From Pseudomonas sp. BP8 (GTDB lineage: Bacteria > Pseudomonadota > Gammaproteobacteria > Pseudomonadales > Pseudomonadaceae): a stretch of 64,000 nucleotides of DNA. The translations under genes were made by a program, and so were the position numbers. Under the pieces are notes generated by a model that was not told where the DNA came from, searched no databases, and was given only the letters and a program-made list of their open reading frames with translations. Shown here one piece after another: positions 1 through 64,000 of this stretch (position 1 is the stretch's first letter; every line of letters begins with the position of its first letter). Where the stretch lies: positions 5,799,501-5,863,500 of the forward strand of contig NZ_JAGINK010000001.1 in assembly GCF_017875955.1 (NCBI RefSeq), written 5' to 3'.

Positions 1-771
1 TTCGGCAACCCGATGGTCTACCTCGAGAAGTTCCTGACCAATCCACGTCACGTGGAAGTCCAGGTACTCTCCGACGGCCAGGGCAACGCCATCCACCTCG
101 GCGACCGCGACTGCTCGCTGCAGCGTCGTCACCAGAAGGTTCTGGAAGAAGCGCCGGCCCCGGGCATTGATGAGAAAGCGCGTCAGGAAGTCTTCAAGCG
201 TTGCGTCGATGCCTGCATCGAGATCGGCTACCGTGGCGCCGGCACGTTCGAGTTCCTCTACGAGAACGGTAGCTTCTACTTCATCGAGATGAACACCCGC
301 GTTCAGGTTGAGCATCCGGTGTCGGAGATGGTCACTGGCATCGACATCGTCAAGGAGATGCTCAGCATCGCCGCTGGCAACAAGCTGTCGTTCACCCAGG
401 AAGACGTGGTCATCCGTGGTCACTCGCTGGAGTGCCGGATCAACGCCGAAGACCCGCGCAAGTTCATTCCGAGCCCGGGCACGGTCAAGCACTTCCATGC
501 CCCGGGTGGCAATGGCGTGCGGGTCGATTCGCACCTGTACAGCGGCTATTCGGTACCACCGAACTATGACTCGCTGATCGGCAAGCTGATCACCTACGGC
601 AAGGACCGCGACGAGGCCATGGCGCGCATGCGCAATGCCCTGGACGAAATCGTCGTCGACGGCATCAAGACCAACATCCCGCTGCACCGTGATCTGGTGC
701 GCGATGAAGGTTTCTGCAAAGGTGGCGTCAACATTCATTACCTTGAGCACAAACTGGCTAACCAGGATTGA
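1..771 (+). CDS. accC: Biotin carboxylase, acetyl-CoA carboxylase subunit (3' part only)
   Basis: This is the C-terminal 256 residues of biotin carboxylase, which uses ATP and bicarbonate to carboxylate the biotin on AccB, the first committed step of fatty acid synthesis in the cytoplasm. The frame is open at the window edge, so roughly 190 N-terminal residues of a family length near 450 lie outside. The catalytic block [10 protein letters not shown] at about bases 289-318 is intact, with the Arg and Glu typical of ATP-grasp biotin carboxylases. The gene ends 20 bases before a strong terminator, so it closes its operon; accB is expected just upstream, outside the window. Identity is secure. 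Confidence 0.97.
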
Positions 772-792
772 TCTTGAGTTGATGATGTGAAA

Positions 793-821
793 AACCCCGG
801 CCTGGTGCCGGGGTTTTTTTT
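793..821 (+). terminator. Rho-independent terminator after accC
   Basis: A GC-rich hairpin (AACCCCGGC, short loop, GCCGGGG) is followed directly by a run of eight T. It sits 20 bases after the accC stop and should end the acc operon transcript. Confidence 0.92.
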
Positions 822-843
822 GGGGGTTTCATGGATGGGTTGG

Positions 844-1571
844 GGGCTGCGCCCTGCGATTTGCGTTGCTAGTACCGGCCTCTTCGCGGGGCAAGCCCGC
901 TTCTACAGGATGGGCGCAGATTTTGGGTTCGGCGCTATACCTGTAGGAGCGGGCTTGCCCCGCGAAGAGGCCCGAATACCCACCCCACCTGCCATTATCG
1001 AAAACAACGCCAACCCAGACGCCGCCCGTAACTCAACAGCCAGGGCAACGGCAGGCGAATCGCTGCGCTCTCGCTTTGTTTATTTTCCAGGAGATTTATG
1101 GGGTGGCTGGCAGGGCTGTGCCCTGCGATTTGCATTGGCAGTACCGGCCTCTTCGCGGGACAAGCCCGCTCCTACAGGATGGGCGCAGATTTTGGGTTCG
1201 GCGCTATACCTGTAGGAGCGGGCTTGCCCCGCGAAGAGGCCCGAATACCCACCCCACCTGCCATTATCGAAAACAACGCCAACCCAGACGCCGCCCGCAA
1301 CTCAACAGCCAGGGCAACGGCAGGCGAATCGCTGCGCTCTCGCTTTGTTTATTTTCCAGCAGATTTGTGGTGTGGCTGGCAGGGCTGCGCCCTGCGATTT
1401 GCATTGGCAGTACCGGCCTCTTCGCGGGACAAGCCCGCTCCTACAAGATGGGCGCAGATTTTGGGTTCGGCGCTATACCTGTAGGAGCGGGCTTGCCCCG
1501 CGAAGAGGCCCGAATATCCACCACCCATGCCACTATCAAAAACAACGCCAGCCCAGACGCCGCCCGTAACT
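844..1571. repeat. 269-bp tandem repeat, 2.7 copies, each with an inverted REP pair
   Basis: Three near-identical units start at 844, 1113 and 1382 (the third is cut at 1571), an exact period of 269. Each holds a forward REP (875-909 in unit 1) and an inverted REP (940-972), about 30 bases apart, followed by about 140 bases of unique spacer. Units differ at only a few bases, for example CTTCTACAGG in unit 1 against CTCCTACAGG in unit 2. Open frames crossing it look like low-complexity translations of the repeat, and I call none as a gene. The array fills most of the 1,047-base accC-prmA gap. Confidence 0.93.
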
Positions 1572-1818
1572 TCGCGACTTCAGGAGGCCGAGTGGAGGTC
1601 TTGCGCAGGGAGGTGGAGGCCCAGGAGGGGCCGTACAGCGCGGTCCTCCCGGAGCAAGACCGGAGTGAGGGAACCCGCAGCGCAGCGGAGGGCCGAGGCG
1701 CGGATACCGGTTATGCAGGGGGCGCTGATGCATGCAGAAAACCCCACACTCAAGTAAACTCCCCTCCTTCGCGCAGCCCCCGCGCTGCCCTCAACCCGAT
1801 TCATCAAAGGTACCCGCC
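1572..1818. other. GC-rich non-coding stretch upstream of prmA, possibly structured
   Basis: This sequence follows the tandem array up to the prmA start. It contains purine-rich segments and an imperfect hairpin (about 1624-1654: GGAGGGGCCG, short loop, CGGTCCTCCC). Frames open here on either strand give Pro/Arg/Gly-rich peptides without recognisable domains or ribosome binding sites. The prmA promoter must lie here or within the array. I assign no gene. Confidence 0.45.
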
Positions 1819-2712
1819 ATGCCCTGGCTGCAAGTACGCCTGGCCATCAGCCCAGAACAAGCCGAAACCTACGAAGATGCCCTGCTGGAAGTAGGCGCTG
1901 TCTCGGTGACCTTCATGGACGCCGAAGACCAGCCGATCTTCGAGCCGGACCTCAACACCACACCACTGTGGTCGCACACTCACCTGCTGGCCCTGTTCGA
2001 GGCCGATGCTGAACCAGACCAGGTGTTCGCTCACCTGCGCCTGCTGACCAGCGCCGAACTGCCCGAACACCACGCCGAAGTGATCGAGGATCAGGACTGG
2101 GAACGCAGCTGGATGGACAACTTCCAGCCAATGCGCTTCGGCCGTCGGCTGTGGATCGTGCCAAGCTGGCACGAGGCCCCCGAGAAGGACGCCGTCAACC
2201 TGCTACTCGACCCCGGCCTGGCATTCGGCACCGGCACCCACCCGACCACCGCCCTGTGCCTGGAATGGCTCGATGGCCAACAGCTCGAAGGCACCCAGGT
2301 ACTGGACTTCGGTTGCGGCTCGGGCATCCTCGCCATTGCCGCGCTGCTGCTCGGCGCGCGTGAAGCGGTCGGCACCGACATCGACGTACAGGCGCTGGAA
2401 GCTTCGCGCGACAACGCCGGGCGCAATGGCATCGCCGAAGCACTGTTCGCCCTGTACCTGCCCGAGCAGATGCCGGCCATGCAGGCCGACGTGCTGGTCG
2501 CCAATATCCTCGCCGGGCCTCTGGTTTCGCTGGCCCCGCAACTGGCCGGGCTGGTTCGTCCCGGGGGCCTGCTGGCCCTGTCGGGTATCCTTGCCGAACA
2601 AGGCGAAGAAGTCGCTGCCGCCTATGCTGCCGACTTCGAGCTGGATCCGATCGTCGTGCGCGACGGTTGGGTGCGCATCAGTGGCCGCCGTCGCTCGGCA
2701 GGCCTAGAATAA
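1819..2712 (+). CDS. prmA: Ribosomal protein L11 methyltransferase PrmA
   Basis: This 297-residue cytoplasmic enzyme trimethylates amino groups of ribosomal protein L11 using S-adenosylmethionine; family length is near 293. The N-terminal domain begins [10 protein letters not shown], typical of PrmA, and recognises L11. The SAM motif V-L-D-F-G-C-G-S-G is at about residues 160-168 and the N-I-L-A-G-P-L substrate motif near 229. The ATG at 1819 is chosen because the family homology begins exactly there; an upstream in-frame ATG at 1732 would add 29 unrelated residues. The gene lies 28 bases before the zinc-ribbon gene and is probably cotranscribed with it, as in other pseudomonads. Confidence 0.96.
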
Positions 2713-2740
2713 CTTCCTGCACAGCCCCCCGGATCGCCGC

Positions 2741-4129
2741 ATGACCGACAGTTTCGTCACCCAGTGCCCGCATTGCCAGACCAGCTTTCGTGTCACTCAC
2801 CACCAGTTGAGTGTGGCCCGCGGGGTGGTCCGGTGCGGCCAGTGCCTGCAGGTCTTCAACGCCGCCAAGCAGTTGCTCGAGCAGAACCGCGCCGCCACGG
2901 CGCAGCCTGCTCCAGCGTTGCCGGTGGAGGCGCCGACGGCTGTCGTCCCGGCTACCCCGGTAGTGCCCGTGCCGCCGCTACAGCGCGAGCCGCTGCCGCT
3001 CGCTGAGGACGACTGGGCAAGCACCTCGCAAGCGCTGGATGAGCTCGACCTGGACCAGGCCCTGGCCGACATGGAGCGCCGCGGCCCGGTAGCGGATCGG
3101 CGCAGCCCGCCAGGAGAAAGCCAGGCCGCGCCACGCAACGATTCGTTGCAGGCGCGACGCGATGACCACGGCCCCGACGCGCACGCCGACCAACCCTTCG
3201 GCAACGCCACCGACGAGCCCCTGGCAGAGCCAGCAGCACTGGATGAGCCCCAGCCGCCACTGGTCGAGGCCGAGCCTTTGGCGCTCGAACTCGCGCCGGG
3301 CGAGCGTACCGAGCCGACCCTGAGCCTGGACCTGGGACCAGAAGAAGAGCCCCTGCGCCAGCAGCCCTCGTTCGACCTCGACGAGATCGAACCGGCCGTG
3401 CGCGAGCAAGACCGCCTGGCCGCAACCGATGACCAGGCGCCCGGCGAGAAAGGCCTGTCGGCGCTTGATCACGAGGAGCGTCGCGAGCGCCTGTCGGCGC
3501 GTGACGACGATGACGTCGACGGGACCGAGCACGCCCCCGACACGCGCATCGAACCCGGCCTGAATGCCCGCACCACCAGACGCAAGGAGCCGTTGATCGA
3601 TGTGGTCGACGACCCGTTGCAGCTGGACTGGCAAAAGCCCAAGGTCAACTGGGGCAAGCGCCTGCTGTGGGGCTTGCTGACCCTGTTCGCGGCCGGCCTG
3701 CTGGCCTTCCAGTACATCTGGTACCACTTCGACGAGATGGCCCGCCAGGACCAGTACCGGCCGTGGTTCCAGCAACTCTGCCCGATGTTCGGCTGCAAGG
3801 TGCCGACCCGGGTCGACATCGGCCGGATCAAGAGCAGCAACCTGGTGGTCCGTAGCCATCCGGACTTCAAGGGTGCGCTGATCGTCGACGCGATCATCTA
3901 CAACCGCGCCCCCTTCGCCCAGCCCTTCCCCCTGCTCGAGCTGCGTTTCGCCGATCTCAACGGCCAGTTGATCGCCAGCCGTCGCTTCAAACCCAGCGAA
4001 TACCTCTCCGGTGAACTGGCCGGTCGCGGCGAGATGCCCAGCCAGACGCCGATCCACATCGCGCTGGATATCCTCGACCCAGGCGCCAAGGCCGTGAACT
4101 ACAGCCTCAGCTTCCGCTCCCCGGAATGA
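2741..4129 (+). CDS. Zinc-ribbon (MJ0042-type) membrane protein with C-terminal DUF3426 domain
   Basis: This 462-residue protein has three parts. An N-terminal zinc ribbon has Cys9, Cys12, Cys32 and Cys35 (CPHC...CGQC). A long Pro/Glu/Asp-rich, probably disordered linker covers about residues 45-295. A single membrane helix at about 304-325 is followed by a DUF3426 domain to the end, predicted to be outside the cytoplasm. The zinc ribbon would face the cytoplasm. The function is unknown. It sits between prmA and dusB, a linkage conserved in Pseudomonas. The linker composition explains the long spurious frame on the opposite strand. Confidence 0.85.
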   Translation: MTDSFVTQCPHCQTSFRVTHHQLSVARGVVRCGQCLQVFNAAKQLLEQNRAATAQPAPALPVEAPTAVVPATPVVPVPPLQREPLPLAEDDWASTSQALDELDLDQALADMERRGPVADRRSPPGESQAAPRNDSLQARRDDHGPDAHADQPFGNATDEPLAEPAALDEPQPPLVEAEPLALELAPGERTEPTLSLDLGPEEEPLRQQPSFDLDEIEPAVREQDRLAATDDQAPGEKGLSALDHEERRERLSARDDDDVDGTEHAPDTRIEPGLNARTTRRKEPLIDVVDDPLQLDWQKPKVNWGKRLLWGLLTLFAAGLLAFQYIWYHFDEMARQDQYRPWFQQLCPMFGCKVPTRVDIGRIKSSNLVVRSHPDFKGALIVDAIIYNRAPFAQPFPLLELRFADLNGQLIASRRFKPSEYLSGELAGRGEMPSQTPIHIALDILDPGAKAVNYSLSFRSPE

Positions 4130-4224
4130 TTCGCCCGCCCGGCTGCCGGTTTACCGGCGCCGGAAGGCTGTCCAGAACCCAGAGGCATAAGGCCGTAACT
4201 GTTCAGATTTTATCCAGATTGATC

Positions 4225-4253
4225 TTTATCCGGTCATCGAGAGCGGGTATTAT
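4225..4253 (+). promoter_or_regulatory. Candidate sigma-70 promoter for dusB-fis
   Basis: A good -10 element TATTAT (4248-4253) is preceded at 17 bases by a weak -35 TTTATC (4225-4230). It lies 52 bases upstream of dusB in an AT-richer patch after the DUF3426 gene. This rests on sequence match only. Confidence 0.45.
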
Positions 4254-4304
4254 GCCAACCCTTTTTCGAACTCCAATGATTCGGCCCCACAACAGGGAAC
4301 ACCT

Positions 4305-5318
4305 ATGTCGGCGGTACGCATCGGCCCATATACACTGCAAAACAACCTGATCCTTGCGCCCATGGCCGGGGTTACGGACCAACCTTTCCGCACGCTTTGC
4401 CAACGCCTTGGTGCCGGCATGGTGGTCTCGGAAATGGTCAGCAGCGACATGACCCTGTGGGACAGCCGCAAGTCGCGTCTGCGCCGCATCCACGAAGGTG
4501 ATCCCGAGCCACGCTCGGTGCAGATCGCCGGCGGTGATGCGCAGATGATGGCAGCGGCGGCCCGGGCGAATGTCGAGGCAGGCGCGCAGATCATCGATAT
4601 CAACATGGGCTGCCCGGCAAAAAAAGTCTGCAACAAGGCCGCAGGCTCTGCTTTATTGAGAGATGAAGCCTTGGTCAGCGAGATCGTCCATGCCGTCGTC
4701 GGCGCTGTGGACGTGCCGGTGACCCTGAAGATCCGCACCGGCTGGGACCGGGCGAGCAAGAACGGCCTGAACGTGGCAAAGATCGCCGAGCAGGCCGGCA
4801 TTCAGGCGCTAGCGGTGCATGGCCGCACACGCGCCGACCTGTACACCGGCGAAGCCGAGTACGACACCATCGCTGCGATCAAGCAGGCGGTGTCGATCCC
4901 GGTATTTGCCAACGGCGATATCACCTCGCCAGAAAAGGCCTGGGCGGTGCTCGACGCCACCGGAGCCGACGGCCTGCTGATCGGCCGTGCCGCTCAAGGG
5001 CGGCCGTGGATTTTCCGCGAGATCGAGCATTACCTGCGGACCGGCCAGCATCTGCCAGCCCCTGGGCTGGACGAGGTAGAACGCATTTTGCTGGAGCACC
5101 TTGCCGCGCTGCATGCCTTCTATGGCGATGTGATGGGCGTACGTATCGCCCGTAAGCACGTTGGCTGGTACCTGGCGACAAGACCCGGCGGCAAGGAGTT
5201 TCGCTCCCGGTTCAACGCTTTGGATGAGACACACGCGCAGTGCGCCAACGTTCGCGAATTTTTCCGCGAAGGTCGACAGAGCCTTGAAACAAAGGACGGA
5301 ACAGGGGTGGCCGCATGA
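4305..5318 (+). CDS. dusB: tRNA-dihydrouridine synthase B
   Basis: This 337-residue FMN- and NADPH-dependent enzyme reduces specific uridines in the tRNA D-loop. It is a TIM barrel beginning [18 protein letters not shown]. The N-M-G-C-P motif carries the conserved catalytic cysteine (Cys103), followed by [13 protein letters not shown]. The flavin phosphate-binding segment [14 protein letters not shown] is near residues 223-236. The ATG at 4305 follows an AGGGA ribosome site. The stop overlaps the fis start (ATGA), matching the dusB-fis operon known in enterics and pseudomonads. Confidence 0.96.
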
Positions 5319-5635
5319 CGATGATGACCGAGACTTTAGTGAGTGGAACAACGCCCGTGAGCGACAACGCCAACCTCAAACAGCACCTCAATACGCCGAG
5401 CGAGGAGGGTCAGACCCTTCGCGACAGCGTCGAGAAGGCGCTGCACAACTACTTCGCCCACCTCGAAGGCGCCTCCGTCACGGACGTGTACAACCTGGTG
5501 CTCTCGGAGGTCGAGGCGCCGCTGCTCGAAAGTGTGATGAACTACGTCAAGGGCAACCAGACCAAGGCCAGTGAGATGCTCGGGCTCAACCGAGGTACCC
5601 TGCGCAAGAAGCTCAAGCAATACGACTTGCTGTAA
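5315..5635 (+). CDS. fis: DNA-binding protein Fis
   Basis: This 106-residue nucleoid-associated protein bends DNA and modulates transcription and recombination. The C-terminal helix-turn-helix ([20 protein letters not shown]) is close to that of E. coli Fis (98 residues). The start overlaps dusB by four bases, so translation is probably coupled. An alternative start at the downstream GTG (about residue 15) is possible, since the first residues are variable in the family. A terminator follows at 5654-5684. Confidence 0.96.
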
Positions 5636-5653
5636 AGCCAGAATCCCAATCAG

Positions 5654-5684
5654 AAAAGGCGACTCCGAAAGAGGCGCCTTTTTT
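5654..5684 (+). terminator. Rho-independent terminator after fis
   Basis: Stem AAAAGGCG / CGCCTTTT with a 13-base loop, followed by a T run, about 20 bases after the fis stop. It separates dusB-fis from purH. Confidence 0.85.
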
Positions 5685-5713
5685 GCTGACTCCACCGCGT
5701 TATGGAATCCGAA

Positions 5714-7321
5714 ATGACCGACCAGACTACCCGCCTGCCGATCCGCCGCGCCCTGATCAGCGTCTCCGACAAGACCGGGATCCTCGAATTCGCTCGTGAG
5801 CTGCAACAGCTCGGTGTCGAGATCCTGTCCACCGGTGGCACCTACAAGCTGCTCAAGGACAACGGCGTCGACGCGGTGGAAGTGGCCGACTACACCGGCT
5901 TCGCTGAAATGATGGACGGCCGGGTGAAGACCCTGCATCCGAAGATCCACGGCGGTATCCTCGGTCGTCGCGGCACCGACGACGCGATCATGAACGAGCA
6001 CGGCATCAAGCCGATCGACCTGGTTGCAGTCAACCTGTACCCGTTCGAAGCCACCATCGCCAAGCCAGGCTGTGACCTGCCGACCGCGATCGAGAACATC
6101 GACATCGGTGGCCCGACCATGGTCCGCTCGGCGGCCAAGAACCACAAAGACGTGGCCATCGTGGTCAACGCCAGTGACTACGCCCAGGTGCTGGAAAACC
6201 TCAAGGCCGGCGGCCTGACCTACGCTCAGCGTTTCGACCTGATGCTCAAGGCGTTCGAACACACCGCCGCCTACGACGGCATGATCGCCAACTACATGGG
6301 CACTGTTAACCAGACCGTCGAGACCCTCAGCACCGAAGGCCGCAGCCAGTTCCCGCGCACCTTCAACAGCCAGTTCGTCAAGGCCCAGGAAATGCGCTAC
6401 GGCGAGAACCCGCACCAGAGCGCGGCGTTCTACGTTGAAGCGAACAAGGGCGAGGCGAGCATCTCCACCGCCACCCAGCTGCAAGGCAAGGAACTGTCGT
6501 TCAACAACGTGGCCGATACCGACGCCGCGCTGGAGTGCGTGAAGAGCTTCGTCAAGCCAGCCTGCGTCATCGTCAAGCATGCCAACCCATGCGGCGTTGC
6601 CGTGGTCCCGGACAACGAAGGCGGCATCCGCCAGGCTTACGAGCTGGCCTACGCCACCGACACCGAGTCGGCCTTCGGCGGCATCATTGCCTTCAACCGC
6701 GAGCTGGACGGCGAAACCGCCAAGGCCATCGTCGAGCGTCAGTTCGTTGAAGTGATCATTGCGCCGAAGATCTCCCAGGCCGCCCGGGACGTGGTCGCTG
6801 CCAAGCAGAACGTGCGTCTGCTCGAGTGTGGCGAGTGGCCCGCCGAGCGTAGCGCCGGTTGGGACTTCAAGCGCGTCAACGGTGGCCTGCTGGTGCAGAG
6901 CCGCGATATCGGCATGATCGGTGCCGATGACCTGAAGATCGTTACCCAGCGCGCGCCAAGCGAGCAAGAGATCCACGACCTGATCTTCGCCTGGAAAGTG
7001 GCCAAGTTCGTCAAGTCCAACGCCATCGTCTACGCCAAGCAGCGCCAGACCATCGGTGTCGGCGCCGGCCAGATGAGCCGCGTCAACTCCGCGCGCATCG
7101 CCGCGATCAAGGCTGAGCACGCAGGCCTGCAGGTGCAGGGCGCGGTGATGGCCTCGGACGCGTTCTTCCCGTTCCGTGATGGCATCGACAATGCGGCTAA
7201 AGTGGGTATCACCGCTGTCATCCAGCCAGGTGGTTCGATGCGTGATGCTGAAGTGATCGCCGCCGCCGACGAAGCTGGCATCGCGATGGTCTTCACCGGC
7301 ATGCGCCACTTCCGCCACTGA
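5714..7321 (+). CDS. purH: Bifunctional AICAR formyltransferase / IMP cyclohydrolase
   Basis: This 535-residue cytoplasmic enzyme performs the last two steps of IMP synthesis. Residues 1-200 form the MGS-like IMP cyclohydrolase domain ([10 protein letters not shown]..., [14 protein letters not shown]-type motifs). The rest is the formyltransferase, with the K-H-A-N-P-C-G motif (Lys288/His289 region) used in catalysis. The start at 5714 ([12 protein letters not shown]) fits homologues; an in-frame ATG at 5702 adds only four residues. purD follows after 111 bases. Confidence 0.97.
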
Positions 7322-7432
7322 TCCCGGCAACCGGCCGCACTGAAGCAGCTATCTGCTGCGTTGCGACCTCGTATAGCGAATACAGCGCGGTAGGCTTCGC
7401 CTGCCGCTCGGAAAACCACTGAGGTTTTTGAC

Positions 7433-8725
7433 ATGAAAGTTTTGATCATCGGCAACGGCGGCCGTGAGCACGCCCTGGCCTGGAAAGTCGCCCAGGATCC
7501 ACGCGTCGAAAAAGTCTTCGTCGCCCCAGGCAACGCTGGCACCGCCACCGAAGCCAAGTGCGAGAACGTCGACATCCAGGTCACTGCCCTGGAGCAACTG
7601 GCCGACTTCGCCGAGCAGAACGTCCAGCTGACCATCGTCGGCCCTGAAGCACCGCTGGTCGCGGGTGTCGTCGACCTGTTCCGCAGCCGCAACCTGGAGT
7701 GCTTCGGCCCTACCAAGGGCGCGGCCCAGCTGGAAGGTTCCAAGGCGTTCACCAAGGACTTCCTGGCTCGCCACAAGATCCCGACCGCCGACTACCAGAA
7801 CTTCACCGAGATCGAACCGGCCCTGGCCTACCTGCAACAAGTCGGTGCGCCGATCGTGATCAAGGCCGACGGCCTGGCCGCGGGCAAAGGCGTGATCGTT
7901 GCCATGACCCTGCAGGAAGCCGAAGACGCCGTGCGCGACATGCTCGCCGGCAATGCCTTCGGTGAAGCCGGTTCACGCGTGGTGATCGAAGAGTTCCTCG
8001 ACGGCGAAGAAGCCAGCTTCATCGTCATGGTCGACGGCCACAACGTGCTGCCAATGGCCACCAGCCAGGACCACAAGCGCGTCGGCGACGCCGACACTGG
8101 GCCGAACACCGGCGGCATGGGTGCCTACTCGCCAGCCCCGGTGGTTACCGCCGACGTGCATCAGCGGGTCATGGACCAGGTGATCTGGCCGACCGTGCGC
8201 GGCATGGCCGAGGAAGGCAACGTCTACACCGGCTTCCTCTATGCAGGCCTGATGATCGACAAGGCGGGCAACCCCAAGGTCATCGAGTTCAACTGCCGCT
8301 TCGGCGACCCGGAAACCCAGCCAGTCATGCTGCGCCTGGAGTCGAGCCTGGTCCTGCTGATCGAAGCTGCTTTCGCCAAGGCCCTGGATAAAGTCGAAGC
8401 GCAATGGGACCCGCGCCCAAGCCTGGGCGTGGTCCTGGCCGCTGGCGGCTACCCGGCCGACTACGCCAAGGGCGCTGCGATCAGCGGCCTGGACGCTGCT
8501 GCCAAGCTCGAAGGCAAGGTGTTCCACGCCGGTACCGCACTGCAGGATGGTCAGGTCGTGACCAGCGGCGGCCGCGTGCTCTGCGCCACCGCCCTGGGCC
8601 AGACCGTCGAGGCTGCGCAACAGCAAGCCTACCGCCTGGCCAAGGAAGTCAGCTGGGATGGCAGCTTCTACCGTAACGACATCGGCTACCGGGCCATTGC
8701 CCGCGAGCGCGGTGAGCACCAGTAA
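7433..8725 (+). CDS. purD: Phosphoribosylamine-glycine ligase (GAR synthetase)
   Basis: This 430-residue ATP-grasp enzyme joins glycine to phosphoribosylamine, the second step of de novo purine synthesis. Visible features are the N-terminal glycine-rich start MKVLIIGNGGREHALAWK, the ATP-binding segment I-K-A-D-G-L-A-A-G-K-G-V, and the magnesium-binding E-F-N-C-R-F-G-D-P-E-T-Q-P. The length matches the family (about 430). It follows purH in the same orientation with a 111-base gap containing a small inverted repeat (GCAGCTATCTGCTGC), so it may be cotranscribed or have its own promoter. Confidence 0.97.
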   Translation: MKVLIIGNGGREHALAWKVAQDPRVEKVFVAPGNAGTATEAKCENVDIQVTALEQLADFAEQNVQLTIVGPEAPLVAGVVDLFRSRNLECFGPTKGAAQLEGSKAFTKDFLARHKIPTADYQNFTEIEPALAYLQQVGAPIVIKADGLAAGKGVIVAMTLQEAEDAVRDMLAGNAFGEAGSRVVIEEFLDGEEASFIVMVDGHNVLPMATSQDHKRVGDADTGPNTGGMGAYSPAPVVTADVHQRVMDQVIWPTVRGMAEEGNVYTGFLYAGLMIDKAGNPKVIEFNCRFGDPETQPVMLRLESSLVLLIEAAFAKALDKVEAQWDPRPSLGVVLAAGGYPADYAKGAAISGLDAAAKLEGKVFHAGTALQDGQVVTSGGRVLCATALGQTVEAAQQQAYRLAKEVSWDGSFYRNDIGYRAIARERGEHQ

Positions 8726-8863
8726 CACTGCACCACCGAATGGCCATGACGCCGCCCGCGCATGGCCTTCGGCTCGTCGACAGGGCCCTGATGGGCCTTG
8801 CCTTCGCCTTGGCGCGCCGCGCATAGTTGTTACCCGGCACATCAGCTAAGAAGGGATTTCGTC

Positions 8864-11638
8864 TTGCGTCGGCTTCGGATTGCCATTGCCCTGACTGTCA
8901 GCTTGCTGACCTTGCTCTGCCTGCTCCCGGTTTCGGCCGAGCAAGGCGGTGGCTGGTCGATGTTGCTCGACGAACAGGCCAACCTGCAACTGAGCGACGT
9001 GCGCTCCGACCGCTACCGCAACCAATTCAGCCCCCTGCAGCTCAACGAGCTGGAGGCTGCCTCAGCCGATCAAGCGCTGTGGCTGCACTATCGCCTTGAA
9101 CCCGGCGAGCAGGAACGTCTGCTCAGGGTCTTCGCCCCCGACCTGTCACGCCTTGACCTGTATGCACTGGACGGGCAAAAACTGCTGCGCCAATTGCATC
9201 ACGGCCCCCAGGCCGGCAACGCCAGCCCGACCCTGCGTGGCAGCGACCATGTGCTGCCGCTGCCCAACAGCACTCAGCCGCTGGACGTCTACCTGCACCT
9301 GGTCTCGGAACACCAACTGCGCCCAGCGATCAGCCTCGAGACCGCCGCCACGGCTGCTGCCGACCAGACCCGACCGCTGCTGTTCGGGCTGTTGTTCGGC
9401 GGCCTGGTCATGCTCATCCTGCACAACCTGATCCGCTTTCTCTACTCGCGTTCCAGCACCACCCTGATCCTCGCCCTCTACCATGGCTTGATGCTGCTCA
9501 GTGCGCTGATCCTGCTCAACCTCAGCGGGCCCTGGTGGCACCTCTGGCACAGCGCCCAGACCCCGGCCGCCTACCTGACCCTGGTCATGGCAGGCCTGGC
9601 CGGGCTGTACTTCACCCAGCATTTCTTCAGCCCGTGTGGCTCGCCTCGATTGAACCGGCTGCTGCACGGCGAAATGCTTGTAGCCGCGGTCAGCGGCCTG
9701 GTGCTGCTGTTCGTCGATACCCTGCCGCTCAACCTGATGACCTATGCCCTGCTCGCCCTCGGCAGTGTCAGCATGCTGCTGGTCAGCAGCTATCACTGGT
9801 ACAAGGGCTATGGCCCGGCGCGGCTGTTCACCCTGGCCATGCTGGTCTACAACGTTGGCGGCCTGGTACTGCTGCCGGCGCTGCTCGGCCTGACCCACAC
9901 CTCGACGCCGTGGCTGCTGTGCATACTCATGGGCCTGACGGTGAGCAGCGGTCTGCTGCTCAACCTGGCCGTCAGCGAGCGCCTGCGCAAAATCAATGAA
10001 GAGCGCTTCCGCGCCAGCCGGGCGCTGGCCGCCAGCGATGCCGAGATCAACGCCAAGGCCGAGTTCCTGGCCAAGATCAGCCACGAGATCCGCACCCCGA
10101 TGAACGGCGTGCTGGGCATGACCGAGCTGTTGCTCGGCACCCCGCTGTCGGTCAAGCAACGCGACTATGTACAGACCATCCACAGCGCCGGGAATGAGCT
10201 GCTGACCCTGATCAACGAGATCCTCGACATCTCCAAGCTGGAGTCGCGGCAGATCGAACTGGATGATGTCCAGTTCGACCTCAACGCCCTGATCGAAGAC
10301 TGCCTGAACATCTTCCGGGCCAAGGCCGAACAGCAGAATATCGAGCTGATCAGCTTCACCCAGCCGCAGGTCCCGCGGGTCATCAGCGGCGACCCGACGC
10401 GCCTGCGCCAGGCGCTGTCGAGCCTGCTGGAAAACGCCCTGAAAAACACCGAGCAGGGCGAAATCCTGCTGGTTGTCGCCCTCGACCAACGCGGCGAGCT
10501 GCCGCGTTTGCGCATCGCCGTGCAAGACAGCGGCACCGCCATGCCTCAAGCCGAGCGTGACGCCCTGCTGCAAGCCGAGCTGCACAGTCATCAGTTCCTC
10601 TCCAGCAACAAGCTCGGCGGCCACCTCGGCCTGGTGATAGCCAAGCAACTGATCGGCCTGATGCAGGGCGAATTCGGCATCAAGAGCAGCAGCAACCTGG
10701 GCAACACCCTGTGGCTGACCCTGCCGCTCGACCCGTCGCGCCTGGAGCAACCGCCGGCCGACCTCGACGGCCCTTTGCGCGATGCGCGGGTGCTGGTGGT
10801 CGACGACAACGACACCTGCCGCAAGGTGCTGGTGCAGCAATGCAGCGCCTGGGGCATGAACGTCAGCGCCGTGCCGTCGGGCAAGGAGGCGCTGGCCTTG
10901 CTGCGGACCAAGGCGCACCTGCGTGACTACTTCGATGCGGTGCTGCTCGACCAGAACATGCCGGGCATGACCGGCATGCAACTGGCGGCGAAGATCAAGG
11001 AAGACCCGAGCCTGAACCACGACATCCTGGTGGTGATGCTCACCGGCATCAGCAATGCGCCGAGCAAGGTCATCGCGCGCAATGCCGGGGTCAAGCGTAT
11101 CCTGGCCAAGCCGGTGGCCGGCTACACGCTGAAGACCACCCTCGCCGAAGAGCTGGCCCAGCGCGGCCGCGAACAGACCCTGCCGCCGCCGTTGGCCGGC
11201 ATTGCGCCTGTGCCGCTGGAGCTGCCAAGCGACTTCCAGGTACTGGTCGCCGAAGACAACAGCATCTCGACCAAGGTCATCCGCGGCATGCTCGGCAAGC
11301 TCAACCTTGAGCCGGATACCGCGAGCAATGGCGAAGAAGCCTTGCGTGCGATGAAGGCGCGGCGGTATGACCTGGTGTTGATGGATTGTGAAATGCCGGT
11401 GCTCGATGGTTTCTCGGCAACTCAGCAGTTGCGGATCTGGGAGACCGAGAACCAGCGCCAGCGCACGCCGGTGGTGGCCTTGACCGCGCATATTCTCAGC
11501 GAGCACAAAGAGCGCGCCCGGCTGGCTGGGATGGACGGGCACATGGCCAAGCCAGTTGAACTGTCGCAGTTGCGCGAGCTGATCCAGTACTGGGCCGGGC
11601 AGCGTGAGGCCAAGGCGGATACCGTGCATATCCCTTGA
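8864..11638 (+). CDS. retS: Hybrid sensor kinase RetS (7TMR-DISM, histidine kinase, two receivers)
   Basis: This 924-residue inner-membrane sensor is called RetS, which in P. aeruginosa binds GacS and lowers GacA/RsmY-RsmZ output. Order: signal/anchor helix (1-25), periplasmic DISMED2 domain (about 40-165), seven helices (about 175-390), HisKA with His407, an ATPase-like domain (about 500-615), receiver 1 (D696) and receiver 2 (D841). These three residues are each exactly 17 less than the P. aeruginosa RetS phospho-sites (H424, D713, D858). The G1 region reads D-S-G-T-A-M-P, weaker than the usual D-x-G-x-G. Gene order after purD matches the retS locus. The TTG start at 8864 sits 7 bases after AAGGGA; the in-frame ATG at 8798 has no ribosome site and would precede the signal anchor. 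Confidence 0.93.
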   Translation: MRRLRIAIALTVSLLTLLCLLPVSAEQGGGWSMLLDEQANLQLSDVRSDRYRNQFSPLQLNELEAASADQALWLHYRLEPGEQERLLRVFAPDLSRLDLYALDGQKLLRQLHHGPQAGNASPTLRGSDHVLPLPNSTQPLDVYLHLVSEHQLRPAISLETAATAAADQTRPLLFGLLFGGLVMLILHNLIRFLYSRSSTTLILALYHGLMLLSALILLNLSGPWWHLWHSAQTPAAYLTLVMAGLAGLYFTQHFFSPCGSPRLNRLLHGEMLVAAVSGLVLLFVDTLPLNLMTYALLALGSVSMLLVSSYHWYKGYGPARLFTLAMLVYNVGGLVLLPALLGLTHTSTPWLLCILMGLTVSSGLLLNLAVSERLRKINEERFRASRALAASDAEINAKAEFLAKISHEIRTPMNGVLGMTELLLGTPLSVKQRDYVQTIHSAGNELLTLINEILDISKLESRQIELDDVQFDLNALIEDCLNIFRAKAEQQNIELISFTQPQVPRVISGDPTRLRQALSSLLENALKNTEQGEILLVVALDQRGELPRLRIAVQDSGTAMPQAERDALLQAELHSHQFLSSNKLGGHLGLVIAKQLIGLMQGEFGIKSSSNLGNTLWLTLPLDPSRLEQPPADLDGPLRDARVLVVDDNDTCRKVLVQQCSAWGMNVSAVPSGKEALALLRTKAHLRDYFDAVLLDQNMPGMTGMQLAAKIKEDPSLNHDILVVMLTGISNAPSKVIARNAGVKRILAKPVAGYTLKTTLAEELAQRGREQTLPPPLAGIAPVPLELPSDFQVLVAEDNSISTKVIRGMLGKLNLEPDTASNGEEALRAMKARRYDLVLMDCEMPVLDGFSATQQLRIWETENQRQRTPVVALTAHILSEHKERARLAGMDGHMAKPVELSQLRELIQYWAGQREAKADTVHIP

Positions 11639-11764
11639 GATTGCGCCCGGAATCGGACATTGCAGTGATCATCCAGGAGCGGCGGCTTGGGGCAGGCGAT
11701 CGGCTACAGGGCCTGGGCCTGCTGATACACTCCCACCCACCCTCCCCCGCCACGGACTCCGGCC

Positions 11765-12361
11765 ATGCTCCATGAGTTGTTCAGCGTCTACCTGAAAATG
11801 CTCGTGCTCTACAGCCCGTTCTTCGTGCTGTCCTGCTTCATCAGCCTGACCCGGGGCTACTCCAGCAAAGAGCGCAAGCAGCTGGCCTGGCGCGTGGCGA
11901 TCGCCGCGCTGATCGCCAGTGTCCTGCTCTACCTGTTCGGCCGAGTGATCTTCGGAGTCTTTGGCATCACCGCCGACGCGTTTCGCATCGGCGCCGGCAG
12001 CGTGCTGTTCATCTCGGCGCTGGGCATGGCCCAGGGCAAGCCGGCGGTGCAGAGCGACAACGTCCAGCAGGACGTCACCATCGTGCCGCTGACCATCCCG
12101 CTGACCGTGGGGCCCGGCACCATCGGTGCACTGCTGGTAATGGGCGTCAGTCAACCGCACTGGGACGACAAACTGCTGGCCATCATCAGCATCGCCTTGG
12201 CCAGCTTCACCGTCGGCCTGGTGCTCTACCTCTCGCACGGTATCGAGCGCATCCTCGGTGAGCAGGGCCTGCAGATCGTCAGCCGACTGATGGGCCTATT
12301 CGTCTGCGCCCTGGCCGCACAGATCATCTTTACCGGGATCAAGGGCTACTTCGTCAGCTAG
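11765..12361 (+). CDS. MarC/YhgN-family integral membrane protein
   Basis: This 198-residue protein has six predicted membrane segments and the MarC-family motifs near P-L-T-I-P-L-T-V-G-P-G-T-I-G at about residues 108-121. The family is inner-membrane and widespread; despite its name it has no proven role in multiple antibiotic resistance. It lies between retS and the cob cluster and ends 30 bases before the converging cobJ end. The ATG at 11765 follows a weak ribosome site. Substrate unknown. Confidence 0.85.
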   Translation: MLHELFSVYLKMLVLYSPFFVLSCFISLTRGYSSKERKQLAWRVAIAALIASVLLYLFGRVIFGVFGITADAFRIGAGSVLFISALGMAQGKPAVQSDNVQQDVTIVPLTIPLTVGPGTIGALLVMGVSQPHWDDKLLAIISIALASFTVGLVLYLSHGIERILGEQGLQIVSRLMGLFVCALAAQIIFTGIKGYFVS

Positions 12362-12391
12362 CCCTTGGCGGCGAACCGTTGCCGGCTTGGC

Positions 12392-14089
12392 TCAGTCCGC
12401 AGCGGGATACCAGCGTGGGGTGTAGACCCAGGTCCCGCCGGCCTCGCGCGGAAACACGCAGGTGGTCGACGAGCCGACCAGGACCATCGTGCGCATGTCG
12501 ACCATCTCTGTCTGCAACTCGCCCAAGGTCACCACCTTCAGGGTCTGCCCCGGACGGCCAATATCCCGCCCCAGCACGACCGGGGTAGCTGGCTGGCGAT
12601 GCTGACGAACGATCTCCAGGGCGCGCCCGAGCTGCCAGGGCCTGGCCTTGGAGATCGGGTTGTAGAACGCCAGGACCAGGTCAGCCTGCGCGGCCAGGTC
12701 GAGGCGTGTTTCGATGATCGACCAAGGCTTGAGGTTGTCAGACAGCGACATCACGCAGAAATCATGGCCCAACGGCGCACCCGCCTGAGCAGCGGTGGCC
12801 AGGGACGCGGACACGCCCGGGAGGACCTCCAGATCGACCCGATGCCAGGCCGGGTCGGTGGACTCGTGCAGAGCCTCGAGCACCGCTGCCGCCATGGCGA
12901 ATACGCCCGGATCACCCGACGACACCACCACCACCGAACGCCCTTGAGCGGCCAGCTCGAACGCATGCCGGGCGCGCTGCATCTCCTCCCGGTTATCGGT
13001 GTTGTGCAGGGTCTGATCAGGGCGGAACGGCCCGGCCATGCGCACGTAGGTTTCATAACCGAGCACATCCTCGGCGCGCGCCAGCTCGGCCTTGACCGCT
13101 GGCACCATCAGTTCGGCAGCCCCCGGCCCCAGGCCGATCACCGCCAGGCGGCCACGTCCGCGGCCGACCTGGGCAACCTCGAGCGGCGCAGAGGCCCGCG
13201 CGATGACGACACCTGCAGCTTCGCTCAGGCGCGCCTGGGGCACCGCTTGACCCGCCATGGCAACCAGGCTGTCAGCTTGCGGGGCAAAGCGCAGGGCTAC
13301 CCCGAGTGCCTGTGCGGCCTGGTGCAAGGCCGGTTCGGCCATCTGCTGCTCACTGGCCAGCAGGCAGGCCAGCGACGCCTGAGCAATGTTGGCTTCGCGC
13401 AAGGCCGCCGTGACGCCTTGGACAAGCTCCGGCAGCTGCGCATCGACAGCGACCAGCACCGAACGCGCATGAATCAGCAGTTCATCGCGGCTTGCCGGGC
13501 GCGCTTCGCAGCCAACATGAATGGTCCGCTGCGCCGCAGCATCGGCAGGTAGCTGCACCTCGGCCAGCCACGGCGCCTCACCTTCGATGCGCACGCTTTC
13601 GCCTGCGAGCAGATCGGAGACGAAGCGTTTGCCCTGCTCCAGGTCAGCCAAGGCATAACCCGCTGGCGGATTGAGCAGGCAGGTGCCAAAGCGCAACTCG
13701 CCACTGGTGGTAATCGCTGCCGCCACGCCGAGCGCCGCACCGATTTCACGGGCCATGACATTGACCCCTCCGAGGCCGCCGAGCAGCGGCACTACCGCGC
13801 TGCCGTCTTCAGCCACGACCAGTACCGGTGGCTCGACATCCTTGTCACTGAGCAGGCTGGCCAGGCTGCGGATGACGATGCCTGCCGCACACAAGGCGAT
13901 GATCGGCGTGTCCTGCTGGTACAGCTCACGCAGGGTCTGGCCAAACGCGTCATACAGGCAGTCGACACCCTCGACCCGACCACGCAGGCCATGAATCATC
14001 GACTCAGGGTACAGCTGCTGGATCCGCTGCGCGGTGGCCAGGCTGCCCGCGCCCAGAATGACGATTGCCGGTGCGCTGCGCATGTTCAT
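12392..14089 (-). CDS. cobJ: CobJ precorrin-3B C17-methyltransferase fused to CbiG/CobE-like domains
   Basis: This 565-residue fusion has a CbiG-like N-terminal part (about 1-200; [15 protein letters not shown] motif), a CobE/CbiG C-domain (about 210-300) and a SAM-dependent CobJ methylase (from about 312; [11 protein letters not shown] to the end, with S-S-G-D-P-G-V-F and Y-N-P-I-S-K motifs). CobJ methylates C17 and contracts the corrin ring; CbiG opens the lactone ring in the cobalt-early pathway. The start at 14089 overlaps the cobI stop (ATGA); an ATG nine bases further upstream is the alternative. It is last in the leftward cobGHIJ operon. Confidence 0.93.
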
Positions 14090-14820
14090 CCCTGCCATTT
14101 TTCACCCGGCACGATGATCAGCGAGAAGTACGGCGACGACTGCGGGTCGACGGCGTCCAGGGCGACGATCTTCTGGTTGGCCATGGTCGCGCGCTCGACA
14201 TACAGCGCGCGGCCGTCCATGCCCAGCTCAGCGAGGACCTGACGCACCTTGGGGAAGTTGCGCCCCAGTTTCATGATCACCGCAGCATCGGCGTCGGCCA
14301 AGCGGCGCTTGAGTTCGTCCGCTGGCAGTACCCCCGAGAGCACGGTCAGCGTCTGGTTGCGATAGACCAGCGGAGCACCGAGCACCGAGGCGCCGCCGAG
14401 CATCGAACAGACGCCCGGGATCACTTCGGCTTCGAAGCGCTGCGCCAGGCGGTCATGCAGGTACATGTAGGAGCCGTAGAAGAACGGGTCACCCTCGCAG
14501 ATCACCGCCACGTCGCGGCCAGCATCGAGGTGCGCGGCGACCTGTTCGGCGGCTTCATCGTAGAAGTCGCTGATCACCTGTTCGTACGACAGCGGTGCCG
14601 GCAGCACCTCGGTAGTCACCGGGTACACCAGCGGCAGCAGGGTCTGCTCGGCCTGCAAGTGCGCCTCGATGATACCAAAGGCGTTGCCGCGCTTGCCCTT
14701 GGCGACAAAGTAGGCCACCACCGGCGATTCGCGCAGCAGGCGCAGCGCCTTGACCGTGATCAGCTCAGGGTCACCGGGGCCAACGCCCAGGCCGAGCAGA
14801 CGTCCACGTGCAGTCATCAT
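14086..14820 (-). CDS. cobI: Precorrin-2 C20-methyltransferase
   Basis: This 244-residue SAM-dependent methylase methylates C20 of precorrin-2 to give precorrin-3A. It shows the tetrapyrrole methylase pattern: [17 protein letters not shown] near the start, [13 protein letters not shown] at about 103-115, and P-G-V-C-S-M in the middle. The start at 14820 has a CGGAGG ribosome site and overlaps the cobH stop; a second ATG directly follows. The longer upstream frame encodes no methylase sequence. It lies between cobH and cobJ with overlaps at both ends. Confidence 0.95.
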
Positions 14821-15443
14821 TCTACCTCCGTGGCCAGGGCGTTGACTGCGGCGGCGGCCATCGCGCTGCCCCCCAGGCGACCCTGCATGATCACGAACGG
14901 CACGCCACGGCTGTCGGCGGCAAGCATCGCCTTGGACTCCGCAGCGCCGACGAAGCCCACCGGGAAGCCAAGGATCAGCGCCGGTTTCGGTGCGCCGGCA
15001 TCGATCATCTCGAGCAGGTAGAACAACGCCGTCGGCGCGTTGCCGATGACCACCACGCTGCCTTGCAGATGCGGCCGCCACAGTTCCAGGGCCACCGCCG
15101 AGCGCGTGTTGCCTGCGGCCTTGGCCAGGTCGGGCACGCTCGGGTCACGCAGGGTGCAGATGACCGGGTTGTTGGCGGGCAGGCGGGCGCGGGTGATGCC
15201 TTCAGCGACCATGTGCGCATCGCAGAGGATCGGCGCACCGTTGGCCAGGGCCTGACGCCCAGCGGTGCCGGCACCTGCGGAAAACTGCAGGCCGTCGATC
15301 GCCTCGACCATGCCGCAGGCATGGATCACGCGCACGGCGAGTTTTTCCAGGTCGGCAGGAATCCGTTCGAGCCGGGCTTCCTCACGGATGATCCGGAAGG
15401 AATTGCGATAGATCTCCTGACCATCGCGGATGTAGTCAATCAT
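14817..15443 (-). CDS. cobH: Precorrin-8X methylmutase
   Basis: This 208-residue enzyme moves the C11 methyl to C12, turning precorrin-8X into hydrogenobyrinic acid. It begins [16 protein letters not shown]. It has the R-V-I-H-A-C-G-M-V segment containing the conserved catalytic His, and an internal V-I-G-N-A-P-T-A-L motif. The ATG at 15443 overlaps the end of cobG by eight bases and is preferred over the TTG three bases upstream. It overlaps cobI by four bases at the other end. Confidence 0.95.
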
Positions 15444-16767
15444 CAAGGTGCTCCGTAGGCAGGTCGAGCATGGCGCCTGCTTCTTTCAAGGTAAGGTCGC
15501 TGGCGCGCAGGGCACCGAAGCCCGGCAGGCGCGCATCACGCGCGTAAAGGTCATAGCGGCCCGGCGAGCGGGCCAGCAGGGTGGCCGGAGCCACATGGGC
15601 CATGGCGCAGGATCGCAGGCAACCGGACAGGTGCACGCTGGCGGCGGCGCCAGGCGACAACAGCGGGGCCAGCGTCACGGCGTCGGCCTTGGTGTCGGCC
15701 TGGGCCTTGGCGCAACCGCTGGAGCCGGTGCAGGCGGTGATCCGCGCCAGCGGCGCCGCGGCCTGGCAAAGCAGGCCGAGGGCCTCCAGCTCGGTCAGGG
15801 CCGCGTCCGCCTGGGCCGGGTCGATGGAGCTCAGCACCAGGCTTTGCCAAGGGCTCAGGCGCAATTGGCCGTCCCCCAGCTCACGCGCCAGCCGCGCCAT
15901 ACCGCGCAGCATGGTCGGGGTCAGCCGGCCCAGCGGCGGAGCGACGCCAAGCGCCATTCCCTGCTGCTGGGCAAGCCGGCCCAGCCAGGTCGTGCCGGCC
16001 GACGTGCGGCGCCAGCCGAGCACCGCCGGATCACGGCGGATCGGCACACCAAGGCCATCGAGGAAATCCTCGGCGGTGCAGGTTTCGAGCAACTGGCGCA
16101 TGCGTGACTGTTCGGTACTGGCCAGGTCCAGGAAGCGCTCGAGCACCGCGCGGGTCAGGGCCAGCCCCTGTGCCACCGGCACCGCCGCCAATGGCCGGTC
16201 GGCACCAGGACAACCGGCCAGGCCAAACGCCAACCAGGTCTGCTGCTCAAGGACTACCGCCGACAGCCACAGGTCGTGCGGGTGGTGGAGCATGCTCAAG
16301 CCTTCGCCGCCATCCAGCTGCAGGGCGAACTTGGCCGATAGCTGATGAAACCGCGGGGTGCTTTCGAGCATCTCGAGGATCTGCCCGGCGAGCGGCCGGG
16401 TATCCATCAGCATGGCCGGGTCAAGGCCGGCCAGTGGGCTCAGCATCAGGTTGCGCACATCGTCGCCGGCCGCCTCGCGCGGGCCGAGCCCGGCGGCCAG
16501 CAGGTGGTCGATCAGCGCCTGATGCTGGTCGCCGATGCCACGAATCTGCAGGTTGCCGCGATTGGTCGCTTCGATCACCCCGCACGCATGGCGCTCGGCA
16601 GCCTCGGCCACGGCATCGGCCTGATCAGCCAGCAGCAGGCCGCCCGGCAGCTTGATCCGGCAGATGCCGCCATCACGGGCGGCGACGATGCGCCACAACC
16701 CCGGGCAAGCCGAGGGGCGGGGCGAAACGTCAGGGGTCTGGGGCGAGTTCAAGGGGGCATCCGGCAA
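15436..16767 (-). CDS. cobG: Precorrin-3B synthase (oxygen-dependent)
   Basis: This protein of about 443 residues belongs to the nitrite/sulphite reductase fold, with an Fe-S cluster. CobG uses molecular oxygen to hydroxylate precorrin-3A, which marks the aerobic corrin pathway. The cluster cysteines appear as C-T-G-S-S-G-C and C-L-R-S-C in the C-terminal third, and N-R-G-N-L-Q-I-R-G is seen near the N-terminus. The start is uncertain: I use the TTG at 16767 (then P-D-A-P-L-N-S-P) because homology starts near there and the leader back to the ATG at 16848 looks non-coding. It is first in the leftward cob operon. Confidence 0.9.
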   Translation of the reverse strand: MPDAPLNSPQTPDVSPRPSACPGLWRIVAARDGGICRIKLPGGLLLADQADAVAEAAERHACGVIEATNRGNLQIRGIGDQHQALIDHLLAAGLGPREAAGDDVRNLMLSPLAGLDPAMLMDTRPLAGQILEMLESTPRFHQLSAKFALQLDGGEGLSMLHHPHDLWLSAVVLEQQTWLAFGLAGCPGADRPLAAVPVAQGLALTRAVLERFLDLASTEQSRMRQLLETCTAEDFLDGLGVPIRRDPAVLGWRRTSAGTTWLGRLAQQQGMALGVAPPLGRLTPTMLRGMARLARELGDGQLRLSPWQSLVLSSIDPAQADAALTELEALGLLCQAAAPLARITACTGSSGCAKAQADTKADAVTLAPLLSPGAAASVHLSGCLRSCAMAHVAPATLLARSPGRYDLYARDARLPGFGALRASDLTLKEAGAMLDLPTEHLDD

Positions 16768-16901
16768 TCGTGAAAGTGCGCTTGAGTGTAGAAGGCGCGG
16801 TATTATGCCTGCTTTGTCCGACGGCATGAAAAACCGGCGGTCGAACATCGTATTGAATCCGGGGGCGCAACGCGGCCCCGCACCTGACAGAAGTGAAATC
16901 C
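16768..16901. promoter_or_regulatory. Divergent cobG / cobL control region
   Basis: These 134 bases must hold the promoters for both arms of the cob cluster. There is a TATTAT-like element at 16801-16806 and a GC-rich hairpin near 16860-16880, but no convincing -35 partner on either strand. I looked for the B12-box core of a cobalamin riboswitch (AGCCACTG-like) and did not see one. Confidence 0.4.
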
Positions 16902-18113
16902 ATGGCCCCCTGGCTGACAGTAGTAGGTATCGGTGAAGACGGTTTCAGCGGCCTGGGCAAGCCCGCCCGACGCGCCCTGCTCGGCGCCGCGCGGATCTTC
17001 GGCAGCCCGCGCCAACTGGCCCTGCTGCCCCGCTGCATCGTCGGCGAACGGCTGCAGTGGCCCTCGCCGTTCTCCCTGGCCCCGGTCCTGGCCCTGCGCG
17101 GCGAACCGGTCTGCGTGCTGGCCAGCGGCGACCCGATGTTCTACGGCGTCGGCGCCAGCCTGGCGCGCCAGGTGCCCGCCGAACAGATGCATGTGCTTTC
17201 CAGCCCGTCCTCCTGCGCGCTGGCCGCGGCGCGCCTGGGCTGGCCGTTACAGGATGTGCAGGTGCTGTCGCTCGTCGCCCGTCCGCTGGCCGCGCTCACT
17301 GCGCAGCTGTACACCGGCGTGCGCCTGTTGCTGCTGAGCAATGACGGCGACAGCCCGGCACAGATCGCCGCCCTGCTGCGTGAACGCGGTTTTGCTCCGA
17401 GCCGGATGCACCTGCTCGAACACCTCGGCGGCAGCGACGAGCGCCACCTCAGCGGCACCGCTGAAGACTGGCCGCACGCCCAGGCTGCCGCACTCAATGT
17501 GGTCGCCATCGAGTGCCTGGCTTCGCCCACTGCTGTGCGCCTGTCGCCAACGGCCGGCCTGCCCGACAACGCGTTTCGCCACGACGGTCAACTGACCAAA
17601 CGTGATGTCCGCGCCATCACTCTGGCGCGCCTGGCCCCGCAACCTGGCGAGCTGCTGTGGGACGTCGGCGCCGGCTGCGGGTCGATCGGCATCGAGTGGA
17701 TGCGCAGCCATCCCAGTTGCCGGACCCTGGCCATCGAGGCCGACGCCGGCCGCCAGGCCTTTATCGAACACAACCGCGATGCCCTCGGCGTGCCCGGCTT
17801 GCAGCTGGTGCGCGGCAAGGCACCGCAGGCGCTCAGCGCGCTCGAACGGCCCGATGCGATCTTCATTGGCGGCGGCGTTACCCGCGAAGGCGTGTTGTCG
17901 CGGTGCTGGCAACAGCTACGCCCCGGTGGGCGTCTGGTGGCCAACGCCGTGACCCTGCAGAGCGAGTTGGCCCTGGCGCACTTTCGCGAGCAGCACGGCG
18001 GCGAACTCACCCGAATCCATCTCGCCCAGACCCAGCCACTGGGAGCCTTCGACACTTGGCGCCAGGCCCTGCCGATCACCCTGCTCGACGTGGTGAAACC
18101 CCTCGATGCGTGA
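16902..18113 (+). CDS. cobL: Precorrin-6Y C5,15-methyltransferase (decarboxylating), CbiE-CbiT fusion
   Basis: This 403-residue two-domain enzyme methylates C5 and C15 and decarboxylates the acetate chain of ring C. The N-terminal CbiE-type tetrapyrrole methylase covers about residues 1-200 ([19 protein letters not shown]). The C-terminal CbiT-type Rossmann methylase has the SAM motif [13 protein letters not shown] at about 253-265. The ATG at 16902 gives the family N-terminus; the GTG three codons upstream is the alternative. The end overlaps cbiD by eight bases. Confidence 0.95.
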
Positions 18114-19200
18114 AGAAACCCGCGAGCAGCCCACGCCCCTGCGCAGTGGCCTGACCACCGGCAGTTGCGCCACGGCCACCAGCCTCGCGGCAGCGCGCTT
18201 GCTGCTGACTGGCCTCAGCGAAGACGCCGCACACATCACCCTGCCCAAGGGCAAGCATGTGCAGATGCGCCTGGAGTTCTGTCGTCGAACCGGCGAGTGC
18301 GCCGAGGCCGGTACGCTCAAGGATGCCGGCGACGACCCCGACGTCACCCATGGCGCCCTGCTCTACAGCCAGGTGCGCTTGCTTGAAGCGCCGGGGGTAC
18401 GCTTTGTCGCCGGCGTCGGCGTTGGCACCGTGACCCGCCCGGGCCTGGTCCTGGCGGTGGGCGAGCCGGCGATCAATCCGGTGCCACGCCGGATGATCAC
18501 CGAGCACCTGCAACAGCTGGCCAGCGACTGCGCCTACGCCGGCGGTTTCGAGGTCACGGTCAACGTGCGCGACGGTGAACAACTGGCGTTGAAGACCATG
18601 AATCCGCGCCTCGGCATCCTCGGTGGGCTGTCGATTCTCGGCACCAGCGGGATCGTCCGGCCGTTTTCCTGCTCGGCCTACATCGCCTCGATCCACCAAG
18701 GCATCGACGTCGCGCATACCAATGGTTATCGCCACATTGCCGCGTGCACCGGCAACGCTAGCGAAGACACCATGCGCCGGGTCTACAACCTCCCGGAAAT
18801 CGCCCTGATCGAAATGGGCGATTTTGTCGGCGCGGTGCTCAAGCACCTGCGCAAGGTACCGGTAGCGCGTCTGAGCCTGTGCGGCGGGTTCGGCAAGATC
18901 AGCAAGCTGGCGGCGGGGCACATGGACCTGCACAGTCGCCATTCGAGCATCGACCTTGCGCAGCTGGCCGGTTGGGCCAAGGACATCGGCGCCGATCAGA
19001 CGCTGCAGGATGCGATCATCGCCGCCAATACCAGCCAGCAAGCGTTGGCCCTGGCCCATGCGGCCGGGGTCGCCCTGGGCGATGCGGTGTGTGCCCATGC
19101 CCTGGCGTTTGCCCGCAGCGTGGTGCCCGCTCAGGTGCAGGTGGAAGTGTTCGCCATCGACCGCCAAGGCGGCATCGTCGGCCAGGCGGGTGTGAGATGA
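18106..19200 (+). CDS. cbiD: Cobalt-precorrin-5B C1-methyltransferase
   Basis: This 364-residue CbiD-family enzyme performs the C1 methylation of the corrin ring. It starts with the characteristic [13 protein letters not shown] segment, followed by P-K-G-K, and [12 protein letters not shown] in the middle. The classical aerobic pathway uses CobF for this step; none is seen here, so CbiD probably fills the role. It overlaps both cobL and cobK, indicating translational coupling in a three-gene operon. Confidence 0.95.
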
Positions 19201-19919
19201 GCGCACGCATTCTGCTGCTCGGTGGCGTCACCGAGGCGCTGGCCATCGCGCGACGCTTGGGGCCGGAGCATGTCTACAGTCTGGCCGGGATCGGCCGCGT
19301 GCCGCAGGACCTGCAGTGCCAGGTGCGGGTGGGCGGCTATGGCGGTGCCGACGGCTTGGCGGATTACCTGCGCGACGCCGGCATCACGCTGTTGATCGAC
19401 GCGACCCATCCGTATGCCGCGCAGATCAGCCGCAATGCGGCGCAGGCGGCGCGTAGCGCGGGCGTTGCCTGTTGGGCGTTGCGTCGGCCAGCGTGGCAGG
19501 CGCAGGCCGGCGATGACTGGCGCGAAGTGGCTGACTGGGCTGGTTTGATCAAGGCGCTCAAGCCGTTTGAGCGGCCACTGTTCACGTTGGGGCGCGAACC
19601 TTTGCAGCATCTGGACGAAATCCCCGCTCACCAGTTCTGGACCTTGCGTGCGCTGGAGGCGTGCCCTGGGAATGAGCGCTGTGAGGTGATCGGCGCACGC
19701 GGACCGTTTGATATCGAAGGTGAACGGGCGCTGTTCGCGCGGCGGCGGGTGGATGTGCTGGTGAGCAAGAACAGCGGCAGCGTGGCCACCGAGCCGAAGC
19801 TGCAGGTGGCGCGGGAGCTGGGCGTGCCGGTGCTGGTGTTGCGGCGGCCGGCGTTGCCGACGGTTGACCGGGAGTTTTTTGCGGTTGAGGCCATAGTGGC
19901 AACACTGACTTCCGTTTAA
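19197..19919 (+). CDS. cobK: Precorrin-6A reductase (CobK/CbiJ family)
   Basis: This 240-residue NADPH-dependent enzyme reduces precorrin-6A to 6B. It begins with a Rossmann motif ([10 protein letters not shown]) and contains [12 protein letters not shown] at about residues 67-78, the family signature. The ATG overlaps the cbiD stop (ATGA). It is last in the rightward cob operon; about 130 bases follow before the NfeD gene. Confidence 0.94.
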
Positions 19920-20047
19920 CGCTTGTGCAGGGCCAAGTCCTACAACAGTGCCGCCCTTTTCCCCTACCCCCTACCGAATCCCCCCAATGGCCCATGGCCT
20001 GCCATCTGCCGTAAACTCAGCCCTCCTCCCCTGGAAGGCCCACCCAT

Positions 20048-20485
20048 ATGGAAATGCAATGGTGGATCTGGCTCGTCTTCGGCGTTGCCCTGATCCTGCT
20101 TGAACTGGTCCTGCCCACCTTCTTCATTCTCTGGTTCGGCATCGGTGCCGTACTGGTGGCCTTGATCGCCCTGGCGGCACCAACCCTGCAGCTGGATATG
20201 CAGGTACTGCTGTGGGTGCTGTTCTCGTCAGTCACCACCGCGCTGTGGTTCAAGCTGTTCCGCCGCAAGCGGCCCGACGTGCGCTGGACTGCCGACAGCG
20301 TGCTCGGCGAAGTCGGCCTGCTGACCGCCAGCGTGTCGGAGTTCCAGAAGGGCCGCGTGCGCTTCCAGAAGCCGATCCTCGGCAATGAAGAGTGGACCTG
20401 CGTCGCCGACAGCGAAATCGCCGCCGGCGAGCGCGTGCGTCTGACCGCCATCGAAGGCAATACCGCCCGCGTCACCCGGGCCTGA
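20048..20485 (+). CDS. NfeD-family membrane protein
   Basis: This 145-residue protein has an N-terminal membrane region of two to three helices (residues 3-75) and a C-terminal OB-fold domain (about 85-145). NfeD proteins are paired with SPFH/slipin proteins and are thought to assist them in membrane microdomains. Here the partner gene starts 24 bases downstream, so the two form an operon. This short form lacks the ClpP-like protease domain of long NfeD proteins. Confidence 0.9.
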   Translation: MEMQWWIWLVFGVALILLELVLPTFFILWFGIGAVLVALIALAAPTLQLDMQVLLWVLFSSVTTALWFKLFRRKRPDVRWTADSVLGEVGLLTASVSEFQKGRVRFQKPILGNEEWTCVADSEIAAGERVRLTAIEGNTARVTRA

Positions 20486-20509
20486 TCCGTACTACAAGGA
20501 AGCTCCAGC

Positions 20510-21361
20510 ATGACCAGCCTTATCGTCGTCGCGACGCTCGCCGTCTTCGTCCTGATCACCGTATTCAAAGGGGTACGCATCGTGCCTCAGGGCGAAGAAT
20601 GGATCGTCGAGCGCCTCGGCCGCTATCACAGCACCCTCAAACCCGGCCTGAACATCGTCATCCCGTACATGGACGTAGTCGCTTACCGCCTGCCGACCAA
20701 GGACATCATCCTCGACGTGCAGCAGCAGGAGATCATCACCAAGGACAACGCGGTGATCGTCGCCAATGCGCTGTGCTTCGCCAAGGTGGTCGATCCGCAG
20801 AAGGCTTCGTACGGCGTGCAGGACTTCTCCTTTGCCGTGACCAGCCTGACCATGACCTCGCTGCGCGCCATCGTGGGCGCCATGGACCTCGACGAGGCAC
20901 TCTCCAGCCGCGAGCAGATCAAGGCTCGCCTGCGCGAGGCGATGTCCGAACAGACCGAGGATTGGGGCGTGACCGTGCGCTCGGTCGAGATCCAGGACAT
21001 CAAGCCTTCGGAGAACATGCAGTTGGCCATGGAGCGTCAGGCGGCTGCCGAGCGTGAGCGTAAAGCCGATGTGACCCGCGCTGAAGGGGCCAAGCAGGCG
21101 GCCATCCTTGAAGCTGAAGCGCGCCTGCAGTCGGCCAAACTGGATGCCGAAGCGCAGATCAACCTCGCCGAGGCCTCGGCACGGGCGATCACCCTGGTCA
21201 GGGACGCAGTTGGCACTGAAACCACCCCGGCCATGTACCTGCTGGGCGAGCGCTACATCACCGCCATGGAGAACCTGGCGGGAAGCGACAATGCCAAGCT
21301 CGTGGTGCTGCCGGCCGACTTGCAAGAGACGGTACGCGGGCTGCTTGGGCGCAAGGCCTGA
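20510..21361 (+). CDS. SPFH/band-7 membrane protein, slipin/QmcA-like
   Basis: This 283-residue protein has one N-terminal membrane helix (residues 1-22), a band-7 domain (about 22-180; V-P-Q-G-E-E-W-I-V-E-R-L-G-R motif) and a coiled-coil of Ala/Glu/Arg heptads (about 180-230). Such proteins oligomerise into large membrane scaffolds and modulate FtsH-type proteolysis. It is cotranscribed with the NfeD gene just upstream. I leave the symbol blank because qmcA and paraslipin naming varies. A small hairpin follows at 21370-21388. Confidence 0.92.
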   Translation: MTSLIVVATLAVFVLITVFKGVRIVPQGEEWIVERLGRYHSTLKPGLNIVIPYMDVVAYRLPTKDIILDVQQQEIITKDNAVIVANALCFAKVVDPQKASYGVQDFSFAVTSLTMTSLRAIVGAMDLDEALSSREQIKARLREAMSEQTEDWGVTVRSVEIQDIKPSENMQLAMERQAAAERERKADVTRAEGAKQAAILEAEARLQSAKLDAEAQINLAEASARAITLVRDAVGTETTPAMYLLGERYITAMENLAGSDNAKLVVLPADLQETVRGLLGRKA

Positions 21362-21369
21362 CATAGCCA

Positions 21370-21388
21370 GGGGCGCTTTGCGCCCCTG
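21370..21388 (+). terminator. Hairpin after the SPFH gene, weak terminator
   Basis: Perfect stem AGGGGCGC / GCGCCCCT with a three-base loop, nine bases after the stop. It has no T tract directly downstream, so termination may be partial or Rho-assisted. Confidence 0.55.
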
Positions 21389-21467
21389 CGTCACTTCACC
21401 GCACCCCGCCTTTTTTACCTATACTCCGCCGTACAATACCCGCCACGATTCCTGACCGGATCTCTCC

Positions 21468-21857
21468 ATGCCCCCACGTCGGCACATCGCCTGGATAGCC
21501 TGCTTGGCAGTGCTGTTCAATCTGCTGGCCATGCCGCTGTCTTCCGCTGCGTCCAAGGGCGCGGCCGAGCAGCTGCTGTGGGGGGCTTTCTGTTCCAGCA
21601 TGGGCGCCAAGGCCAAGCTCGATGTACAGGCCCTGGCCAAGATCGACCTTGGCGATCAAGGCGGCGATCAAGCCAACATGCAGCACTGCTGGTGCTGCTC
21701 CGGTGGCGCACCGCTACTGGCTCTGCCGGGGCAGGCGCCGCAGTTGCGCAGCCCGCCCCAGTTCAGCCTCGGCCAGCTGCCCAGCCTCGCCGACTACCAA
21801 CCGACGCCGCGCCAACTCTGGCCGGCGCTCAATCCCCGCGCTTCTCCCCTGGCCTGA
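21468..21857 (+). CDS. DUF2946 family protein, first gene of the copper module
   Basis: This 129-residue protein has an N-terminal signal or membrane segment (residues 7-27), then a short region with M-Q-H-C-W-C-C-S-G at about 66-74. DUF2946 proteins are small secreted or membrane proteins often found beside copper uptake genes; their function is not established. The His/Cys cluster could bind metal (inference). It lies 48 bases upstream of the PCu(A)C gene, in the same orientation. A candidate -10 (TACAAT) lies about 35 bases upstream of the ATG, with a poor -35. Confidence 0.75.
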   Translation: MPPRRHIAWIACLAVLFNLLAMPLSSAASKGAAEQLLWGAFCSSMGAKAKLDVQALAKIDLGDQGGDQANMQHCWCCSGGAPLLALPGQAPQLRSPPQFSLGQLPSLADYQPTPRQLWPALNPRASPLA

Positions 21858-21905
21858 GTTCACCACGCTACCGCACTGAACCTGTACAGATCGGAGACTC
21901 AATCC

Positions 21906-22388
21906 ATGCTCAAGCAAGCCCTCGTCCTGGCCGCCCTGTTGCTGCCCGGCGCCTTCGCCAACGCTCATGAATACACCCAGGGCGACCTGCACATCGCCCA
22001 CCCGTGGTCGCTGGAACTGCCGCCCAACGCCCCCAACGTCGCCGCCTACTTCGTGGTGCACAACAACGGCACGCAGGACGATCGCCTGCTCAGCGTCGAA
22101 ACCCCCATCAGCGATGATGCCCAGCTGCATGAGCACAGCAAGACGGCCGACGGCCTGATGAAAATGCAGCAAGTGCCCGGGGTCACCATCCCCGCTGGCA
22201 AGGACCTGCTGTTCGCGCCCAGCGCCTATCACGTGATGCTCATGCAGCCCAAGGACCGCAGTCTGCTGCGCGACGGCAAGCGTTTTCCGCTGACCCTGCA
22301 CTTCGAGAAAGCCGGTGACATTACCGTCGAGGTGGCCGTGCAGAAGCAGCCGCCCACCGACCAGCCAGGGCATCAACACACGCACTGA
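21906..22388 (+). CDS. Periplasmic copper chaperone PCu(A)C
   Basis: This 160-residue exported protein has a signal peptide to about residue 20 (cleavage after A-N-A). Its cupredoxin-like domain carries the family Cu(I)-binding pattern: H-E-H-S...M-K-M at about 76-89 and H-V-M-L-M at about 114-118. A His-rich tail (H-Q-H-T-H) may add another metal site. PCu(A)C proteins deliver copper, chiefly to cytochrome oxidase. The position between two DUF2946 genes and before oprC supports a copper role. Confidence 0.93.
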   Translation: MLKQALVLAALLLPGAFANAHEYTQGDLHIAHPWSLELPPNAPNVAAYFVVHNNGTQDDRLLSVETPISDDAQLHEHSKTADGLMKMQQVPGVTIPAGKDLLFAPSAYHVMLMQPKDRSLLRDGKRFPLTLHFEKAGDITVEVAVQKQPPTDQPGHQHTH

Positions 22389-22407
22389 CCGCTGACGAGC
22401 GCTCGCC

Positions 22408-22845
22408 ATGAGCCTGCTGCGCGACCGCAACGCCCGCCGTACCACCCGCCCTGATCGCAGGCGCGCCGGTGGCGGCTGGCTGAGCCTGTTCGCCATGTGG
22501 ATGATTTTCATCGGCCCACTGGTTTCCCAGTCGATGCCGATGGATCACCACGCCGGCATCAACATGCCGATGGACATGTCCATGGCGTCCGGCCACGCCC
22601 ATGCCGGCGAGGGCCACCATGGCCATGGCAGCGATGGCGAGCAGCACGCCCTGTGGGAAAAATGCGGCTATTGCAGCCTGCTGTTCAACTGCCCGACCCT
22701 GCCGCAAAGCTTCAGCCCGCTCAACCATGGCAGGGTTGCCCATGCCCTGCCGCTATCCGCGCCCACCCTGCACGGCCATGCCCGCCAGGCGGTGTTCCCC
22801 GGTGCCCGCAGCCGTGCGCCGCCTTTCCCTTCGATCGACGTCTGA
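22408..22845 (+). CDS. DUF2946 family protein, His/Met-rich
   Basis: This 145-residue protein has one membrane or signal segment at about 24-44. A His/Met-rich stretch follows (M-P-M-D-H-H, M-P-M-D-M-S-M, H-A-H-A-G-E-G-H-H-G-H-G) at about 45-75, then C-G-Y-C and another Cys. The composition is typical of copper-binding periplasmic proteins. It belongs to the DUF2946 family like the gene 0.5 kb upstream but is otherwise very different. It lies 19 bases after PCu(A)C and 66 bases before oprC, so it is probably in one operon. The exact function is unknown. Confidence 0.78.
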   Translation: MSLLRDRNARRTTRPDRRRAGGGWLSLFAMWMIFIGPLVSQSMPMDHHAGINMPMDMSMASGHAHAGEGHHGHGSDGEQHALWEKCGYCSLLFNCPTLPQSFSPLNHGRVAHALPLSAPTLHGHARQAVFPGARSRAPPFPSIDV

Positions 22846-22911
22846 AGCGCAATTGACCGCACGGAGCCAGGAGGCTTCGCGCTCACCCATGACTGATCGA
22901 CTGGAATCACT

Positions 22912-24978
22912 ATGTCCGGCTGCATCCCTGTATCTGCCCTGTCCCTGCGCGGGACGATTGCCGTGCTCTGCGGCTCGCTGCTCGCGCCGCTGGCGCTGGC
23001 CGCCGAGCCCGGCCATGACGGCCACGACCATGACCTCGCCGAGCTGAGCCCGACGGTCATCACCGCCGTCGCCCCCAGCTCGCCACTGACCGTGGTCACC
23101 AACCCCAAGGACCCACGCCAGCCGGTGCCGGCCAGCGACGGTGCCGACTACCTGAAGACCATCCCCGGCTTCTCGGCGATCCGCTCCGGTGGCACCAACG
23201 GTGACCCGGTACTGCGCGGCATGTTCGGCTCACGCCTGAACATCCTCACCAATGGCGGCCTGATGCTCGGCGCCTGCCCCAACCGGATGGACGCACCCAC
23301 CTCGTACATCTCACCGGAAACCTACGACCGGCTGACCGTGATCAAGGGCCCGCAAAGCGTGATCTGGGGGCCAGGGGGCTCGGCCGGGACCATTCTCTTC
23401 GAGCGCGAGCCAGAAAAATTCGGCGAGCTTGGCAGCCGGGTCAACGCCAGCCTGCTGGCCGGCTCGCACGGCCGCTTCGACAAGGTCCTCGACGCCGCGG
23501 CCGGTAACAGCCAGGCCTATGCGCGCTTTGTCGGCAACCAGTCGCGCTCCGACGACTATGACGACGGCAATGGCGATACCGTGCCGTCACGCTGGGACAA
23601 GTGGAACGGCGACGTCAGCCTTGGCTGGACGCCCGACGCCGATACCCTGCTCGAGCTCACCGCTGGCAAGGGCGATGGCGAGGCACGCTATGCCGGGCGC
23701 GGTATGGACGGCTCGCAGTTCAAGCGCGAAAGCCTCGGCCTGCGCTTTGAAAAATCCAACCTCGGCGAGGTACTCGACACGCTCGAAGCGCAGGTCTACT
23801 ACAACTACGCCGACCACGTGATGGACAACTACAGCCTGCGCACGCCGTCGGGCAGCGGCATGATGGGCATGCCCATGGTCAGCAATGTCGACCGGCGCAC
23901 GCTGGGCGCGCGGATCAAGGCCACCTGGCGCTGGGCCGATGTGCAATTGATCAGCGGTATCGACGCGCAGACCAACGAGCACCGCAAGCGCGGGGGCATG
24001 GGTGTCGACGCGCACAAGGGCCAGGCCTGGACCAAGGACGCCGACTTTCACAACTACGGCGTCTTCAGCGAGCTGACCTGGTACGCCAGCGCTGAAGACC
24101 GGCTGATCACCGGCGCGCGCCTCGACCGCGCCTCGACGCGGGATTTTCGTGACAGCAGTGCCACCGGCGGCGACAGCCGTGCCGACACCTTGCCCAGCGG
24201 CTTTGTGCGCTATGAGCACGACCTGGCGGCGCTGGCCGCGACCACCTATATCGGTCTCGGCCACGCCCAGCGCTTCCCCGACTACTGGGAGCTGTTCTCC
24301 CCCAGCCAAGGCCCGGCGGGCTCGGTCAACGCCTTCGACGGGATCAAACCGGAGAAAACCACCCAGCTCGACTTCGGTATCCAGTACCGCAGCGAGCGCC
24401 TCGAAGCCTGGGCCTCGGGTTACCTTGGGCAGATCCGCGACTACATCCTGTTCGACTACCGCACCGGCATGATGGGCATGAGCACCTCGCAGGCGCAGAA
24501 CATCGATGCGCGGATCATGGGCGGCGAACTTGGCGGGGCCTACAAGCTGTCGGAAAACTGGAAGGCCGACGCAACCCTGGCCTACGCTTGGGGCAAGAAC
24601 AGCAGTGATGGCAAAGCGCTGCCACAGATGCCGCCTCTGGAAAGTCGCCTGGGCCTGACCTACAGCCAGGACAACTGGAGTACCGGTGCCCTGTGGCGAC
24701 TGGTCTCGGCACAGAACCGCATCGCCGCAAACCAGGGCAACGTAGTCGGCAAGGACTACGAGAAAAGCGCAGGCTTCGGCGTGTTCTCGCTCAACGGCGC
24801 CTACAAGGTGAACAACAACCTCAAGCTCAGCGCGGGGGTCGACAATCTGTTCGACAAAGCCTACGCCGAGCACCTGAACCTGGCCGGGAACGCCGGGTTC
24901 GGCTACCCGGCCATGGACCCGCAGCCGGTCGACGAGCCAGGCAGGACCTTCTGGACCAAGGTCGATATCAGCTTCTGA
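22912..24978 (+). CDS. oprC: TonB-dependent copper receptor OprC
   Basis: This 688-residue outer-membrane protein has a signal peptide (to about residue 31), a His-rich mature N-terminus (H-D-G-H-D-H-D), a plug domain (about 60-165) and a beta barrel ending in aromatic Phe (V-D-I-S-F). The copper ligands known from P. aeruginosa OprC (C143-x3-M147 and H323-x-M325) appear as Cys122/Met126 (C-P-N-R-M) and His302/Met304 (H-V-M), with identical 176-residue spacing. It therefore most likely imports copper. Metal-handling genes lie on both sides. Confidence 0.95.
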   Translation: MSGCIPVSALSLRGTIAVLCGSLLAPLALAAEPGHDGHDHDLAELSPTVITAVAPSSPLTVVTNPKDPRQPVPASDGADYLKTIPGFSAIRSGGTNGDPVLRGMFGSRLNILTNGGLMLGACPNRMDAPTSYISPETYDRLTVIKGPQSVIWGPGGSAGTILFEREPEKFGELGSRVNASLLAGSHGRFDKVLDAAAGNSQAYARFVGNQSRSDDYDDGNGDTVPSRWDKWNGDVSLGWTPDADTLLELTAGKGDGEARYAGRGMDGSQFKRESLGLRFEKSNLGEVLDTLEAQVYYNYADHVMDNYSLRTPSGSGMMGMPMVSNVDRRTLGARIKATWRWADVQLISGIDAQTNEHRKRGGMGVDAHKGQAWTKDADFHNYGVFSELTWYASAEDRLITGARLDRASTRDFRDSSATGGDSRADTLPSGFVRYEHDLAALAATTYIGLGHAQRFPDYWELFSPSQGPAGSVNAFDGIKPEKTTQLDFGIQYRSERLEAWASGYLGQIRDYILFDYRTGMMGMSTSQAQNIDARIMGGELGGAYKLSENWKADATLAYAWGKNSSDGKALPQMPPLESRLGLTYSQDNWSTGALWRLVSAQNRIAANQGNVVGKDYEKSAGFGVFSLNGAYKVNNNLKLSAGVDNLFDKAYAEHLNLAGNAGFGYPAMDPQPVDEPGRTFWTKVDISF

Positions 24979-25035
24979 CACTCACTACGGGCGCGGCAAC
25001 GACCGCGCCCCACACCTTGCCTGATGGGAGGTTCC

Positions 25036-26400
25036 ATGAGCGGACCACGCATTTCCTTCTACAACCTGGCCTGGCGCTGGCATTTCTATGCCGGGCTGTT
25101 CGTTGCCCCTTTCATGATCCTGCTGGCGATCACCGGGATCATCTACCTGTTCAAGCCCCAGCTCGACCCGCTGATGTACCGCGAGCTGATGGTGGTCGAG
25201 GCCAGCGATCACCGGCAGACTGCCGACGCCTTGCTCGCCGAGGTCCAGCGTGCCTATCCCCAAGGACACGTGGGCCAGTACCTGCCAGCGCTGAATGCCG
25301 AGCGCAGCGCGCAGTTCGTGGTGCATGACGGCGGCCGCGAGCTGAATGTATTCATCGACCCCTACAGCGCCAAGCTGCTCGGTGAACAGGACGCCAAGGA
25401 CAACCTGCAGGCCGTGGCCCGCGCCTTGCACGGCGAGCTGATGGTCGGCACCGTGGGTGACCGCCTGATCGAGCTGGCGGCGGGCTGGGGCATCGTCCTG
25501 GTGGTGTCCGGGCTGTACCTGTGGTGGCCACGCGGGCGCAACAGCGCCGGGGTCTTGTGGCCACGCCTGTCGGCCCGGGGCCGGCTGCTCTGGCGTGACC
25601 TGCATGCGGTCAGTGGTTTCTGGGGGTCGGCGCTGTTGCTGCTGATGCTGCTCAGTGGCATGACCTGGACCGGCCTGTGGGGCAAGCAGTATGCCGACCT
25701 GTGGAACCGCTTCCCGGCAGCCATGTGGAACGACGTGCCGAAGTCGGATCAAGAGGCCCGAGTGCTCAATCAGGCCCATCGGCAAACCGTGCCCTGGGCC
25801 ATGGAGAACACGCCCATGCCGCAGTCTGGCGCGCATGCCGAGCATGCTGGCCACCACATGATGTCGAGTGCCCCAGCGGCGCCACAGGTCAGCCTGCAGC
25901 AGGTCGAGGACATCGCGACCAGCCGCCTGGTCGAGCCCGGCTACAGCATCACCCTGCCGACCACTGCCGAGGGCGTGTTCACCGTCGCCGTGTTCGCCGA
26001 CGACCCACGCAACGACGCCACCCTGCATGTCGACCAGTACACCGGCAAGGTGCTCGCCGATGTGCGCTGGCAAGACTACAGCCCGGTCGCCCGCGCCACC
26101 GAGCTGGGGGTGATGCTGCATGAGGGCAAGATGTTCGGCGCGTTCAACCAGATCGTCATCCTGCTGGTGTGCCTGATGATCCTGCTGGGCTCGGTCAGCG
26201 GCCTGGTGATGTGGTGGAAACGTCGGCCTGCGGGCGGGCTCGGTGTGCCGCCGTTGCGCCACGACTTGCCGCGCTGGAAGACGGCGACGGCGGTGATGCT
26301 GGTGCTGGGGGTGGCGTTCCCGTTGGTGGGGGTGTCGATGCTGGTGATGTGGGGTGTGGATAGCCTGGTGCTGCGGCGCAGAGTACTGGCCAGAGCCTGA
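25036..26400 (+). CDS. PepSY-associated transmembrane protein
   Basis: This 454-residue inner-membrane protein has four predicted membrane helices (near 15-40, 140-165, 190-210 and 365-385, plus a C-terminal one) and two periplasmic PepSY-type segments. A central Met/His patch (M-P-Q-S-G-A-H-A-E-H-A-G-H-H-M-M) at about 258-275 could bind metal. Proteins of this family often act as reductases next to TonB-dependent metal receptors (family knowledge); the gene follows oprC by 57 bases. The ATG at 25036 follows GGGAGG; an ATG four codons earlier overlaps that ribosome site and is less likely. Confidence 0.85.
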   Translation: MSGPRISFYNLAWRWHFYAGLFVAPFMILLAITGIIYLFKPQLDPLMYRELMVVEASDHRQTADALLAEVQRAYPQGHVGQYLPALNAERSAQFVVHDGGRELNVFIDPYSAKLLGEQDAKDNLQAVARALHGELMVGTVGDRLIELAAGWGIVLVVSGLYLWWPRGRNSAGVLWPRLSARGRLLWRDLHAVSGFWGSALLLLMLLSGMTWTGLWGKQYADLWNRFPAAMWNDVPKSDQEARVLNQAHRQTVPWAMENTPMPQSGAHAEHAGHHMMSSAPAAPQVSLQQVEDIATSRLVEPGYSITLPTTAEGVFTVAVFADDPRNDATLHVDQYTGKVLADVRWQDYSPVARATELGVMLHEGKMFGAFNQIVILLVCLMILLGSVSGLVMWWKRRPAGGLGVPPLRHDLPRWKTATAVMLVLGVAFPLVGVSMLVMWGVDSLVLRRRVLARA

Positions 26401-26408
26401 TCAGGGCC

Positions 26409-26486
26409 GGCCTCTTCGCGGGGCAAGCCCGCTCCTGCAGGTACACCACACCCTCTGTAGGAGCGGGCTTGCCCCGCGAAAAGGCC
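26409..26486. repeat. Inverted pair of REP sequences
   Basis: A forward REP (26409-26441) and inverted REP (26455-26486) lie nine bases after the PepSY gene and before cycA. Each contains CTCTTCGCGGGGCAAGCCCG or its complement with small changes. They may act as a weak terminator or mRNA stabiliser. Confidence 0.9.
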
Positions 26487-26587
26487 GGTACAGTTCGCGA
26501 CCAAAGTCGTGTCGATCTGTCGCGCCCCGTTTTGGGACGCCCGTGTTAGCCTACTCGGCTCGCACAAAAAGACTGACCCTCAATGGA

Positions 26588-28012
26588 ATGCAGCCAATGA
26601 CTCGGACCTCCACCCCTCCACCGGCAGATGACCAGCATCTGCAACGTAACCTGACCAACCGCCACATCCAGCTCATCGCCATTGGCGGCGCCATCGGCAC
26701 CGGCCTGTTCATGGGCTCGGGCAAGACCATCAGCCTCGCTGGCCCGTCGATCATCTTCGTCTACATGATCATCGGCTTCATGCTGTTCTTCGTCATGCGG
26801 GCGATGGGCGAGCTGCTGCTGTCGAACCTCAACTACAAATCCTTCATCGACTTCTCGGCCGACCTGCTCGGGCCGTGGGCGGGCTACTTCACCGGCTGGA
26901 CCTACTGGTTCTGCTGGGTGGTCACCGGTATTGCCGACGTGGTCGCGATCGCCGCGTACTCACAATTCTGGTTCCCCGACCTGCCCCAGTGGATACCGGC
27001 CCTGAGCTGCGTCGCGTTGCTGCTGGCGCTGAACCTGGTCACGGTGAAGATGTTCGGCGAGCTCGAGTTCTGGTTCGCCCTGATCAAGATCGTCGCCATT
27101 CTCGGCCTGGTCGTCACCGGCCTGTACATGGTCATCACCGGTTTCGAGTCGCCAAGCGGCCGCACCGCCGACCTGGCCAACCTGTGGAATGACGGCGGGA
27201 TGTTCCCGCATGGCCTGATGGGTTTCTTCGCCGGATTCCAGATTGCCGTGTTCGCCTTTGTCGGCATCGAGCTGGTGGGCACCACTGCCGCCGAAGCCAA
27301 GGACCCGCAACGCACGCTGCCACGGGCGATCAACTCGATCCCGATCCGCATCATCGTCTTCTATGTACTGGCGCTGATCGCCATCATGGCCGTCACCCCA
27401 TGGCGCGACGTGGTACCCGGCAAGAGCCCGTTCGTTGAACTGTTCGTCCTCGCCGGCCTGCCTGCGGCGGCGAGCATCATCAACTTCGTGGTGCTGACCT
27501 CGGCGGCCTCCTCGGCCAACAGCGGTGTGTTCTCCACCAGCCGCATGCTGTTTGGCCTGGCCCAGGAAGGCGATGCACCAAAAGCCTTCGAGAAGCTCTC
27601 GCGCCGCGCAGTGCCGGCCAACGGGCTGTTCTTCTCGTGCACCTGCCTGCTGCTTGGCGCCGTCCTGATCTACGTGATTCCCGACGTGGTCGAAGCGTTC
27701 ACCTTGGTCACCACGGTGTCGGCGCTGCTGTTCATGTTCGTCTGGACGCTGATCCTGCTGTCGTACCTGAAGTACCGCGTCCAGCGCGCCGCACTGCACC
27801 AGGCCTCTACCTACAAGATGCCGGGCGGGCGCTTCATGTGCTACGTGTGCCTGGTGTTCTTCGCCGCCATCCTGGTACTGCTGGCCCTGGAAGACGACAC
27901 GCGCAAGGCGTTGATCGTGACGCCATTGTGGTTCGTGATTCTGGCGGTGACCTATCAGTTCGTCCGTAGCCGTCGCCAGCCGCGCGCGGCCATCGGTAAC
28001 GCACAGGACTGA
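26588..28012 (+). CDS. cycA: D-serine/D-alanine/glycine transporter
   Basis: This 474-residue amino acid-polyamine-organocation permease has about 12 membrane helices. Long blocks match E. coli CycA almost exactly, such as N-R-H-I-Q-L-I-A-I-G-G-A-I-G-T-G-L-F-M-G near the N-terminus, plus the E-L-V-G-T-T-A-A-E-A-K segment. It imports D-alanine, D-serine and glycine by proton symport. The start is the ATG at 26588 or the one at 26597; neither has a strong ribosome site. The longer frame upstream runs back through the REP pair and is rejected. Confidence 0.93.
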   Translation: MQPMTRTSTPPPADDQHLQRNLTNRHIQLIAIGGAIGTGLFMGSGKTISLAGPSIIFVYMIIGFMLFFVMRAMGELLLSNLNYKSFIDFSADLLGPWAGYFTGWTYWFCWVVTGIADVVAIAAYSQFWFPDLPQWIPALSCVALLLALNLVTVKMFGELEFWFALIKIVAILGLVVTGLYMVITGFESPSGRTADLANLWNDGGMFPHGLMGFFAGFQIAVFAFVGIELVGTTAAEAKDPQRTLPRAINSIPIRIIVFYVLALIAIMAVTPWRDVVPGKSPFVELFVLAGLPAAASIINFVVLTSAASSANSGVFSTSRMLFGLAQEGDAPKAFEKLSRRAVPANGLFFSCTCLLLGAVLIYVIPDVVEAFTLVTTVSALLFMFVWTLILLSYLKYRVQRAALHQASTYKMPGGRFMCYVCLVFFAAILVLLALEDDTRKALIVTPLWFVILAVTYQFVRSRRQPRAAIGNAQD

Positions 28013-28023
28013 CAGGTCCGAAT

Positions 28024-28041
28024 GGGGCCGCGTGCGGCCCC
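28024..28041 (+). terminator. Hairpin after cycA, weak terminator
   Basis: Perfect GGGGCCGC / GCGGCCCC stem with a two-base loop, 12 bases after the cycA stop. Only a short A/T tract follows. Confidence 0.5.
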
Positions 28042-28144
28042 AATTCCGTGCACAGCGCAAGCACTGGCACCAAGCTGGACCGCAAATATCCCTAACCCCC
28101 TCCGCAAGCCCCGCAAACCGGCGGTTTTGCCGTGTCCGAAAACT

Positions 28145-28160
28145 GGGCACACCGCTTGCA
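28145..28160 (+). promoter_or_regulatory. Sigma-54 promoter for the urt operon
   Basis: GGGCAC - ACCGC - TTGCA matches the sigma-54 consensus TGGCAC-N5-TTGCW at all positions except the first T, with exact -24/-12 spacing. It lies 53 bases before urtA. Urea transport in proteobacteria is commonly nitrogen-controlled through NtrC and sigma-54, so the context fits. I could not place clear NtrC sites upstream. Confidence 0.75.
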
Positions 28161-28212
28161 AACGCTCTTCTCCGAGGTGCCAACAGCAAAAACAACTCAA
28201 CGGAGAGAGCAC

Positions 28213-29478
28213 ATGAAGCGTCGCAGTCTGATCAAGGCCTTTACCCTCAGCGCATCGATTGCCGCCATGGGCCTGAGCTGGAGCATCCAGGCCGCCGAGA
28301 CCATCAAGGTCGGCATCCTGCATTCGCTGTCGGGGACCATGGCGATTTCCGAGACGTCACTCAAGGACATGGCCTTGATGACCATCGAAGAGATCAACGC
28401 CAAGGGTGGCGTCAACGGCAAGATGCTCGAACCGGTGGTGGTCGACCCGGCCTCCAACTGGCCGCTGTTCGCCGAAAAGAGCCGTCAGTTGCTGACCCAG
28501 GACAAGGTCGCGGTGGTGTTCGGCTGCTGGACCTCGGTGTCGCGCAAATCCGTGCTGCCGGTGTTCGAAGAGCTCAACGGCCTGCTGTTCTACCCGGTGC
28601 AATATGAAGGCGAAGAGATGTCGCCAAACGTCTTCTACACCGGCGCCGCGCCCAACCAGCAGGCGATCCCGGCCGTGGAGTACCTGATGGGCGAAGACGG
28701 CGGCAGCGCCAAGCGCTTCTTCCTGCTCGGCACCGACTACGTCTATCCGCGCACCACCAACAAGATCCTGCGCGCGTTCCTGCACAGCAAAGGCGTCGCC
28801 GACAAGGACATCGAAGAGGTGTACACGCCGTTCGGCCACAGCGACTACCAGACCATCGTCGCCAACATCAAGAAATTCTCCGCCGGCGGCAAGACCGCGG
28901 TGATCTCCACCGTCAACGGCGACTCCAACGTGCCGTTCTACAAGGAGCTGGCCAACCAGGGCCTGAAAGCTACCGACGTACCGGTGGTGGCGTTCTCGGT
29001 GGGCGAGGAAGAACTGCGCGGTATCGACACCAAGCCGCTGGTTGGGCACCTGGCCGCGTGGAACTACTTCGAGTCGGTGGATAACCCGGTCAACCAGAAG
29101 TTCGTCGCCGACTGGAAGGCCTACGCCAAGGCGAAGAACCTGCCGGGCGCCGACAAAGCCGTGACCAACGACCCGATGGAAGCCACCTATGTCGGCATCC
29201 ACATGTGGGCACAGGCCGCCGAGAAGGCCAAGTCGACCGACGTCGACAAGGTCCGCGAGGCCCTCGCCGGACAGAGCTTCAAGGCGCCGTCGGGCTACAC
29301 CCTGACCATGGACAAGACCAACCACCACCTGCACAAGCCGGTGATGATCGGCGAGATCCAGGATGACGGCCAGTTCAGCGTGGTCTGGGAAACCGAGCAG
29401 CCGTTGCGGGCGCAGCCTTGGAGCCCGTTCATTCCGGGTAACGACAAGCGGCCTGACTACGCGGTGAAAGGTAACTAA
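28213..29478 (+). CDS. urtA: Urea ABC transporter, periplasmic substrate-binding protein
   Basis: This 421-residue protein has a signal peptide (residues 1-28) with a twin-arginine-like K-R-R-S-L-I-K start. The mature protein is a type I binding fold of the branched-chain amino acid/amide class, beginning I-K-V-G-I-L-H-S-L-S-G-T-M-A-I-S as UrtA proteins do. It captures urea in the periplasm. The ATG at 28213 follows CGGAGAGAG. It is first in urtABCDE, behind the sigma-54 promoter. Confidence 0.95.
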   Translation: MKRRSLIKAFTLSASIAAMGLSWSIQAAETIKVGILHSLSGTMAISETSLKDMALMTIEEINAKGGVNGKMLEPVVVDPASNWPLFAEKSRQLLTQDKVAVVFGCWTSVSRKSVLPVFEELNGLLFYPVQYEGEEMSPNVFYTGAAPNQQAIPAVEYLMGEDGGSAKRFFLLGTDYVYPRTTNKILRAFLHSKGVADKDIEEVYTPFGHSDYQTIVANIKKFSAGGKTAVISTVNGDSNVPFYKELANQGLKATDVPVVAFSVGEEELRGIDTKPLVGHLAAWNYFESVDNPVNQKFVADWKAYAKAKNLPGADKAVTNDPMEATYVGIHMWAQAAEKAKSTDVDKVREALAGQSFKAPSGYTLTMDKTNHHLHKPVMIGEIQDDGQFSVVWETEQPLRAQPWSPFIPGNDKRPDYAVKGN

Positions 29479-29484
29479 GCGCAC

Positions 29485-29522
29485 GGGGCCGCGTTGCGGC
29501 CCATTCGCGGGGCAAGCCCGCG
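29485..29522. repeat. Two hairpins (one a REP core) between urtA and urtB
   Basis: The urtA-urtB gap contains GGGCCGC-GTT-GCGGCCC (29486-29502), then the REP core CGCGGGGCAAGCCCGCG. Their position inside an operon after the binding-protein gene suggests a role in uneven expression of urtA and the permease genes, by stabilising or partly terminating the upstream mRNA (inference). Confidence 0.7.
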
Positions 29523-29567
29523 CCCACGCTGCCCGCGGTGCATCCGCCTTTTTTCCAGGAATACCCC

Positions 29568-31055
29568 ATGCTCAGATTCCTGCTCGCCCTGCTCCTGCTG
29601 TTGCCCTTGGCAGCCCAGGCCAGCGAAGGCGAATTGTTCTTCACTGCCAAGCCCGCCGAGCAGGCCCGCCTGCTTCAGGACTGGGCTGCGCAGCCGACAC
29701 CGGAGCGCCTGGCCCTGCTCACCTCGCTCAAGCAAGGTCGCATCGCCGCAGACGACAGCCGCAAGATCCGCCTGAACAACCGCCTGCGCGGCTTGATCGA
29801 CAACGCCCTGGCCAGCCACCAGTTGTTCAGCGACGATCCCGCCGTGCGCCTGACCGCCGCCAGCGAACTGCAGCGCAGCGCGCAGCCGGCGCAGATGGCC
29901 TTCCTCGACCGGCGCTTCGCCAGCGAACCGGACGCCGCCGTGCACGCCGCACTGGGCCTGGCCCTGGCCAACCTGCAACTGGACGCCGGCGAGCCTGCGG
30001 TGCGTCTGGCGGCCGTACGCCTGCTCGGTGAAACCGGCGACCCGCTGGCCCGCACCCGTCTCGAAAGCCTGCTCCAGCCGGGTGCCGAAAGTGACGCAGG
30101 GGTGCGCACCGCCGCTGAAACCAGCCTGGCCCAGGTCAAGCGCAAACTGCTCATCGGCGAGCTGCTCGGCCAAGCGTTCAGCGGCCTGTCGCTGGGTTCG
30201 ATCCTGTTGCTCGCAGCACTTGGCCTGGCAATCACCTTCGGCCTGCTCGGGGTGATCAACATGGCCCATGGCGAGATGCTCATGCTCGGCGCCTACAGCA
30301 CCTACATGGTTCAGGTCCTGCTCCAGCGCTACTTGCCCGGGGCGATCGAGTTCTACCCATTGATCGCCCTGCCGGTGGCCTTCGCCGTCAGTGCCGGGGT
30401 CGGCATGGCGCTGGAACGCACGGTGATCCGCCACCTGTATGGCCGCCCGCTGGAAACCCTGCTGGCGACCTGGGGCATCAGCCTGATCCTGATCCAGGCG
30501 ATCCGCCTGCTGTTCGGCGCACAGAACGTCGAAGTGGCCAACCCGGCCTGGCTGTCGGGTGGCATTCAGGTGCTGCCCAACCTGGTGCTGCCGTACAACC
30601 GCCTGGTGATCATCGCCTTTGCCCTCGCGGTGGTGTTGCTGACCTGGCTGCTGCTCAACCGCACCCGGCTCGGCCTGAACGTGCGTGCGGTGACCCAGAA
30701 CCGCAACATGGCCGCCTGCTGCGGGGTGTCCACCGGACACGTCGACATGCTCGCCTTCGGCCTCGGCTCGGGCATTGCCGGGCTGGGCGGCGTGGCCCTG
30801 AGCCAGGTCGGCAACGTCGGCCCGGACCTCGGCCAGAGCTACATCATCGACTCGTTCCTGGTGGTGGTGCTCGGCGGCGTTGGCCAGCTGGCCGGCAGCC
30901 TCTGGGCCGCATTCGGCCTGGGCATCGCCAATAAATTGCTGGAACCGCAGATCGGTGCGGTGCTTGGCAAGATTCTCATCCTTGCGCTGATCATCCTGTT
31001 CATCCAGAAGCGTCCGCAAGGCTTGTTCGCCCTCAAGGGACGGGTAATCGACTGA
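29568..31055 (+). CDS. urtB: Urea ABC transporter, permease UrtB
   Basis: This 495-residue inner-membrane permease of the LivH type has a signal-like N-terminus (residues 1-20) and then an extra domain of about 190 residues with repeated helical pairs rich in Ala/Leu/Arg. The membrane permease core follows from about residue 195 (G-L-L-G-V-I-N-M-A-H-G-E). The N-terminal extension is usual for UrtB and absent from LivH. The ATG at 29568 follows AGGAA. The stop overlaps the urtC start by one base. Confidence 0.94.
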   Translation: MLRFLLALLLLLPLAAQASEGELFFTAKPAEQARLLQDWAAQPTPERLALLTSLKQGRIAADDSRKIRLNNRLRGLIDNALASHQLFSDDPAVRLTAASELQRSAQPAQMAFLDRRFASEPDAAVHAALGLALANLQLDAGEPAVRLAAVRLLGETGDPLARTRLESLLQPGAESDAGVRTAAETSLAQVKRKLLIGELLGQAFSGLSLGSILLLAALGLAITFGLLGVINMAHGEMLMLGAYSTYMVQVLLQRYLPGAIEFYPLIALPVAFAVSAGVGMALERTVIRHLYGRPLETLLATWGISLILIQAIRLLFGAQNVEVANPAWLSGGIQVLPNLVLPYNRLVIIAFALAVVLLTWLLLNRTRLGLNVRAVTQNRNMAACCGVSTGHVDMLAFGLGSGIAGLGGVALSQVGNVGPDLGQSYIIDSFLVVVLGGVGQLAGSLWAAFGLGIANKLLEPQIGAVLGKILILALIILFIQKRPQGLFALKGRVID

Positions 31056-32130
31056 TGAACCAGCCACTGCTTGTCACCGCCACGCAAAAGGCCGGGCCGC
31101 GCTTGTCGCTGGCCATCGGCGCCGTCGTCATCCTCATCCTGCTGGCCCTGCCGCTGCTGTCACTGCTGCCCGCAGGGCATGCGCTGCAGGTCTCGGCCTA
31201 CACCCTGACGCTGGTCGGCAAGATCCTCTGTTATGCCATCGTCGCCCTCGCCCTGGACCTGGTCTGGGGCTATGCCGGGCTGCTGTCGCTCGGCCACGGG
31301 CTGTTCTTCGCCCTCGGTGGCTATGCCATGGGCATGTACCTCATGCGCCAGGCCGCTGGCGACGGTCTGCCGGGTTTCATGACCTTTCTGTCGTGGACCG
31401 AGTTGCCCTGGTACTGGGCCGGCACCCAGCACTTTGCCTGGGCCATGTGCCTGGTAGTGCTGGCGCCGGGCTTGCTCGCGCTGGTGTTCGGCTGGTTCGC
31501 GTTCCGCTCGCGGATCAAAGGCGTGTACTTCTCGATCATGACCCAGGCGTTGACCTTCGCCGGCATGTTGCTGTTCTTCCGCAACGAAACCGGCTTTGGC
31601 GGCAACAACGGCTTTACCAGTTTTCGGACCATCCTCGGCTTCGACATCGCCGCGCAAGGCACCCGCGCGGTGCTGTTCCTGCTCACCGTCGGCCTGTTGC
31701 TGGCCAGCCTGTACCTGTGCTGGCGGCTGACCCGGAGCAAGTTCGGCCGGCTGCTGACGGCACTGCGTGACTCGGAGAACCGCCTGATGTTCTGCGGCTA
31801 CGACCCACGCGGCTTCAAACTGCTGGTGTGGGTGCTCAGCGCGGTGCTGTGCGGCCTGGCTGGCGCGCTGTATGTGCCGCAGGTGGGCATCATCAACCCC
31901 AGCGAAATGTCGCCAACCAACTCCATCGAAGCTGCCGTGTGGGTTGCCCTCGGCGGGCGCGGCACGCTGATCGGCCCGCTGCTCGGCGCCGGTCTGGTCA
32001 ACGGCATGAAGAGCTGGTTTACCGTGGCTTTCCCGGAGTTCTGGCTGTTCTTCCTCGGTGCGCTGTTCATCATCGTCACCCTGTACCTGCCCAAGGGCGT
32101 GATCGGCCTGTTGAAGAAAAGGAGCCAGCC

Positions 32131-32134
<4 letters not shown>
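31055..32134 (+). CDS. urtC: Urea ABC transporter, permease UrtC
   Basis: This 359-residue LivM-type permease has about nine to ten membrane segments, with the family motif W-G-Y-A-G-L-L-S-L-G-H-G at about 70-81 and a short cytoplasmic C-terminus. It pairs with UrtB to form the urea channel. The start overlaps the urtB stop (TGATGA) and its end overlaps the urtD start by four bases. Confidence 0.95.
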
Positions 32135-32988
<854 letters not shown>

Positions 32989-33011
32989 AGCTCACCCCAC
33001 ATCAATGCAAT

Positions 33012-33046
33012 CCCTGTAGGAGCGGCGGTGCGGCGATCTCGCAGGG
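33012..33046. repeat. REP-like inverted repeat between urtD and urtE
   Basis: CCCTGTAGGAGCGGC at the left and GATCTCGCAGGG at the right form an imperfect hairpin that starts like the local REP but diverges. It lies inside the urt operon, just before the urtE ribosome site. Confidence 0.6.
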
Positions 33047-33064
33047 AAGCAAGAGGACGTACAT

Positions 33065-33763
33065 ATGCTGAAAATCGATACCCTGCACCAGTACTACGGC
33101 GGCAGCCATATCCTGCGCGGCTTGTCCTTCGAGGCCAAGGTCGGTGAAGTGACCTGCCTGCTCGGGCGCAACGGCGTGGGCAAGACCACCCTGTTGCGCT
33201 GCCTGATGGGCCTGGTCGCGCCGCGTGAGGGCAGTGTGCACTGGGAAGGCCAGCCGATCACCACGCTCAAGCCGCAACAGCGCGTGCATGCCGGCATCGC
33301 CTACGTGCCCCAGGGCCGTGAAATCTTCCCGCGCCTGACCGTCGAGGAAAACCTGCTGATGGGCCTGTCGCGCTTCCCGGCGCGCGAGGCCCGCGAAGTG
33401 CCAGCGTTCATCTACGAGCTGTTCCCGGTGCTCGAGCAGATGAAACAGCGCCGCGGCGGCGACCTGTCCGGCGGCCAGCAGCAACAGCTGGCCATCGGCC
33501 GTGCCCTGGCCAGCCGGCCGCGGCTGCTGATCCTCGATGAACCTACCGAAGGCATTCAGCCGTCGGTGATCAAGGAAATTGGCGCGGTCATCCGCAAGCT
33601 GGCCGACCGCGGCGACATGGCCATCCTGCTGGTCGAACAGTTCTACGATTTTGCCGAGGCGTTGGCCGATCAGTACCTGGTCATGGCCCGCGGCGAGATC
33701 ATCCAGCAGGGCCGTGGGGAAAACATGCAGGCCGAAGGTGTACGCGGGCTGGTAACCATTTAA
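33065..33763 (+). CDS. urtE: Urea ABC transporter, ATP-binding protein UrtE
   Basis: This 232-residue LivF-type ATPase has Walker A G-R-N-G-V-G-K-T-T, signature L-S-G-G-Q-Q-Q and Walker B L-L-I-L-D-E-P-T-E-G-I-Q-P. It dimerises with UrtD to drive urea import. It is last in the operon; no urease gene follows, and mddA starts 32 bases later in the same direction. Confidence 0.95.
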   Translation: MLKIDTLHQYYGGSHILRGLSFEAKVGEVTCLLGRNGVGKTTLLRCLMGLVAPREGSVHWEGQPITTLKPQQRVHAGIAYVPQGREIFPRLTVEENLLMGLSRFPAREAREVPAFIYELFPVLEQMKQRRGGDLSGGQQQQLAIGRALASRPRLLILDEPTEGIQPSVIKEIGAVIRKLADRGDMAILLVEQFYDFAEALADQYLVMARGEIIQQGRGENMQAEGVRGLVTI

Positions 33764-33795
33764 TCTGCAGGCCTATCCCCTGCGAGACGCTTGTC

Positions 33796-34311
33796 ATGAG
33801 TTACGAGATCCGCGAGGCCCTGGCCACTGATGTGCCGGGCATCCTCGACATCTACAACGACGCCGTGCGCAACACCACGGCGATCTGGAACGAAACCCCG
33901 GTAGACCTGGCCAACCGCCAGGCCTGGTTCGCAGCGCGCGCGCAGCAGGGTTATCCGATCCTGGTCGCGGTGGATGACAGTGGCGTGCTGGGTTATGCAT
34001 CGTTTGGCGACTGGCGCCCGTTCGAAGGCTTCCGGCATACGGTGGAACATTCGGTGTATGTACGAGGCGATCAGCGCGGCAAGGGCCTTGGGCCGGTATT
34101 GATGCAGGGGCTGGTCGAGCGTGCCCGGACGTGTGGCAAGCATGTGATGGTGGCGGCGATCGAGAGTGGCAATGCGGCGTCGGTGCGCCTGCATGAGCGG
34201 CTGGGCTTCGTGGTCACCGGGCACATGCCACAGGTGGGGGTGAAGTTTGGCCGCTGGCTGGATCTGACCTTCATGCAGTTGCTGTTGAACCCAGGGGCTG
34301 AGCCTGCCTGA
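33796..34311 (+). CDS. mddA: GNAT acetyltransferase, methionine sulfoximine/sulfone type
   Basis: This 171-residue GCN5-type acetyltransferase closely resembles P. aeruginosa PA4866 (MddA, recalled), which acetylates methionine sulfoximine and sulfone, toxic glutamine synthetase inhibitors. The shared block I-Y-N-D-A-V-R-N-T-T-A-I-W-N-E-T-P is at about 17-33, and the acetyl-CoA loop (R-G-D-Q-R-G-K-G-L-G) at about 91-100. It also resembles phosphinothricin acetyltransferases. The location next to the urea system agrees with nitrogen-linked expression, and it may be cotranscribed with urtE. Confidence 0.85.
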   Translation: MSYEIREALATDVPGILDIYNDAVRNTTAIWNETPVDLANRQAWFAARAQQGYPILVAVDDSGVLGYASFGDWRPFEGFRHTVEHSVYVRGDQRGKGLGPVLMQGLVERARTCGKHVMVAAIESGNAASVRLHERLGFVVTGHMPQVGVKFGRWLDLTFMQLLLNPGAEPA

Positions 34312-34314
34312 TCA

Positions 34315-34387
34315 GGGCCTCTTCGCAGGGCAAGCCCGCGCCTTCGGGATCTGTCCTGCAGGAGCGGGCTTGCCCCGCGAAGAGGCC
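34315..34387. repeat. Inverted pair of REP sequences
   Basis: Forward REP (GGCCTCTTCGCAGGGCAAGC) and inverted REP (CCTGCAGGAGCGGGCTTGCC) fill the space between the converging mddA and the metal-chelate ATPase gene. This is probably a bidirectional transcription boundary. Confidence 0.9.
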
Positions 34388-34407
34388 GCCGCCGACACCC
34401 CGCAACA

Positions 34408-35169
34408 TCACACCATCGCGCCATCCACCAACACCTGCAAGCGCCCACGCGAACAGCGCTCGACCCGCGCCTCGACGCCATACACCTCAGCCAGCAGCCC
34501 CGCCGTCAGCACCTGCGCAGGCGCCCCGCTCGCCACCACCCGGCCCTGGCTCAGCACCACCAGCCAGTCCGCATGGCTTGCCGCCAGGTTGATATCGTGC
34601 AGCACTGCCACCGCCAGCAAGCGATGGGCAACCACCCGCTCGCGCACGGCATCCATCACCCGCAACTGGTAGTGCAGGTCCAGCGCGCTGGTCGGTTCGT
34701 CGAGCAACAGCACCTGCGGATTACGCGCCAGCAACTGCGTCAACGCCACCAACTGACGCTGACCGCCAGACAAACTGTTCAACGGCTGCTCGGCCAGATG
34801 CTCGATGCCCAACTGGCGCAACGCCTGGTACGCCACCTCGAGCAGGTTGTCGCCGCCGCTCAGACGCAGCGCCGCGACAATGCTCTCCAGCACCCCCAGG
34901 GCGATCCCGGGCGGCAACTGCTGGGGCATGTAGGCCAGCCGCCGTGAGCGCTCGGCCAAGCCCAGCCGGGTCACATCCTGGCCATCCAGTTGCAGCGAAC
35001 CCTTCATCCGTTCCAGCCCGGCAATCGCCCGCAGCAAGGTCGATTTGCCCGCGCCATTCGGCCCGACCAGCGCCACCAGGCTGCCGCCCGGCAAGGCAGG
35101 CAAGCTCAGGCCCGTGATGATCGTGCGCGGCCCATAGGCCACCGACAGGTCATTGATCAACAGGCTCAT
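34408..35169 (-). CDS. ABC transporter ATPase, FecE/BtuD type (iron or other metal chelate)
   Basis: This 253-residue cytoplasmic ATPase has Walker A G-P-N-G-A-G-K-S-T, signature L-S-G-G-Q-R-Q and Walker B V-L-L-L-D-E-P-T-S-A-L-D. Sequence style and its permease and binding-protein partners place it in the iron-siderophore/haem/cobalamin class. The start overlaps the permease stop by four bases. The ligand cannot be read from sequence. Confidence 0.9.
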   Translation of the reverse strand: MSLLINDLSVAYGPRTIITGLSLPALPGGSLVALVGPNGAGKSTLLRAIAGLERMKGSLQLDGQDVTRLGLAERSRRLAYMPQQLPPGIALGVLESIVAALRLSGGDNLLEVAYQALRQLGIEHLAEQPLNSLSGGQRQLVALTQLLARNPQVLLLDEPTSALDLHYQLRVMDAVRERVVAHRLLAVAVLHDINLAASHADWLVVLSQGRVVASGAPAQVLTAGLLAEVYGVEARVERCSRGRLQVLVDGAMV

Positions 35170-36227
35170 GCACGCCTCCCACGACGGAACACCAACGCCA
35201 CGAACACCGGCACCCCGACCAATGCAGTGACGATGCCCACCGGCACGATCACCCCAGGCAGGATCACCTTGCTGGCGATCGATGACAGCGACAACAGCAA
35301 TGCGCCGACCAACGCGCTGGCCGGCAACAGGAAACGCTGGTCCTCACCCACCAGCAGCCGAGCAATGTGCGGGCCGACCAGGCCGATAAAACCAATGGTG
35401 CCGACAAACGCCACGGCCGTGGCCGAGAGCAGGCTGATACGCAGCAGGGAGGCGATCCGCAGCCGCCGCGTGTCGACGCCAAAACTGCGCGCGCGGTCTT
35501 CGCCCATGCGCAGCAGGGTCAAGGCGGGTGCGGCGCGCAGCGAGAACGGCGCCACCAGCAGCAACACCAGCGCCAACAGGCCGAGCTTGTGCCAGTCGGC
35601 CCGCGCCAGGCTACCCATGGTCCAGAACACCAGTTGCTGCAGCACGTCCTCGGTCGCCAGCAACTGCAGCAGCGAGACCAGCGCATTGCAGCTGAACACC
35701 AGCGCGATACCCAACAGCACCAGGCTTTCCACCCCGGCGCCACGCACACGCGCCATGGCCTGCAACAGCACCACCGACAGACAGGCGAACACGAACGCCA
35801 TCAATGGCACCTGAACCGCCGGCTCAAGCCAGGCAACCGCCAACGGATAGGCAATCGCCAGCGAGGCGCCCAGGGCTGCCGACGACGACACGCCCAAGGT
35901 AAACGGGCTGGCCAGCGGGTTGTCGAGGATCGCCTGCATTTCAGCGCCGGCCAGCGCCAGCGCGGCGCCGACCAGCACCGCCATCAGGGCATAGGGCAAG
36001 CGTACGTTCCAGATGATCACCTGCTCGGTGGCGCTCAGTGCGTGCGGGTCGAGCACGCCCTGCAGCAGGCGCCCCAGGCTCATGCCGGACGCACCGCTGG
36101 CCAGGTCACCGAGTACCGACAGCAGCAACAGCGCGGCTATACCGGCGACCAGCGCTGTCCGCCGCCAGAGCAGGCGGCGGTAGCGCCAGGCCGCCAGTGC
36201 TGCGCCGTCGTGTGCAAGCGAAGTCAC
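35166..36227 (-). CDS. ABC transporter permease, FecCD/BtuC type
   Basis: This 353-residue inner-membrane permease has about ten helices. Motifs of the FecCD family are present, including R-L-P-Y-A-L-M-A-V-L-V-G-A-A-L-A-L-A-G-A near 74-93 and G-F-I-G-L-V-G-P-H-I-A-R near 284-295. It couples with the downstream ATPase and with the binding protein, whose end it overlaps by four bases. Confidence 0.92.
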   Translation of the reverse strand: MTSLAHDGAALAAWRYRRLLWRRTALVAGIAALLLLSVLGDLASGASGMSLGRLLQGVLDPHALSATEQVIIWNVRLPYALMAVLVGAALALAGAEMQAILDNPLASPFTLGVSSSAALGASLAIAYPLAVAWLEPAVQVPLMAFVFACLSVVLLQAMARVRGAGVESLVLLGIALVFSCNALVSLLQLLATEDVLQQLVFWTMGSLARADWHKLGLLALVLLLVAPFSLRAAPALTLLRMGEDRARSFGVDTRRLRIASLLRISLLSATAVAFVGTIGFIGLVGPHIARLLVGEDQRFLLPASALVGALLLSLSSIASKVILPGVIVPVGIVTALVGVPVFVALVFRRGRRA

Positions 36228-37318
36228 TTGGCGTCGATCCAGTACTGGCCTTCAAGGCCGACATGCAGCAGCTGATTGATCTCGGCCATGGTCGCCTGTG
36301 GGTCGACATCGGCAAAACGCTCGGGGTGAACCCAACGCGCCATGGCCTCGACCGCGAGGATATTGAAGGGTGAGTTGTAGAAGTCATGCCAGAGGGCGTG
36401 CGCATGGCCCGCCTGGATCGGCCGCAACGGGGCGAACTCGGGCCGAGCGGTAATCTGAGCAAGGCTCTGGCGGGCGGTGTCGGCTGTCACACCGGCGCCC
36501 AGCAATACGCCCGGCGCACGGTTGCCGGTGGCGATGTAGATATCCGGATCGGCCTGCAAGACATACTCGACACTGACATCACCCAGTGCCCCCGGCACCA
36601 CATCGGCGCCAATGTTATGCCCGCCCACCGCCTGCACCAGGCTGCCCAGGCCGCTCTTGCCGGTGGTGTGCCCCGGCGCCTGCCAGACGCCCGCCAGCAG
36701 TTCGAGGAAGACCTTGGGCCGCTCGCTGTCACTGAGCCCGGCGACGCGTTCGGTGACGTTCGCGAGGTGCCGGTCATACAGGTCCAGATACTGCTTGGCC
36801 TCGCGCTCACGACCCAGTAATTGGCCGAGCGCTTCAAGACTGACCCGGGTGTTCTTGATCGGGTGCACGCGGAAGTCGATGAACAGCACCGGCACCCCGG
36901 CCTTGGCTAGCAGGTCGGCGACCGGACTGTGTTGGGTCGGGCCCTCGCCAGCAATGCTGAACACCGCCAGGTCCGGTTTCAAGGCCAGGATCTGCTCGGC
37001 GCTGACGCTCTGCTCGGACGCTTGGCCGATCAGCGGCAACTGAGTGATCTGCGGGTACTGCTTGGCGTAGATCGCGTAGGTATGCGGATCCAGCAGGCGC
37101 ATGTCGTTCTGCCAGCCGACCACGCGCTGGAACGGGTTATCGCGGTCGAGCAGCGCCAGGGCGAAGAACAGCCGGCCTTCGCCGAGGACGATGCGTTGCG
37201 GCGCATGGTCGATCTCGACTTTGCGGCCGAGTACGTCGGTGACTTGTACCGCACTGGCGGACTGGGCGAAACCTAGGCAGGTCGCCAGCAGCAGGAAGGC
37301 ATGGATGAGCGCGCGCAT
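36224..37318 (-). CDS. ABC transporter periplasmic binding protein for an iron or metal chelate
   Basis: This 364-residue type III binding protein has a signal peptide (cleavage near residue 23, A-S-A). The mature part starts V-Q-V-T-D-V-L-G-R-K-V-E-I-D-H-A-P-Q-R-I, typical of FepB/FecB-like proteins. It is first of a three-gene operon and is longer than many family members. No TonB receptor, siderophore gene or Fur-box-like sequence lies close by, so the ligand is open: siderophore, haem, or another chelate. Confidence 0.85.
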   Translation of the reverse strand: MRALIHAFLLLATCLGFAQSASAVQVTDVLGRKVEIDHAPQRIVLGEGRLFFALALLDRDNPFQRVVGWQNDMRLLDPHTYAIYAKQYPQITQLPLIGQASEQSVSAEQILALKPDLAVFSIAGEGPTQHSPVADLLAKAGVPVLFIDFRVHPIKNTRVSLEALGQLLGREREAKQYLDLYDRHLANVTERVAGLSDSERPKVFLELLAGVWQAPGHTTGKSGLGSLVQAVGGHNIGADVVPGALGDVSVEYVLQADPDIYIATGNRAPGVLLGAGVTADTARQSLAQITARPEFAPLRPIQAGHAHALWHDFYNSPFNILAVEAMARWVHPERFADVDPQATMAEINQLLHVGLEGQYWIDAK

Positions 37319-37447
37319 CGGAGGAAATCCCCTGACAGAGAATCGAAGCGCGGCATTCTAGCCAGACGGGCGGGCCTGCCGGTGTACGCGAATGTATTGC
37401 GGGGGTGGGGTTGCTGCACAATCCATTACATAGCTGTGCTGGATGGC

Positions 37448-37544
37448 ACCGGCGTTGCCGGTGTTCGCGGGGCGAGCCCGCTCCTACAGGGGCTGGGTGC
37501 TCTTCACGGGGGGAGAAGCCGGCGAAGGGCCGCAAGGCGGCCCC
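37448..37544. repeat. REP half-site and GC-rich hairpin between two leftward genes
   Basis: One REP (37463-37490, ending CCCGCTCCTACAGG) and a separate stem GGGCCGC-AA-GGCGGCCC at 37527-37544 lie between the binding-protein gene and the MDR gene. The hairpin is 8 bases past the MDR stop and may end its transcript. Confidence 0.7.
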
Positions 37545-37551
37545 AGCGACC

Positions 37552-38562
37552 TTAGAAGGTCAGGCAGATCTTGCCAAAGTGGCGGTTGCTCTCCTGATAC
37601 TGGAACGCCTCAACGATCTGTTCCAGCTCGAAATGCTTGTCGACCACCGGCCGCAGGCCATTGCTATCGATCGCCCGTACCATCGCCTGCTGCTGAGCAC
37701 GGCTGCCGACCAATACCCCTTGCAGACGAATCTGGCGCACCAGCGCCTGGACCAACGGCAGTTGCCCGGCAACCCCGGTGAGGATGCCGATCAGCGACAC
37801 ATGCCCGCCAATGCGCGCGGCAATCATCGACTGCTCCAGGGTCGCCGGGCCACCGACCTCGATGACATGGTCGACACCGCGATTGTCAGTGAGCTGGCGC
37901 ACCTGCTCACCCCAGGCGGGGGTGGTGCGGTAGTTGATCACATGATCAGCCCCGAGCGCCTTGAGCCGCTCCAGCTTGGCCTCGCTCGACGACGTGGCGA
38001 TCACCGTTGCCCCGGCCAACTTGGCGAACTGCAGGGCAAAAATGGAAACGCCGCCGGTGCCCTGCACCAGTACGCTGTCGCCAGGCTTGAGGTGGTCATC
38101 GGCCATCAGCGCACGCCAGGCGGTGAGGCCGGCGGTGGTCAGGGTGGCGGCTTCGGCGTGGCTGTAACCCTTTGGCGCCAGGGTGAACGCGGTGGCGCGG
38201 GCTGTGACCTGCTCGCGGGCATAACCATCGATGCCGTCACCCGGGACAGTGGCGAAGCCCTCGACCAAGGGCTGGCCGTCGAGCCAGTCGGGGAAGAAGG
38301 TGCTGACCACGGCATCACCGACCTTGAACTCGCTGACGCCAGCGCCCACCGCGAGCACTTCACCCGCACCATCGGCCATGGGAATGCGTTGTTCGCTCGG
38401 CCCCCACATGCCGCTGACCACGGCGAAGTCATGGTAGTTGAGCGAGCTGGCGTGCAGGCGCACGGTGATCTCGCCGGCCTGTGGCGCGACGGCCTCGCAA
38501 GTGCCGACCTGAACCTTGTCGTAACCGCCGCCTGGCTGGACGTAGATGGCCTTGCTGCTCAT
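37552..38562 (-). CDS. NAD(P)-dependent MDR oxidoreductase (quinone reductase/alcohol dehydrogenase-like)
   Basis: This 336-residue medium-chain dehydrogenase/reductase has a GroES-like N-domain and a Rossmann domain with V-Q-G-T-G-G-V-S-I-F-A at about 165-175. It lacks the four-Cys structural zinc loop, and the usual catalytic-zinc Cys near residue 40 is not seen (S-S-L-N-Y-H-D-F-A-V-V-S). It therefore resembles zinc-independent quinone oxidoreductases more than true alcohol dehydrogenases, whatever the family label. Single gene; substrate unknown. Confidence 0.8.
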   Translation of the reverse strand: MSSKAIYVQPGGGYDKVQVGTCEAVAPQAGEITVRLHASSLNYHDFAVVSGMWGPSEQRIPMADGAGEVLAVGAGVSEFKVGDAVVSTFFPDWLDGQPLVEGFATVPGDGIDGYAREQVTARATAFTLAPKGYSHAEAATLTTAGLTAWRALMADDHLKPGDSVLVQGTGGVSIFALQFAKLAGATVIATSSSEAKLERLKALGADHVINYRTTPAWGEQVRQLTDNRGVDHVIEVGGPATLEQSMIAARIGGHVSLIGILTGVAGQLPLVQALVRQIRLQGVLVGSRAQQQAMVRAIDSNGLRPVVDKHFELEQIVEAFQYQESNRHFGKICLTF

Positions 38563-38706
38563 GGCGGTAATTCCTCTGTGATGGGTGAGAAGTGCTGTGC
38601 AGCTTAGCCTGCCGCACGGAATGGTTTTCTGGATTGGGGGCGCTTACGGCATGAAGCCTGACGCCCGATCTCTAGCCTGCCAGGATGACAGGACAAGCGG
38701 GCCGGA

Positions 38707-39297
38707 TCAGCCCAGCATCGCCCGCAACGCACGGCAGTCCGACACATGCCAGTCGACCAGCTCCGGCCAAGGATTATCCGGCAGGTTGACCAGCACCGTG
38801 CGCGCCCCGGCAGCCCGGCCGCAATCAAGGTCGAAGCGGTAATCGCCCACCATCACCAGTTCACTCGGCGCCACCGCCCAGGCCTGGGCAATTTTCAGCA
38901 GGCCATCGGGGCTGGGCTTGGGCGCTGCTTCGTCACGGCCCAGAACATCCTCGAGCGCAAAACAATCTGCCAGGCCAATCGCCTCCAGGGTGACATGCGC
39001 CAGCTCACGGGCATTCCGGGTCAGGATCCCCAGGCGGCAACCGCGCCCGGCCAACTCGCGAACCAATTCCACTGCGCCACTGGCTGGCGTCGAGGCCAGC
39101 GCCAGGTCGCGCTCGTGCTCCAGCAACCAGGCGTGCTTGGCCGCCGCTTCATCGGCCGGCAACGCCGCCAGGTGAGTGAGGATGTCGTCCTCGGCAGGGA
39201 TGCCCAAGGCCACGCGGATGGCGGCAAAGTCGTGCACGGCCACGGTCAACGTGCCGTCCATGTCGAACACCCAGTTGCGAATGGCAGAAAGGCTCAT
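38707..39297 (-). CDS. HAD-superfamily hydrolase (phosphatase-like)
   Basis: This 196-residue protein carries HAD motif I (F-D-M-D-G-T-L) at residues 10-16, motif II around L-T-R-N-A, and a late G-D-Y-R-F-D-L-D-C-G-R-A-A-G-A. It should be a cytoplasmic phosphatase of small molecules, related to the Gph/phosphoglycolate group. The start at 39297 overlaps the tesB stop (ATGA), so the two genes are probably coupled. A longer frame upstream lies inside tesB. The substrate is not predictable. Confidence 0.85.
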   Translation of the reverse strand: MSLSAIRNWVFDMDGTLTVAVHDFAAIRVALGIPAEDDILTHLAALPADEAAAKHAWLLEHERDLALASTPASGAVELVRELAGRGCRLGILTRNARELAHVTLEAIGLADCFALEDVLGRDEAAPKPSPDGLLKIAQAWAVAPSELVMVGDYRFDLDCGRAAGARTVLVNLPDNPWPELVDWHVSDCRALRAMLG

Positions 39298-40163
39298 GCC
39301 CAATCCTTGCGATGACGGATCAAGCCTTCCTGGGACGACGACGCCACCAGTTGCCCAGCCCGGTTGTAGATACTGCCCCGGCAGAAGCCACGGGCATTGC
39401 CGGCCCACGGGCTGTCGGTGGCATACAGCAGCCAGTCGTCGGCGCGCAGGTTTTGGTGGAACCACAGCGAGTGATCGAGGCTGGCGATCTGCATGTCTTT
39501 CATCCACACCGACTTGCCATGCGGCAGCAGCGAGGTGGTCAGCAGGCCGAAGTCGGAGGCATAGGCGAGCAGGTACTTGTGCAGCGCGGGGATGTCCGGC
39601 AGGTTGCCGTCGGCGCGGAACCAGGCGTACTTGACCGGATCACCCGGCTTGGGGTTGAACGGGTCGCGCTCGGTCACCGGGCGGATTTCGATCGGCTTGG
39701 CGCACAGCACCTTGTCGCGGATGCGCTCCGGCAGGTGGTCAGCCATGGCACTGGCCAGCTCGACTTCACTGGGCAGGTTCTCCGGCCCGACCACATCCGG
39801 CATCTGCGCCTGGTGCTCGAAGCCCTCCTCGTCGTACTGGAACGAGGCGCTGCAGGTGAAGATGGTGTGGCCCTTCTGGATCGCCGTCACCCGACGCGTG
39901 CTGAAGCTGCCGCCGTCGCGGACCCGGTCGACCGAGTACACCACTGGCAGGCTGGCATCGCCTGGGCGCAGGAAATAGCCGTGCAGCGAGTGCACATGGC
40001 GAGCGTCCTCGACCGTCTGGCTGGCCGCAGACAGCGACTGGCCGAGTACCTGGCCGCCGTACAGCTGGCGAAAGCCCAGGTCCTGACTGCGTCCGCGAAA
40101 CAGGTTTTCCTCGATCGCTTCAAGGCTCAACAGGTCGACCAGGTCGTCCAACACATGGCTCAT
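39294..40163 (-). CDS. tesB: Acyl-CoA thioesterase II
   Basis: This 289-residue double-hotdog thioesterase hydrolyses acyl-CoA to fatty acid and CoA. It has the TesB features R-G-R-S-Q-D-L-G-F-R-Q-L-Y-G-G-Q-V-L near the start and the C-terminal H-R-K-D-W-A end. The length matches E. coli TesB (286). The gene is followed directly by the HAD phosphatase gene with a 4-base overlap. Confidence 0.94.
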   Translation of the reverse strand: MSHVLDDLVDLLSLEAIEENLFRGRSQDLGFRQLYGGQVLGQSLSAASQTVEDARHVHSLHGYFLRPGDASLPVVYSVDRVRDGGSFSTRRVTAIQKGHTIFTCSASFQYDEEGFEHQAQMPDVVGPENLPSEVELASAMADHLPERIRDKVLCAKPIEIRPVTERDPFNPKPGDPVKYAWFRADGNLPDIPALHKYLLAYASDFGLLTTSLLPHGKSVWMKDMQIASLDHSLWFHQNLRADDWLLYATDSPWAGNARGFCRGSIYNRAGQLVASSSQEGLIRHRKDWA

Positions 40164-40259
40164 CGGGGGTTCTCCTTGCTAGGCATCACGGCGCTACAAC
40201 AGATTTTGAGAGGCAAGATGATACAGGGTTTGTCATCAGTCCCCCGCATGCACGGCCAT

Positions 40260-40829
40260 TCAGCCGCGCAGGGTTTCTTGCCAGTGGCTGCGGTCGATGC
40301 GGTACAGCACATGCCGGCGTAACGGGTGGCCGCTGGGCAGGCGCGGGTGCTCGAAGCTGCCCTCCTGGTCTTGGACCATGCCGATCGCCTGCATGACTTT
40401 CTGCGACGGCAGATTGCTCTCGGTAGTAAACGACACCACTTCATCCAGGCGCAATTGGGCGAAGGCACAACGCAGGCAGGTCCAGGCCGCCTCGCTGGCG
40501 AAACCCAGGCCCCAATGCCGCCGAGCCAGGCGCCAGCCAATCTCCACTGCTGGCGCAAACGGCGCATCGAAGTTGACGTTGAGCAGCCCGGTCATGCCGA
40601 TGAACGCGCCGCTGTCCTTGCGCTCCAGCGCCCACAGGCCGAAGCCGAACTCATTGAAATGACCACGAATGCGACCGATGAGGGCGGCGGCCTCAAGGCG
40701 CGTCAAGGGTGCCGGGAAGTAGCGCATCACCTGCGGATCGGCGCACAGGTTGGCGAACTCGGTCAGGTCGTCGTCGTGCCATTGGCGCAGCACCAGCCGG
40801 GCGCTTTCCAGTTGAAGGATGGGGGTCAT
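40260..40829 (-). CDS. GNAT acetyltransferase, RimJ/RimL-like
   Basis: This 189-residue acetyltransferase has an N-terminal L-E-S-A-R-L-V-L-R-Q-W segment and the acetyl-CoA site R-R-H-W-G-L-G-F-A-S-E-A at about 103-114, typical of the RimJ/RimL subfamily that acetylates protein N-termini or small amines. The start at 40829 is preferred: the extra upstream codons back to 40961 run through an untypical sequence. Target unknown. Confidence 0.82.
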   Translation of the reverse strand: MTPILQLESARLVLRQWHDDDLTEFANLCADPQVMRYFPAPLTRLEAAALIGRIRGHFNEFGFGLWALERKDSGAFIGMTGLLNVNFDAPFAPAVEIGWRLARRHWGLGFASEAAWTCLRCAFAQLRLDEVVSFTTESNLPSQKVMQAIGMVQDQEGSFEHPRLPSGHPLRRHVLYRIDRSHWQETLRG

Positions 40830-40959
40830 CGGGCGTGCTCCGGTTTCGCGGTCTGTCAGTCTATAGATTAGGCGCAGTTGGCTCCGCTGCGCGGCACGAC
40901 CATGGCGCGTGCCCACGCCAACTGGCAGTATCAGCACTGACCCTAGCCGCGATCCGACC

Positions 40960-41874
40960 ATGCCGTTGCCACTGATCTACCACGACGACTACAGCCCGGA
41001 CTTCCCCGCCGAGCACCGCTTTCCGATGGACAAGTTCCGCCTCCTGCGCGACCACCTGGTCGACAGCGGCCTGACCACGGACCAGGCGCTGCTGCGTCCA
41101 GAGATCTGCCCCAACGATATCCTCGCCCTGGCTCACGACCGCGGCTACATCGAGCGCTACCTGAGTGGCGACCTTTCCCGCGAGGACCAACGCCGCCTCG
41201 GCCTGCCCTGGAGCGAGGCGCTGGCGCGGCGTACCGTGCGGGCCGTGGGCGGCTCGCTGCTGACGGCGGAAATGGCCTTGCGCGACGGCATCGCCTGTCA
41301 CCTCGCAGGCGGCACCCATCACGCGCACTACGATCACCCGGCAGGCTTTTGCATCTTCAACGACCTGGCGGTGATCAGCCGTTATCTGCTCGAAGCCGGC
41401 CGGGTCCAGCGGGTGCTGATCTTCGATTGCGATGTGCACCAGGGCGACGGTACCGCGCGCATCCTCCACGACACGCCGGAGGCGATCACCGTCTCGCTGC
41501 ACTGCGAACAGAACTTCCCGGCGCGCAAGGCCGACAGCGACTGGGATATCCCCCTGCCACGGGGTATGGACGACACGGCTTACCTGCAGGTGGTCGACGA
41601 CGCCCTCAATTACCTGCTGCCGTTGTACCAGCCCGACCTGGTGCTGTACGACGCCGGCGTCGATGTGCACAAGGACGATGCCCTGGGCTACCTGCAGTTG
41701 ACCGATCAGGGCGTCGCCGCGCGCGACGAAAGCGTGCTGCGCCACTGCCTGGGGCGGGATATTCCGGTGATGGGCGTGATCGGTGGCGGCTACAGCAAAG
41801 ACCGCACGGCGCTGGCCAGGCGCCACGGCATCCTTCATCACAGCGCAGTAAAAGTCATCAGTTGTTCACAATGA
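40960..41874 (+). CDS. Histone deacetylase-family amidohydrolase
   Basis: This 304-residue zinc hydrolase of the arginase/deacetylase fold has the catalytic G-G-T-H-H-A-H-Y-D-H-P-A-G-F block at about 110-123, zinc ligands in D-C-D-V-H-Q-G-D-G-T-A, and a further D-A-G-V-D-V-H. Bacterial relatives deacetylate acetylpolyamines, acetoin-pathway proteins or other N-acetyl compounds. The ATG at 40960 gives the family start (MPLPLIYHDDY). Single gene, divergent from the acetyltransferase gene. Confidence 0.88.
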   Translation: MPLPLIYHDDYSPDFPAEHRFPMDKFRLLRDHLVDSGLTTDQALLRPEICPNDILALAHDRGYIERYLSGDLSREDQRRLGLPWSEALARRTVRAVGGSLLTAEMALRDGIACHLAGGTHHAHYDHPAGFCIFNDLAVISRYLLEAGRVQRVLIFDCDVHQGDGTARILHDTPEAITVSLHCEQNFPARKADSDWDIPLPRGMDDTAYLQVVDDALNYLLPLYQPDLVLYDAGVDVHKDDALGYLQLTDQGVAARDESVLRHCLGRDIPVMGVIGGGYSKDRTALARRHGILHHSAVKVISCSQ

Positions 41875-42870
41875 CTGTGGAACCGCCTGTGGATAACCTG
41901 AGTGAAAGACGCTGCAGCCCTTTGACTGCATGACGTGCAGCCTGCTGATCATTTTTTGAACAGTGCTTCGACACTACGCCCTAGGGTAGAATGCCGGCTC
42001 TTTTGTCCACAGCCTGCCGCCCGCCATGCCAGATCAACGCCCCGCTTGCCCTCCCCTCGTCGCCGTGATCGGTGCTGGCCCCGCCGGGCTGATGGCCGCC
42101 GAGGCCTTGGCTGCGGCCGGTGTCGCGGTGCAGGTGTTCGACGCCATGCCCTCGGTTGGGCGCAAGTTTCTCCTGGCTGGCGTCGGCGGCATGAACATCA
42201 CCCACTCCGAGCCTTACCCGGCCTTCGTCGGCCGCTACAGCGAGCGGCGCGACGAGATCGACGCGCTGCTGCGCGACTTTGATGCCGACGCGCTGCGCCA
42301 GTGGATTCATGGCCTGGGCATCGAGACCTTTGTCGGCAGTTCTGGCCGGGTGTTTCCGCGCGACATGAAAGCTGCGCCGCTGCTGCGCGCCTGGCTCAAG
42401 CGCCTGCGTGACAGCGGGGTAGTTATCCACACCCGCCATCGTTGGCTGGGCTGGAAGGCTGACGGCGCCTTGCGGCTGGGTTATCCACAGGGTGAACTGA
42501 GCCTGCAGGCCGATGCCGTGGTGTTGGCCTTGGGTGGAGGCAGTTGGGCGCGGCTGGGTTCAGACGGCGCCTGGCTGCCGCTGCTGGCCGAGCGGGCTGT
42601 GGATATCTCGCCGCTGCAACCGAGCAACTGTGGCTTTGAAGTCGAAGGCTGGAGCGCGCTGCTGGTCAGCAAGTTCGCCGGCTCACCGCTGAAGAACATT
42701 GCCCTCGGCGTACCGGGCAGCGCCGTGCGCAAAGGCGAGTTCATCCTCACCGCGCAGGGGGTTGAAGGCAGCCTGGTGTATGCCTGGTCGGCCGAGCTGC
42801 GTGAGGCCATCAACCGCGACGGCCGCGCCACGCTGTTACTGGACCTGTTGCCGGATCGGCCTGTGGACAA
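41862..42870. other. Cluster of DnaA-box-like sequences
   Basis: Perfect TTATCCACA-type boxes lie at 41888-41896, 42423-42431 and 42481-42489. Single-mismatch versions lie at 42003-42011, 42598-42606 and 42862-42870; a two-mismatch TTGTTCACA is at 41862-41870. They span the gap before and the first two thirds of the flavoprotein gene. Only one other perfect box was noticed in the window (54344-54352). Binding is unproven; see findings. Confidence 0.4.
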
Positions 42871-43270
42871 CATTGCTCAGGCGCTGGCCAAGCCGCGTGG
42901 TTCGCGCTCGATGGCCAAGCACCTGCACAGTCAGTTGGGCATCGATGGGGTGAAGGCGGCGTTGCTGCGGGAATTGACTGATCAGGCCACCTTCGCTGAT
43001 CCGCAGGCGCTGGCAGCGGCAATCAAGGCCTTGCCGATCGAGCTGGTGCGCACCCGTCCGCTGGATGAGGCGATCAGCAGTGCCGGTGGGGTGCGCTTTG
43101 CCGGGTTGGATCAGGGCTTGATGCTGCGGCAGTTGCCGGGGGTGTTCTGCGCCGGTGAGATGCTCGACTGGGAGGCGCCGACCGGGGGGTATTTGCTGAC
43201 GGCGTGTTTTGCCAGCGGCTTGCGCGCAGGGCGGGCAGCGGCGGATTGGTTGGCCAATAACGCCAGGTAA
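42026..43270 (+). CDS. FAD-dependent oxidoreductase, TIGR03862/HI0933-like flavoprotein
   Basis: This 414-residue flavoprotein has the dinucleotide motif I-G-A-G-P-A-G-L-M-A-A at residues 15-25, G-V-G-G-M-N-I-T-H-S (52-61), and a C-terminal FAD segment with G-V-F-C-A-G-E-M-L-D-W-E-A-P-T-G-G-Y. This is the HI0933 type of flavoprotein (BaiN/RdsA-like); the reaction in Pseudomonas is unknown. The ATG at 42026 lies 25 bases after the TTTGTCCACAG sequence. Confidence 0.86.
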   Translation: MPDQRPACPPLVAVIGAGPAGLMAAEALAAAGVAVQVFDAMPSVGRKFLLAGVGGMNITHSEPYPAFVGRYSERRDEIDALLRDFDADALRQWIHGLGIETFVGSSGRVFPRDMKAAPLLRAWLKRLRDSGVVIHTRHRWLGWKADGALRLGYPQGELSLQADAVVLALGGGSWARLGSDGAWLPLLAERAVDISPLQPSNCGFEVEGWSALLVSKFAGSPLKNIALGVPGSAVRKGEFILTAQGVEGSLVYAWSAELREAINRDGRATLLLDLLPDRPVDNIAQALAKPRGSRSMAKHLHSQLGIDGVKAALLRELTDQATFADPQALAAAIKALPIELVRTRPLDEAISSAGGVRFAGLDQGLMLRQLPGVFCAGEMLDWEAPTGGYLLTACFASGLRAGRAAADWLANNAR

Positions 43271-43331
43271 AGTGCTGGGGCTGCTCCCATAATGTCCGCG
43301 CTTACCCTGTAAATAGCGCCATACACGATCT

Positions 43332-43375
43332 CTGTGGGAGCGGCCTTGTGTCGCGAAAGGGCCGCAAAGCGGCCC
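43332..43375. repeat. Second-type dispersed repeat with hairpin
   Basis: GTGGGAGCGGCCTTGTGTCG followed by CGAAAGGGCCGC-AAA-GCGGCCC. The same design occurs at 45321-45362. It lies between the ends of two convergent genes and may act as a bidirectional terminator. Confidence 0.8.
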
Positions 43376-43382
43376 AAGGATC

Positions 43383-44714
43383 TCAAGGCTTGCGCTTGCG
43401 CGGCCCGCCATTGAAGCTCGGCACCTTGCGCACCGCCTTGACGGCCGGCTTCGAATCGCCAGCCTCACTGCTGTCCATCCACTTGCCCAAGCCACGCTTG
43501 GCGCTATTTTCCTTGGGCTTCTTCGGTTTTTTCGGCTTCTTGATCACCTGCCCACTGGCATCGGTCATCGGTACCCGATGCTCAGGGATGAAGTCCGGCT
43601 CTTCATGACGCGGCAAGGTCTGCCGAATCAAGGTCTCGATCGCCGAGAGCATCTGCACTTCATCCGCACACACCAGCGAGATCGCCTCGCCCTTGTTCCC
43701 CGCCCGACCGGTACGGCCAATCCGGTGCACATAGTCTTCGGCCACGATCGGCATATCGAGGTTGACCACCAACGGCAGGTCATCGATGTCCAGCCCGCGC
43801 GCGGCGACATCGGTCGCCACCAATACCTGGATCTCGCGGGCCTTGAAGGTGTCCAGCGCGCGCTGACGGGTCGCCTGCGGACGATCGCCATGGATGCCAT
43901 CGGCGTTGACGCCTTCGCTCAGCAGCCGCTCGACCAACTGATCGACACCGTTACGGGTCTTGGCGAACACCAGCACCTGGGTCCAGCGTTGCTTGCGCAG
44001 CAAGTAGCAGAACAGGTCGGCCTTGCGCTTCTTGTCGACCGGCACCAACCACTGCTTGACCGTGCTCGCTGCTGCGTTGCGCGGGCTGACTTCGATGCTC
44101 AGCGGGTCATTCAGGGCGAGACCTGCGAGCAGGCGGATCTGCTCGGAGAAGGTCGCCGAGAACAGCAGCGTCTGGCGCTTGCGCGGCAGTGCGGCGTACA
44201 CCGACTGCAGTTCTTCGGCAAAGCCCAGGTCGAGCATGCGGTCGGCTTCGTCGAGCACGAGGATCTGCACCTGGCCGAACTTGACCGCCTTCTGCCGGAA
44301 CAAATCGAGCAAGCGACCGGGGGTAGCCACCAACAGGTCGACGCCGCGACGCAGGCGCATCATCTGCGGGTTGATGCTGACGCCGCCGTACACCGCATAG
44401 GTGGAGAGCGGCAGGTTTTCGGCGTATTCCTGGATATTGCCATGCACCTGCTCGGCCAGCTCGCGGGTCGGCACCAGGACCAGGGCGCGGATCGAATTGC
44501 TCGCGACCTTCTCCCCTTCCAAGGCCAGCCGCTGCAACACCGGCAGGGCGAAACCTGCGGTCTTGCCGGTGCCGGTCTGGGCGGCGGCCATCAGGTCGCG
44601 GCCGGCCAGCACAGCAGGGATGGCCTGGGCCTGGACTGGGGTCGGGGTGGAGTAGTCGCGCTGCTGCAAAGTGCGCAGCAGCGGTTCGATCAGGCCGAGT
44701 TTGGCGAAATTCAT
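43383..44714 (-). CDS. rhlE: DEAD-box RNA helicase, RhlE-like
   Basis: This 443-residue ATP-dependent RNA helicase has the motifs A-Q-T-G-T-G-K-T (I), P-T-R-E-L-A-E-Q (Ia), D-E-A-D (II), S-A-T (III), and H-R-I-G-R-T-G-R-A-G (VI). The C-terminal tail (about 375-443) is basic and Lys/Pro-rich, including K-K-P-K-K-P-K-K-P-K, likely RNA-binding. RhlE-type helicases help in ribosome assembly and RNA decay. Pseudomonads carry several RhlE-like paralogues, so rhlE is a group name here. Confidence 0.9.
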   Translation of the reverse strand: MNFAKLGLIEPLLRTLQQRDYSTPTPVQAQAIPAVLAGRDLMAAAQTGTGKTAGFALPVLQRLALEGEKVASNSIRALVLVPTRELAEQVHGNIQEYAENLPLSTYAVYGGVSINPQMMRLRRGVDLLVATPGRLLDLFRQKAVKFGQVQILVLDEADRMLDLGFAEELQSVYAALPRKRQTLLFSATFSEQIRLLAGLALNDPLSIEVSPRNAAASTVKQWLVPVDKKRKADLFCYLLRKQRWTQVLVFAKTRNGVDQLVERLLSEGVNADGIHGDRPQATRQRALDTFKAREIQVLVATDVAARGLDIDDLPLVVNLDMPIVAEDYVHRIGRTGRAGNKGEAISLVCADEVQMLSAIETLIRQTLPRHEEPDFIPEHRVPMTDASGQVIKKPKKPKKPKENSAKRGLGKWMDSSEAGDSKPAVKAVRKVPSFNGGPRKRKP

Positions 44715-44794
44715 GGCAATACCGTCAGGGGGGTTCAGCGAAGGCGGCAGTTTACCGCAACACCCCGCCTCACTTGCACTTTAAAGGGGCGACA

Positions 44795-45274
44795 TCAATG
44801 GCGCAGGAGCAACTGCCCTTCAATCGGCACGTAGTGAGTAGCGGCGCGAATCAGCGACAGCGCGGTCAGCCCCGGCGTGCCATACACCACAGCCTCGATC
44901 CCGTAACGCTGGATCGCCCGCTCCAGCAACAAGTCGAAATCGCCATCGCCAGAGGCCAGCACCACCTGGTCGACCCGGCTCGCCGCCTCGATCACATCGA
45001 GGGTGATGCCCACATCCCAGTCACCCTTGGCCGAGCCATCGGCGCGCTGGATGTAGGGTTTCAGGCGTACCTCAAACCCCAGGTTGCGCAAGATCTGCTG
45101 AAACTGCTGCTGCTTGCTGTCGCCACGATCGATTGCATACGCCACCGCCTCGACAATCTGCCCCTGGCGGCTGACTTCAGCCCAGAGCGCGGCATAGTTG
45201 AAGTGACAACCGTGGGCCTGGCGAACGGTGTAGTAAAGGTTCTGCACGTCGGCGAACAGCGCGATTTTCTTCAC
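44795..45274 (-). CDS. NYN-domain protein (LabA/DUF88-like PIN-fold nuclease candidate)
   Basis: This 159-residue protein has an acidic PIN/NYN pattern: L-F-A-D-V-Q-N-L at residues 6-13, K-G-D-W-D-V-G near 86-92 and S-G-D-G-D-F near 113-118, giving the expected metal-binding Asp residues. NYN domains act on RNA or DNA. A GTG start at 45274 is used because the sequence before it, back to an ATG at 45343, does not resemble the family and contains a repeat. Function in Pseudomonas unknown. Confidence 0.78.
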   Translation of the reverse strand: MKKIALFADVQNLYYTVRQAHGCHFNYAALWAEVSRQGQIVEAVAYAIDRGDSKQQQFQQILRNLGFEVRLKPYIQRADGSAKGDWDVGITLDVIEAASRVDQVVLASGDGDFDLLLERAIQRYGIEAVVYGTPGLTALSLIRAATHYVPIEGQLLLRH

Positions 45275-45320
45275 TACAGGGCCTCTATCGACTGGTTGGA
45301 CAGCACAAGGCCGCTCGTTT

Positions 45321-45362
45321 GTGGGAGCGGCCTTGTGTCGCAAAAGGGGCGCAGCGCGCCCC
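45321..45362. repeat. Second-type dispersed repeat with hairpin
   Basis: GTGGGAGCGGCCTTGTGTCG followed by GGGGCGC-AG-CGCGCCCC. It lies between two leftward genes and is a copy of the type at 43332-43375. Confidence 0.8.
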
Positions 45363-45390
45363 CAGAATGCCCAGCAGTATGCCAGAGCCC

Positions 45391-46143
45391 TCAGACGAAG
45401 GTGTCGTCGTCCGAGAAGAAGCCGCCATCGTCGCTGCCGTAATCGCTGTCGGCATAGCCACCCTGGTCGGCACCGTAGCCATTGTCGGCAACCTGCGACT
45501 GCCCGCCCTGATCATTCCAGCCGCCGCTGTCACTGGCTGGCGCGGGCTCTTCCTTGATCACCTCGACCACTTCCTCAGGCTGGGAATGATGGTTGAACAG
45601 GCTGCTGATGCCCTGCGCCAGCATCACCCCGCCGGCGACCCCGGCAGCAGTTTGCAGGGCGCCGCCGAGGAAGCTCGGAGCGCCGCCACGCGCAGGCGCT
45701 GCGTTGAAAGCGGACTGTTGCTGTTGTGGCGCGGCGTAGCCGGGCGCTGATGGCTCGCGCCAGCCTCCACCGGAGGCGACCGGGCGCTGCTGTTGCGGCT
45801 GAGCTGCCGGTGCCGCGCTGCGTGCAGGAGCGCCACCACCGCCGCCACCGCCGAAGATGCTCGACAAGAAGCCCCCGCCACTGTTGCCCTCGCGCGGCGC
45901 CTGAGCCTGGGCACGGGCTTGCTGCAGCTCGTTCTGCAACTGCTTGTTCTGCTCGTCGAGGCGCTTGAGCGCGGCTTCCTGGACCAGGATTGCCTGGGCC
46001 ATGTAGTACGGCGCGGCCGGCTGCTGGCGCAGGTGTCCCTCGATGCACGCCTGCGCCTGGGCATCGCGCGGCTGGCTAGGGTCTTCGGCTTGCTTGATGC
46101 GACCGAACAGGCCGTCGATCAGGGTTTGTTCTTCAGTGTTCAT
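45391..46143 (-). CDS. DUF2076 family protein
   Basis: This 250-residue protein has an N-terminal helical segment (1-80; M-N-T-E-E-Q-T-L-I-D-G-L-F-G-R-I start). Gly- and Gln/Pro-rich stretches follow, then one hydrophobic segment (A-A-G-V-A-G-G-V-M-L-A near 165-176) and a very acidic Gly/Asp/Tyr-rich tail. DUF2076 proteins are periplasmic or envelope-associated by family notes, but the role is unknown. The low complexity makes the opposite strand look open. Single gene. Confidence 0.82.
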   Translation of the reverse strand: MNTEEQTLIDGLFGRIKQAEDPSQPRDAQAQACIEGHLRQQPAAPYYMAQAILVQEAALKRLDEQNKQLQNELQQARAQAQAPREGNSGGGFLSSIFGGGGGGGAPARSAAPAAQPQQQRPVASGGGWREPSAPGYAAPQQQQSAFNAAPARGGAPSFLGGALQTAAGVAGGVMLAQGISSLFNHHSQPEEVVEVIKEEPAPASDSGGWNDQGGQSQVADNGYGADQGGYADSDYGSDDGGFFSDDDTFV

Positions 46144-46298
46144 GGGCTACCTCATGCGCCAAACGGGACATCGGACAGTGTCAAAGATGGGGTGCATGAG
46201 GACGCGATTCAATCAGCAGGGGCGTGAAACTTTTTTCAGCTGGGGCCCGACTGGGCTAAAGTTACCGCCCTGCTTTTACTGCCATGCGATGTTGACTG

Positions 46299-46955
46299 AT
46301 GAATCCGCTGAGCGTTCTGCGCGACTCCCTGTACTTTTTCCGCCGGCACCTGCCGAACATCGTCCAGCTGTGCCTGCCACTGGTCGTGCTCGAGGCGCTG
46401 CTCACCCAGCTGGTGTACCGCCAACTGGGTGAGCAGGCTTCGCCAGCCTACGGCATGCTGATCAGCCTGTTGCTGTATCCGCTGTACAGCGCGGCGCTGA
46501 TCCTCTACCTCGACACCCGCACCAGCGGCCAGGAGATCCGCAAGCGCGACCTGTTCGCCCGGGCTGTGCAACTGTGGCCACCGCTGGCCTTGCTGATCAT
46601 GATCAGCACCCTGTTGATCATGGCCGGCCTGGCGCTGTTCGTATTCCCCGGCATCTGGATCATGATCAACCTGGTGTTCGCCGAGTACCTGCTGGTGCTG
46701 CGCGGCATGCCGCTGATGTTGGCGATGCGCGAAAGCGCGCGGATGACCACCGGCCACTTCATGCGCATCCTGGTCTGCGTGTTCGTCTCGCTGGCACCGG
46801 CGTGGCTGGTGGACGGTCTGCTGATCATGGCCTTCCCGCAGCCCGAGCCAGGCATCCAGTTGCTCATGGACAGCCTGAGCGGCTTGCTGCAGCTGTTCAG
46901 CAGCGTGGTGCTGTTCCGGATCTTCATGCTGCTTGAAGCCGACGCTGGCGCTTGA
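46299..46955 (+). CDS. YciC-like integral membrane protein
   Basis: This 218-residue protein has about five to six predicted membrane helices. It begins M-N-P-L-S-V-L-R-D-S-L-Y-F-F-R-R-H and has M-R-E-S-A-R-M-T-T-G-H near 144-154, as in the YciC family. The family is uncharacterised. It is followed 61 bases later by the EEP-family nuclease gene, and the two could be cotranscribed. Confidence 0.75.
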   Translation: MNPLSVLRDSLYFFRRHLPNIVQLCLPLVVLEALLTQLVYRQLGEQASPAYGMLISLLLYPLYSAALILYLDTRTSGQEIRKRDLFARAVQLWPPLALLIMISTLLIMAGLALFVFPGIWIMINLVFAEYLLVLRGMPLMLAMRESARMTTGHFMRILVCVFVSLAPAWLVDGLLIMAFPQPEPGIQLLMDSLSGLLQLFSSVVLFRIFMLLEADAGA

Positions 46956-47016
46956 GCTGGCCTGGCGACGAACGGCTCGGTTATGCTGAGGCGACCTGCA
47001 CCGACAAGCCGAGCCG

Positions 47017-48102
47017 ATGACCCGACTACTGCGCAATGTCCTGCTGTTGCTGATTGTGTTGCTGGCCCTGCTCTGGCTGCTTGCCGAGCACCTGAGCTGG
47101 CAACCTGCCCCGCGCGAAGCCGTGCCGGTAGCCTGCCAAGGTGCGGCCAAGCCGCTGCTGCCCGGCCAGGCCTTGCGCGTGATGACCTGGAACGTCCAGC
47201 ACCTGGCCGGCAAGCGCTACGTGTTCTGGAACGACCAAGGCCAGGGCAGCGATACCCGCGCCACCGCCGAAGACCTGGCCTTCAACCTCGATGAGGTGGC
47301 GCGGGTGATCCGCGCCGAGCAACCTGACATCGTCCTGCTCCAGGAGCTGGACAAGGACGCCAAGGCCACGGACTACCAGGATCAGACCGCCCTGCTTCGC
47401 GAGCGCCTGGCCGACCTCTACCCGTGCAGCACACAGACGTTCGACTGGCAGGCCGGCTTCGTCCCCGACCGGCATATCTTCGGCAGCGTCGGCCAGACCC
47501 TGGCGACCTTGAGCCGCTACCCGATCGCCAAGGCCGAGCGCCTGCAACTGCCCAATAGTGCAAACACCGCCCTGGAGCGACTGCTTGAAGCGCAACCGGC
47601 GCTGCTGGTCAGCTACCTGCCGCTGGCGGATGGCAGCCGCCTGGCCGTGCTTAATACGCGCTTGTCGGCTTATCAGCCAGGCAGTGACCTGCAACGCAGG
47701 CAACTGGCCCATGTCGCCAAGGTGCTCGACCGCCTGGAAAGCCAAGGCACGCCATGGCTGATCGGCGGCGATTTCAATTCGCTGCCGCTCGGCCAGCAGC
47801 GCCGTCTAGCGCCGGAGCAGCGTGATGGTTATCCGGCCGACAGCGATCTGCACCTGCTGTGGGACAAGTACCCGATGATCCCCAGCAATGCCGAGGCTGG
47901 CGGAGCTGAGCGCGGGGTGTGGCTCACGCATTTTCCTAACGACCCCAGCGTCAGTGGCCCGGATCGCACGCTCGACTACATCGTGCATAGCCCGAAGATT
48001 TTGCGGGTTGAGGCCAAGGTTCTGCAGCAGGACACCCTGCAGATTTCCGATCACCTGCCGGTTTCGGCGCAGCTTCGCCTACCTGCCGCAGCCAGCCAGT
48101 AA
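47017..48102 (+). CDS. Endonuclease/exonuclease/phosphatase (EEP) family protein
   Basis: This 361-residue protein has a signal or membrane anchor at about 7-25 and then the EEP fold: M-T-W-N-V-Q-H (metal-binding Asn), L-Q-E-L-D (Glu ligand), G-G-D-F-N-S-L and S-D-H-L-P-V (catalytic His). EEP enzymes cleave phosphodiester bonds in nucleic acids, lipids or inositol phosphates. The N-terminal anchor suggests an extracytoplasmic location. Substrate unknown. It converges on the exonuclease gene. Confidence 0.85.
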   Translation: MTRLLRNVLLLLIVLLALLWLLAEHLSWQPAPREAVPVACQGAAKPLLPGQALRVMTWNVQHLAGKRYVFWNDQGQGSDTRATAEDLAFNLDEVARVIRAEQPDIVLLQELDKDAKATDYQDQTALLRERLADLYPCSTQTFDWQAGFVPDRHIFGSVGQTLATLSRYPIAKAERLQLPNSANTALERLLEAQPALLVSYLPLADGSRLAVLNTRLSAYQPGSDLQRRQLAHVAKVLDRLESQGTPWLIGGDFNSLPLGQQRRLAPEQRDGYPADSDLHLLWDKYPMIPSNAEAGGAERGVWLTHFPNDPSVSGPDRTLDYIVHSPKILRVEAKVLQQDTLQISDHLPVSAQLRLPAAASQ

Positions 48103-48114
48103 ACGTGGCGTCAT

Positions 48115-48720
48115 TCAGTTGCGAAAGCGCAGCAGCGCCTCGCTGATCTTGGCCTTGGGGATTTTCTGCAGGGTGCAGAACAGCGCGTGGCCAACGTTGC
48201 TCAGACCGTGGTTGTGGCGCAGTTCCAAGGCCATGTGCTGCAGCAGGTTGGCGGCCATCTCGGCATCGGCCATGGCCCGGTGAGCGGTGCCGGTGTTGGG
48301 CAGGTTGGCCCAACGGGTCAGGGTGCCGAGCTTGTGATCGGGCGCCGCCTGCAGCAGACGCCGAGCCAACAGCAAGGAGCAGGCGAAGGGCTGCGCGCGT
48401 TGGCGTCGCACCAGGCCAAGTTCGTAGTCCCAGAACCTCTGGTCGAACGAAGCGTTGTGGGCAACCAACGGCGTATTGCCGACAAACTCGGCGACTTCGT
48501 TCATCACCTGAGCGGCCGAGGGTGCACTGCGCACCATGGCCGTGGTGATGCCGGTCAGCCCGGTGATAAACCCCGGGATCGGCACACCAGCGTTCATCAG
48601 GCTCTGGTAGCGCTCGACAATCTCCCCGCGCTCCAGCATGACCACAGCGACTTCCGTGGCGCGGGCGTTGCCTGGGACCAGGCCAGTGGTTTCAAAGTCG
48701 ATGACGGCTATACGTTCCAA
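48115..48720 (-). CDS. DnaQ-like 3'-5' exonuclease
   Basis: This 201-residue protein has the three exonuclease motifs: I-D-F-E-T-T-G-L at about 6-13 (Asp and Glu), A-H-N-A-S-F-D (Exo II) and H-R-A-M-A-D-A (Exo III, His-x4-Asp). It resembles DnaQ/PolC-type proofreading exonucleases without a polymerase domain. The TTG start at 48720 has a GGAG ribosome site and gives a family-like N-terminus; earlier ATG codons lack one. It converges on the EEP gene. Confidence 0.85.
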   Translation of the reverse strand: MERIAVIDFETTGLVPGNARATEVAVVMLERGEIVERYQSLMNAGVPIPGFITGLTGITTAMVRSAPSAAQVMNEVAEFVGNTPLVAHNASFDQRFWDYELGLVRRQRAQPFACSLLLARRLLQAAPDHKLGTLTRWANLPNTGTAHRAMADAEMAANLLQHMALELRHNHGLSNVGHALFCTLQKIPKAKISEALLRFRN

Positions 48721-49094
48721 AACAACTCCAACAACAGCAATGCTGCAATGACAGGGCGCCTTTGATCGGCACGCCATGCTTGCAGATGATGTGCTCTCCC
48801 TGCAAGTCGTGGCGATGTTCTGCAGGGCGGGCACCTGGACCAATCTTCGCCACCGACTGCGGCGTCATTCAACCTGCCGCAAAGGCAAAAACTCGGGAAC
48901 TGCTGATCCAGCCGTTCGCAACAGAGCCAGTTAATCTTGTGCACCAATGTGTACATCGCTTCAGACTTGAATCGCGATTGAGGGTGAACCGGATGGCCTC
49001 TTCGCGGGGCAAGCCCGCTCCTACAGGGGGGGCGGTGTACTTACGGGCTTATGCTCTTGTTGACTTGGCAGAGACCCTGTAGGAGCGGGCTTGA
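48721..49094. other. Intergenic region with a REP pair, left of the IS element
   Basis: About 375 bases before the IS. It holds a short open frame on the minus strand (48868 to about 48692) without domain match, a forward REP (48995-49028) and, after about 45 bases, the left part of an inverted REP (49075-49098) cut by the IS. I find no supported gene. Confidence 0.5.
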
Positions 49095-49098
49095 CCCG

Positions 49099-50378
49099 GG
49101 TACAAACCGGAGACATCGTTTACATTTCAAACCGGGGACATGGTTTACAGGCTAATACGCATGATCAGGAGGTATTTGATCATGCCCTGGAACCAAGAGT
49201 CCCCCATGGATCAACGAGTCAGATTGATTGGCGAATGGCTTTCCGGTGATTACACCAAGAGTCAGCTTGCTCGCCGGTACAACGTCAGCCGCCCCACGAT
49301 CGACAAATGGATATCGCGATATTCTGCGGGCGGCGTTGAAGCGCTGTCCGATGCCTCACGGCGTCCCGACAACAGTCCTAACAAGACAAGTGATGAGCTG
49401 TTGGCCCGCATTGTTGCGATGAAAGAAGCGCACGACAAATGGGGCCCCAAGAAGCTCATTGAGCTGTTGCGCCTTGAAGATCCATCCGTTGACTGGCCGT
49501 CCCCGAGCACCGCAGGGCAGTGGCTAGACCGACTGGGCATGGTTCACAAACGTGGGCCAAAGCGGCGATACGGGAAAAGCCCCACAAAGATGAGAGAGGC
49601 CAACGAGCCGAACAAGACCTGGTGCATCGACTACAAGGGCCAGTTCAAAATGCTCAACGGCCAGTGGTGCTACCCGCTAACAGTCACGGACCACGCCTCG
49701 CGCCTCCTCTTGGCCTGCAAAGCCCACAAGAACATCATGACGCAGCCGGTCATACAGACGCTTGAGTGGCTTTTTCAGGAGCATGGAATGCCAGAGGTAA
49801 TCCGCTCTGACAACGGCAGCCCATTTGCTTCAGTCGGGCTGGCAAGGATGTCCACTATCGCTGTTTGGTTGATCCGCCTCGGGATTTTTCCCGAACGGAC
49901 CGCTCCCGCGCGCCCAGATCAGAATGGTCGTCACGAGCGGATGCATCGCAGCATGAAGCTTGAACTGCCTCTGGGTCACAATCTGATCCATCAACAATTG
50001 TTGCTTGAGCATTTCCGCCACGAATTCAACTATGTCCGTCCCCACGAAGCACTGGGGATGAAGCGTCCATTTGAGCTGTATGTACCATCCAATCGGCCTT
50101 ACCCCGGATGTCTGCCTGTCGTGGAGTATCCCGCCGAAATGGCTGTCCGCAGTGTCAGGCAAAATGGCTCGATCAAGTGGAAAGGCAAGCTGCTGTTCAT
50201 CAGCGAGGCCTTGTCTGGCGAGAGGATTGGCCTGAAAGAGGTGGAGGATGATATTTGGGATGTGTTTCTGTGTGACCATCTCCTGGGGAGGCTGGAACGG
50301 GGTGAAAACCGCGTTCAAGCCTCAAATGTGTAAACCATGTCCCCGGTTTAAGATGTAAAGGATGTCTCCGGTCGTACA
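49099..50378 (+). mobile_element. IS481-type insertion sequence with 4-bp target repeat
   Basis: This 1,280-base element is bounded by CCCG direct repeats (49095-49098 and 50379-50382). The inverted ends share about 45 of 50 bases. Each end contains the same 20-base motif twice: left 49105-49124 and 49130-49149; right, on the minus strand, 50373-50354 and 50348-50329. A single transposase gene fills the inside. The target was a REP sequence; joining the flanks restores it. The ends follow the TGTAC...-like IS481 pattern. Confidence 0.92.
49182..50333 (+). CDS. IS481-family transposase
   Basis: This 383-residue DDE transposase has an N-terminal helix-turn-helix (Y-T-K-S-Q-L-A-R-R-Y-N-V-S-R at about 25-38) and a retroviral integrase core with C-I-D-Y-K-G, I-R-S-D-N-G-S-P-F and N-G-R-H-E-R giving the D, D, E triad. 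The ATG at 49182 has an AGGAGG ribosome site six bases upstream; the ATG at 49140 lies inside the left end. The stop codon (50331-50333) is inside the right inner terminal repeat, so gene and end sequences overlap. It appears intact. Confidence 0.93.
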   Translation: MPWNQESPMDQRVRLIGEWLSGDYTKSQLARRYNVSRPTIDKWISRYSAGGVEALSDASRRPDNSPNKTSDELLARIVAMKEAHDKWGPKKLIELLRLEDPSVDWPSPSTAGQWLDRLGMVHKRGPKRRYGKSPTKMREANEPNKTWCIDYKGQFKMLNGQWCYPLTVTDHASRLLLACKAHKNIMTQPVIQTLEWLFQEHGMPEVIRSDNGSPFASVGLARMSTIAVWLIRLGIFPERTAPARPDQNGRHERMHRSMKLELPLGHNLIHQQLLLEHFRHEFNYVRPHEALGMKRPFELYVPSNRPYPGCLPVVEYPAEMAVRSVRQNGSIKWKGKLLFISEALSGERIGLKEVEDDIWDVFLCDHLLGRLERGENRVQASNV

Positions 50379-50422
50379 CCCGCGAACACCGGCAAAGCCG
50401 GTGCCATTCACCCAAACAGCAG

Positions 50423-52951
50423 TCAGGTCCCCCGCGGCTTGGCCCGTGCAGTAGCCTCCGCAACCAAGGGATCATCGGGCCAGTAGTGCTTCGGGTACCG
50501 CCCTTTGAGATCCTTCTTCACCTCGGCATAGGTCGTCCGCCAGAAGTTTGCCAGGTCCTGCGTTACCTGCACCGGCCGCCGCGCCGGCGATAACAGGTGC
50601 AGCTTTACCTGCTGGCGACCCTGGGCGATCCGCGGGGTGTCGGCCAGACCGAACAGCTCCTGCAAACGTACCGCAAGGATCGGCGGGAATTCGCTGTAGT
50701 CGAGGCGGATGTTCGAACCCGAGGGCACGTGCAGGTGCTCCGGCGCCCACTCGTCCAGACGCTGCGGCAGCGGCCATGGCAGCAGGTTGCGCAGGATCGA
50801 GGACAGGTCGAGCTGGGCGAAATGACTCAGCCGCGAGACCTTGCCGAGATAAGGCTGCAGCCAGTCTTCGAGGCTGGCGAGCAAGGCCTCATCAGACAGA
50901 TCGGGCCAAACGCTCTCGGCACTTTTCTCAAGATCCAACTGCCGCAGCAGCGCCACACGCGCTTGCCACTGACGCAGCCCAGGCGTCCACGGCAACAGCG
51001 CCAGGCTCTTGCGCCGGACCAGGCCAAGCAAGGCCCGCGCCCGCGCCTCGTCGTTCAGACCAGGCAACGCTTCGCGGCTGAGCACCAGCTCGCCCACCTT
51101 GCGCTGGCGCTCGGCGCGCAGGACCTGTTCGCGCTCATCCCAATCGAGCAGGTCGAGGGTTTCGACCTGTTCAGCGAGCACATCGTCGAACAGGCCGGCG
51201 TCGAATTCGGCCGCCAGATAGATACGCTCTTCACGCTGGCCCTGACGACTACCCAGATCGGCGATCACCAGCCACGGGCATTTCATCAAGGCATCGACCT
51301 CGGCAAACAATGCCGCGCGACCATTGGCCAGACGATATTCGGCACCGCCTTCGCGGCGCTGCTGGGCGACGCGGTCGGGGTACGCCAGCGCCAGCAACGC
51401 GCCCAGCCAACGTGGATGCTCAGGATCGGCCACCGCCGCCGCTGACTTGCCGCGCAGCAAACCGCGGTACTGCCGGGCCAACTGCCGCGCACGCTGCACG
51501 CCACCCTGGCCGCCACGGGACGCTCGGCTTTCACCACTGAGCAGGGTCAGCCGAGTGTGCAGGTCGGCGCCGCCGCCGCGCTGAATATCACGCTCGCCCA
51601 GCAGCGCAGCGACGTTGCAGGCCATCTCGGTCAAGCCCAGGTAGTGCCCGCGCAACAGCAGGTGGGCGATGCGTGGATGCGCCGGCAATTCGGCCATGGC
51701 CTGGCCGTGTTCAGCGAGGTTGTCGCGACTGCCAGGCTTGAACGCACCCAGGCGGGCAAGCAAGTCCTGGGACTGGGCATAGGCAGCCGGCGGCGGTTGA
51801 TCGAGCCAGCGCAGTTGCTCAGGGCTTACGCCCCAGCGCGCCAGCTGCAGGGCGAGGCCGGCAAGGTCGACCTGGAGAATCTCGGCCGTGCCATGCGCCG
51901 CCAGCTGTTCATGCTGGGCTTCAGACCACAAGCGATAGCACACGCCCGGCTCCAGGCGCCCGGCGCGGCCGGCACGCTGGGTGGCGCTGGCACGAGAGAT
52001 ACGCTGAGTGTCCAGGCGGGTCATGCCGCTGCCTGGATCGAAGCGCGGCACCCGCGCCAGCCCGGCGTCGATCACCACCCGCACCCCATCGATGGTCAGG
52101 CTGGTCTCGGCGATGTTGGTCGCCAGCACCACCTTGCGCTGGCCCTTGGCGGGCGGCTCGATCGCCGCGCGCTGGGCGTTCAGGTCGAGCTCGCCATGCA
52201 ATGGGCAGAGGAGGATGCCGGGCCGTTCGCCGACCGCCTCCAGCAAGGCTTGATGCACCCGGCGGATCTCGGCCTGGCCCGGCAAAAACACCAACAGGCT
52301 GCCGGTTTGATCGGCCAACGCCTGTAGCACGCAGTCGACCACGCGTGGCTCGATGAACTCGCCCGGCTGGTACGGCCGCCCCCAGTTGATCGTCACCGGG
52401 TGCATGCGCCCTTCGCTGCTGACCACCGGCGCATCATCGAGCAGACGCGACAAGCGCTCGCCTTCCAGGGTCGCCGACATCAGCAGGATTTTCAGCGGTG
52501 GATCGTCGCGCAGCAGCTCGCGGCCGTTGAGGCTCAGGGCCAGGGCAAGGTCAGCGTCCAGCGAGCGCTCGTGGTATTCGTCGAAGATCAGCAAGCCAAC
52601 GCCGTCCAGCGCCGGGTCAGCCTGCAAGCGGCGGGTGAGAATACCTTCGGTGACCACTTCGATGCGCGTGTTGGGGCCGACCTTGCTGTCCAGCCGAATG
52701 CGATAACCGACCGTTTCACCGACCTGCTCGCCCAGCTCGCTGGCCAGCCGCTCGGCCGCCGCGCGCGCAGCCAGCCGGCGCGGTTCGAGCATGACGATAC
52801 GCTGCCCGGCCAGCCACGGCTGGTCGAGCAGGGCCAGTGGCACGCGGGTGGTCTTGCCGGCACCGGGTGGCGCCTCCAGCACGGCTTCGTGGCGCTCGCT
52901 CAGGGCCTGACGCAGCGCGGGCAGTACGGCATCGATCGGTAATGAAATCAT
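50423..52951 (-). CDS. hrpB: ATP-dependent RNA helicase HrpB
   Basis: This 842-residue DEAH-box helicase has A-P-P-G-A-G-K-T-T (motif I), D-E-Y-H-E-R (II), M-S-A-T (III) and Q-R-A-G-R-A-G-R (VI), plus the HrpB-specific C-terminal domain (W-R-T-T-Y-A-E-V-K-K-D-L-K-G-R-Y-P-K-H-Y-W-P end). The length fits E. coli HrpB (about 809-824). The start at 52951 (MISLPIDAVLP) is chosen over 17 extra codons upstream, which lack family similarity. The cellular role is poorly defined, though HrpA/HrpB proteins act on RNA. Confidence 0.95.
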   Translation of the reverse strand: MISLPIDAVLPALRQALSERHEAVLEAPPGAGKTTRVPLALLDQPWLAGQRIVMLEPRRLAARAAAERLASELGEQVGETVGYRIRLDSKVGPNTRIEVVTEGILTRRLQADPALDGVGLLIFDEYHERSLDADLALALSLNGRELLRDDPPLKILLMSATLEGERLSRLLDDAPVVSSEGRMHPVTINWGRPYQPGEFIEPRVVDCVLQALADQTGSLLVFLPGQAEIRRVHQALLEAVGERPGILLCPLHGELDLNAQRAAIEPPAKGQRKVVLATNIAETSLTIDGVRVVIDAGLARVPRFDPGSGMTRLDTQRISRASATQRAGRAGRLEPGVCYRLWSEAQHEQLAAHGTAEILQVDLAGLALQLARWGVSPEQLRWLDQPPPAAYAQSQDLLARLGAFKPGSRDNLAEHGQAMAELPAHPRIAHLLLRGHYLGLTEMACNVAALLGERDIQRGGGADLHTRLTLLSGESRASRGGQGGVQRARQLARQYRGLLRGKSAAAVADPEHPRWLGALLALAYPDRVAQQRREGGAEYRLANGRAALFAEVDALMKCPWLVIADLGSRQGQREERIYLAAEFDAGLFDDVLAEQVETLDLLDWDEREQVLRAERQRKVGELVLSREALPGLNDEARARALLGLVRRKSLALLPWTPGLRQWQARVALLRQLDLEKSAESVWPDLSDEALLASLEDWLQPYLGKVSRLSHFAQLDLSSILRNLLPWPLPQRLDEWAPEHLHVPSGSNIRLDYSEFPPILAVRLQELFGLADTPRIAQGRQQVKLHLLSPARRPVQVTQDLANFWRTTYAEVKKDLKGRYPKHYWPDDPLVAEATARAKPRGT

Positions 52952-53068
52952 GGTGGTCCTCGAACTGGCCGGCGAGTATAACGGCGAACCGGCCACGGCC
53001 AATCATGGTCATAGTATTTGCTACAGGCTGATTGCCTGTATCGTTGCGACTTACCTTCGGAGATTTAC

Positions 53069-53488
53069 ATGCGCATCCAATCCCGCGTCATCGGTGGCGT
53101 AATGGTCGCCACCCTGCTGACCCAGCTGACGGCCTGCGGCACGCTGTTCTATCCAGACCGTCGCGGCCAGATCGAAGGCAAGATCGACCCGGTGGTCGCT
53201 GCCCTCGACGCCGTCGGCATCCTGTTCTACGTGATTCCTGGGCTGATCGCGTTCGGTATCGACTTCGCCACCGGCGCTATCTACTACCCCGGCGGCACCA
53301 CCGCCCAGGTCGATCCAGCCACGCTCAAGCCGGCGATCAATGCCGATGGCACGGTCGACAACGCCAAGCTGCAGGCTATCCTCGAAAGCGAACTGGGCCA
53401 GCGCCTGCCGCTGAACGACCCGCGCCTGATCCAGCATCGCGGCAGTGTCGAGCAGTTGGCCGCCTACAGCCTGGTACCGGCTGCCTGA
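53069..53488 (+). CDS. Predicted lipoprotein of unknown function
   Basis: This 139-residue protein has a type II signal peptide: basic start, hydrophobic stretch and lipobox L-T-A-C (Cys at about residue 22). A hydrophobic segment (I-L-F-Y-V-I-P-G-L-I-A-F-G-I) follows at about 51-64. Relatives are often mislabelled as polyribonucleotide nucleotidyltransferase, but there is no resemblance to PNPase. The start at 53069 follows a CGGAGA ribosome site. The CDF exporter gene starts 25 bases after it, so they may be cotranscribed. Confidence 0.75.
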   Translation: MRIQSRVIGGVMVATLLTQLTACGTLFYPDRRGQIEGKIDPVVAALDAVGILFYVIPGLIAFGIDFATGAIYYPGGTTAQVDPATLKPAINADGTVDNAKLQAILESELGQRLPLNDPRLIQHRGSVEQLAAYSLVPAA

Positions 53489-53513
53489 CCCGACCAAGGA
53501 CGATACCCGCGGC

Positions 53514-54386
53514 ATGACCACCCCAACGGCAGAACAGCAACGCCTGCTGCGCCTGGCCACACGCGCCTCGCTGGCGGTGGCCAGTATCCTGGTCGTCAGC
53601 AAGGCGCTGGGCTGGTGGCTGAGTGGTTCGGTCAGCCTGCTGGCGGGGCTGACCGACTCGGCCCTGGACGCCGTGGCATCGTTTCTCAACCTGCTTGCCG
53701 TGCATTACGCGCTGCGTCCGGCCGACGACGATCATCGCTTCGGCCACGGCAAGGCCGAGGCACTGGCGGGCATGGCCCAGGCGCTGTTCATCGGGGTCAG
53801 TGCCGTGCTGATCGGCGTACAGGCCGTTCAGCGCCTGCGCTCACCGGAGCCGCTTGGCGATACGGCGGCCGGCATCGCGGTGATGCTGTTGTCGCTGGTG
53901 CTGACCGTGGCGCTGCTGGCCTTGCAGCGCAAGGTGATCCGCGCCACCGGTTCTACGGCGGTGCGCGCCGACTCGCTGCATTACCGCTCCGACCTGCTGC
54001 TCAATGGCAGCATTCTGCTCGCCCTGTTACTCGCTCGGTTTGGCTGGCCGCAGCTGGATGCGCTGTTTGGCCTGGGCATCGCGTTTTATATCCTGTGGAG
54101 TGCAGTGCAGATCGCTCGGGAGAGTACCGCGATCCTCATGGACAAGGAGCTGCCGGCGGATGTCGGTGAGCGGATGCTTGAGTTGGTCAGTGCGATCCCT
54201 GGGGTGCAGGGGGTACATGATTTACGCACGCGGGTGTCGGGCAGTTACTGGTTCGTGCAGTTGCACCTGGAATTACCGGGGGCGTTGGCGCTGCATGAGG
54301 CGCATGAGTTGTGTGAGCAGGCGTCGGCGGTGATTCGGCAGCGTTATCCACAGGCGGATGTGCTGGTGCATGCGGATCCGGTGTAA
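53514..54386 (+). CDS. Cation diffusion facilitator, FieF/YiiP-like metal exporter
   Basis: This 290-residue inner-membrane protein has six helices. The zinc-site motifs are D-S-A-L-D-A (about 47-52) and H-Y-R-S-D (about 154-158), and a C-terminal cytoplasmic domain (about 210-290) contains H-D-L-R-T-R. Such proteins export Zn2+, Fe2+ or Cd2+ in exchange for protons. It lies just downstream of the lipoprotein gene. A perfect TTATCCACA 9-mer occurs in the coding sequence at 54344-54352. Confidence 0.92.
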   Translation: MTTPTAEQQRLLRLATRASLAVASILVVSKALGWWLSGSVSLLAGLTDSALDAVASFLNLLAVHYALRPADDDHRFGHGKAEALAGMAQALFIGVSAVLIGVQAVQRLRSPEPLGDTAAGIAVMLLSLVLTVALLALQRKVIRATGSTAVRADSLHYRSDLLLNGSILLALLLARFGWPQLDALFGLGIAFYILWSAVQIARESTAILMDKELPADVGERMLELVSAIPGVQGVHDLRTRVSGSYWFVQLHLELPGALALHEAHELCEQASAVIRQRYPQADVLVHADPV

Positions 54387-54411
54387 GAGGTCGGGAGCTG
54401 CGTTGGAGGTG

Positions 54412-54445
54412 CCGGCCTCTTCGCGGGGCAAGCCCGCTCCTACAG
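54412..54445. repeat. Single REP sequence
   Basis: GCCGGCCTCTTCGCGGGGCA then AGCCCGCTCCTACAG, between the converging CDF and DUF6515-like genes. Confidence 0.9.
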
Positions 54446-54474
54446 AATGTGCGTAGGGGCGGCACTGGCACACC

Positions 54475-55302
54475 TCAGTTGATGCTGTAACCCCGCCCGC
54501 TCAAGCAAGCGCCCATCGCCCGGCGGTAGTTATCCGCGACATTGGCCGGCGGCGCATAGCTCGCCTGCGCCGGGTCAAAGCCGGTCTGCTCTACTGCCCA
54601 ACGATGACACTGATAACGGTCCTGATCCTGCTGCTGCGGCGTCTGTCCATACGCCGGATAAGCGATCACGTCGTAGCCTGCCGTGGCCTGCGGTGCTTGA
54701 ATCGGAGCGGTTGTGGGCGGGTTGACCACCACGTACTCGCGACTGTCGGCCTGGTACTGGTAGTAGGTATCCGCAGCCAGGAAGAACAACGCGCCGCTCA
54801 GCCAGACCTCCCGCGCATACGACGGCAGGTAGTTCACGCGAACGCCATAGGGCGGTCGCACCACGACGTAGCCTGGCCCATTCGGGCGGTACCAGTAACC
54901 GCCAGAATAGAAGTAGTCCTGACCGCGGTAAGGCACCTTCCAGTAGCGGTCCGGGAAGCGCTCGACCGCGTGCCCAGGCCGATACTGCGGCCCCGGCCCC
55001 CAGCCATTGCCATGCCCATCCGGACGCCCCGGCCAGCTATCCCCAGGCCGCTGCCCCGGCCCGCCGGCCTGATACTGGCGGTTGTCGCCATTGCGCCGGG
55101 GGATGTCCTGGTAGTAGCCCTGGCGCGGCGGCTGGGTCTGGCGCACTTCGTCGCGCGAGTTCAGCGGCGAGCCGCCGCCCGCGTTAGGGTCCTGTGGACC
55201 GTGCCCGCCATGGCCCTCGCCCGGCCCTTGGGCCAACGCCCCCAGGCTGAGGCCCATGCCCAGCAAACCAACCCCGGCCAACTGCCTGATGCGCGACCCC
55301 AT
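54475..55302 (-). CDS. Exported DUF6515-like protein
   Basis: This 275-residue protein has a signal peptide (cleavage near residue 24), then a Gly/Pro/Gln-rich region (25-115). A Tyr/Pro-rich segment follows (Y-W-K-V-P-Y-R-G-Q-D-Y-F-Y, G-G-Y-W-Y-R at about 120-145), and a C-terminal domain with two Cys and repeated Tyr/Gln. It should be in the envelope. The family assignment is by overall pattern and is tentative; no function is known. The gene is preceded on its strand by a terminator at 55384-55408. Confidence 0.7.
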   Translation of the reverse strand: MGSRIRQLAGVGLLGMGLSLGALAQGPGEGHGGHGPQDPNAGGGSPLNSRDEVRQTQPPRQGYYQDIPRRNGDNRQYQAGGPGQRPGDSWPGRPDGHGNGWGPGPQYRPGHAVERFPDRYWKVPYRGQDYFYSGGYWYRPNGPGYVVVRPPYGVRVNYLPSYAREVWLSGALFFLAADTYYQYQADSREYVVVNPPTTAPIQAPQATAGYDVIAYPAYGQTPQQQDQDRYQCHRWAVEQTGFDPAQASYAPPANVADNYRRAMGACLSGRGYSIN

Positions 55303-55383
55303 GGCGTTCCTCTCGATTAACCGCACTGCAATGCTAGGCAGTCTACCGCGCACCGGAATCATGCAGATGAAATTCCAGCCATG

Positions 55384-55408
55384 AAAAAAGGGAGGCCAAT
55401 GGCCTCCC
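55384..55408 (-). terminator. Rho-independent terminator of a leftward transcript
   Basis: Stem GGGAGGCC-ATT-GGCCTCCC followed by six T when read on the minus strand. It stands upstream of the DUF6515-like gene, so it must end some other leftward transcript starting between here and lrp. Confidence 0.85.
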
Positions 55409-55429
55409 TTCAAGAATTGTCGTCCGTGC

Positions 55430-55650
55430 TCAGCACTTGTGGCGCTGGCTCACCTCACCTTGTCTGGTAAACAGGGTGTAGCCCGGGGGCCGGCTGATCC
55501 TGTTGGATCGCGGGCCGCGACCGCCTTCTTGGGCCGGTCGCCGTGGACTGATGTCCGGGCAGTGATTCTGTTGATAACGATACAGGTCACGCTCCGGCAG
55601 AGGATTGCGAAGATTGCTCAGATAAATAGCACTTGCGCAATTTTTAACCC
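55430..55650 (-). other. Candidate leftward small gene or sRNA upstream of the terminator
   Basis: Between the terminator and the divergent Lrp-type gene is an open minus-strand frame ending at 55430. Its C-terminal part reads N-L-R-N-P-L-P-E-R-D-L-Y-R-Y-Q-Q, a polar and apparently non-repetitive sequence. There is no ATG, GTG or TTG start near the likely transcript start; the first ATG codons in frame (55702, 55696) overlap the lrp start. It may be a small protein with an unusual start or a non-coding RNA. Confidence 0.35.
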
Positions 55651-55694
55651 TGGATCGATAATTCGCCGCAATCCGAACAGAAAAGGCCCCCTCC

Positions 55695-56171
55695 ATGAGC
55701 AAGCTCGACCGCTACGACCTGAGCATCCTTGCCGAACTGCAGCGCGATGCGCGCATTTCCAACCAGGAGCTCGCAGAACGCATCGGCCTGTCGCCCTCGC
55801 CCTGCTCGCGTCGGGTCAAGCAGCTCGAAGACGACGGCTACATCTCGCGCCAGGTGGCACTGCTCGACCGCAAGAAGCTCGGCCTGAGCCTGACCGCCTA
55901 TGTGCTGATCGGCATGGACCGGCATACCCCTGAGCGGTTCGAAACCTTCGAGGCGGCCATTCGCGACTTGCCGCAGGTGCTCGAATGCAGCCTGGTCACC
56001 GGCATGGATGCGGACTATCAATTGAAAGTGGTGGTAGCAGACATGGACCACTACCAAAAGCTGCTACTGGGCAGCCTGACCCGCATCGAAGGCGTGACCA
56101 GCGTGCGTTCGAGCTTCGTCCTCAACCAGGTCCTGGCCAGTACCGAGCTGCCATTGACCCACCTGCGTTAA
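55695..56171 (+). CDS. Lrp/AsnC-family transcriptional regulator
   Basis: This 158-residue protein has an N-terminal winged helix (residues 1-60; D-A-R-I-S-N-Q-E-L-A-E-R-I-G-L-S) and a C-terminal RAM domain binding an amino acid (about 70-150; the G-M-D-A-D-Y-Q-L segment is typical). It forms dimers or octamers and controls amino acid metabolism genes. Targets are not visible here; dadA is not beside it. A ribosome site is weak (CCCCCTCC). Confidence 0.92.
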   Translation: MSKLDRYDLSILAELQRDARISNQELAERIGLSPSPCSRRVKQLEDDGYISRQVALLDRKKLGLSLTAYVLIGMDRHTPERFETFEAAIRDLPQVLECSLVTGMDADYQLKVVVADMDHYQKLLLGSLTRIEGVTSVRSSFVLNQVLASTELPLTHLR

Positions 56172-56226
56172 CAGGCCCTGACGGCGGGCGTATAATCCGC
56201 CGCTTGAGCCTGCCCGGAGCGCACCG

Positions 56227-56430
56227 ATGGATCCTGCAAAATTCGAAGAGTGGATGATGATCAGCCTGGTCACCATCCTGATCGGCTTCATGGGTTTCAT
56301 CGTCTGGGACTTGGCGAAAAAGTCCAAGGCCGGGCGCTTCGGTACCTTGATCCTGTTTGCCGTGCTCGGGCTGGGCGTGCTCGCGTTCATCATCAAGAGC
56401 GTGGTGGTGGGGATGCTCGAAGGGGTCTGA
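56227..56430 (+). CDS. DUF2788 small membrane protein
   Basis: This 67-residue protein has two hydrophobic helices (about 10-28 and 38-62) joined by a basic turn K-K-S-K-A-G-R. It fits the short DUF2788 family. The function is unknown. It follows the Lrp-type gene by 55 bases in the same direction. Confidence 0.8.
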   Translation: MDPAKFEEWMMISLVTILIGFMGFIVWDLAKKSKAGRFGTLILFAVLGLGVLAFIIKSVVVGMLEGV

Positions 56431-56447
56431 GCGGGGATTTGCGTTGC

Positions 56448-56480
56448 GCCCTTCGCCGGTCAAGCCCGCTCCAACAGGTA
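56448..56480. repeat. Degenerate REP sequence
   Basis: GCGCCCTTCGCCGGTCAAGC then CCGCTCCAACAGG is a diverged REP between DUF2788 and rluE, which converge. Confidence 0.6.
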
Positions 56481-56523
56481 TCGTGAAACCCTCCGACCTG
56501 TGAAGACCCGCGGTGCCTCCTCA

Positions 56524-57153
56524 TCAAAGGGTCGGCGCCGCGTCACGCCAGCACCCCTGATCCAGCCCGTCCAGCGTCCAGTCACCAATCCGCACCCGCA
56601 CCAGGCGCAAGGTCGGCAAGCCCACCGCAGCGGTCATGCGCCTGACCTGGCGATTGCGCCCCTCGCGAATCACCAGTTCCAACCAACTGGTCGGCACACT
56701 CTTGCGAAACCGCACCGGCGGATCGCGTGGCCACAGGTGCGGCTCGTCCAGCAGTCGCGCCTCAGCCGGCAGGGTCATGCCGTCATTGAGCTCGACGCCC
56801 TTGCGCAAGCGCTGCAACTGCTCCTCGCTCGCCTCCCCCTCCACCTGAACCCAATACGTCTTGGCCAGTTTGTGCTTGGGGTCGGCGATACGTGCCTGCA
56901 GGCGCCCGTCATTGGTCAGCAACAGCAAACCTTCGCTGTCACGGTCCAGGCGTCCAGCCGGATAAATGCCGGGGATGTCGATAAAGTCCTTGAGCGTCGC
57001 CCGCCCCTCGCCGTCGCTGAACTGGGTCAGCACGTCGAACGGCTTGTTGAACAGGATCAGGCGTGGCTCGGCCGGCGCCGGCTTGGGCTGGCGGTGGGGG
57101 CCGGCAGGCCGCGCCTGAGGGCGGCGCGGCTTGGAACGGGGTGGCAGGGGCAT
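56524..57153 (-). CDS. rluE: 23S rRNA pseudouridine synthase RluE-like
   Basis: This 209-residue synthase of the RsuA group makes a single pseudouridine in 23S rRNA. The catalytic motif [16 protein letters not shown] is at about 67-82. The N-terminal 28 residues are basic and Pro/Arg-rich, with no S4 domain, as in RluE. It starts 6 bases after the amn stop on the same strand, so it is probably cotranscribed with amn. Confidence 0.92.
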
Positions 57154-57159
57154 GGATCC

Positions 57160-58623
57160 TCAGCGGAACGGCGGCTCATCGAAGCTGCGCAGTTTACGCG
57201 AGTGCAACGAATTGAGCTCGGTACGCAACAGGTCGAGGGCAGCGATGCCGATCTTCAGGTGCTGGCTGACCGCCCGGTTGTAGAAGGCATTGGCCGAGCC
57301 CGGCAGCTTGATTTCGCTGTGCAAGGGCTTGTCGGAGACACACAGCAAGGTGCCGTATGGAACCCGCAAACGGTAGCCCTGGGCCGCGATGGTGCCGCTT
57401 TCCATGTCTACCGCGACGGCGCGCGAAAGGTTGATCAGCGGCCGCTCCTGGGCCCAGCGCAGCTCCCAGTTACGGTCATCGTAGGTCAGCACGGTGCCAG
57501 TACGCAGGCGCTTCTTGAGCTCGTCGCCGCGCTCGCCAGTCACCTGCGCGGCGGCTTCCTGCAGCGCCAGCTGCACTTCGGCCAGGGCCGGGATCGGGAT
57601 GTTCGGCGGCACCACCCGATCGAGAATACCGTCGCGACGCATGTAAGCGTGGGCCAGCACGTAGTCGCCGATGGTCTGCGACTGACGCAGGCCGCCGCAG
57701 TGACCGATCATCAGCCAGCAGTGCGGACGCAGCACAGCGAGGTGGTCGGTGATGTTCTTGGCGTTGGACGGGCCGACACCAATGTTGACCAGGGTCACGC
57801 CGTCGCCGTCGGCGGCGATCAGGTGGTACGCCGGCATCTGGAAGCGGTGCCAGACCACGCTGGCCACCAGGGCCTGGGTCTCGCCATCGTCCATGCCTTT
57901 TTCGATTACCACGTTGCCGGGCAAGACCATGCGCACGAAACGCGGGTCTTGGCGCAACAGCTCCAGGCCGTGGCCGATGAACTGGTCGACATAACGGTGG
58001 TAGTTGGTCAGCAGGATCCACGGCTGCACATGGCGCCAGTCGCTGCCGGTGTAGTGCACCAGGCGGCGTAGCGAGAAGTCCACCCGGGCGGCGTCGAACA
58101 GCGCCAGCGGCAGGGTCTCGGCGTTACCCCAGTCCCACAGGCCATCGGCGATGTTGTCGGTGGCTGCCGACAGGTCGGTGCTGGGGAACACCCGCGCCAG
58201 GGCGGCGGCGGTGATGCCGGTGCCGGCCAGTTCGTCGCCCTGCTCGACCACGTAGGGGTACGGGATGTTCTGTTCGCTGACGCCGACTTCCACAGTCACC
58301 GTGTAGTCATGCATCAAGGGCCGCAGCTGCTCGAGCAGATAACCACGAAACGCGTCGGGCTGGGTGATGGTCACGCTGTAGGTGCCGGCGACCTGGACCT
58401 TGGCATAGGCCCGGGTGGTCGCGGCGACTTCGCCGTGGCTGTAGTAGGTCAGGCGCAGCGCTGGGTAGCGGTACACTGCGCGCTCGTCGGCATCGGGTTC
58501 GGTTCGATCCTTCAGGTAGCGCTTGAGGGCCTGGCTGAGGGCCCCGGTGGCCTGTTCATGCAAAGCCGCCAGACGGTCGACGGCTTGTTCGGGGGTATCA
58601 ACGACTACAAAGGCTTGGCTCAC
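57160..58623 (-). CDS. amn: AMP nucleosidase
   Basis: This 487-residue enzyme hydrolyses AMP to adenine and ribose-5-phosphate, controlling adenylate levels. The C-terminal half has the phosphorylase fold (I-G-H-C-G-G-L-R near 325-332, D-M-E-S-G-T near 412-417), and the N-terminal domain is regulatory. The start is the GTG at 58623 with an AGGAAG ribosome site, giving a length near E. coli Amn (484). ATGs at 58650 and 58659 are alternatives with weaker ribosome sites. rluE lies downstream. Confidence 0.9.
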   Translation of the reverse strand: MSQAFVVVDTPEQAVDRLAALHEQATGALSQALKRYLKDRTEPDADERAVYRYPALRLTYYSHGEVAATTRAYAKVQVAGTYSVTITQPDAFRGYLLEQLRPLMHDYTVTVEVGVSEQNIPYPYVVEQGDELAGTGITAAALARVFPSTDLSAATDNIADGLWDWGNAETLPLALFDAARVDFSLRRLVHYTGSDWRHVQPWILLTNYHRYVDQFIGHGLELLRQDPRFVRMVLPGNVVIEKGMDDGETQALVASVVWHRFQMPAYHLIAADGDGVTLVNIGVGPSNAKNITDHLAVLRPHCWLMIGHCGGLRQSQTIGDYVLAHAYMRRDGILDRVVPPNIPIPALAEVQLALQEAAAQVTGERGDELKKRLRTGTVLTYDDRNWELRWAQERPLINLSRAVAVDMESGTIAAQGYRLRVPYGTLLCVSDKPLHSEIKLPGSANAFYNRAVSQHLKIGIAALDLLRTELNSLHSRKLRSFDEPPFR

Positions 58624-58732
58624 GCTGGGCTTCCTGTCTTCTGACTGCATGCCTTGCATCTTGCCTGCCTTCGCGGGCAATTACATCCCCGTAGTTCTGT
58701 TCCGCCCGCCTCATGGAACTAATTCAGCAGAA

Positions 58733-58831
58733 CCCTGTAGGAGCGGGCTTGCCCGCGAAACCGGCAGCGCCGGTGCCATGCACCACGGTGGCAGGACCGG
58801 CCTCTTCGCGGGGCAAGCCCGCTCCTACAGG
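58733..58831. repeat. Two REP sequences in inverted orientation
   Basis: Left REP (CCCTGTAGGAGCGGGCTTGC..., 58733-58775) with an extra hairpin ACCGGCAGCGCCGGT, then a right REP (58797-58831). They lie between the leftward aidB and amn. Confidence 0.9.
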
Positions 58832-58878
58832 TATCGCGGTGCCCCGGAGGCCAATACGGTACCTGTGAAGGGATCGCC

Positions 58879-60531
58879 TCAGGCGCTCCAGACTGGCGTC
58901 GCCCGCGCCACCAACGCCTCGGCATCGATCCCCCGCGGCAACGCGCCATAAACGCGTCCTCCGCCACCGAGGCGGCTGCCAATGAAAGCATCACTGACCA
59001 CGCTATTACCCGCCTCCAGCAACAACTTGGCCTGCACCGCGAGGGCAATATCTTCGGTCAGCTGCCGGGCCCGATACTGAATATCGCCGGTATCGGCAAA
59101 CGCCGCCTTGAGGTTGCCGATATGCGCCGCCAAGCGCGGATCACCATGGCCATCCCCCAACTCGGCGAACAGTGCATCGAGCACCCCAGGCTCCTTGGAC
59201 AACGCCCTCAGCACATCCAGGCACTGCACGTTGCCCGATCCCTCCCAGGTTGAGTTGACCGGTGCCTCGCGATACAAGCGCGGCAGGATGCAGTCTTCGA
59301 CATAACCGGCGCCACCCATGCATTCCGCCGCCTCGTTGATCATCGCCGGCGCACGCTTGCAGATCCAGTACTTGCCCACCGCCGTCATCAGCCGGGCAAA
59401 GTGCGCTTGCTGTGGGTCGTCAAGCTGGTCCAGCGCCTGGCCCATGCGCAGGCTCAGGGCCAACGCCGCCTCGCTCTCCAGCGCCAGGTCGGCGAGCACG
59501 TTCTGCATCAACGGTTGCTCGCTCAACACTCGGCCGCCGACCTTGCGGTAGGCGCAGTGATGCGCGGCCTGGGTCAGTGCCTGGCGCATCAGTGCGCTGG
59601 AGCCAACCATGCAGTCGAAGCGGGTCATGCCGACCATTTCGATGATGGTCGGCACACCCCGGCCTTCTTCACCGACCATCCAGGCCAGGGCACCGCGAAA
59701 TTCGACTTCGCTGGAAGCATTGGAGCAGTTGCCCAGTTTGTTCTTCAGGCGCTGGATGTAGAACTGGTTGCGGCTGTCGTCCGGGCGATGACGCGGCAAC
59801 AGGAAGCAGCTCAGGCCTTTGTCGGTCTGCGCCAGGGTAAGGAAGGCATCGCACATCGGCGCCGAGCAGAACCACTTGTGCCCGACCAGTTCATAGGCTT
59901 GGCCCGGCCCCGGCGAGCCGACTGGATAGGCACGGGTAGTGTTGGCGCGCACATCGGTGCCGCCCTGCTTCTCGGTCATGGCCATGCCGAGGGTGACGCC
60001 GGCTTTGTGCCGGTCGCCGACATTGCGCGGATCGTATTCGCGCGCCAGCACCTTGGGCAGCCAGTACTGGCCCAGTTCCGGTTGCAGGCGCAGGGTCGGC
60101 ACGGCGGCGAAGGTCATGGTCAGCGGACAGCCGCTGCCGGCCTCGGCCTGGGTATGCAGGTAGGTCATGGCGGCCCGGGCCACATGGGCACCGGCGCGCG
60201 GCTCGGCCCAGGGCAACGACGGCAGGCCATGCTCGACGGCGGTGCGCATCAGCTCGTGGTAGGCGGGATGAAACTCGACCAGGTCGATCCGGTGGCCATA
60301 GCGGTCGTGGCTGCTGAACGTGGGTTTGTGTGCGTTGGCCAGAAAGCCCGCAGCCATCAGGGGCCCGCCCGCCAGGGCGCCATAGGCGTCGATGCGCGAC
60401 TCGGCCCAGCCAGCCCCAAAGCGCCGCGACCACGCTTGCAAGGGCTGATCAAGGCGATACAGGTTGGCGCCTTCCAGCGAAGGTGGCTGGTTGGTCACTT
60501 CATGGGTTTCAGCGTACTGGTGCAGGTTCAT
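58879..60531 (-). CDS. aidB: AidB-type acyl-CoA dehydrogenase
   Basis: This 550-residue flavoprotein begins V-T-N-Q-P-P-S-L-E-G-A-N-L-Y as AidB proteins do. It contains M-A-M-T-E-K-Q-G-G-T-D-V-R (about 183-195) and E-C-M-G-G-A-G-Y-V-E-D (about 406-416), the family active-site region. E. coli AidB is induced by alkylating agents and binds DNA and FAD; the true substrate is uncertain. It lies between amn and ladS, as in P. aeruginosa. There is no ada gene nearby. Confidence 0.93.
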   Translation of the reverse strand: MNLHQYAETHEVTNQPPSLEGANLYRLDQPLQAWSRRFGAGWAESRIDAYGALAGGPLMAAGFLANAHKPTFSSHDRYGHRIDLVEFHPAYHELMRTAVEHGLPSLPWAEPRAGAHVARAAMTYLHTQAEAGSGCPLTMTFAAVPTLRLQPELGQYWLPKVLAREYDPRNVGDRHKAGVTLGMAMTEKQGGTDVRANTTRAYPVGSPGPGQAYELVGHKWFCSAPMCDAFLTLAQTDKGLSCFLLPRHRPDDSRNQFYIQRLKNKLGNCSNASSEVEFRGALAWMVGEEGRGVPTIIEMVGMTRFDCMVGSSALMRQALTQAAHHCAYRKVGGRVLSEQPLMQNVLADLALESEAALALSLRMGQALDQLDDPQQAHFARLMTAVGKYWICKRAPAMINEAAECMGGAGYVEDCILPRLYREAPVNSTWEGSGNVQCLDVLRALSKEPGVLDALFAELGDGHGDPRLAAHIGNLKAAFADTGDIQYRARQLTEDIALAVQAKLLLEAGNSVVSDAFIGSRLGGGGRVYGALPRGIDAEALVARATPVWSA

Positions 60532-60653
60532 CGCGGTGCTCCTGGATCCGTGCGGGCCTGAAAACTCCAGTGAAGCACCCCTGGGCAGTCAGTCAAAGTG
60601 ACAAAAATGCCTATGAATGAGCCGAATCGGGGCTACCGTGCAGCCGTGTCACC

Positions 60654-62633
60654 CTAGAACCGCGCCGCCTGACTCGGCGGGGCCTGTACCTCGGCCAGCG
60701 CCAGGTTGAGGGTCAACTCGAAGCGACTGCCCAAGCCTCGGGTCGATTCGTGAGACAACTTGCCCTCGATCAGTTCACCCAACTGCCGACAAATCGACAG
60801 GCCGATACCAAGCCCGCCATAGCGGCGGGTCATCGAGCCATCCACCTGGAAGAAGCGCTGGTAGAGGATGGCCTGATCGAGATCCTCGAAGCCGATACCG
60901 CTGTCACTGACGATGAACGACAACGCGACACCGTCGGGCCGCACCCGGCGCCCCCGGACCTGGATCATGACCCCACCTTGGTGGGTGAACTTGAGGCCGT
61001 TATCGACCAGGCAGGCCAGGCAGCGCATCAGCTTTTGCGCATCACCGAGCAGTTGGTCAGGCAGATCGGCCGGGATATCCAGACTCAGGTACAGGCCCTT
61101 GCCTAATGCCTGGCCGGCAAACCCGGCTCGCAGGGCCTGCAATTCAGCGCGCAAGCTGAACGGCGCTGCGTGGCTGCGCAAGCGCCCGGCCTGCAGTTCG
61201 GTGAGCACCAGGATGTCGTCGACCATGGCCATCATGTCCTGCGCGGAGCCGGCGGCCGTGCGATGGTACTGGGCGTGTTCGGCGCTCATGGGCAACGTGT
61301 GCATCAGTTGCAGTGAACCGATCACGCCGTTCATCGGCGTGCGCAGTTCGTGGGTCACGGTCGCGAGGAACTCGTCCTTCAGGCGATTGCTACGGGCCAG
61401 CTGCTGGTTCAGGTGCTCCAGGGTTCGCCCGCTTTCGCGCAACGCTTGCGCCTGCTCCTCACGCAGGCTGTTGATGCGATCGGCCAGCGCCAGCGAGAGC
61501 AAGGCCACCTCGAGCGCCGAGCCCAACTGGCTGGCATACATGGTGAGAAACACATTGGGCAAATACCCCAGCACCATCAGCGTATTGACCAGCCCGCCCA
61601 GCAGAAACGCCGACCAGGCAATGATGAACCAGCGCGCCACCCGCAGCCCCCGCGACCAGGCGTACAACCCGGCGGTGAAGATGCTCACGGTGAACAGCAG
61701 CGCCAACACGGTGGCCATGCGCAGGGCGACGCCGTAGCGCAGGGTCACCGCCAGGATCATCACCAGCGCGCCGCCGAGCATGAGCACCTGCAACAGCCGG
61801 TCGAAGCCACGATTGAGCTGGCCCAGACGCAGGAAGTGGCGGGCGAACTGGCAGCCAAACAGGCCGGCGGCACCGATGAACAATGGCGTCGAGGCGTTCG
61901 CCCACCAAGGGCTTTGCGGCCAGAAATAGGCCACCCCCGCGCCATTGACCGACACCTGGTACAGGCCGAACGAGGCGATGTAGAGGATGTAGTAGAGGTA
62001 ACTGACGTCGCGCACGCTGATATAGATGAACAGGTTGTAGACCAGCATCACCAGCAGCACGCCGTAGATCATCCCCAGCACATACAGACGCGTGGGCTGG
62101 TCTTCCATGTAGGCATTGACCGACCACAAGGTCAGCGGCGCCTGCACCGAGCCCTGGCTGTGCAGGCGCAGGTAGACCGTGCTCGACTGGCCCGGTTGCA
62201 GGGCCAATTCAAACAGGTAGTTGTTCTGCTGGATCTGTCGGCTGGCATACGGCAGGGCATCACCGGTACGCTGGGCCAGACGATAGCTGCCGCGGCCGTC
62301 AGCCAGGTACAGCTCCAGGTGATCGAGCGGGGGATAGGCCAGCTCCAGCAGCCAGGGGCGGGCAGCGGACGTTGCGGGGGCCAGGTAGCGCAGGTCGATG
62401 CGTAACCAGAACACCGAATTTGAGTAACCGGCGTTGAGTACGTCGTCATGGTGTTGGCGAAAGCGCGAGGCGAATGCGGGCGAACTCACCTCGGCGATGC
62501 TGGCGCTGCCACTGCGATCTTCGAACACCTGCATGACGTTGCCCAACGGCAGGCGCCGGGTGGCGTCGTCGAAATCGACCGCCCCGGCGAGCATGGACCA
62601 GCAGCCCAGAAGCACAATCAGCAAATAGCGCAT
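60654..62633 (-). CDS. ladS: LadS-type sensor histidine kinase without a receiver domain
   Basis: This 659-residue inner-membrane sensor has a signal peptide (1-18), a DISMED2 periplasmic domain (about 25-170), a seven-helix DISM membrane domain (about 185-385), HisKA with His428 and an ATPase domain with N545, D-S-G-I-G (577-581) and G-G-L-G-I-G-L (606-612). Kinase motifs are complete. Neighbours (aidB, thiD, thiE) match the ladS locus of P. aeruginosa, where LadS favours GacS signalling and biofilm. That protein has about 795 residues with a C-terminal receiver; here the gene stops after the ATPase domain. The ATG at 62633 begins the signal peptide; upstream in-frame codons do not. Confidence 0.85.
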   Translation of the reverse strand: MRYLLIVLLGCWSMLAGAVDFDDATRRLPLGNVMQVFEDRSGSASIAEVSSPAFASRFRQHHDDVLNAGYSNSVFWLRIDLRYLAPATSAARPWLLELAYPPLDHLELYLADGRGSYRLAQRTGDALPYASRQIQQNNYLFELALQPGQSSTVYLRLHSQGSVQAPLTLWSVNAYMEDQPTRLYVLGMIYGVLLVMLVYNLFIYISVRDVSYLYYILYIASFGLYQVSVNGAGVAYFWPQSPWWANASTPLFIGAAGLFGCQFARHFLRLGQLNRGFDRLLQVLMLGGALVMILAVTLRYGVALRMATVLALLFTVSIFTAGLYAWSRGLRVARWFIIAWSAFLLGGLVNTLMVLGYLPNVFLTMYASQLGSALEVALLSLALADRINSLREEQAQALRESGRTLEHLNQQLARSNRLKDEFLATVTHELRTPMNGVIGSLQLMHTLPMSAEHAQYHRTAAGSAQDMMAMVDDILVLTELQAGRLRSHAAPFSLRAELQALRAGFAGQALGKGLYLSLDIPADLPDQLLGDAQKLMRCLACLVDNGLKFTHQGGVMIQVRGRRVRPDGVALSFIVSDSGIGFEDLDQAILYQRFFQVDGSMTRRYGGLGIGLSICRQLGELIEGKLSHESTRGLGSRFELTLNLALAEVQAPPSQAARF

Positions 62634-62896
62634 ACAGCCCCAGCTTGTCTGTCCGGTCGCGTCGCATTGGCCTCCCTTCCTTTTGAGACGACGTGATCCG
62701 GCAGAGCTCGTTATCGAGTTATCCGTGCACTCTAGCATAGCCTCCGGGGCTTACTAGCAGCCACTTGCTTTTTTGAATAAACAGCTCTAATTCAGGTCTT
62801 TCAGAGCAACAGCAAGACGTTTCCTGACCGCTTGATCAGCAATATCCCCGCGGGGGCCGATTCGCACAAACAGGTTTGGTGGTAAGCTCGCCGACC

Positions 62897-63694
62897 ATGA
62901 ATACCTACAGCTCCCGCCCCGTTGTCCTCTGTCTCTCCGGCCACGACCCCAGTGGCGGCGCCGGCCTGCAGGCAGATATCGAAGCCCTGATCGCTCAAGG
63001 CTGTCACGCCGCACCCGCCGTGACCGCCCTGACCGTGCAGGATACCGTCAATGTTTCCGACTTCCGTGTGCTCGACCGCGAGTGGGTACTGGCCCAGGCC
63101 AATGCCGTGCTCACCGACTCCACAGTCGCCGCGGTCAAGCTGGGCATGCTCGGTTCGATCGAGATGGTCGACACCGTCGCCGAACTGCTCGCAGCCCACC
63201 CGCACCTGCCGCTGGTCTGCGACCCGGTGCTGCGCGCCGGCGGTGGCGGCCGCCTGGGCAAGGACGAAGTGGGCTACGCCGTGCGCGAACGCCTGTTGCC
63301 CCTGGCGACCATCGCCACGCCGAACCTGCCCGAAGCCCGGATCCTTGCCGAACTGCCGCAAGGAACTGCCGACGAATGCGCCGAGAAACTCCTGCCATTT
63401 TGTAGACACCTGCTGATCACCGGCGGTCACGGCGACGAAGAGCAAATCCACAACCGCCTGTACAGCCGCGATGGCAGCAGCCAGACCTGGACCTGCCAGC
63501 GCCTGCCGGGCAGCTATCACGGCTCCGGCTGCACCCTGGCCAGCGCCCTGGCCGGTCGCCTGGCGCTTGGCGAGCAATTGCAAAGCGCCGTGCGCAGCGC
63601 CCTCGACTACACCTGGCGAACCCTGCGTGACGCCGAGCAACTGGGCCGCGGCCAGTTCGTCCCGCGCCGGCTGCCCCTGGACTTCTGTTCCTGA
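62897..63694 (+). CDS. thiD: Hydroxymethylpyrimidine/phosphomethylpyrimidine kinase
   Basis: This 265-residue ribokinase-fold enzyme phosphorylates HMP and HMP-P in thiamine synthesis. It has S-G-H-D-P-S-G-G-A-G-L-Q-A-D at about 14-27 and the late G-S-Y-H-G-S-G-C-T-L-A motif (anion hole and catalytic Asp region). The start at 62897 is preferred over 62876, which adds seven residues. thiE follows after 21 bases, an operon also seen in P. aeruginosa. Confidence 0.95.
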   Translation: MNTYSSRPVVLCLSGHDPSGGAGLQADIEALIAQGCHAAPAVTALTVQDTVNVSDFRVLDREWVLAQANAVLTDSTVAAVKLGMLGSIEMVDTVAELLAAHPHLPLVCDPVLRAGGGGRLGKDEVGYAVRERLLPLATIATPNLPEARILAELPQGTADECAEKLLPFCRHLLITGGHGDEEQIHNRLYSRDGSSQTWTCQRLPGSYHGSGCTLASALAGRLALGEQLQSAVRSALDYTWRTLRDAEQLGRGQFVPRRLPLDFCS

Positions 63695-63715
63695 TTGACG
63701 CACACGAGGCTTGAA

Positions 63716-64000
63716 ATGAAGCTACGCGGTCTGTACGCCATCACCGACAGCCAGCTGCTTGCCGGCCGTTTCCTGTCGCATGTCGAAGCGGCCCTGGAAG
63801 GCGGTGTACGCCTTTTGCAGTATCGCGACAAAAGCAACGATGAGGCCCAGCGTCTGCGTGAAGCCGAGGCGCTGAAAAGCCTCTGCGAGCGCTACGGCAC
63901 TCAACTGATCATCAACGATGACGCCGAGCTGGCCGCGCGCCTGGGTGTTGGCGTGCACCTCGGCCAGACCGACGGCCCGCTGACCCCGGCGCGGGCCCTG
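63716..64000 (+). CDS. thiE: Thiamine-phosphate synthase (5' part only)
   Basis: The first 95 residues of thiamine-phosphate synthase, a TIM-barrel enzyme that joins HMP-PP and the thiazole phosphate, up to the window edge. R-G-L-Y-A-I-T-D-S at residues 4-12 and L-Q-Y-R-D-K-S (about 34-40), with the Gln and Lys binding pyrophosphate, are visible. H-L-G-Q-T-D-G-P near the edge is also typical. Family length is near 210. Operon with thiD. Confidence 0.94.

Follow-up and report, generated by a model that had tools for sequence, protein, structure and literature searches.

The window analysed here, a stretch of 64,000 nucleotides from the genome of Pseudomonas sp. BP8, contains an insertion sequence of the IS481 type that interrupts one of the REPs, the short, repeated, palindromic sequences of intergenic spacers. 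The features of the locus are collected in Table 1. Read from the sequence, with a slash at each junction between element and flank, the copy runs ...TGTAGGAGCGGGCTTGACCCG/GGTACAAACCGG ... CCGGTCGTACA/CCCGCGAACACCGGCAAAGCCGG. An inverted REP adjoins the interrupted one and the target had therefore belonged to a REP pair. An earlier note on this DNA had described an IS481-type element splitting a REP, and this is confirmed, with CCCG on both sides; it had also proposed that removal of the element and one CCCG restores a REP similar to the copy near 58733-58775, and the restored sequence does resemble that copy but has one extra base after TTG.

Table 1. Features of the insertion sequence and of the REP that it interrupts (positions in the window).
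Feature	Position	Strand	Basis
IS481-like insertion sequence, 1,280 bp	49099..50378	+	exact stretch common to four 100% identical genome copies
Transposase gene, 383 aa counted from conserved MPW start	49182..50333	+	ORF; rve + HTH domains (Pfam)
Left end: pair of 21-bp direct repeats (AAACCGGAGACATCGTTTACA, AAACCGGGGACATGGTTTACA) 25 bp apart	49104..49149	+	sequence
Right end: inverted version of the left end, also carrying two similar repeats	50329..50378	-	sequence
Target duplication CCCG, left copy	49095..49098		sequence
Target duplication CCCG, right copy	50379..50382		sequence
Interrupted REP, left part; core GAGCGGGCTTG at 49083-49093	49077..49098	+	sequence, compared between copies
Interrupted REP, right part (CGAACACCGGCAAAGCCGG)	50383..50401	+	sequence; cf. 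copy at 58733-58775
Adjoining inverted REP	about 49000..49026	-	sequence

We count the transposase from the MPW start because residues M1, P2 and W3 are unchanged in all 10 relatives that were aligned; an alternative start, the ATG at 49140 upstream of it, would give a protein of 397 aa. Besides the transposase the element holds mechanical ORFs only, and no second gene of known function was seen in it. Its left and right ends, matched against one another, are 93% identical. A miniature derivative of ~104 bp, with both element ends and no gene, lies at about 1471-1574 of locus L037 (genome G089), itself within a REP and with CCCG on either side. Separately, in genome G359 the transposase gene is split similarly across frames in 13 of the 15 copies read (L017, L094, L106-L110 and L112-L117), which occupy different REPs; spread in trans is a possible explanation, as is slippage at single-base runs.

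The host genome (6,004,477 bp, one contig) holds four full copies of the element, all 100% identical, which split four different REPs at the same position and in the same orientation, each in different surroundings; a search of plasmids for near matches to the element returned none. Exact matches to GGAGCGGGCTTGNCCC number 765 in this genome, against one for the reversed control pattern, so that the chance of landing on a site of this type is about 6e-5 per insertion (765 in ~12 million stranded positions). The 4-bp duplication claimed in the earlier note holds for the window copy and for two other host copies, but in the fourth, L002, the duplication is 3 bp (CCC). The right flank of the window copy, sought in 57 genomes, was matched in 41, the own genome included; among the 20 loci compared the left flank was matched only by the own genome, and no empty-site allele was found.

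An element of this kind has been described in P. fluorescens SBW25, for which the accessible text of Ngan et al. (2024, PMC11708052) reports an IS481-family element that targets REPs, with REPs as the site of four old copies and of one insertion newly obtained in the laboratory, and a 4-bp repeat that was first read as a duplication and then found to travel with the element. Such a case lends some colour to the idea that the left REP half is part of the element and is carried along with it. We considered this reading and rejected it as highly improbable: the left flanks of the four identical host copies are unlike one another (TTGACCCG, TTGTCCC, TTGTCCCG and TTGCCCCG), these flanks agree with the host's own type of REP, and the REP continues in the right flank. 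The SBW25 element is likened to the loci here by its description in that text rather than by its sequence; its 4-bp repeat is said there to travel with the element, whereas the repeats found here, over many copies, are 3-4 bp long and derived from the target. Judging from the description, a C run adjoining the element may account for part of the travelling repeat.

To survey the genus, we searched 398 genomes with the DNA of the element, scoring two candidates in each, and found matches in 61; a protein-based scan of a species-representative collection yielded 43 loci, of which 37 carry a Pseudomonas title. Insertions were read in 20 of the 61 positive genomes, among the matches listed, from 80 chosen stretches. 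We dropped L005-L011 (element-end matches and a repeat of an own copy), duplicates recognised by their flanks, and loci in which no element end was found or the flank was too short (L027, L038 and L040 among them). This left 114 unique insertions: the left flank was usable in 90, including 57 with both flanks, and the other 24 had a right flank only; core scoring covered the 90.

The motif GAGnGGGCTnG precedes the element in 84 of these 90 insertions, among the matches listed, and its end lies 4 nt from the element in 72 and 5 nt in 12. A core match allowed at most two mismatches in the nine fixed positions, and 73 insertions had none; the sites from which the motif was derived are those on which it was then counted, and the background is 3,816 of 470,888 positions (0.81%), or 568 (0.12%) at no more than one mismatch. 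The core is absent at six insertions (L033, L056, L080, L101, L102 and L111), and REP use is 4/4 in the host genome, yet G052 and G359 each hold non-REP copies; across the genus the rule is strong but not absolute. The proposal of the earlier note that REPs serve an IS481 relative as target sites is thus supported, with the same position and orientation in the 84 cases, and the flanks of the other Pseudomonas copies, six of which lie at other sites, do not refute it. Random or weakly selective insertion, with survival only of those copies that fall in harmless REPs, would draw on the intergenic position of REPs, since insertions elsewhere would often damage genes, and on the few copies that do occupy non-REP sites. 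It does not account for 84 of 90 insertions having a single exact position and a single orientation, however, and the one laboratory insertion given in the accessible text on SBW25 (PMC11708052) was in a REP; having considered this reading, we reject it as scarcely credible.

Among the 57 copies with both flanks, the longest exact flanking repeat measures 3 bp in 36 and 4 bp in 20, and one copy (L088) has none. Thirteen of the 4-bp repeats are C runs, whose length is ambiguous, and seven are not (L001, L003, L004, L012, L037, L084 and L125). The repeats vary with the target (TCC, CCT, TCG, CCG, GTG, CAC, GGA, CCCG and CCGC) and are therefore derived from it. These duplications bear upon another possible origin of the pattern, in which copies would have reached REPs through homologous exchange between REPs and not through transposition. 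REPs are nearly identical and recombine, and REP clusters are recombination hot spots according to the accessible text of PMC11708052, but the homology needed would span just some 20 bp per side and exchange predicts no duplication, yet 56 of the 57 copies show one of 3 or 4 bp, as do, with 3 bp, the four non-REP copies with both flanks (L056, L101, L102 and L111). Exchange was considered and rejected, and we hold it to be very improbable indeed.

The window element has the single-ORF DDE (rve) transposase with an N-terminal HTH that characterises the IS481 family, and its duplications fall within the 2-15 bp of that family. The Pfam models rve (60.3 bits) and HTH_32 (54 bits) match above their cut-offs and LZ_Tnp_IS481, at 21.3 bits, slightly under its cut-off of 22.2. 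The best NCBIfam model is transpos_IS481 at 210.2 bits, below the curated cut-off of 224; relatives on the same tree (L042, L048, L058 and L065) are likewise under this cut-off, and more distant relatives exceed it (L223, 230.4; L240, 260.5). The transpos_IS3 model gives 106.2 bits, under its curated cut-off of 160, and no IS110 model is among the Pfam or NCBIfam matches; an IS110-type guide RNA was considered and rejected. Compared with the TGT...ACA ends of IS481, the right end fits (TACA) and the left end, throughout this lineage, begins GGTA. The predicted structure of the transposase is a poor model (mean pLDDT 57.6, with much of the catalytic part below 50), and by sequence profile the best solved relatives are chains of the IS5376 transposase (8q4d, 8b4h), followed by retroviral integrases. 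In the accessible parts of PMC10045372 and PMC11406308, typical IS481 members are described as having a single DDE transposase, TGT...ACA-type ends and duplications of 2-15 bp, mostly 6 bp; the single DDE transposase and the variable length of the duplication are common to both, whereas the lineage studied here differs in its 3-4 bp duplications, its left end GGT and its REP target.

One sublineage is inserted in a second repeat, CCCTCTCCC..GGGAGAGGGCTAGGGTG/GTGAGGGG, where '/' is the insertion site. Its proteins have 56-57% amino acid identity to the window protein and it has tree support of 100/100. The second repeat occurs in four tested hosts of the sublineage with 132, 146, 107 and 368 exact matches (both strands), often as inverted pairs, and has no exact match in five other tested genomes. 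GAGnGGGCTnG is common to this repeat and to ordinary REPs and lies at an equal distance from the cut in both, but the hairpin is placed differently: ordinary REPs have the core in their 5' arm, the second repeat has it in the 3' arm of its hairpin. Genome G216 contains 120 ordinary-type REPs and 107 second repeats, and of its three copies, a small number, two are in the second repeat, one (L056) is in neither and none is in an ordinary REP. On the tree the second-repeat rows form one clade and the ordinary-REP rows need two changes, with a support of 89/81 for the joining branch; this topology makes a single switch of target repeat in the lineage likely.

The site, the orientation, the stagger and their recurrence are read directly from the sequence, as is the presence of the motif in a second repeat class at an unchanged distance. 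Together they make it highly probable that this is a site- and orientation-specific IS481-like element whose paired ends are joined to the target with a 3-4 bp stagger, 4-5 bp downstream of GAGnGGGCTnG. In the mechanism that we propose, the transposase would bring both element ends together, each with its two 21-bp repeats, and join them at this distance from a linear motif located within the head and 5' arm of the REPs of Pseudomonas; it is always the left end that faces the motif. On the simplest account the transposase itself would read the REP core, as linear double-stranded DNA and not as a hairpin, and cut 3-4 bp apart just downstream. The abundance of REPs, and the harmlessness of interrupting them, may be why they persist as targets.

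The linear reading is favoured for this lineage because the orientation is fixed and the core is common to two repeats of different hairpin layout. That the transposase instead recognises the REP hairpin, as a cruciform or in single-stranded form, is an idea that the palindromic nature of REPs invites but that we think unlikely here, since insertion is off-centre and in one orientation only, and the core changes hairpin arm between the two repeat classes with the distance to the cut unchanged. The folding of the joined flanks, compared in Pseudomonas for loci below L100, speaks on both sides: the median z is -0.72 against -0.07 in controls (Mann-Whitney p 6e-5), but z falls below -2 at only 4 of 39 sites against 51 of 563 controls. 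Given this modest signal we are open to the hairpin having a part in the target choice of this lineage, and do not claim hairpin recognition.

A further argument for hairpins comes from other IS481-family lineages of the genus. As a control for REP use, 199 Pseudomonas genomes were searched with the NCBIfam IS481 model at E<=1e-70, which gave 21 listed matches in nine genomes, all above the IS481 cut-off; both ends could be fixed in 18 (L258, L266 and L274 were left out), the proteins of which have 31-35% identity to the window protein where aligned. Since several of the 18 share a genome with near-identical elements, they represent fewer lineages than insertions. Complementary arms (score >=9) span the insertion at 16 of the 18 sites, against 2 of 1,080 control positions, and 11 (L259, L260, L262, L267, L268, L270, L272, L273 and L275-L277) occupy the hairpin of the second repeat class (CCCTCTCCC..GGGAGAGGG), in either orientation and with a 5-bp duplication; these are all 11 copies listed for G036, G098 and G019. 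Insertion at palindrome centres suggests a symmetric mode in those lineages.

More distant relatives were collected by a protein search at E<=1e-40, which matched 18 of 369 genomes of the class and 17 of 398 of the phylum, the own genome being in both. Their targets were read from the flanks, labelled by eye and placed on a tree of 54 rows (46 different), 14 of which are without a target label. The six label groups need five changes on this tree, the minimum possible, against a shuffled mean of 25.3, a comparison that near-copies inflate; four groups each form one side of a branch and the ordinary-REP and rhizobial-repeat rows need two changes each. Complementary arms (score >=9) are enriched among these relatives, at 5 of 32 sites against 10 of 1,920 controls, though in a minority, and their joined flanks give a median z of -0.66 against -0.07, with z below -2 in 7 of 31 against 36 of 462 controls (p 0.008). 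Both tests cover relatives with fixed ends (those left out include L202, L206, L208, L210, L212, L214-L217, L219 and L226), and L211 is in the arm test and left out of the fold test.

The clearest case among the label groups is a lineage that adjoins tRNA genes (tree support 100/100). We count 17 members (L206, L208, L209, L223, L224, L227, L236, L241, L245-L250 and L254-L256), with the copies found at 64-100% identity to L223 included and L251-L253, at 45-48% to L223, left out. ARAGORN places a tRNA gene at the right side of the element in 13 of the 17 (L206, L209, L224, L227, L236, L241, L245-L248 and L254-L256); by eye, L208, L223 and L250 end in an apparent cut or remnant tRNA, and L249, which is broken, has no tRNA. 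At least nine tRNA types are found at these sites (Arg, His, Asn, Met, Gly, Glu, Asp, Ser and Gln), and the element lies downstream, with its right end toward the tRNA and a gap of 9-12 bp from the tRNA end where this was read. Other relatives sit, by eye, in palindromic repeats, and at some sites (L201, L228, L232 and L239 among them) no repeat is evident. One such palindromic pattern, CCTTCTCCC-N5-GGGAGAAGG with at most one mismatch, occurs 33-78 times in each of G936, G829, G880, G826 and G820 and 4 times in G844, and was not found in G1059 or G650. As a separate observation, diverse IS481 relatives (L065, L204, L207, L257 and L265) lie beside or within sequence like AAAAGTAACCAAAGAGAAGGC, perhaps another interspersed palindromic repeat.

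REP-associated insertion sequences as such are not new. In the accessible part of Tobes and Pareja (2006, PMC1525189) the families with such members are IS3, IS110, IS4, IS256 and IS5, a list from which IS481 is absent and which it now joins. According to the same text every copy of ISPpu9 and ISPpu10 in P. putida KT2440 is at one fixed REP position, as are the copies described here, but these are IS110-family elements with 2-bp repeats at another REP position, whereas the window element has an rve-type DDE transposase. ISPsy8 of P. syringae DC3000, of the IS3 family, is there described as likewise having an rve-domain transposase, a 3-bp duplication and a fixed REP position; it differs in being a two-orf IS3 element at the hairpin symmetry axis, the window protein being under the IS3 cut-off. 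The window element is of the kind already reported in 2024 for SBW25, as far as the accessible text of PMC11708052 describes it. In the open-access literature we found no report of a genus-wide pattern, a common core or a second repeat for IS481, nor of a wider IS481 target pattern or of tRNA-end insertion by IS481 relatives; both are weak negatives.

Of greater interest than the window element itself is the wider IS481 pattern. We give an even chance to a wide reading in which specialisation for 'safe' targets, structured and present in many copies, is widespread in the IS481 family and each lineage inherits a rule of its own. In this lineage the targets would be REP heads, entered in one orientation and with a stagger of 3-4 bp, one sublineage having moved to a repeat that shares the core; other IS481 lineages would insert in either orientation, with staggers of 5-6 bp, at the centre of palindromic repeats; and a related lineage would insert 9-12 bp downstream of many different tRNA genes, its right end toward the tRNA. 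If so, target switching could be traced within one family of single-protein DDE transposases, in which neither a guide RNA nor an accessory protein is apparent. Proteins that are about 57% identical already use two different repeats, and a near-exclusive, genus-wide target of a single-protein DDE transposase offers a natural set for the study of how sequence specificity arises. It is plausible that REPs are 'safe' sites, and the results suggest that small transposons find general refuge in REPs, in palindromic repeats of other kinds and at tRNA ends.
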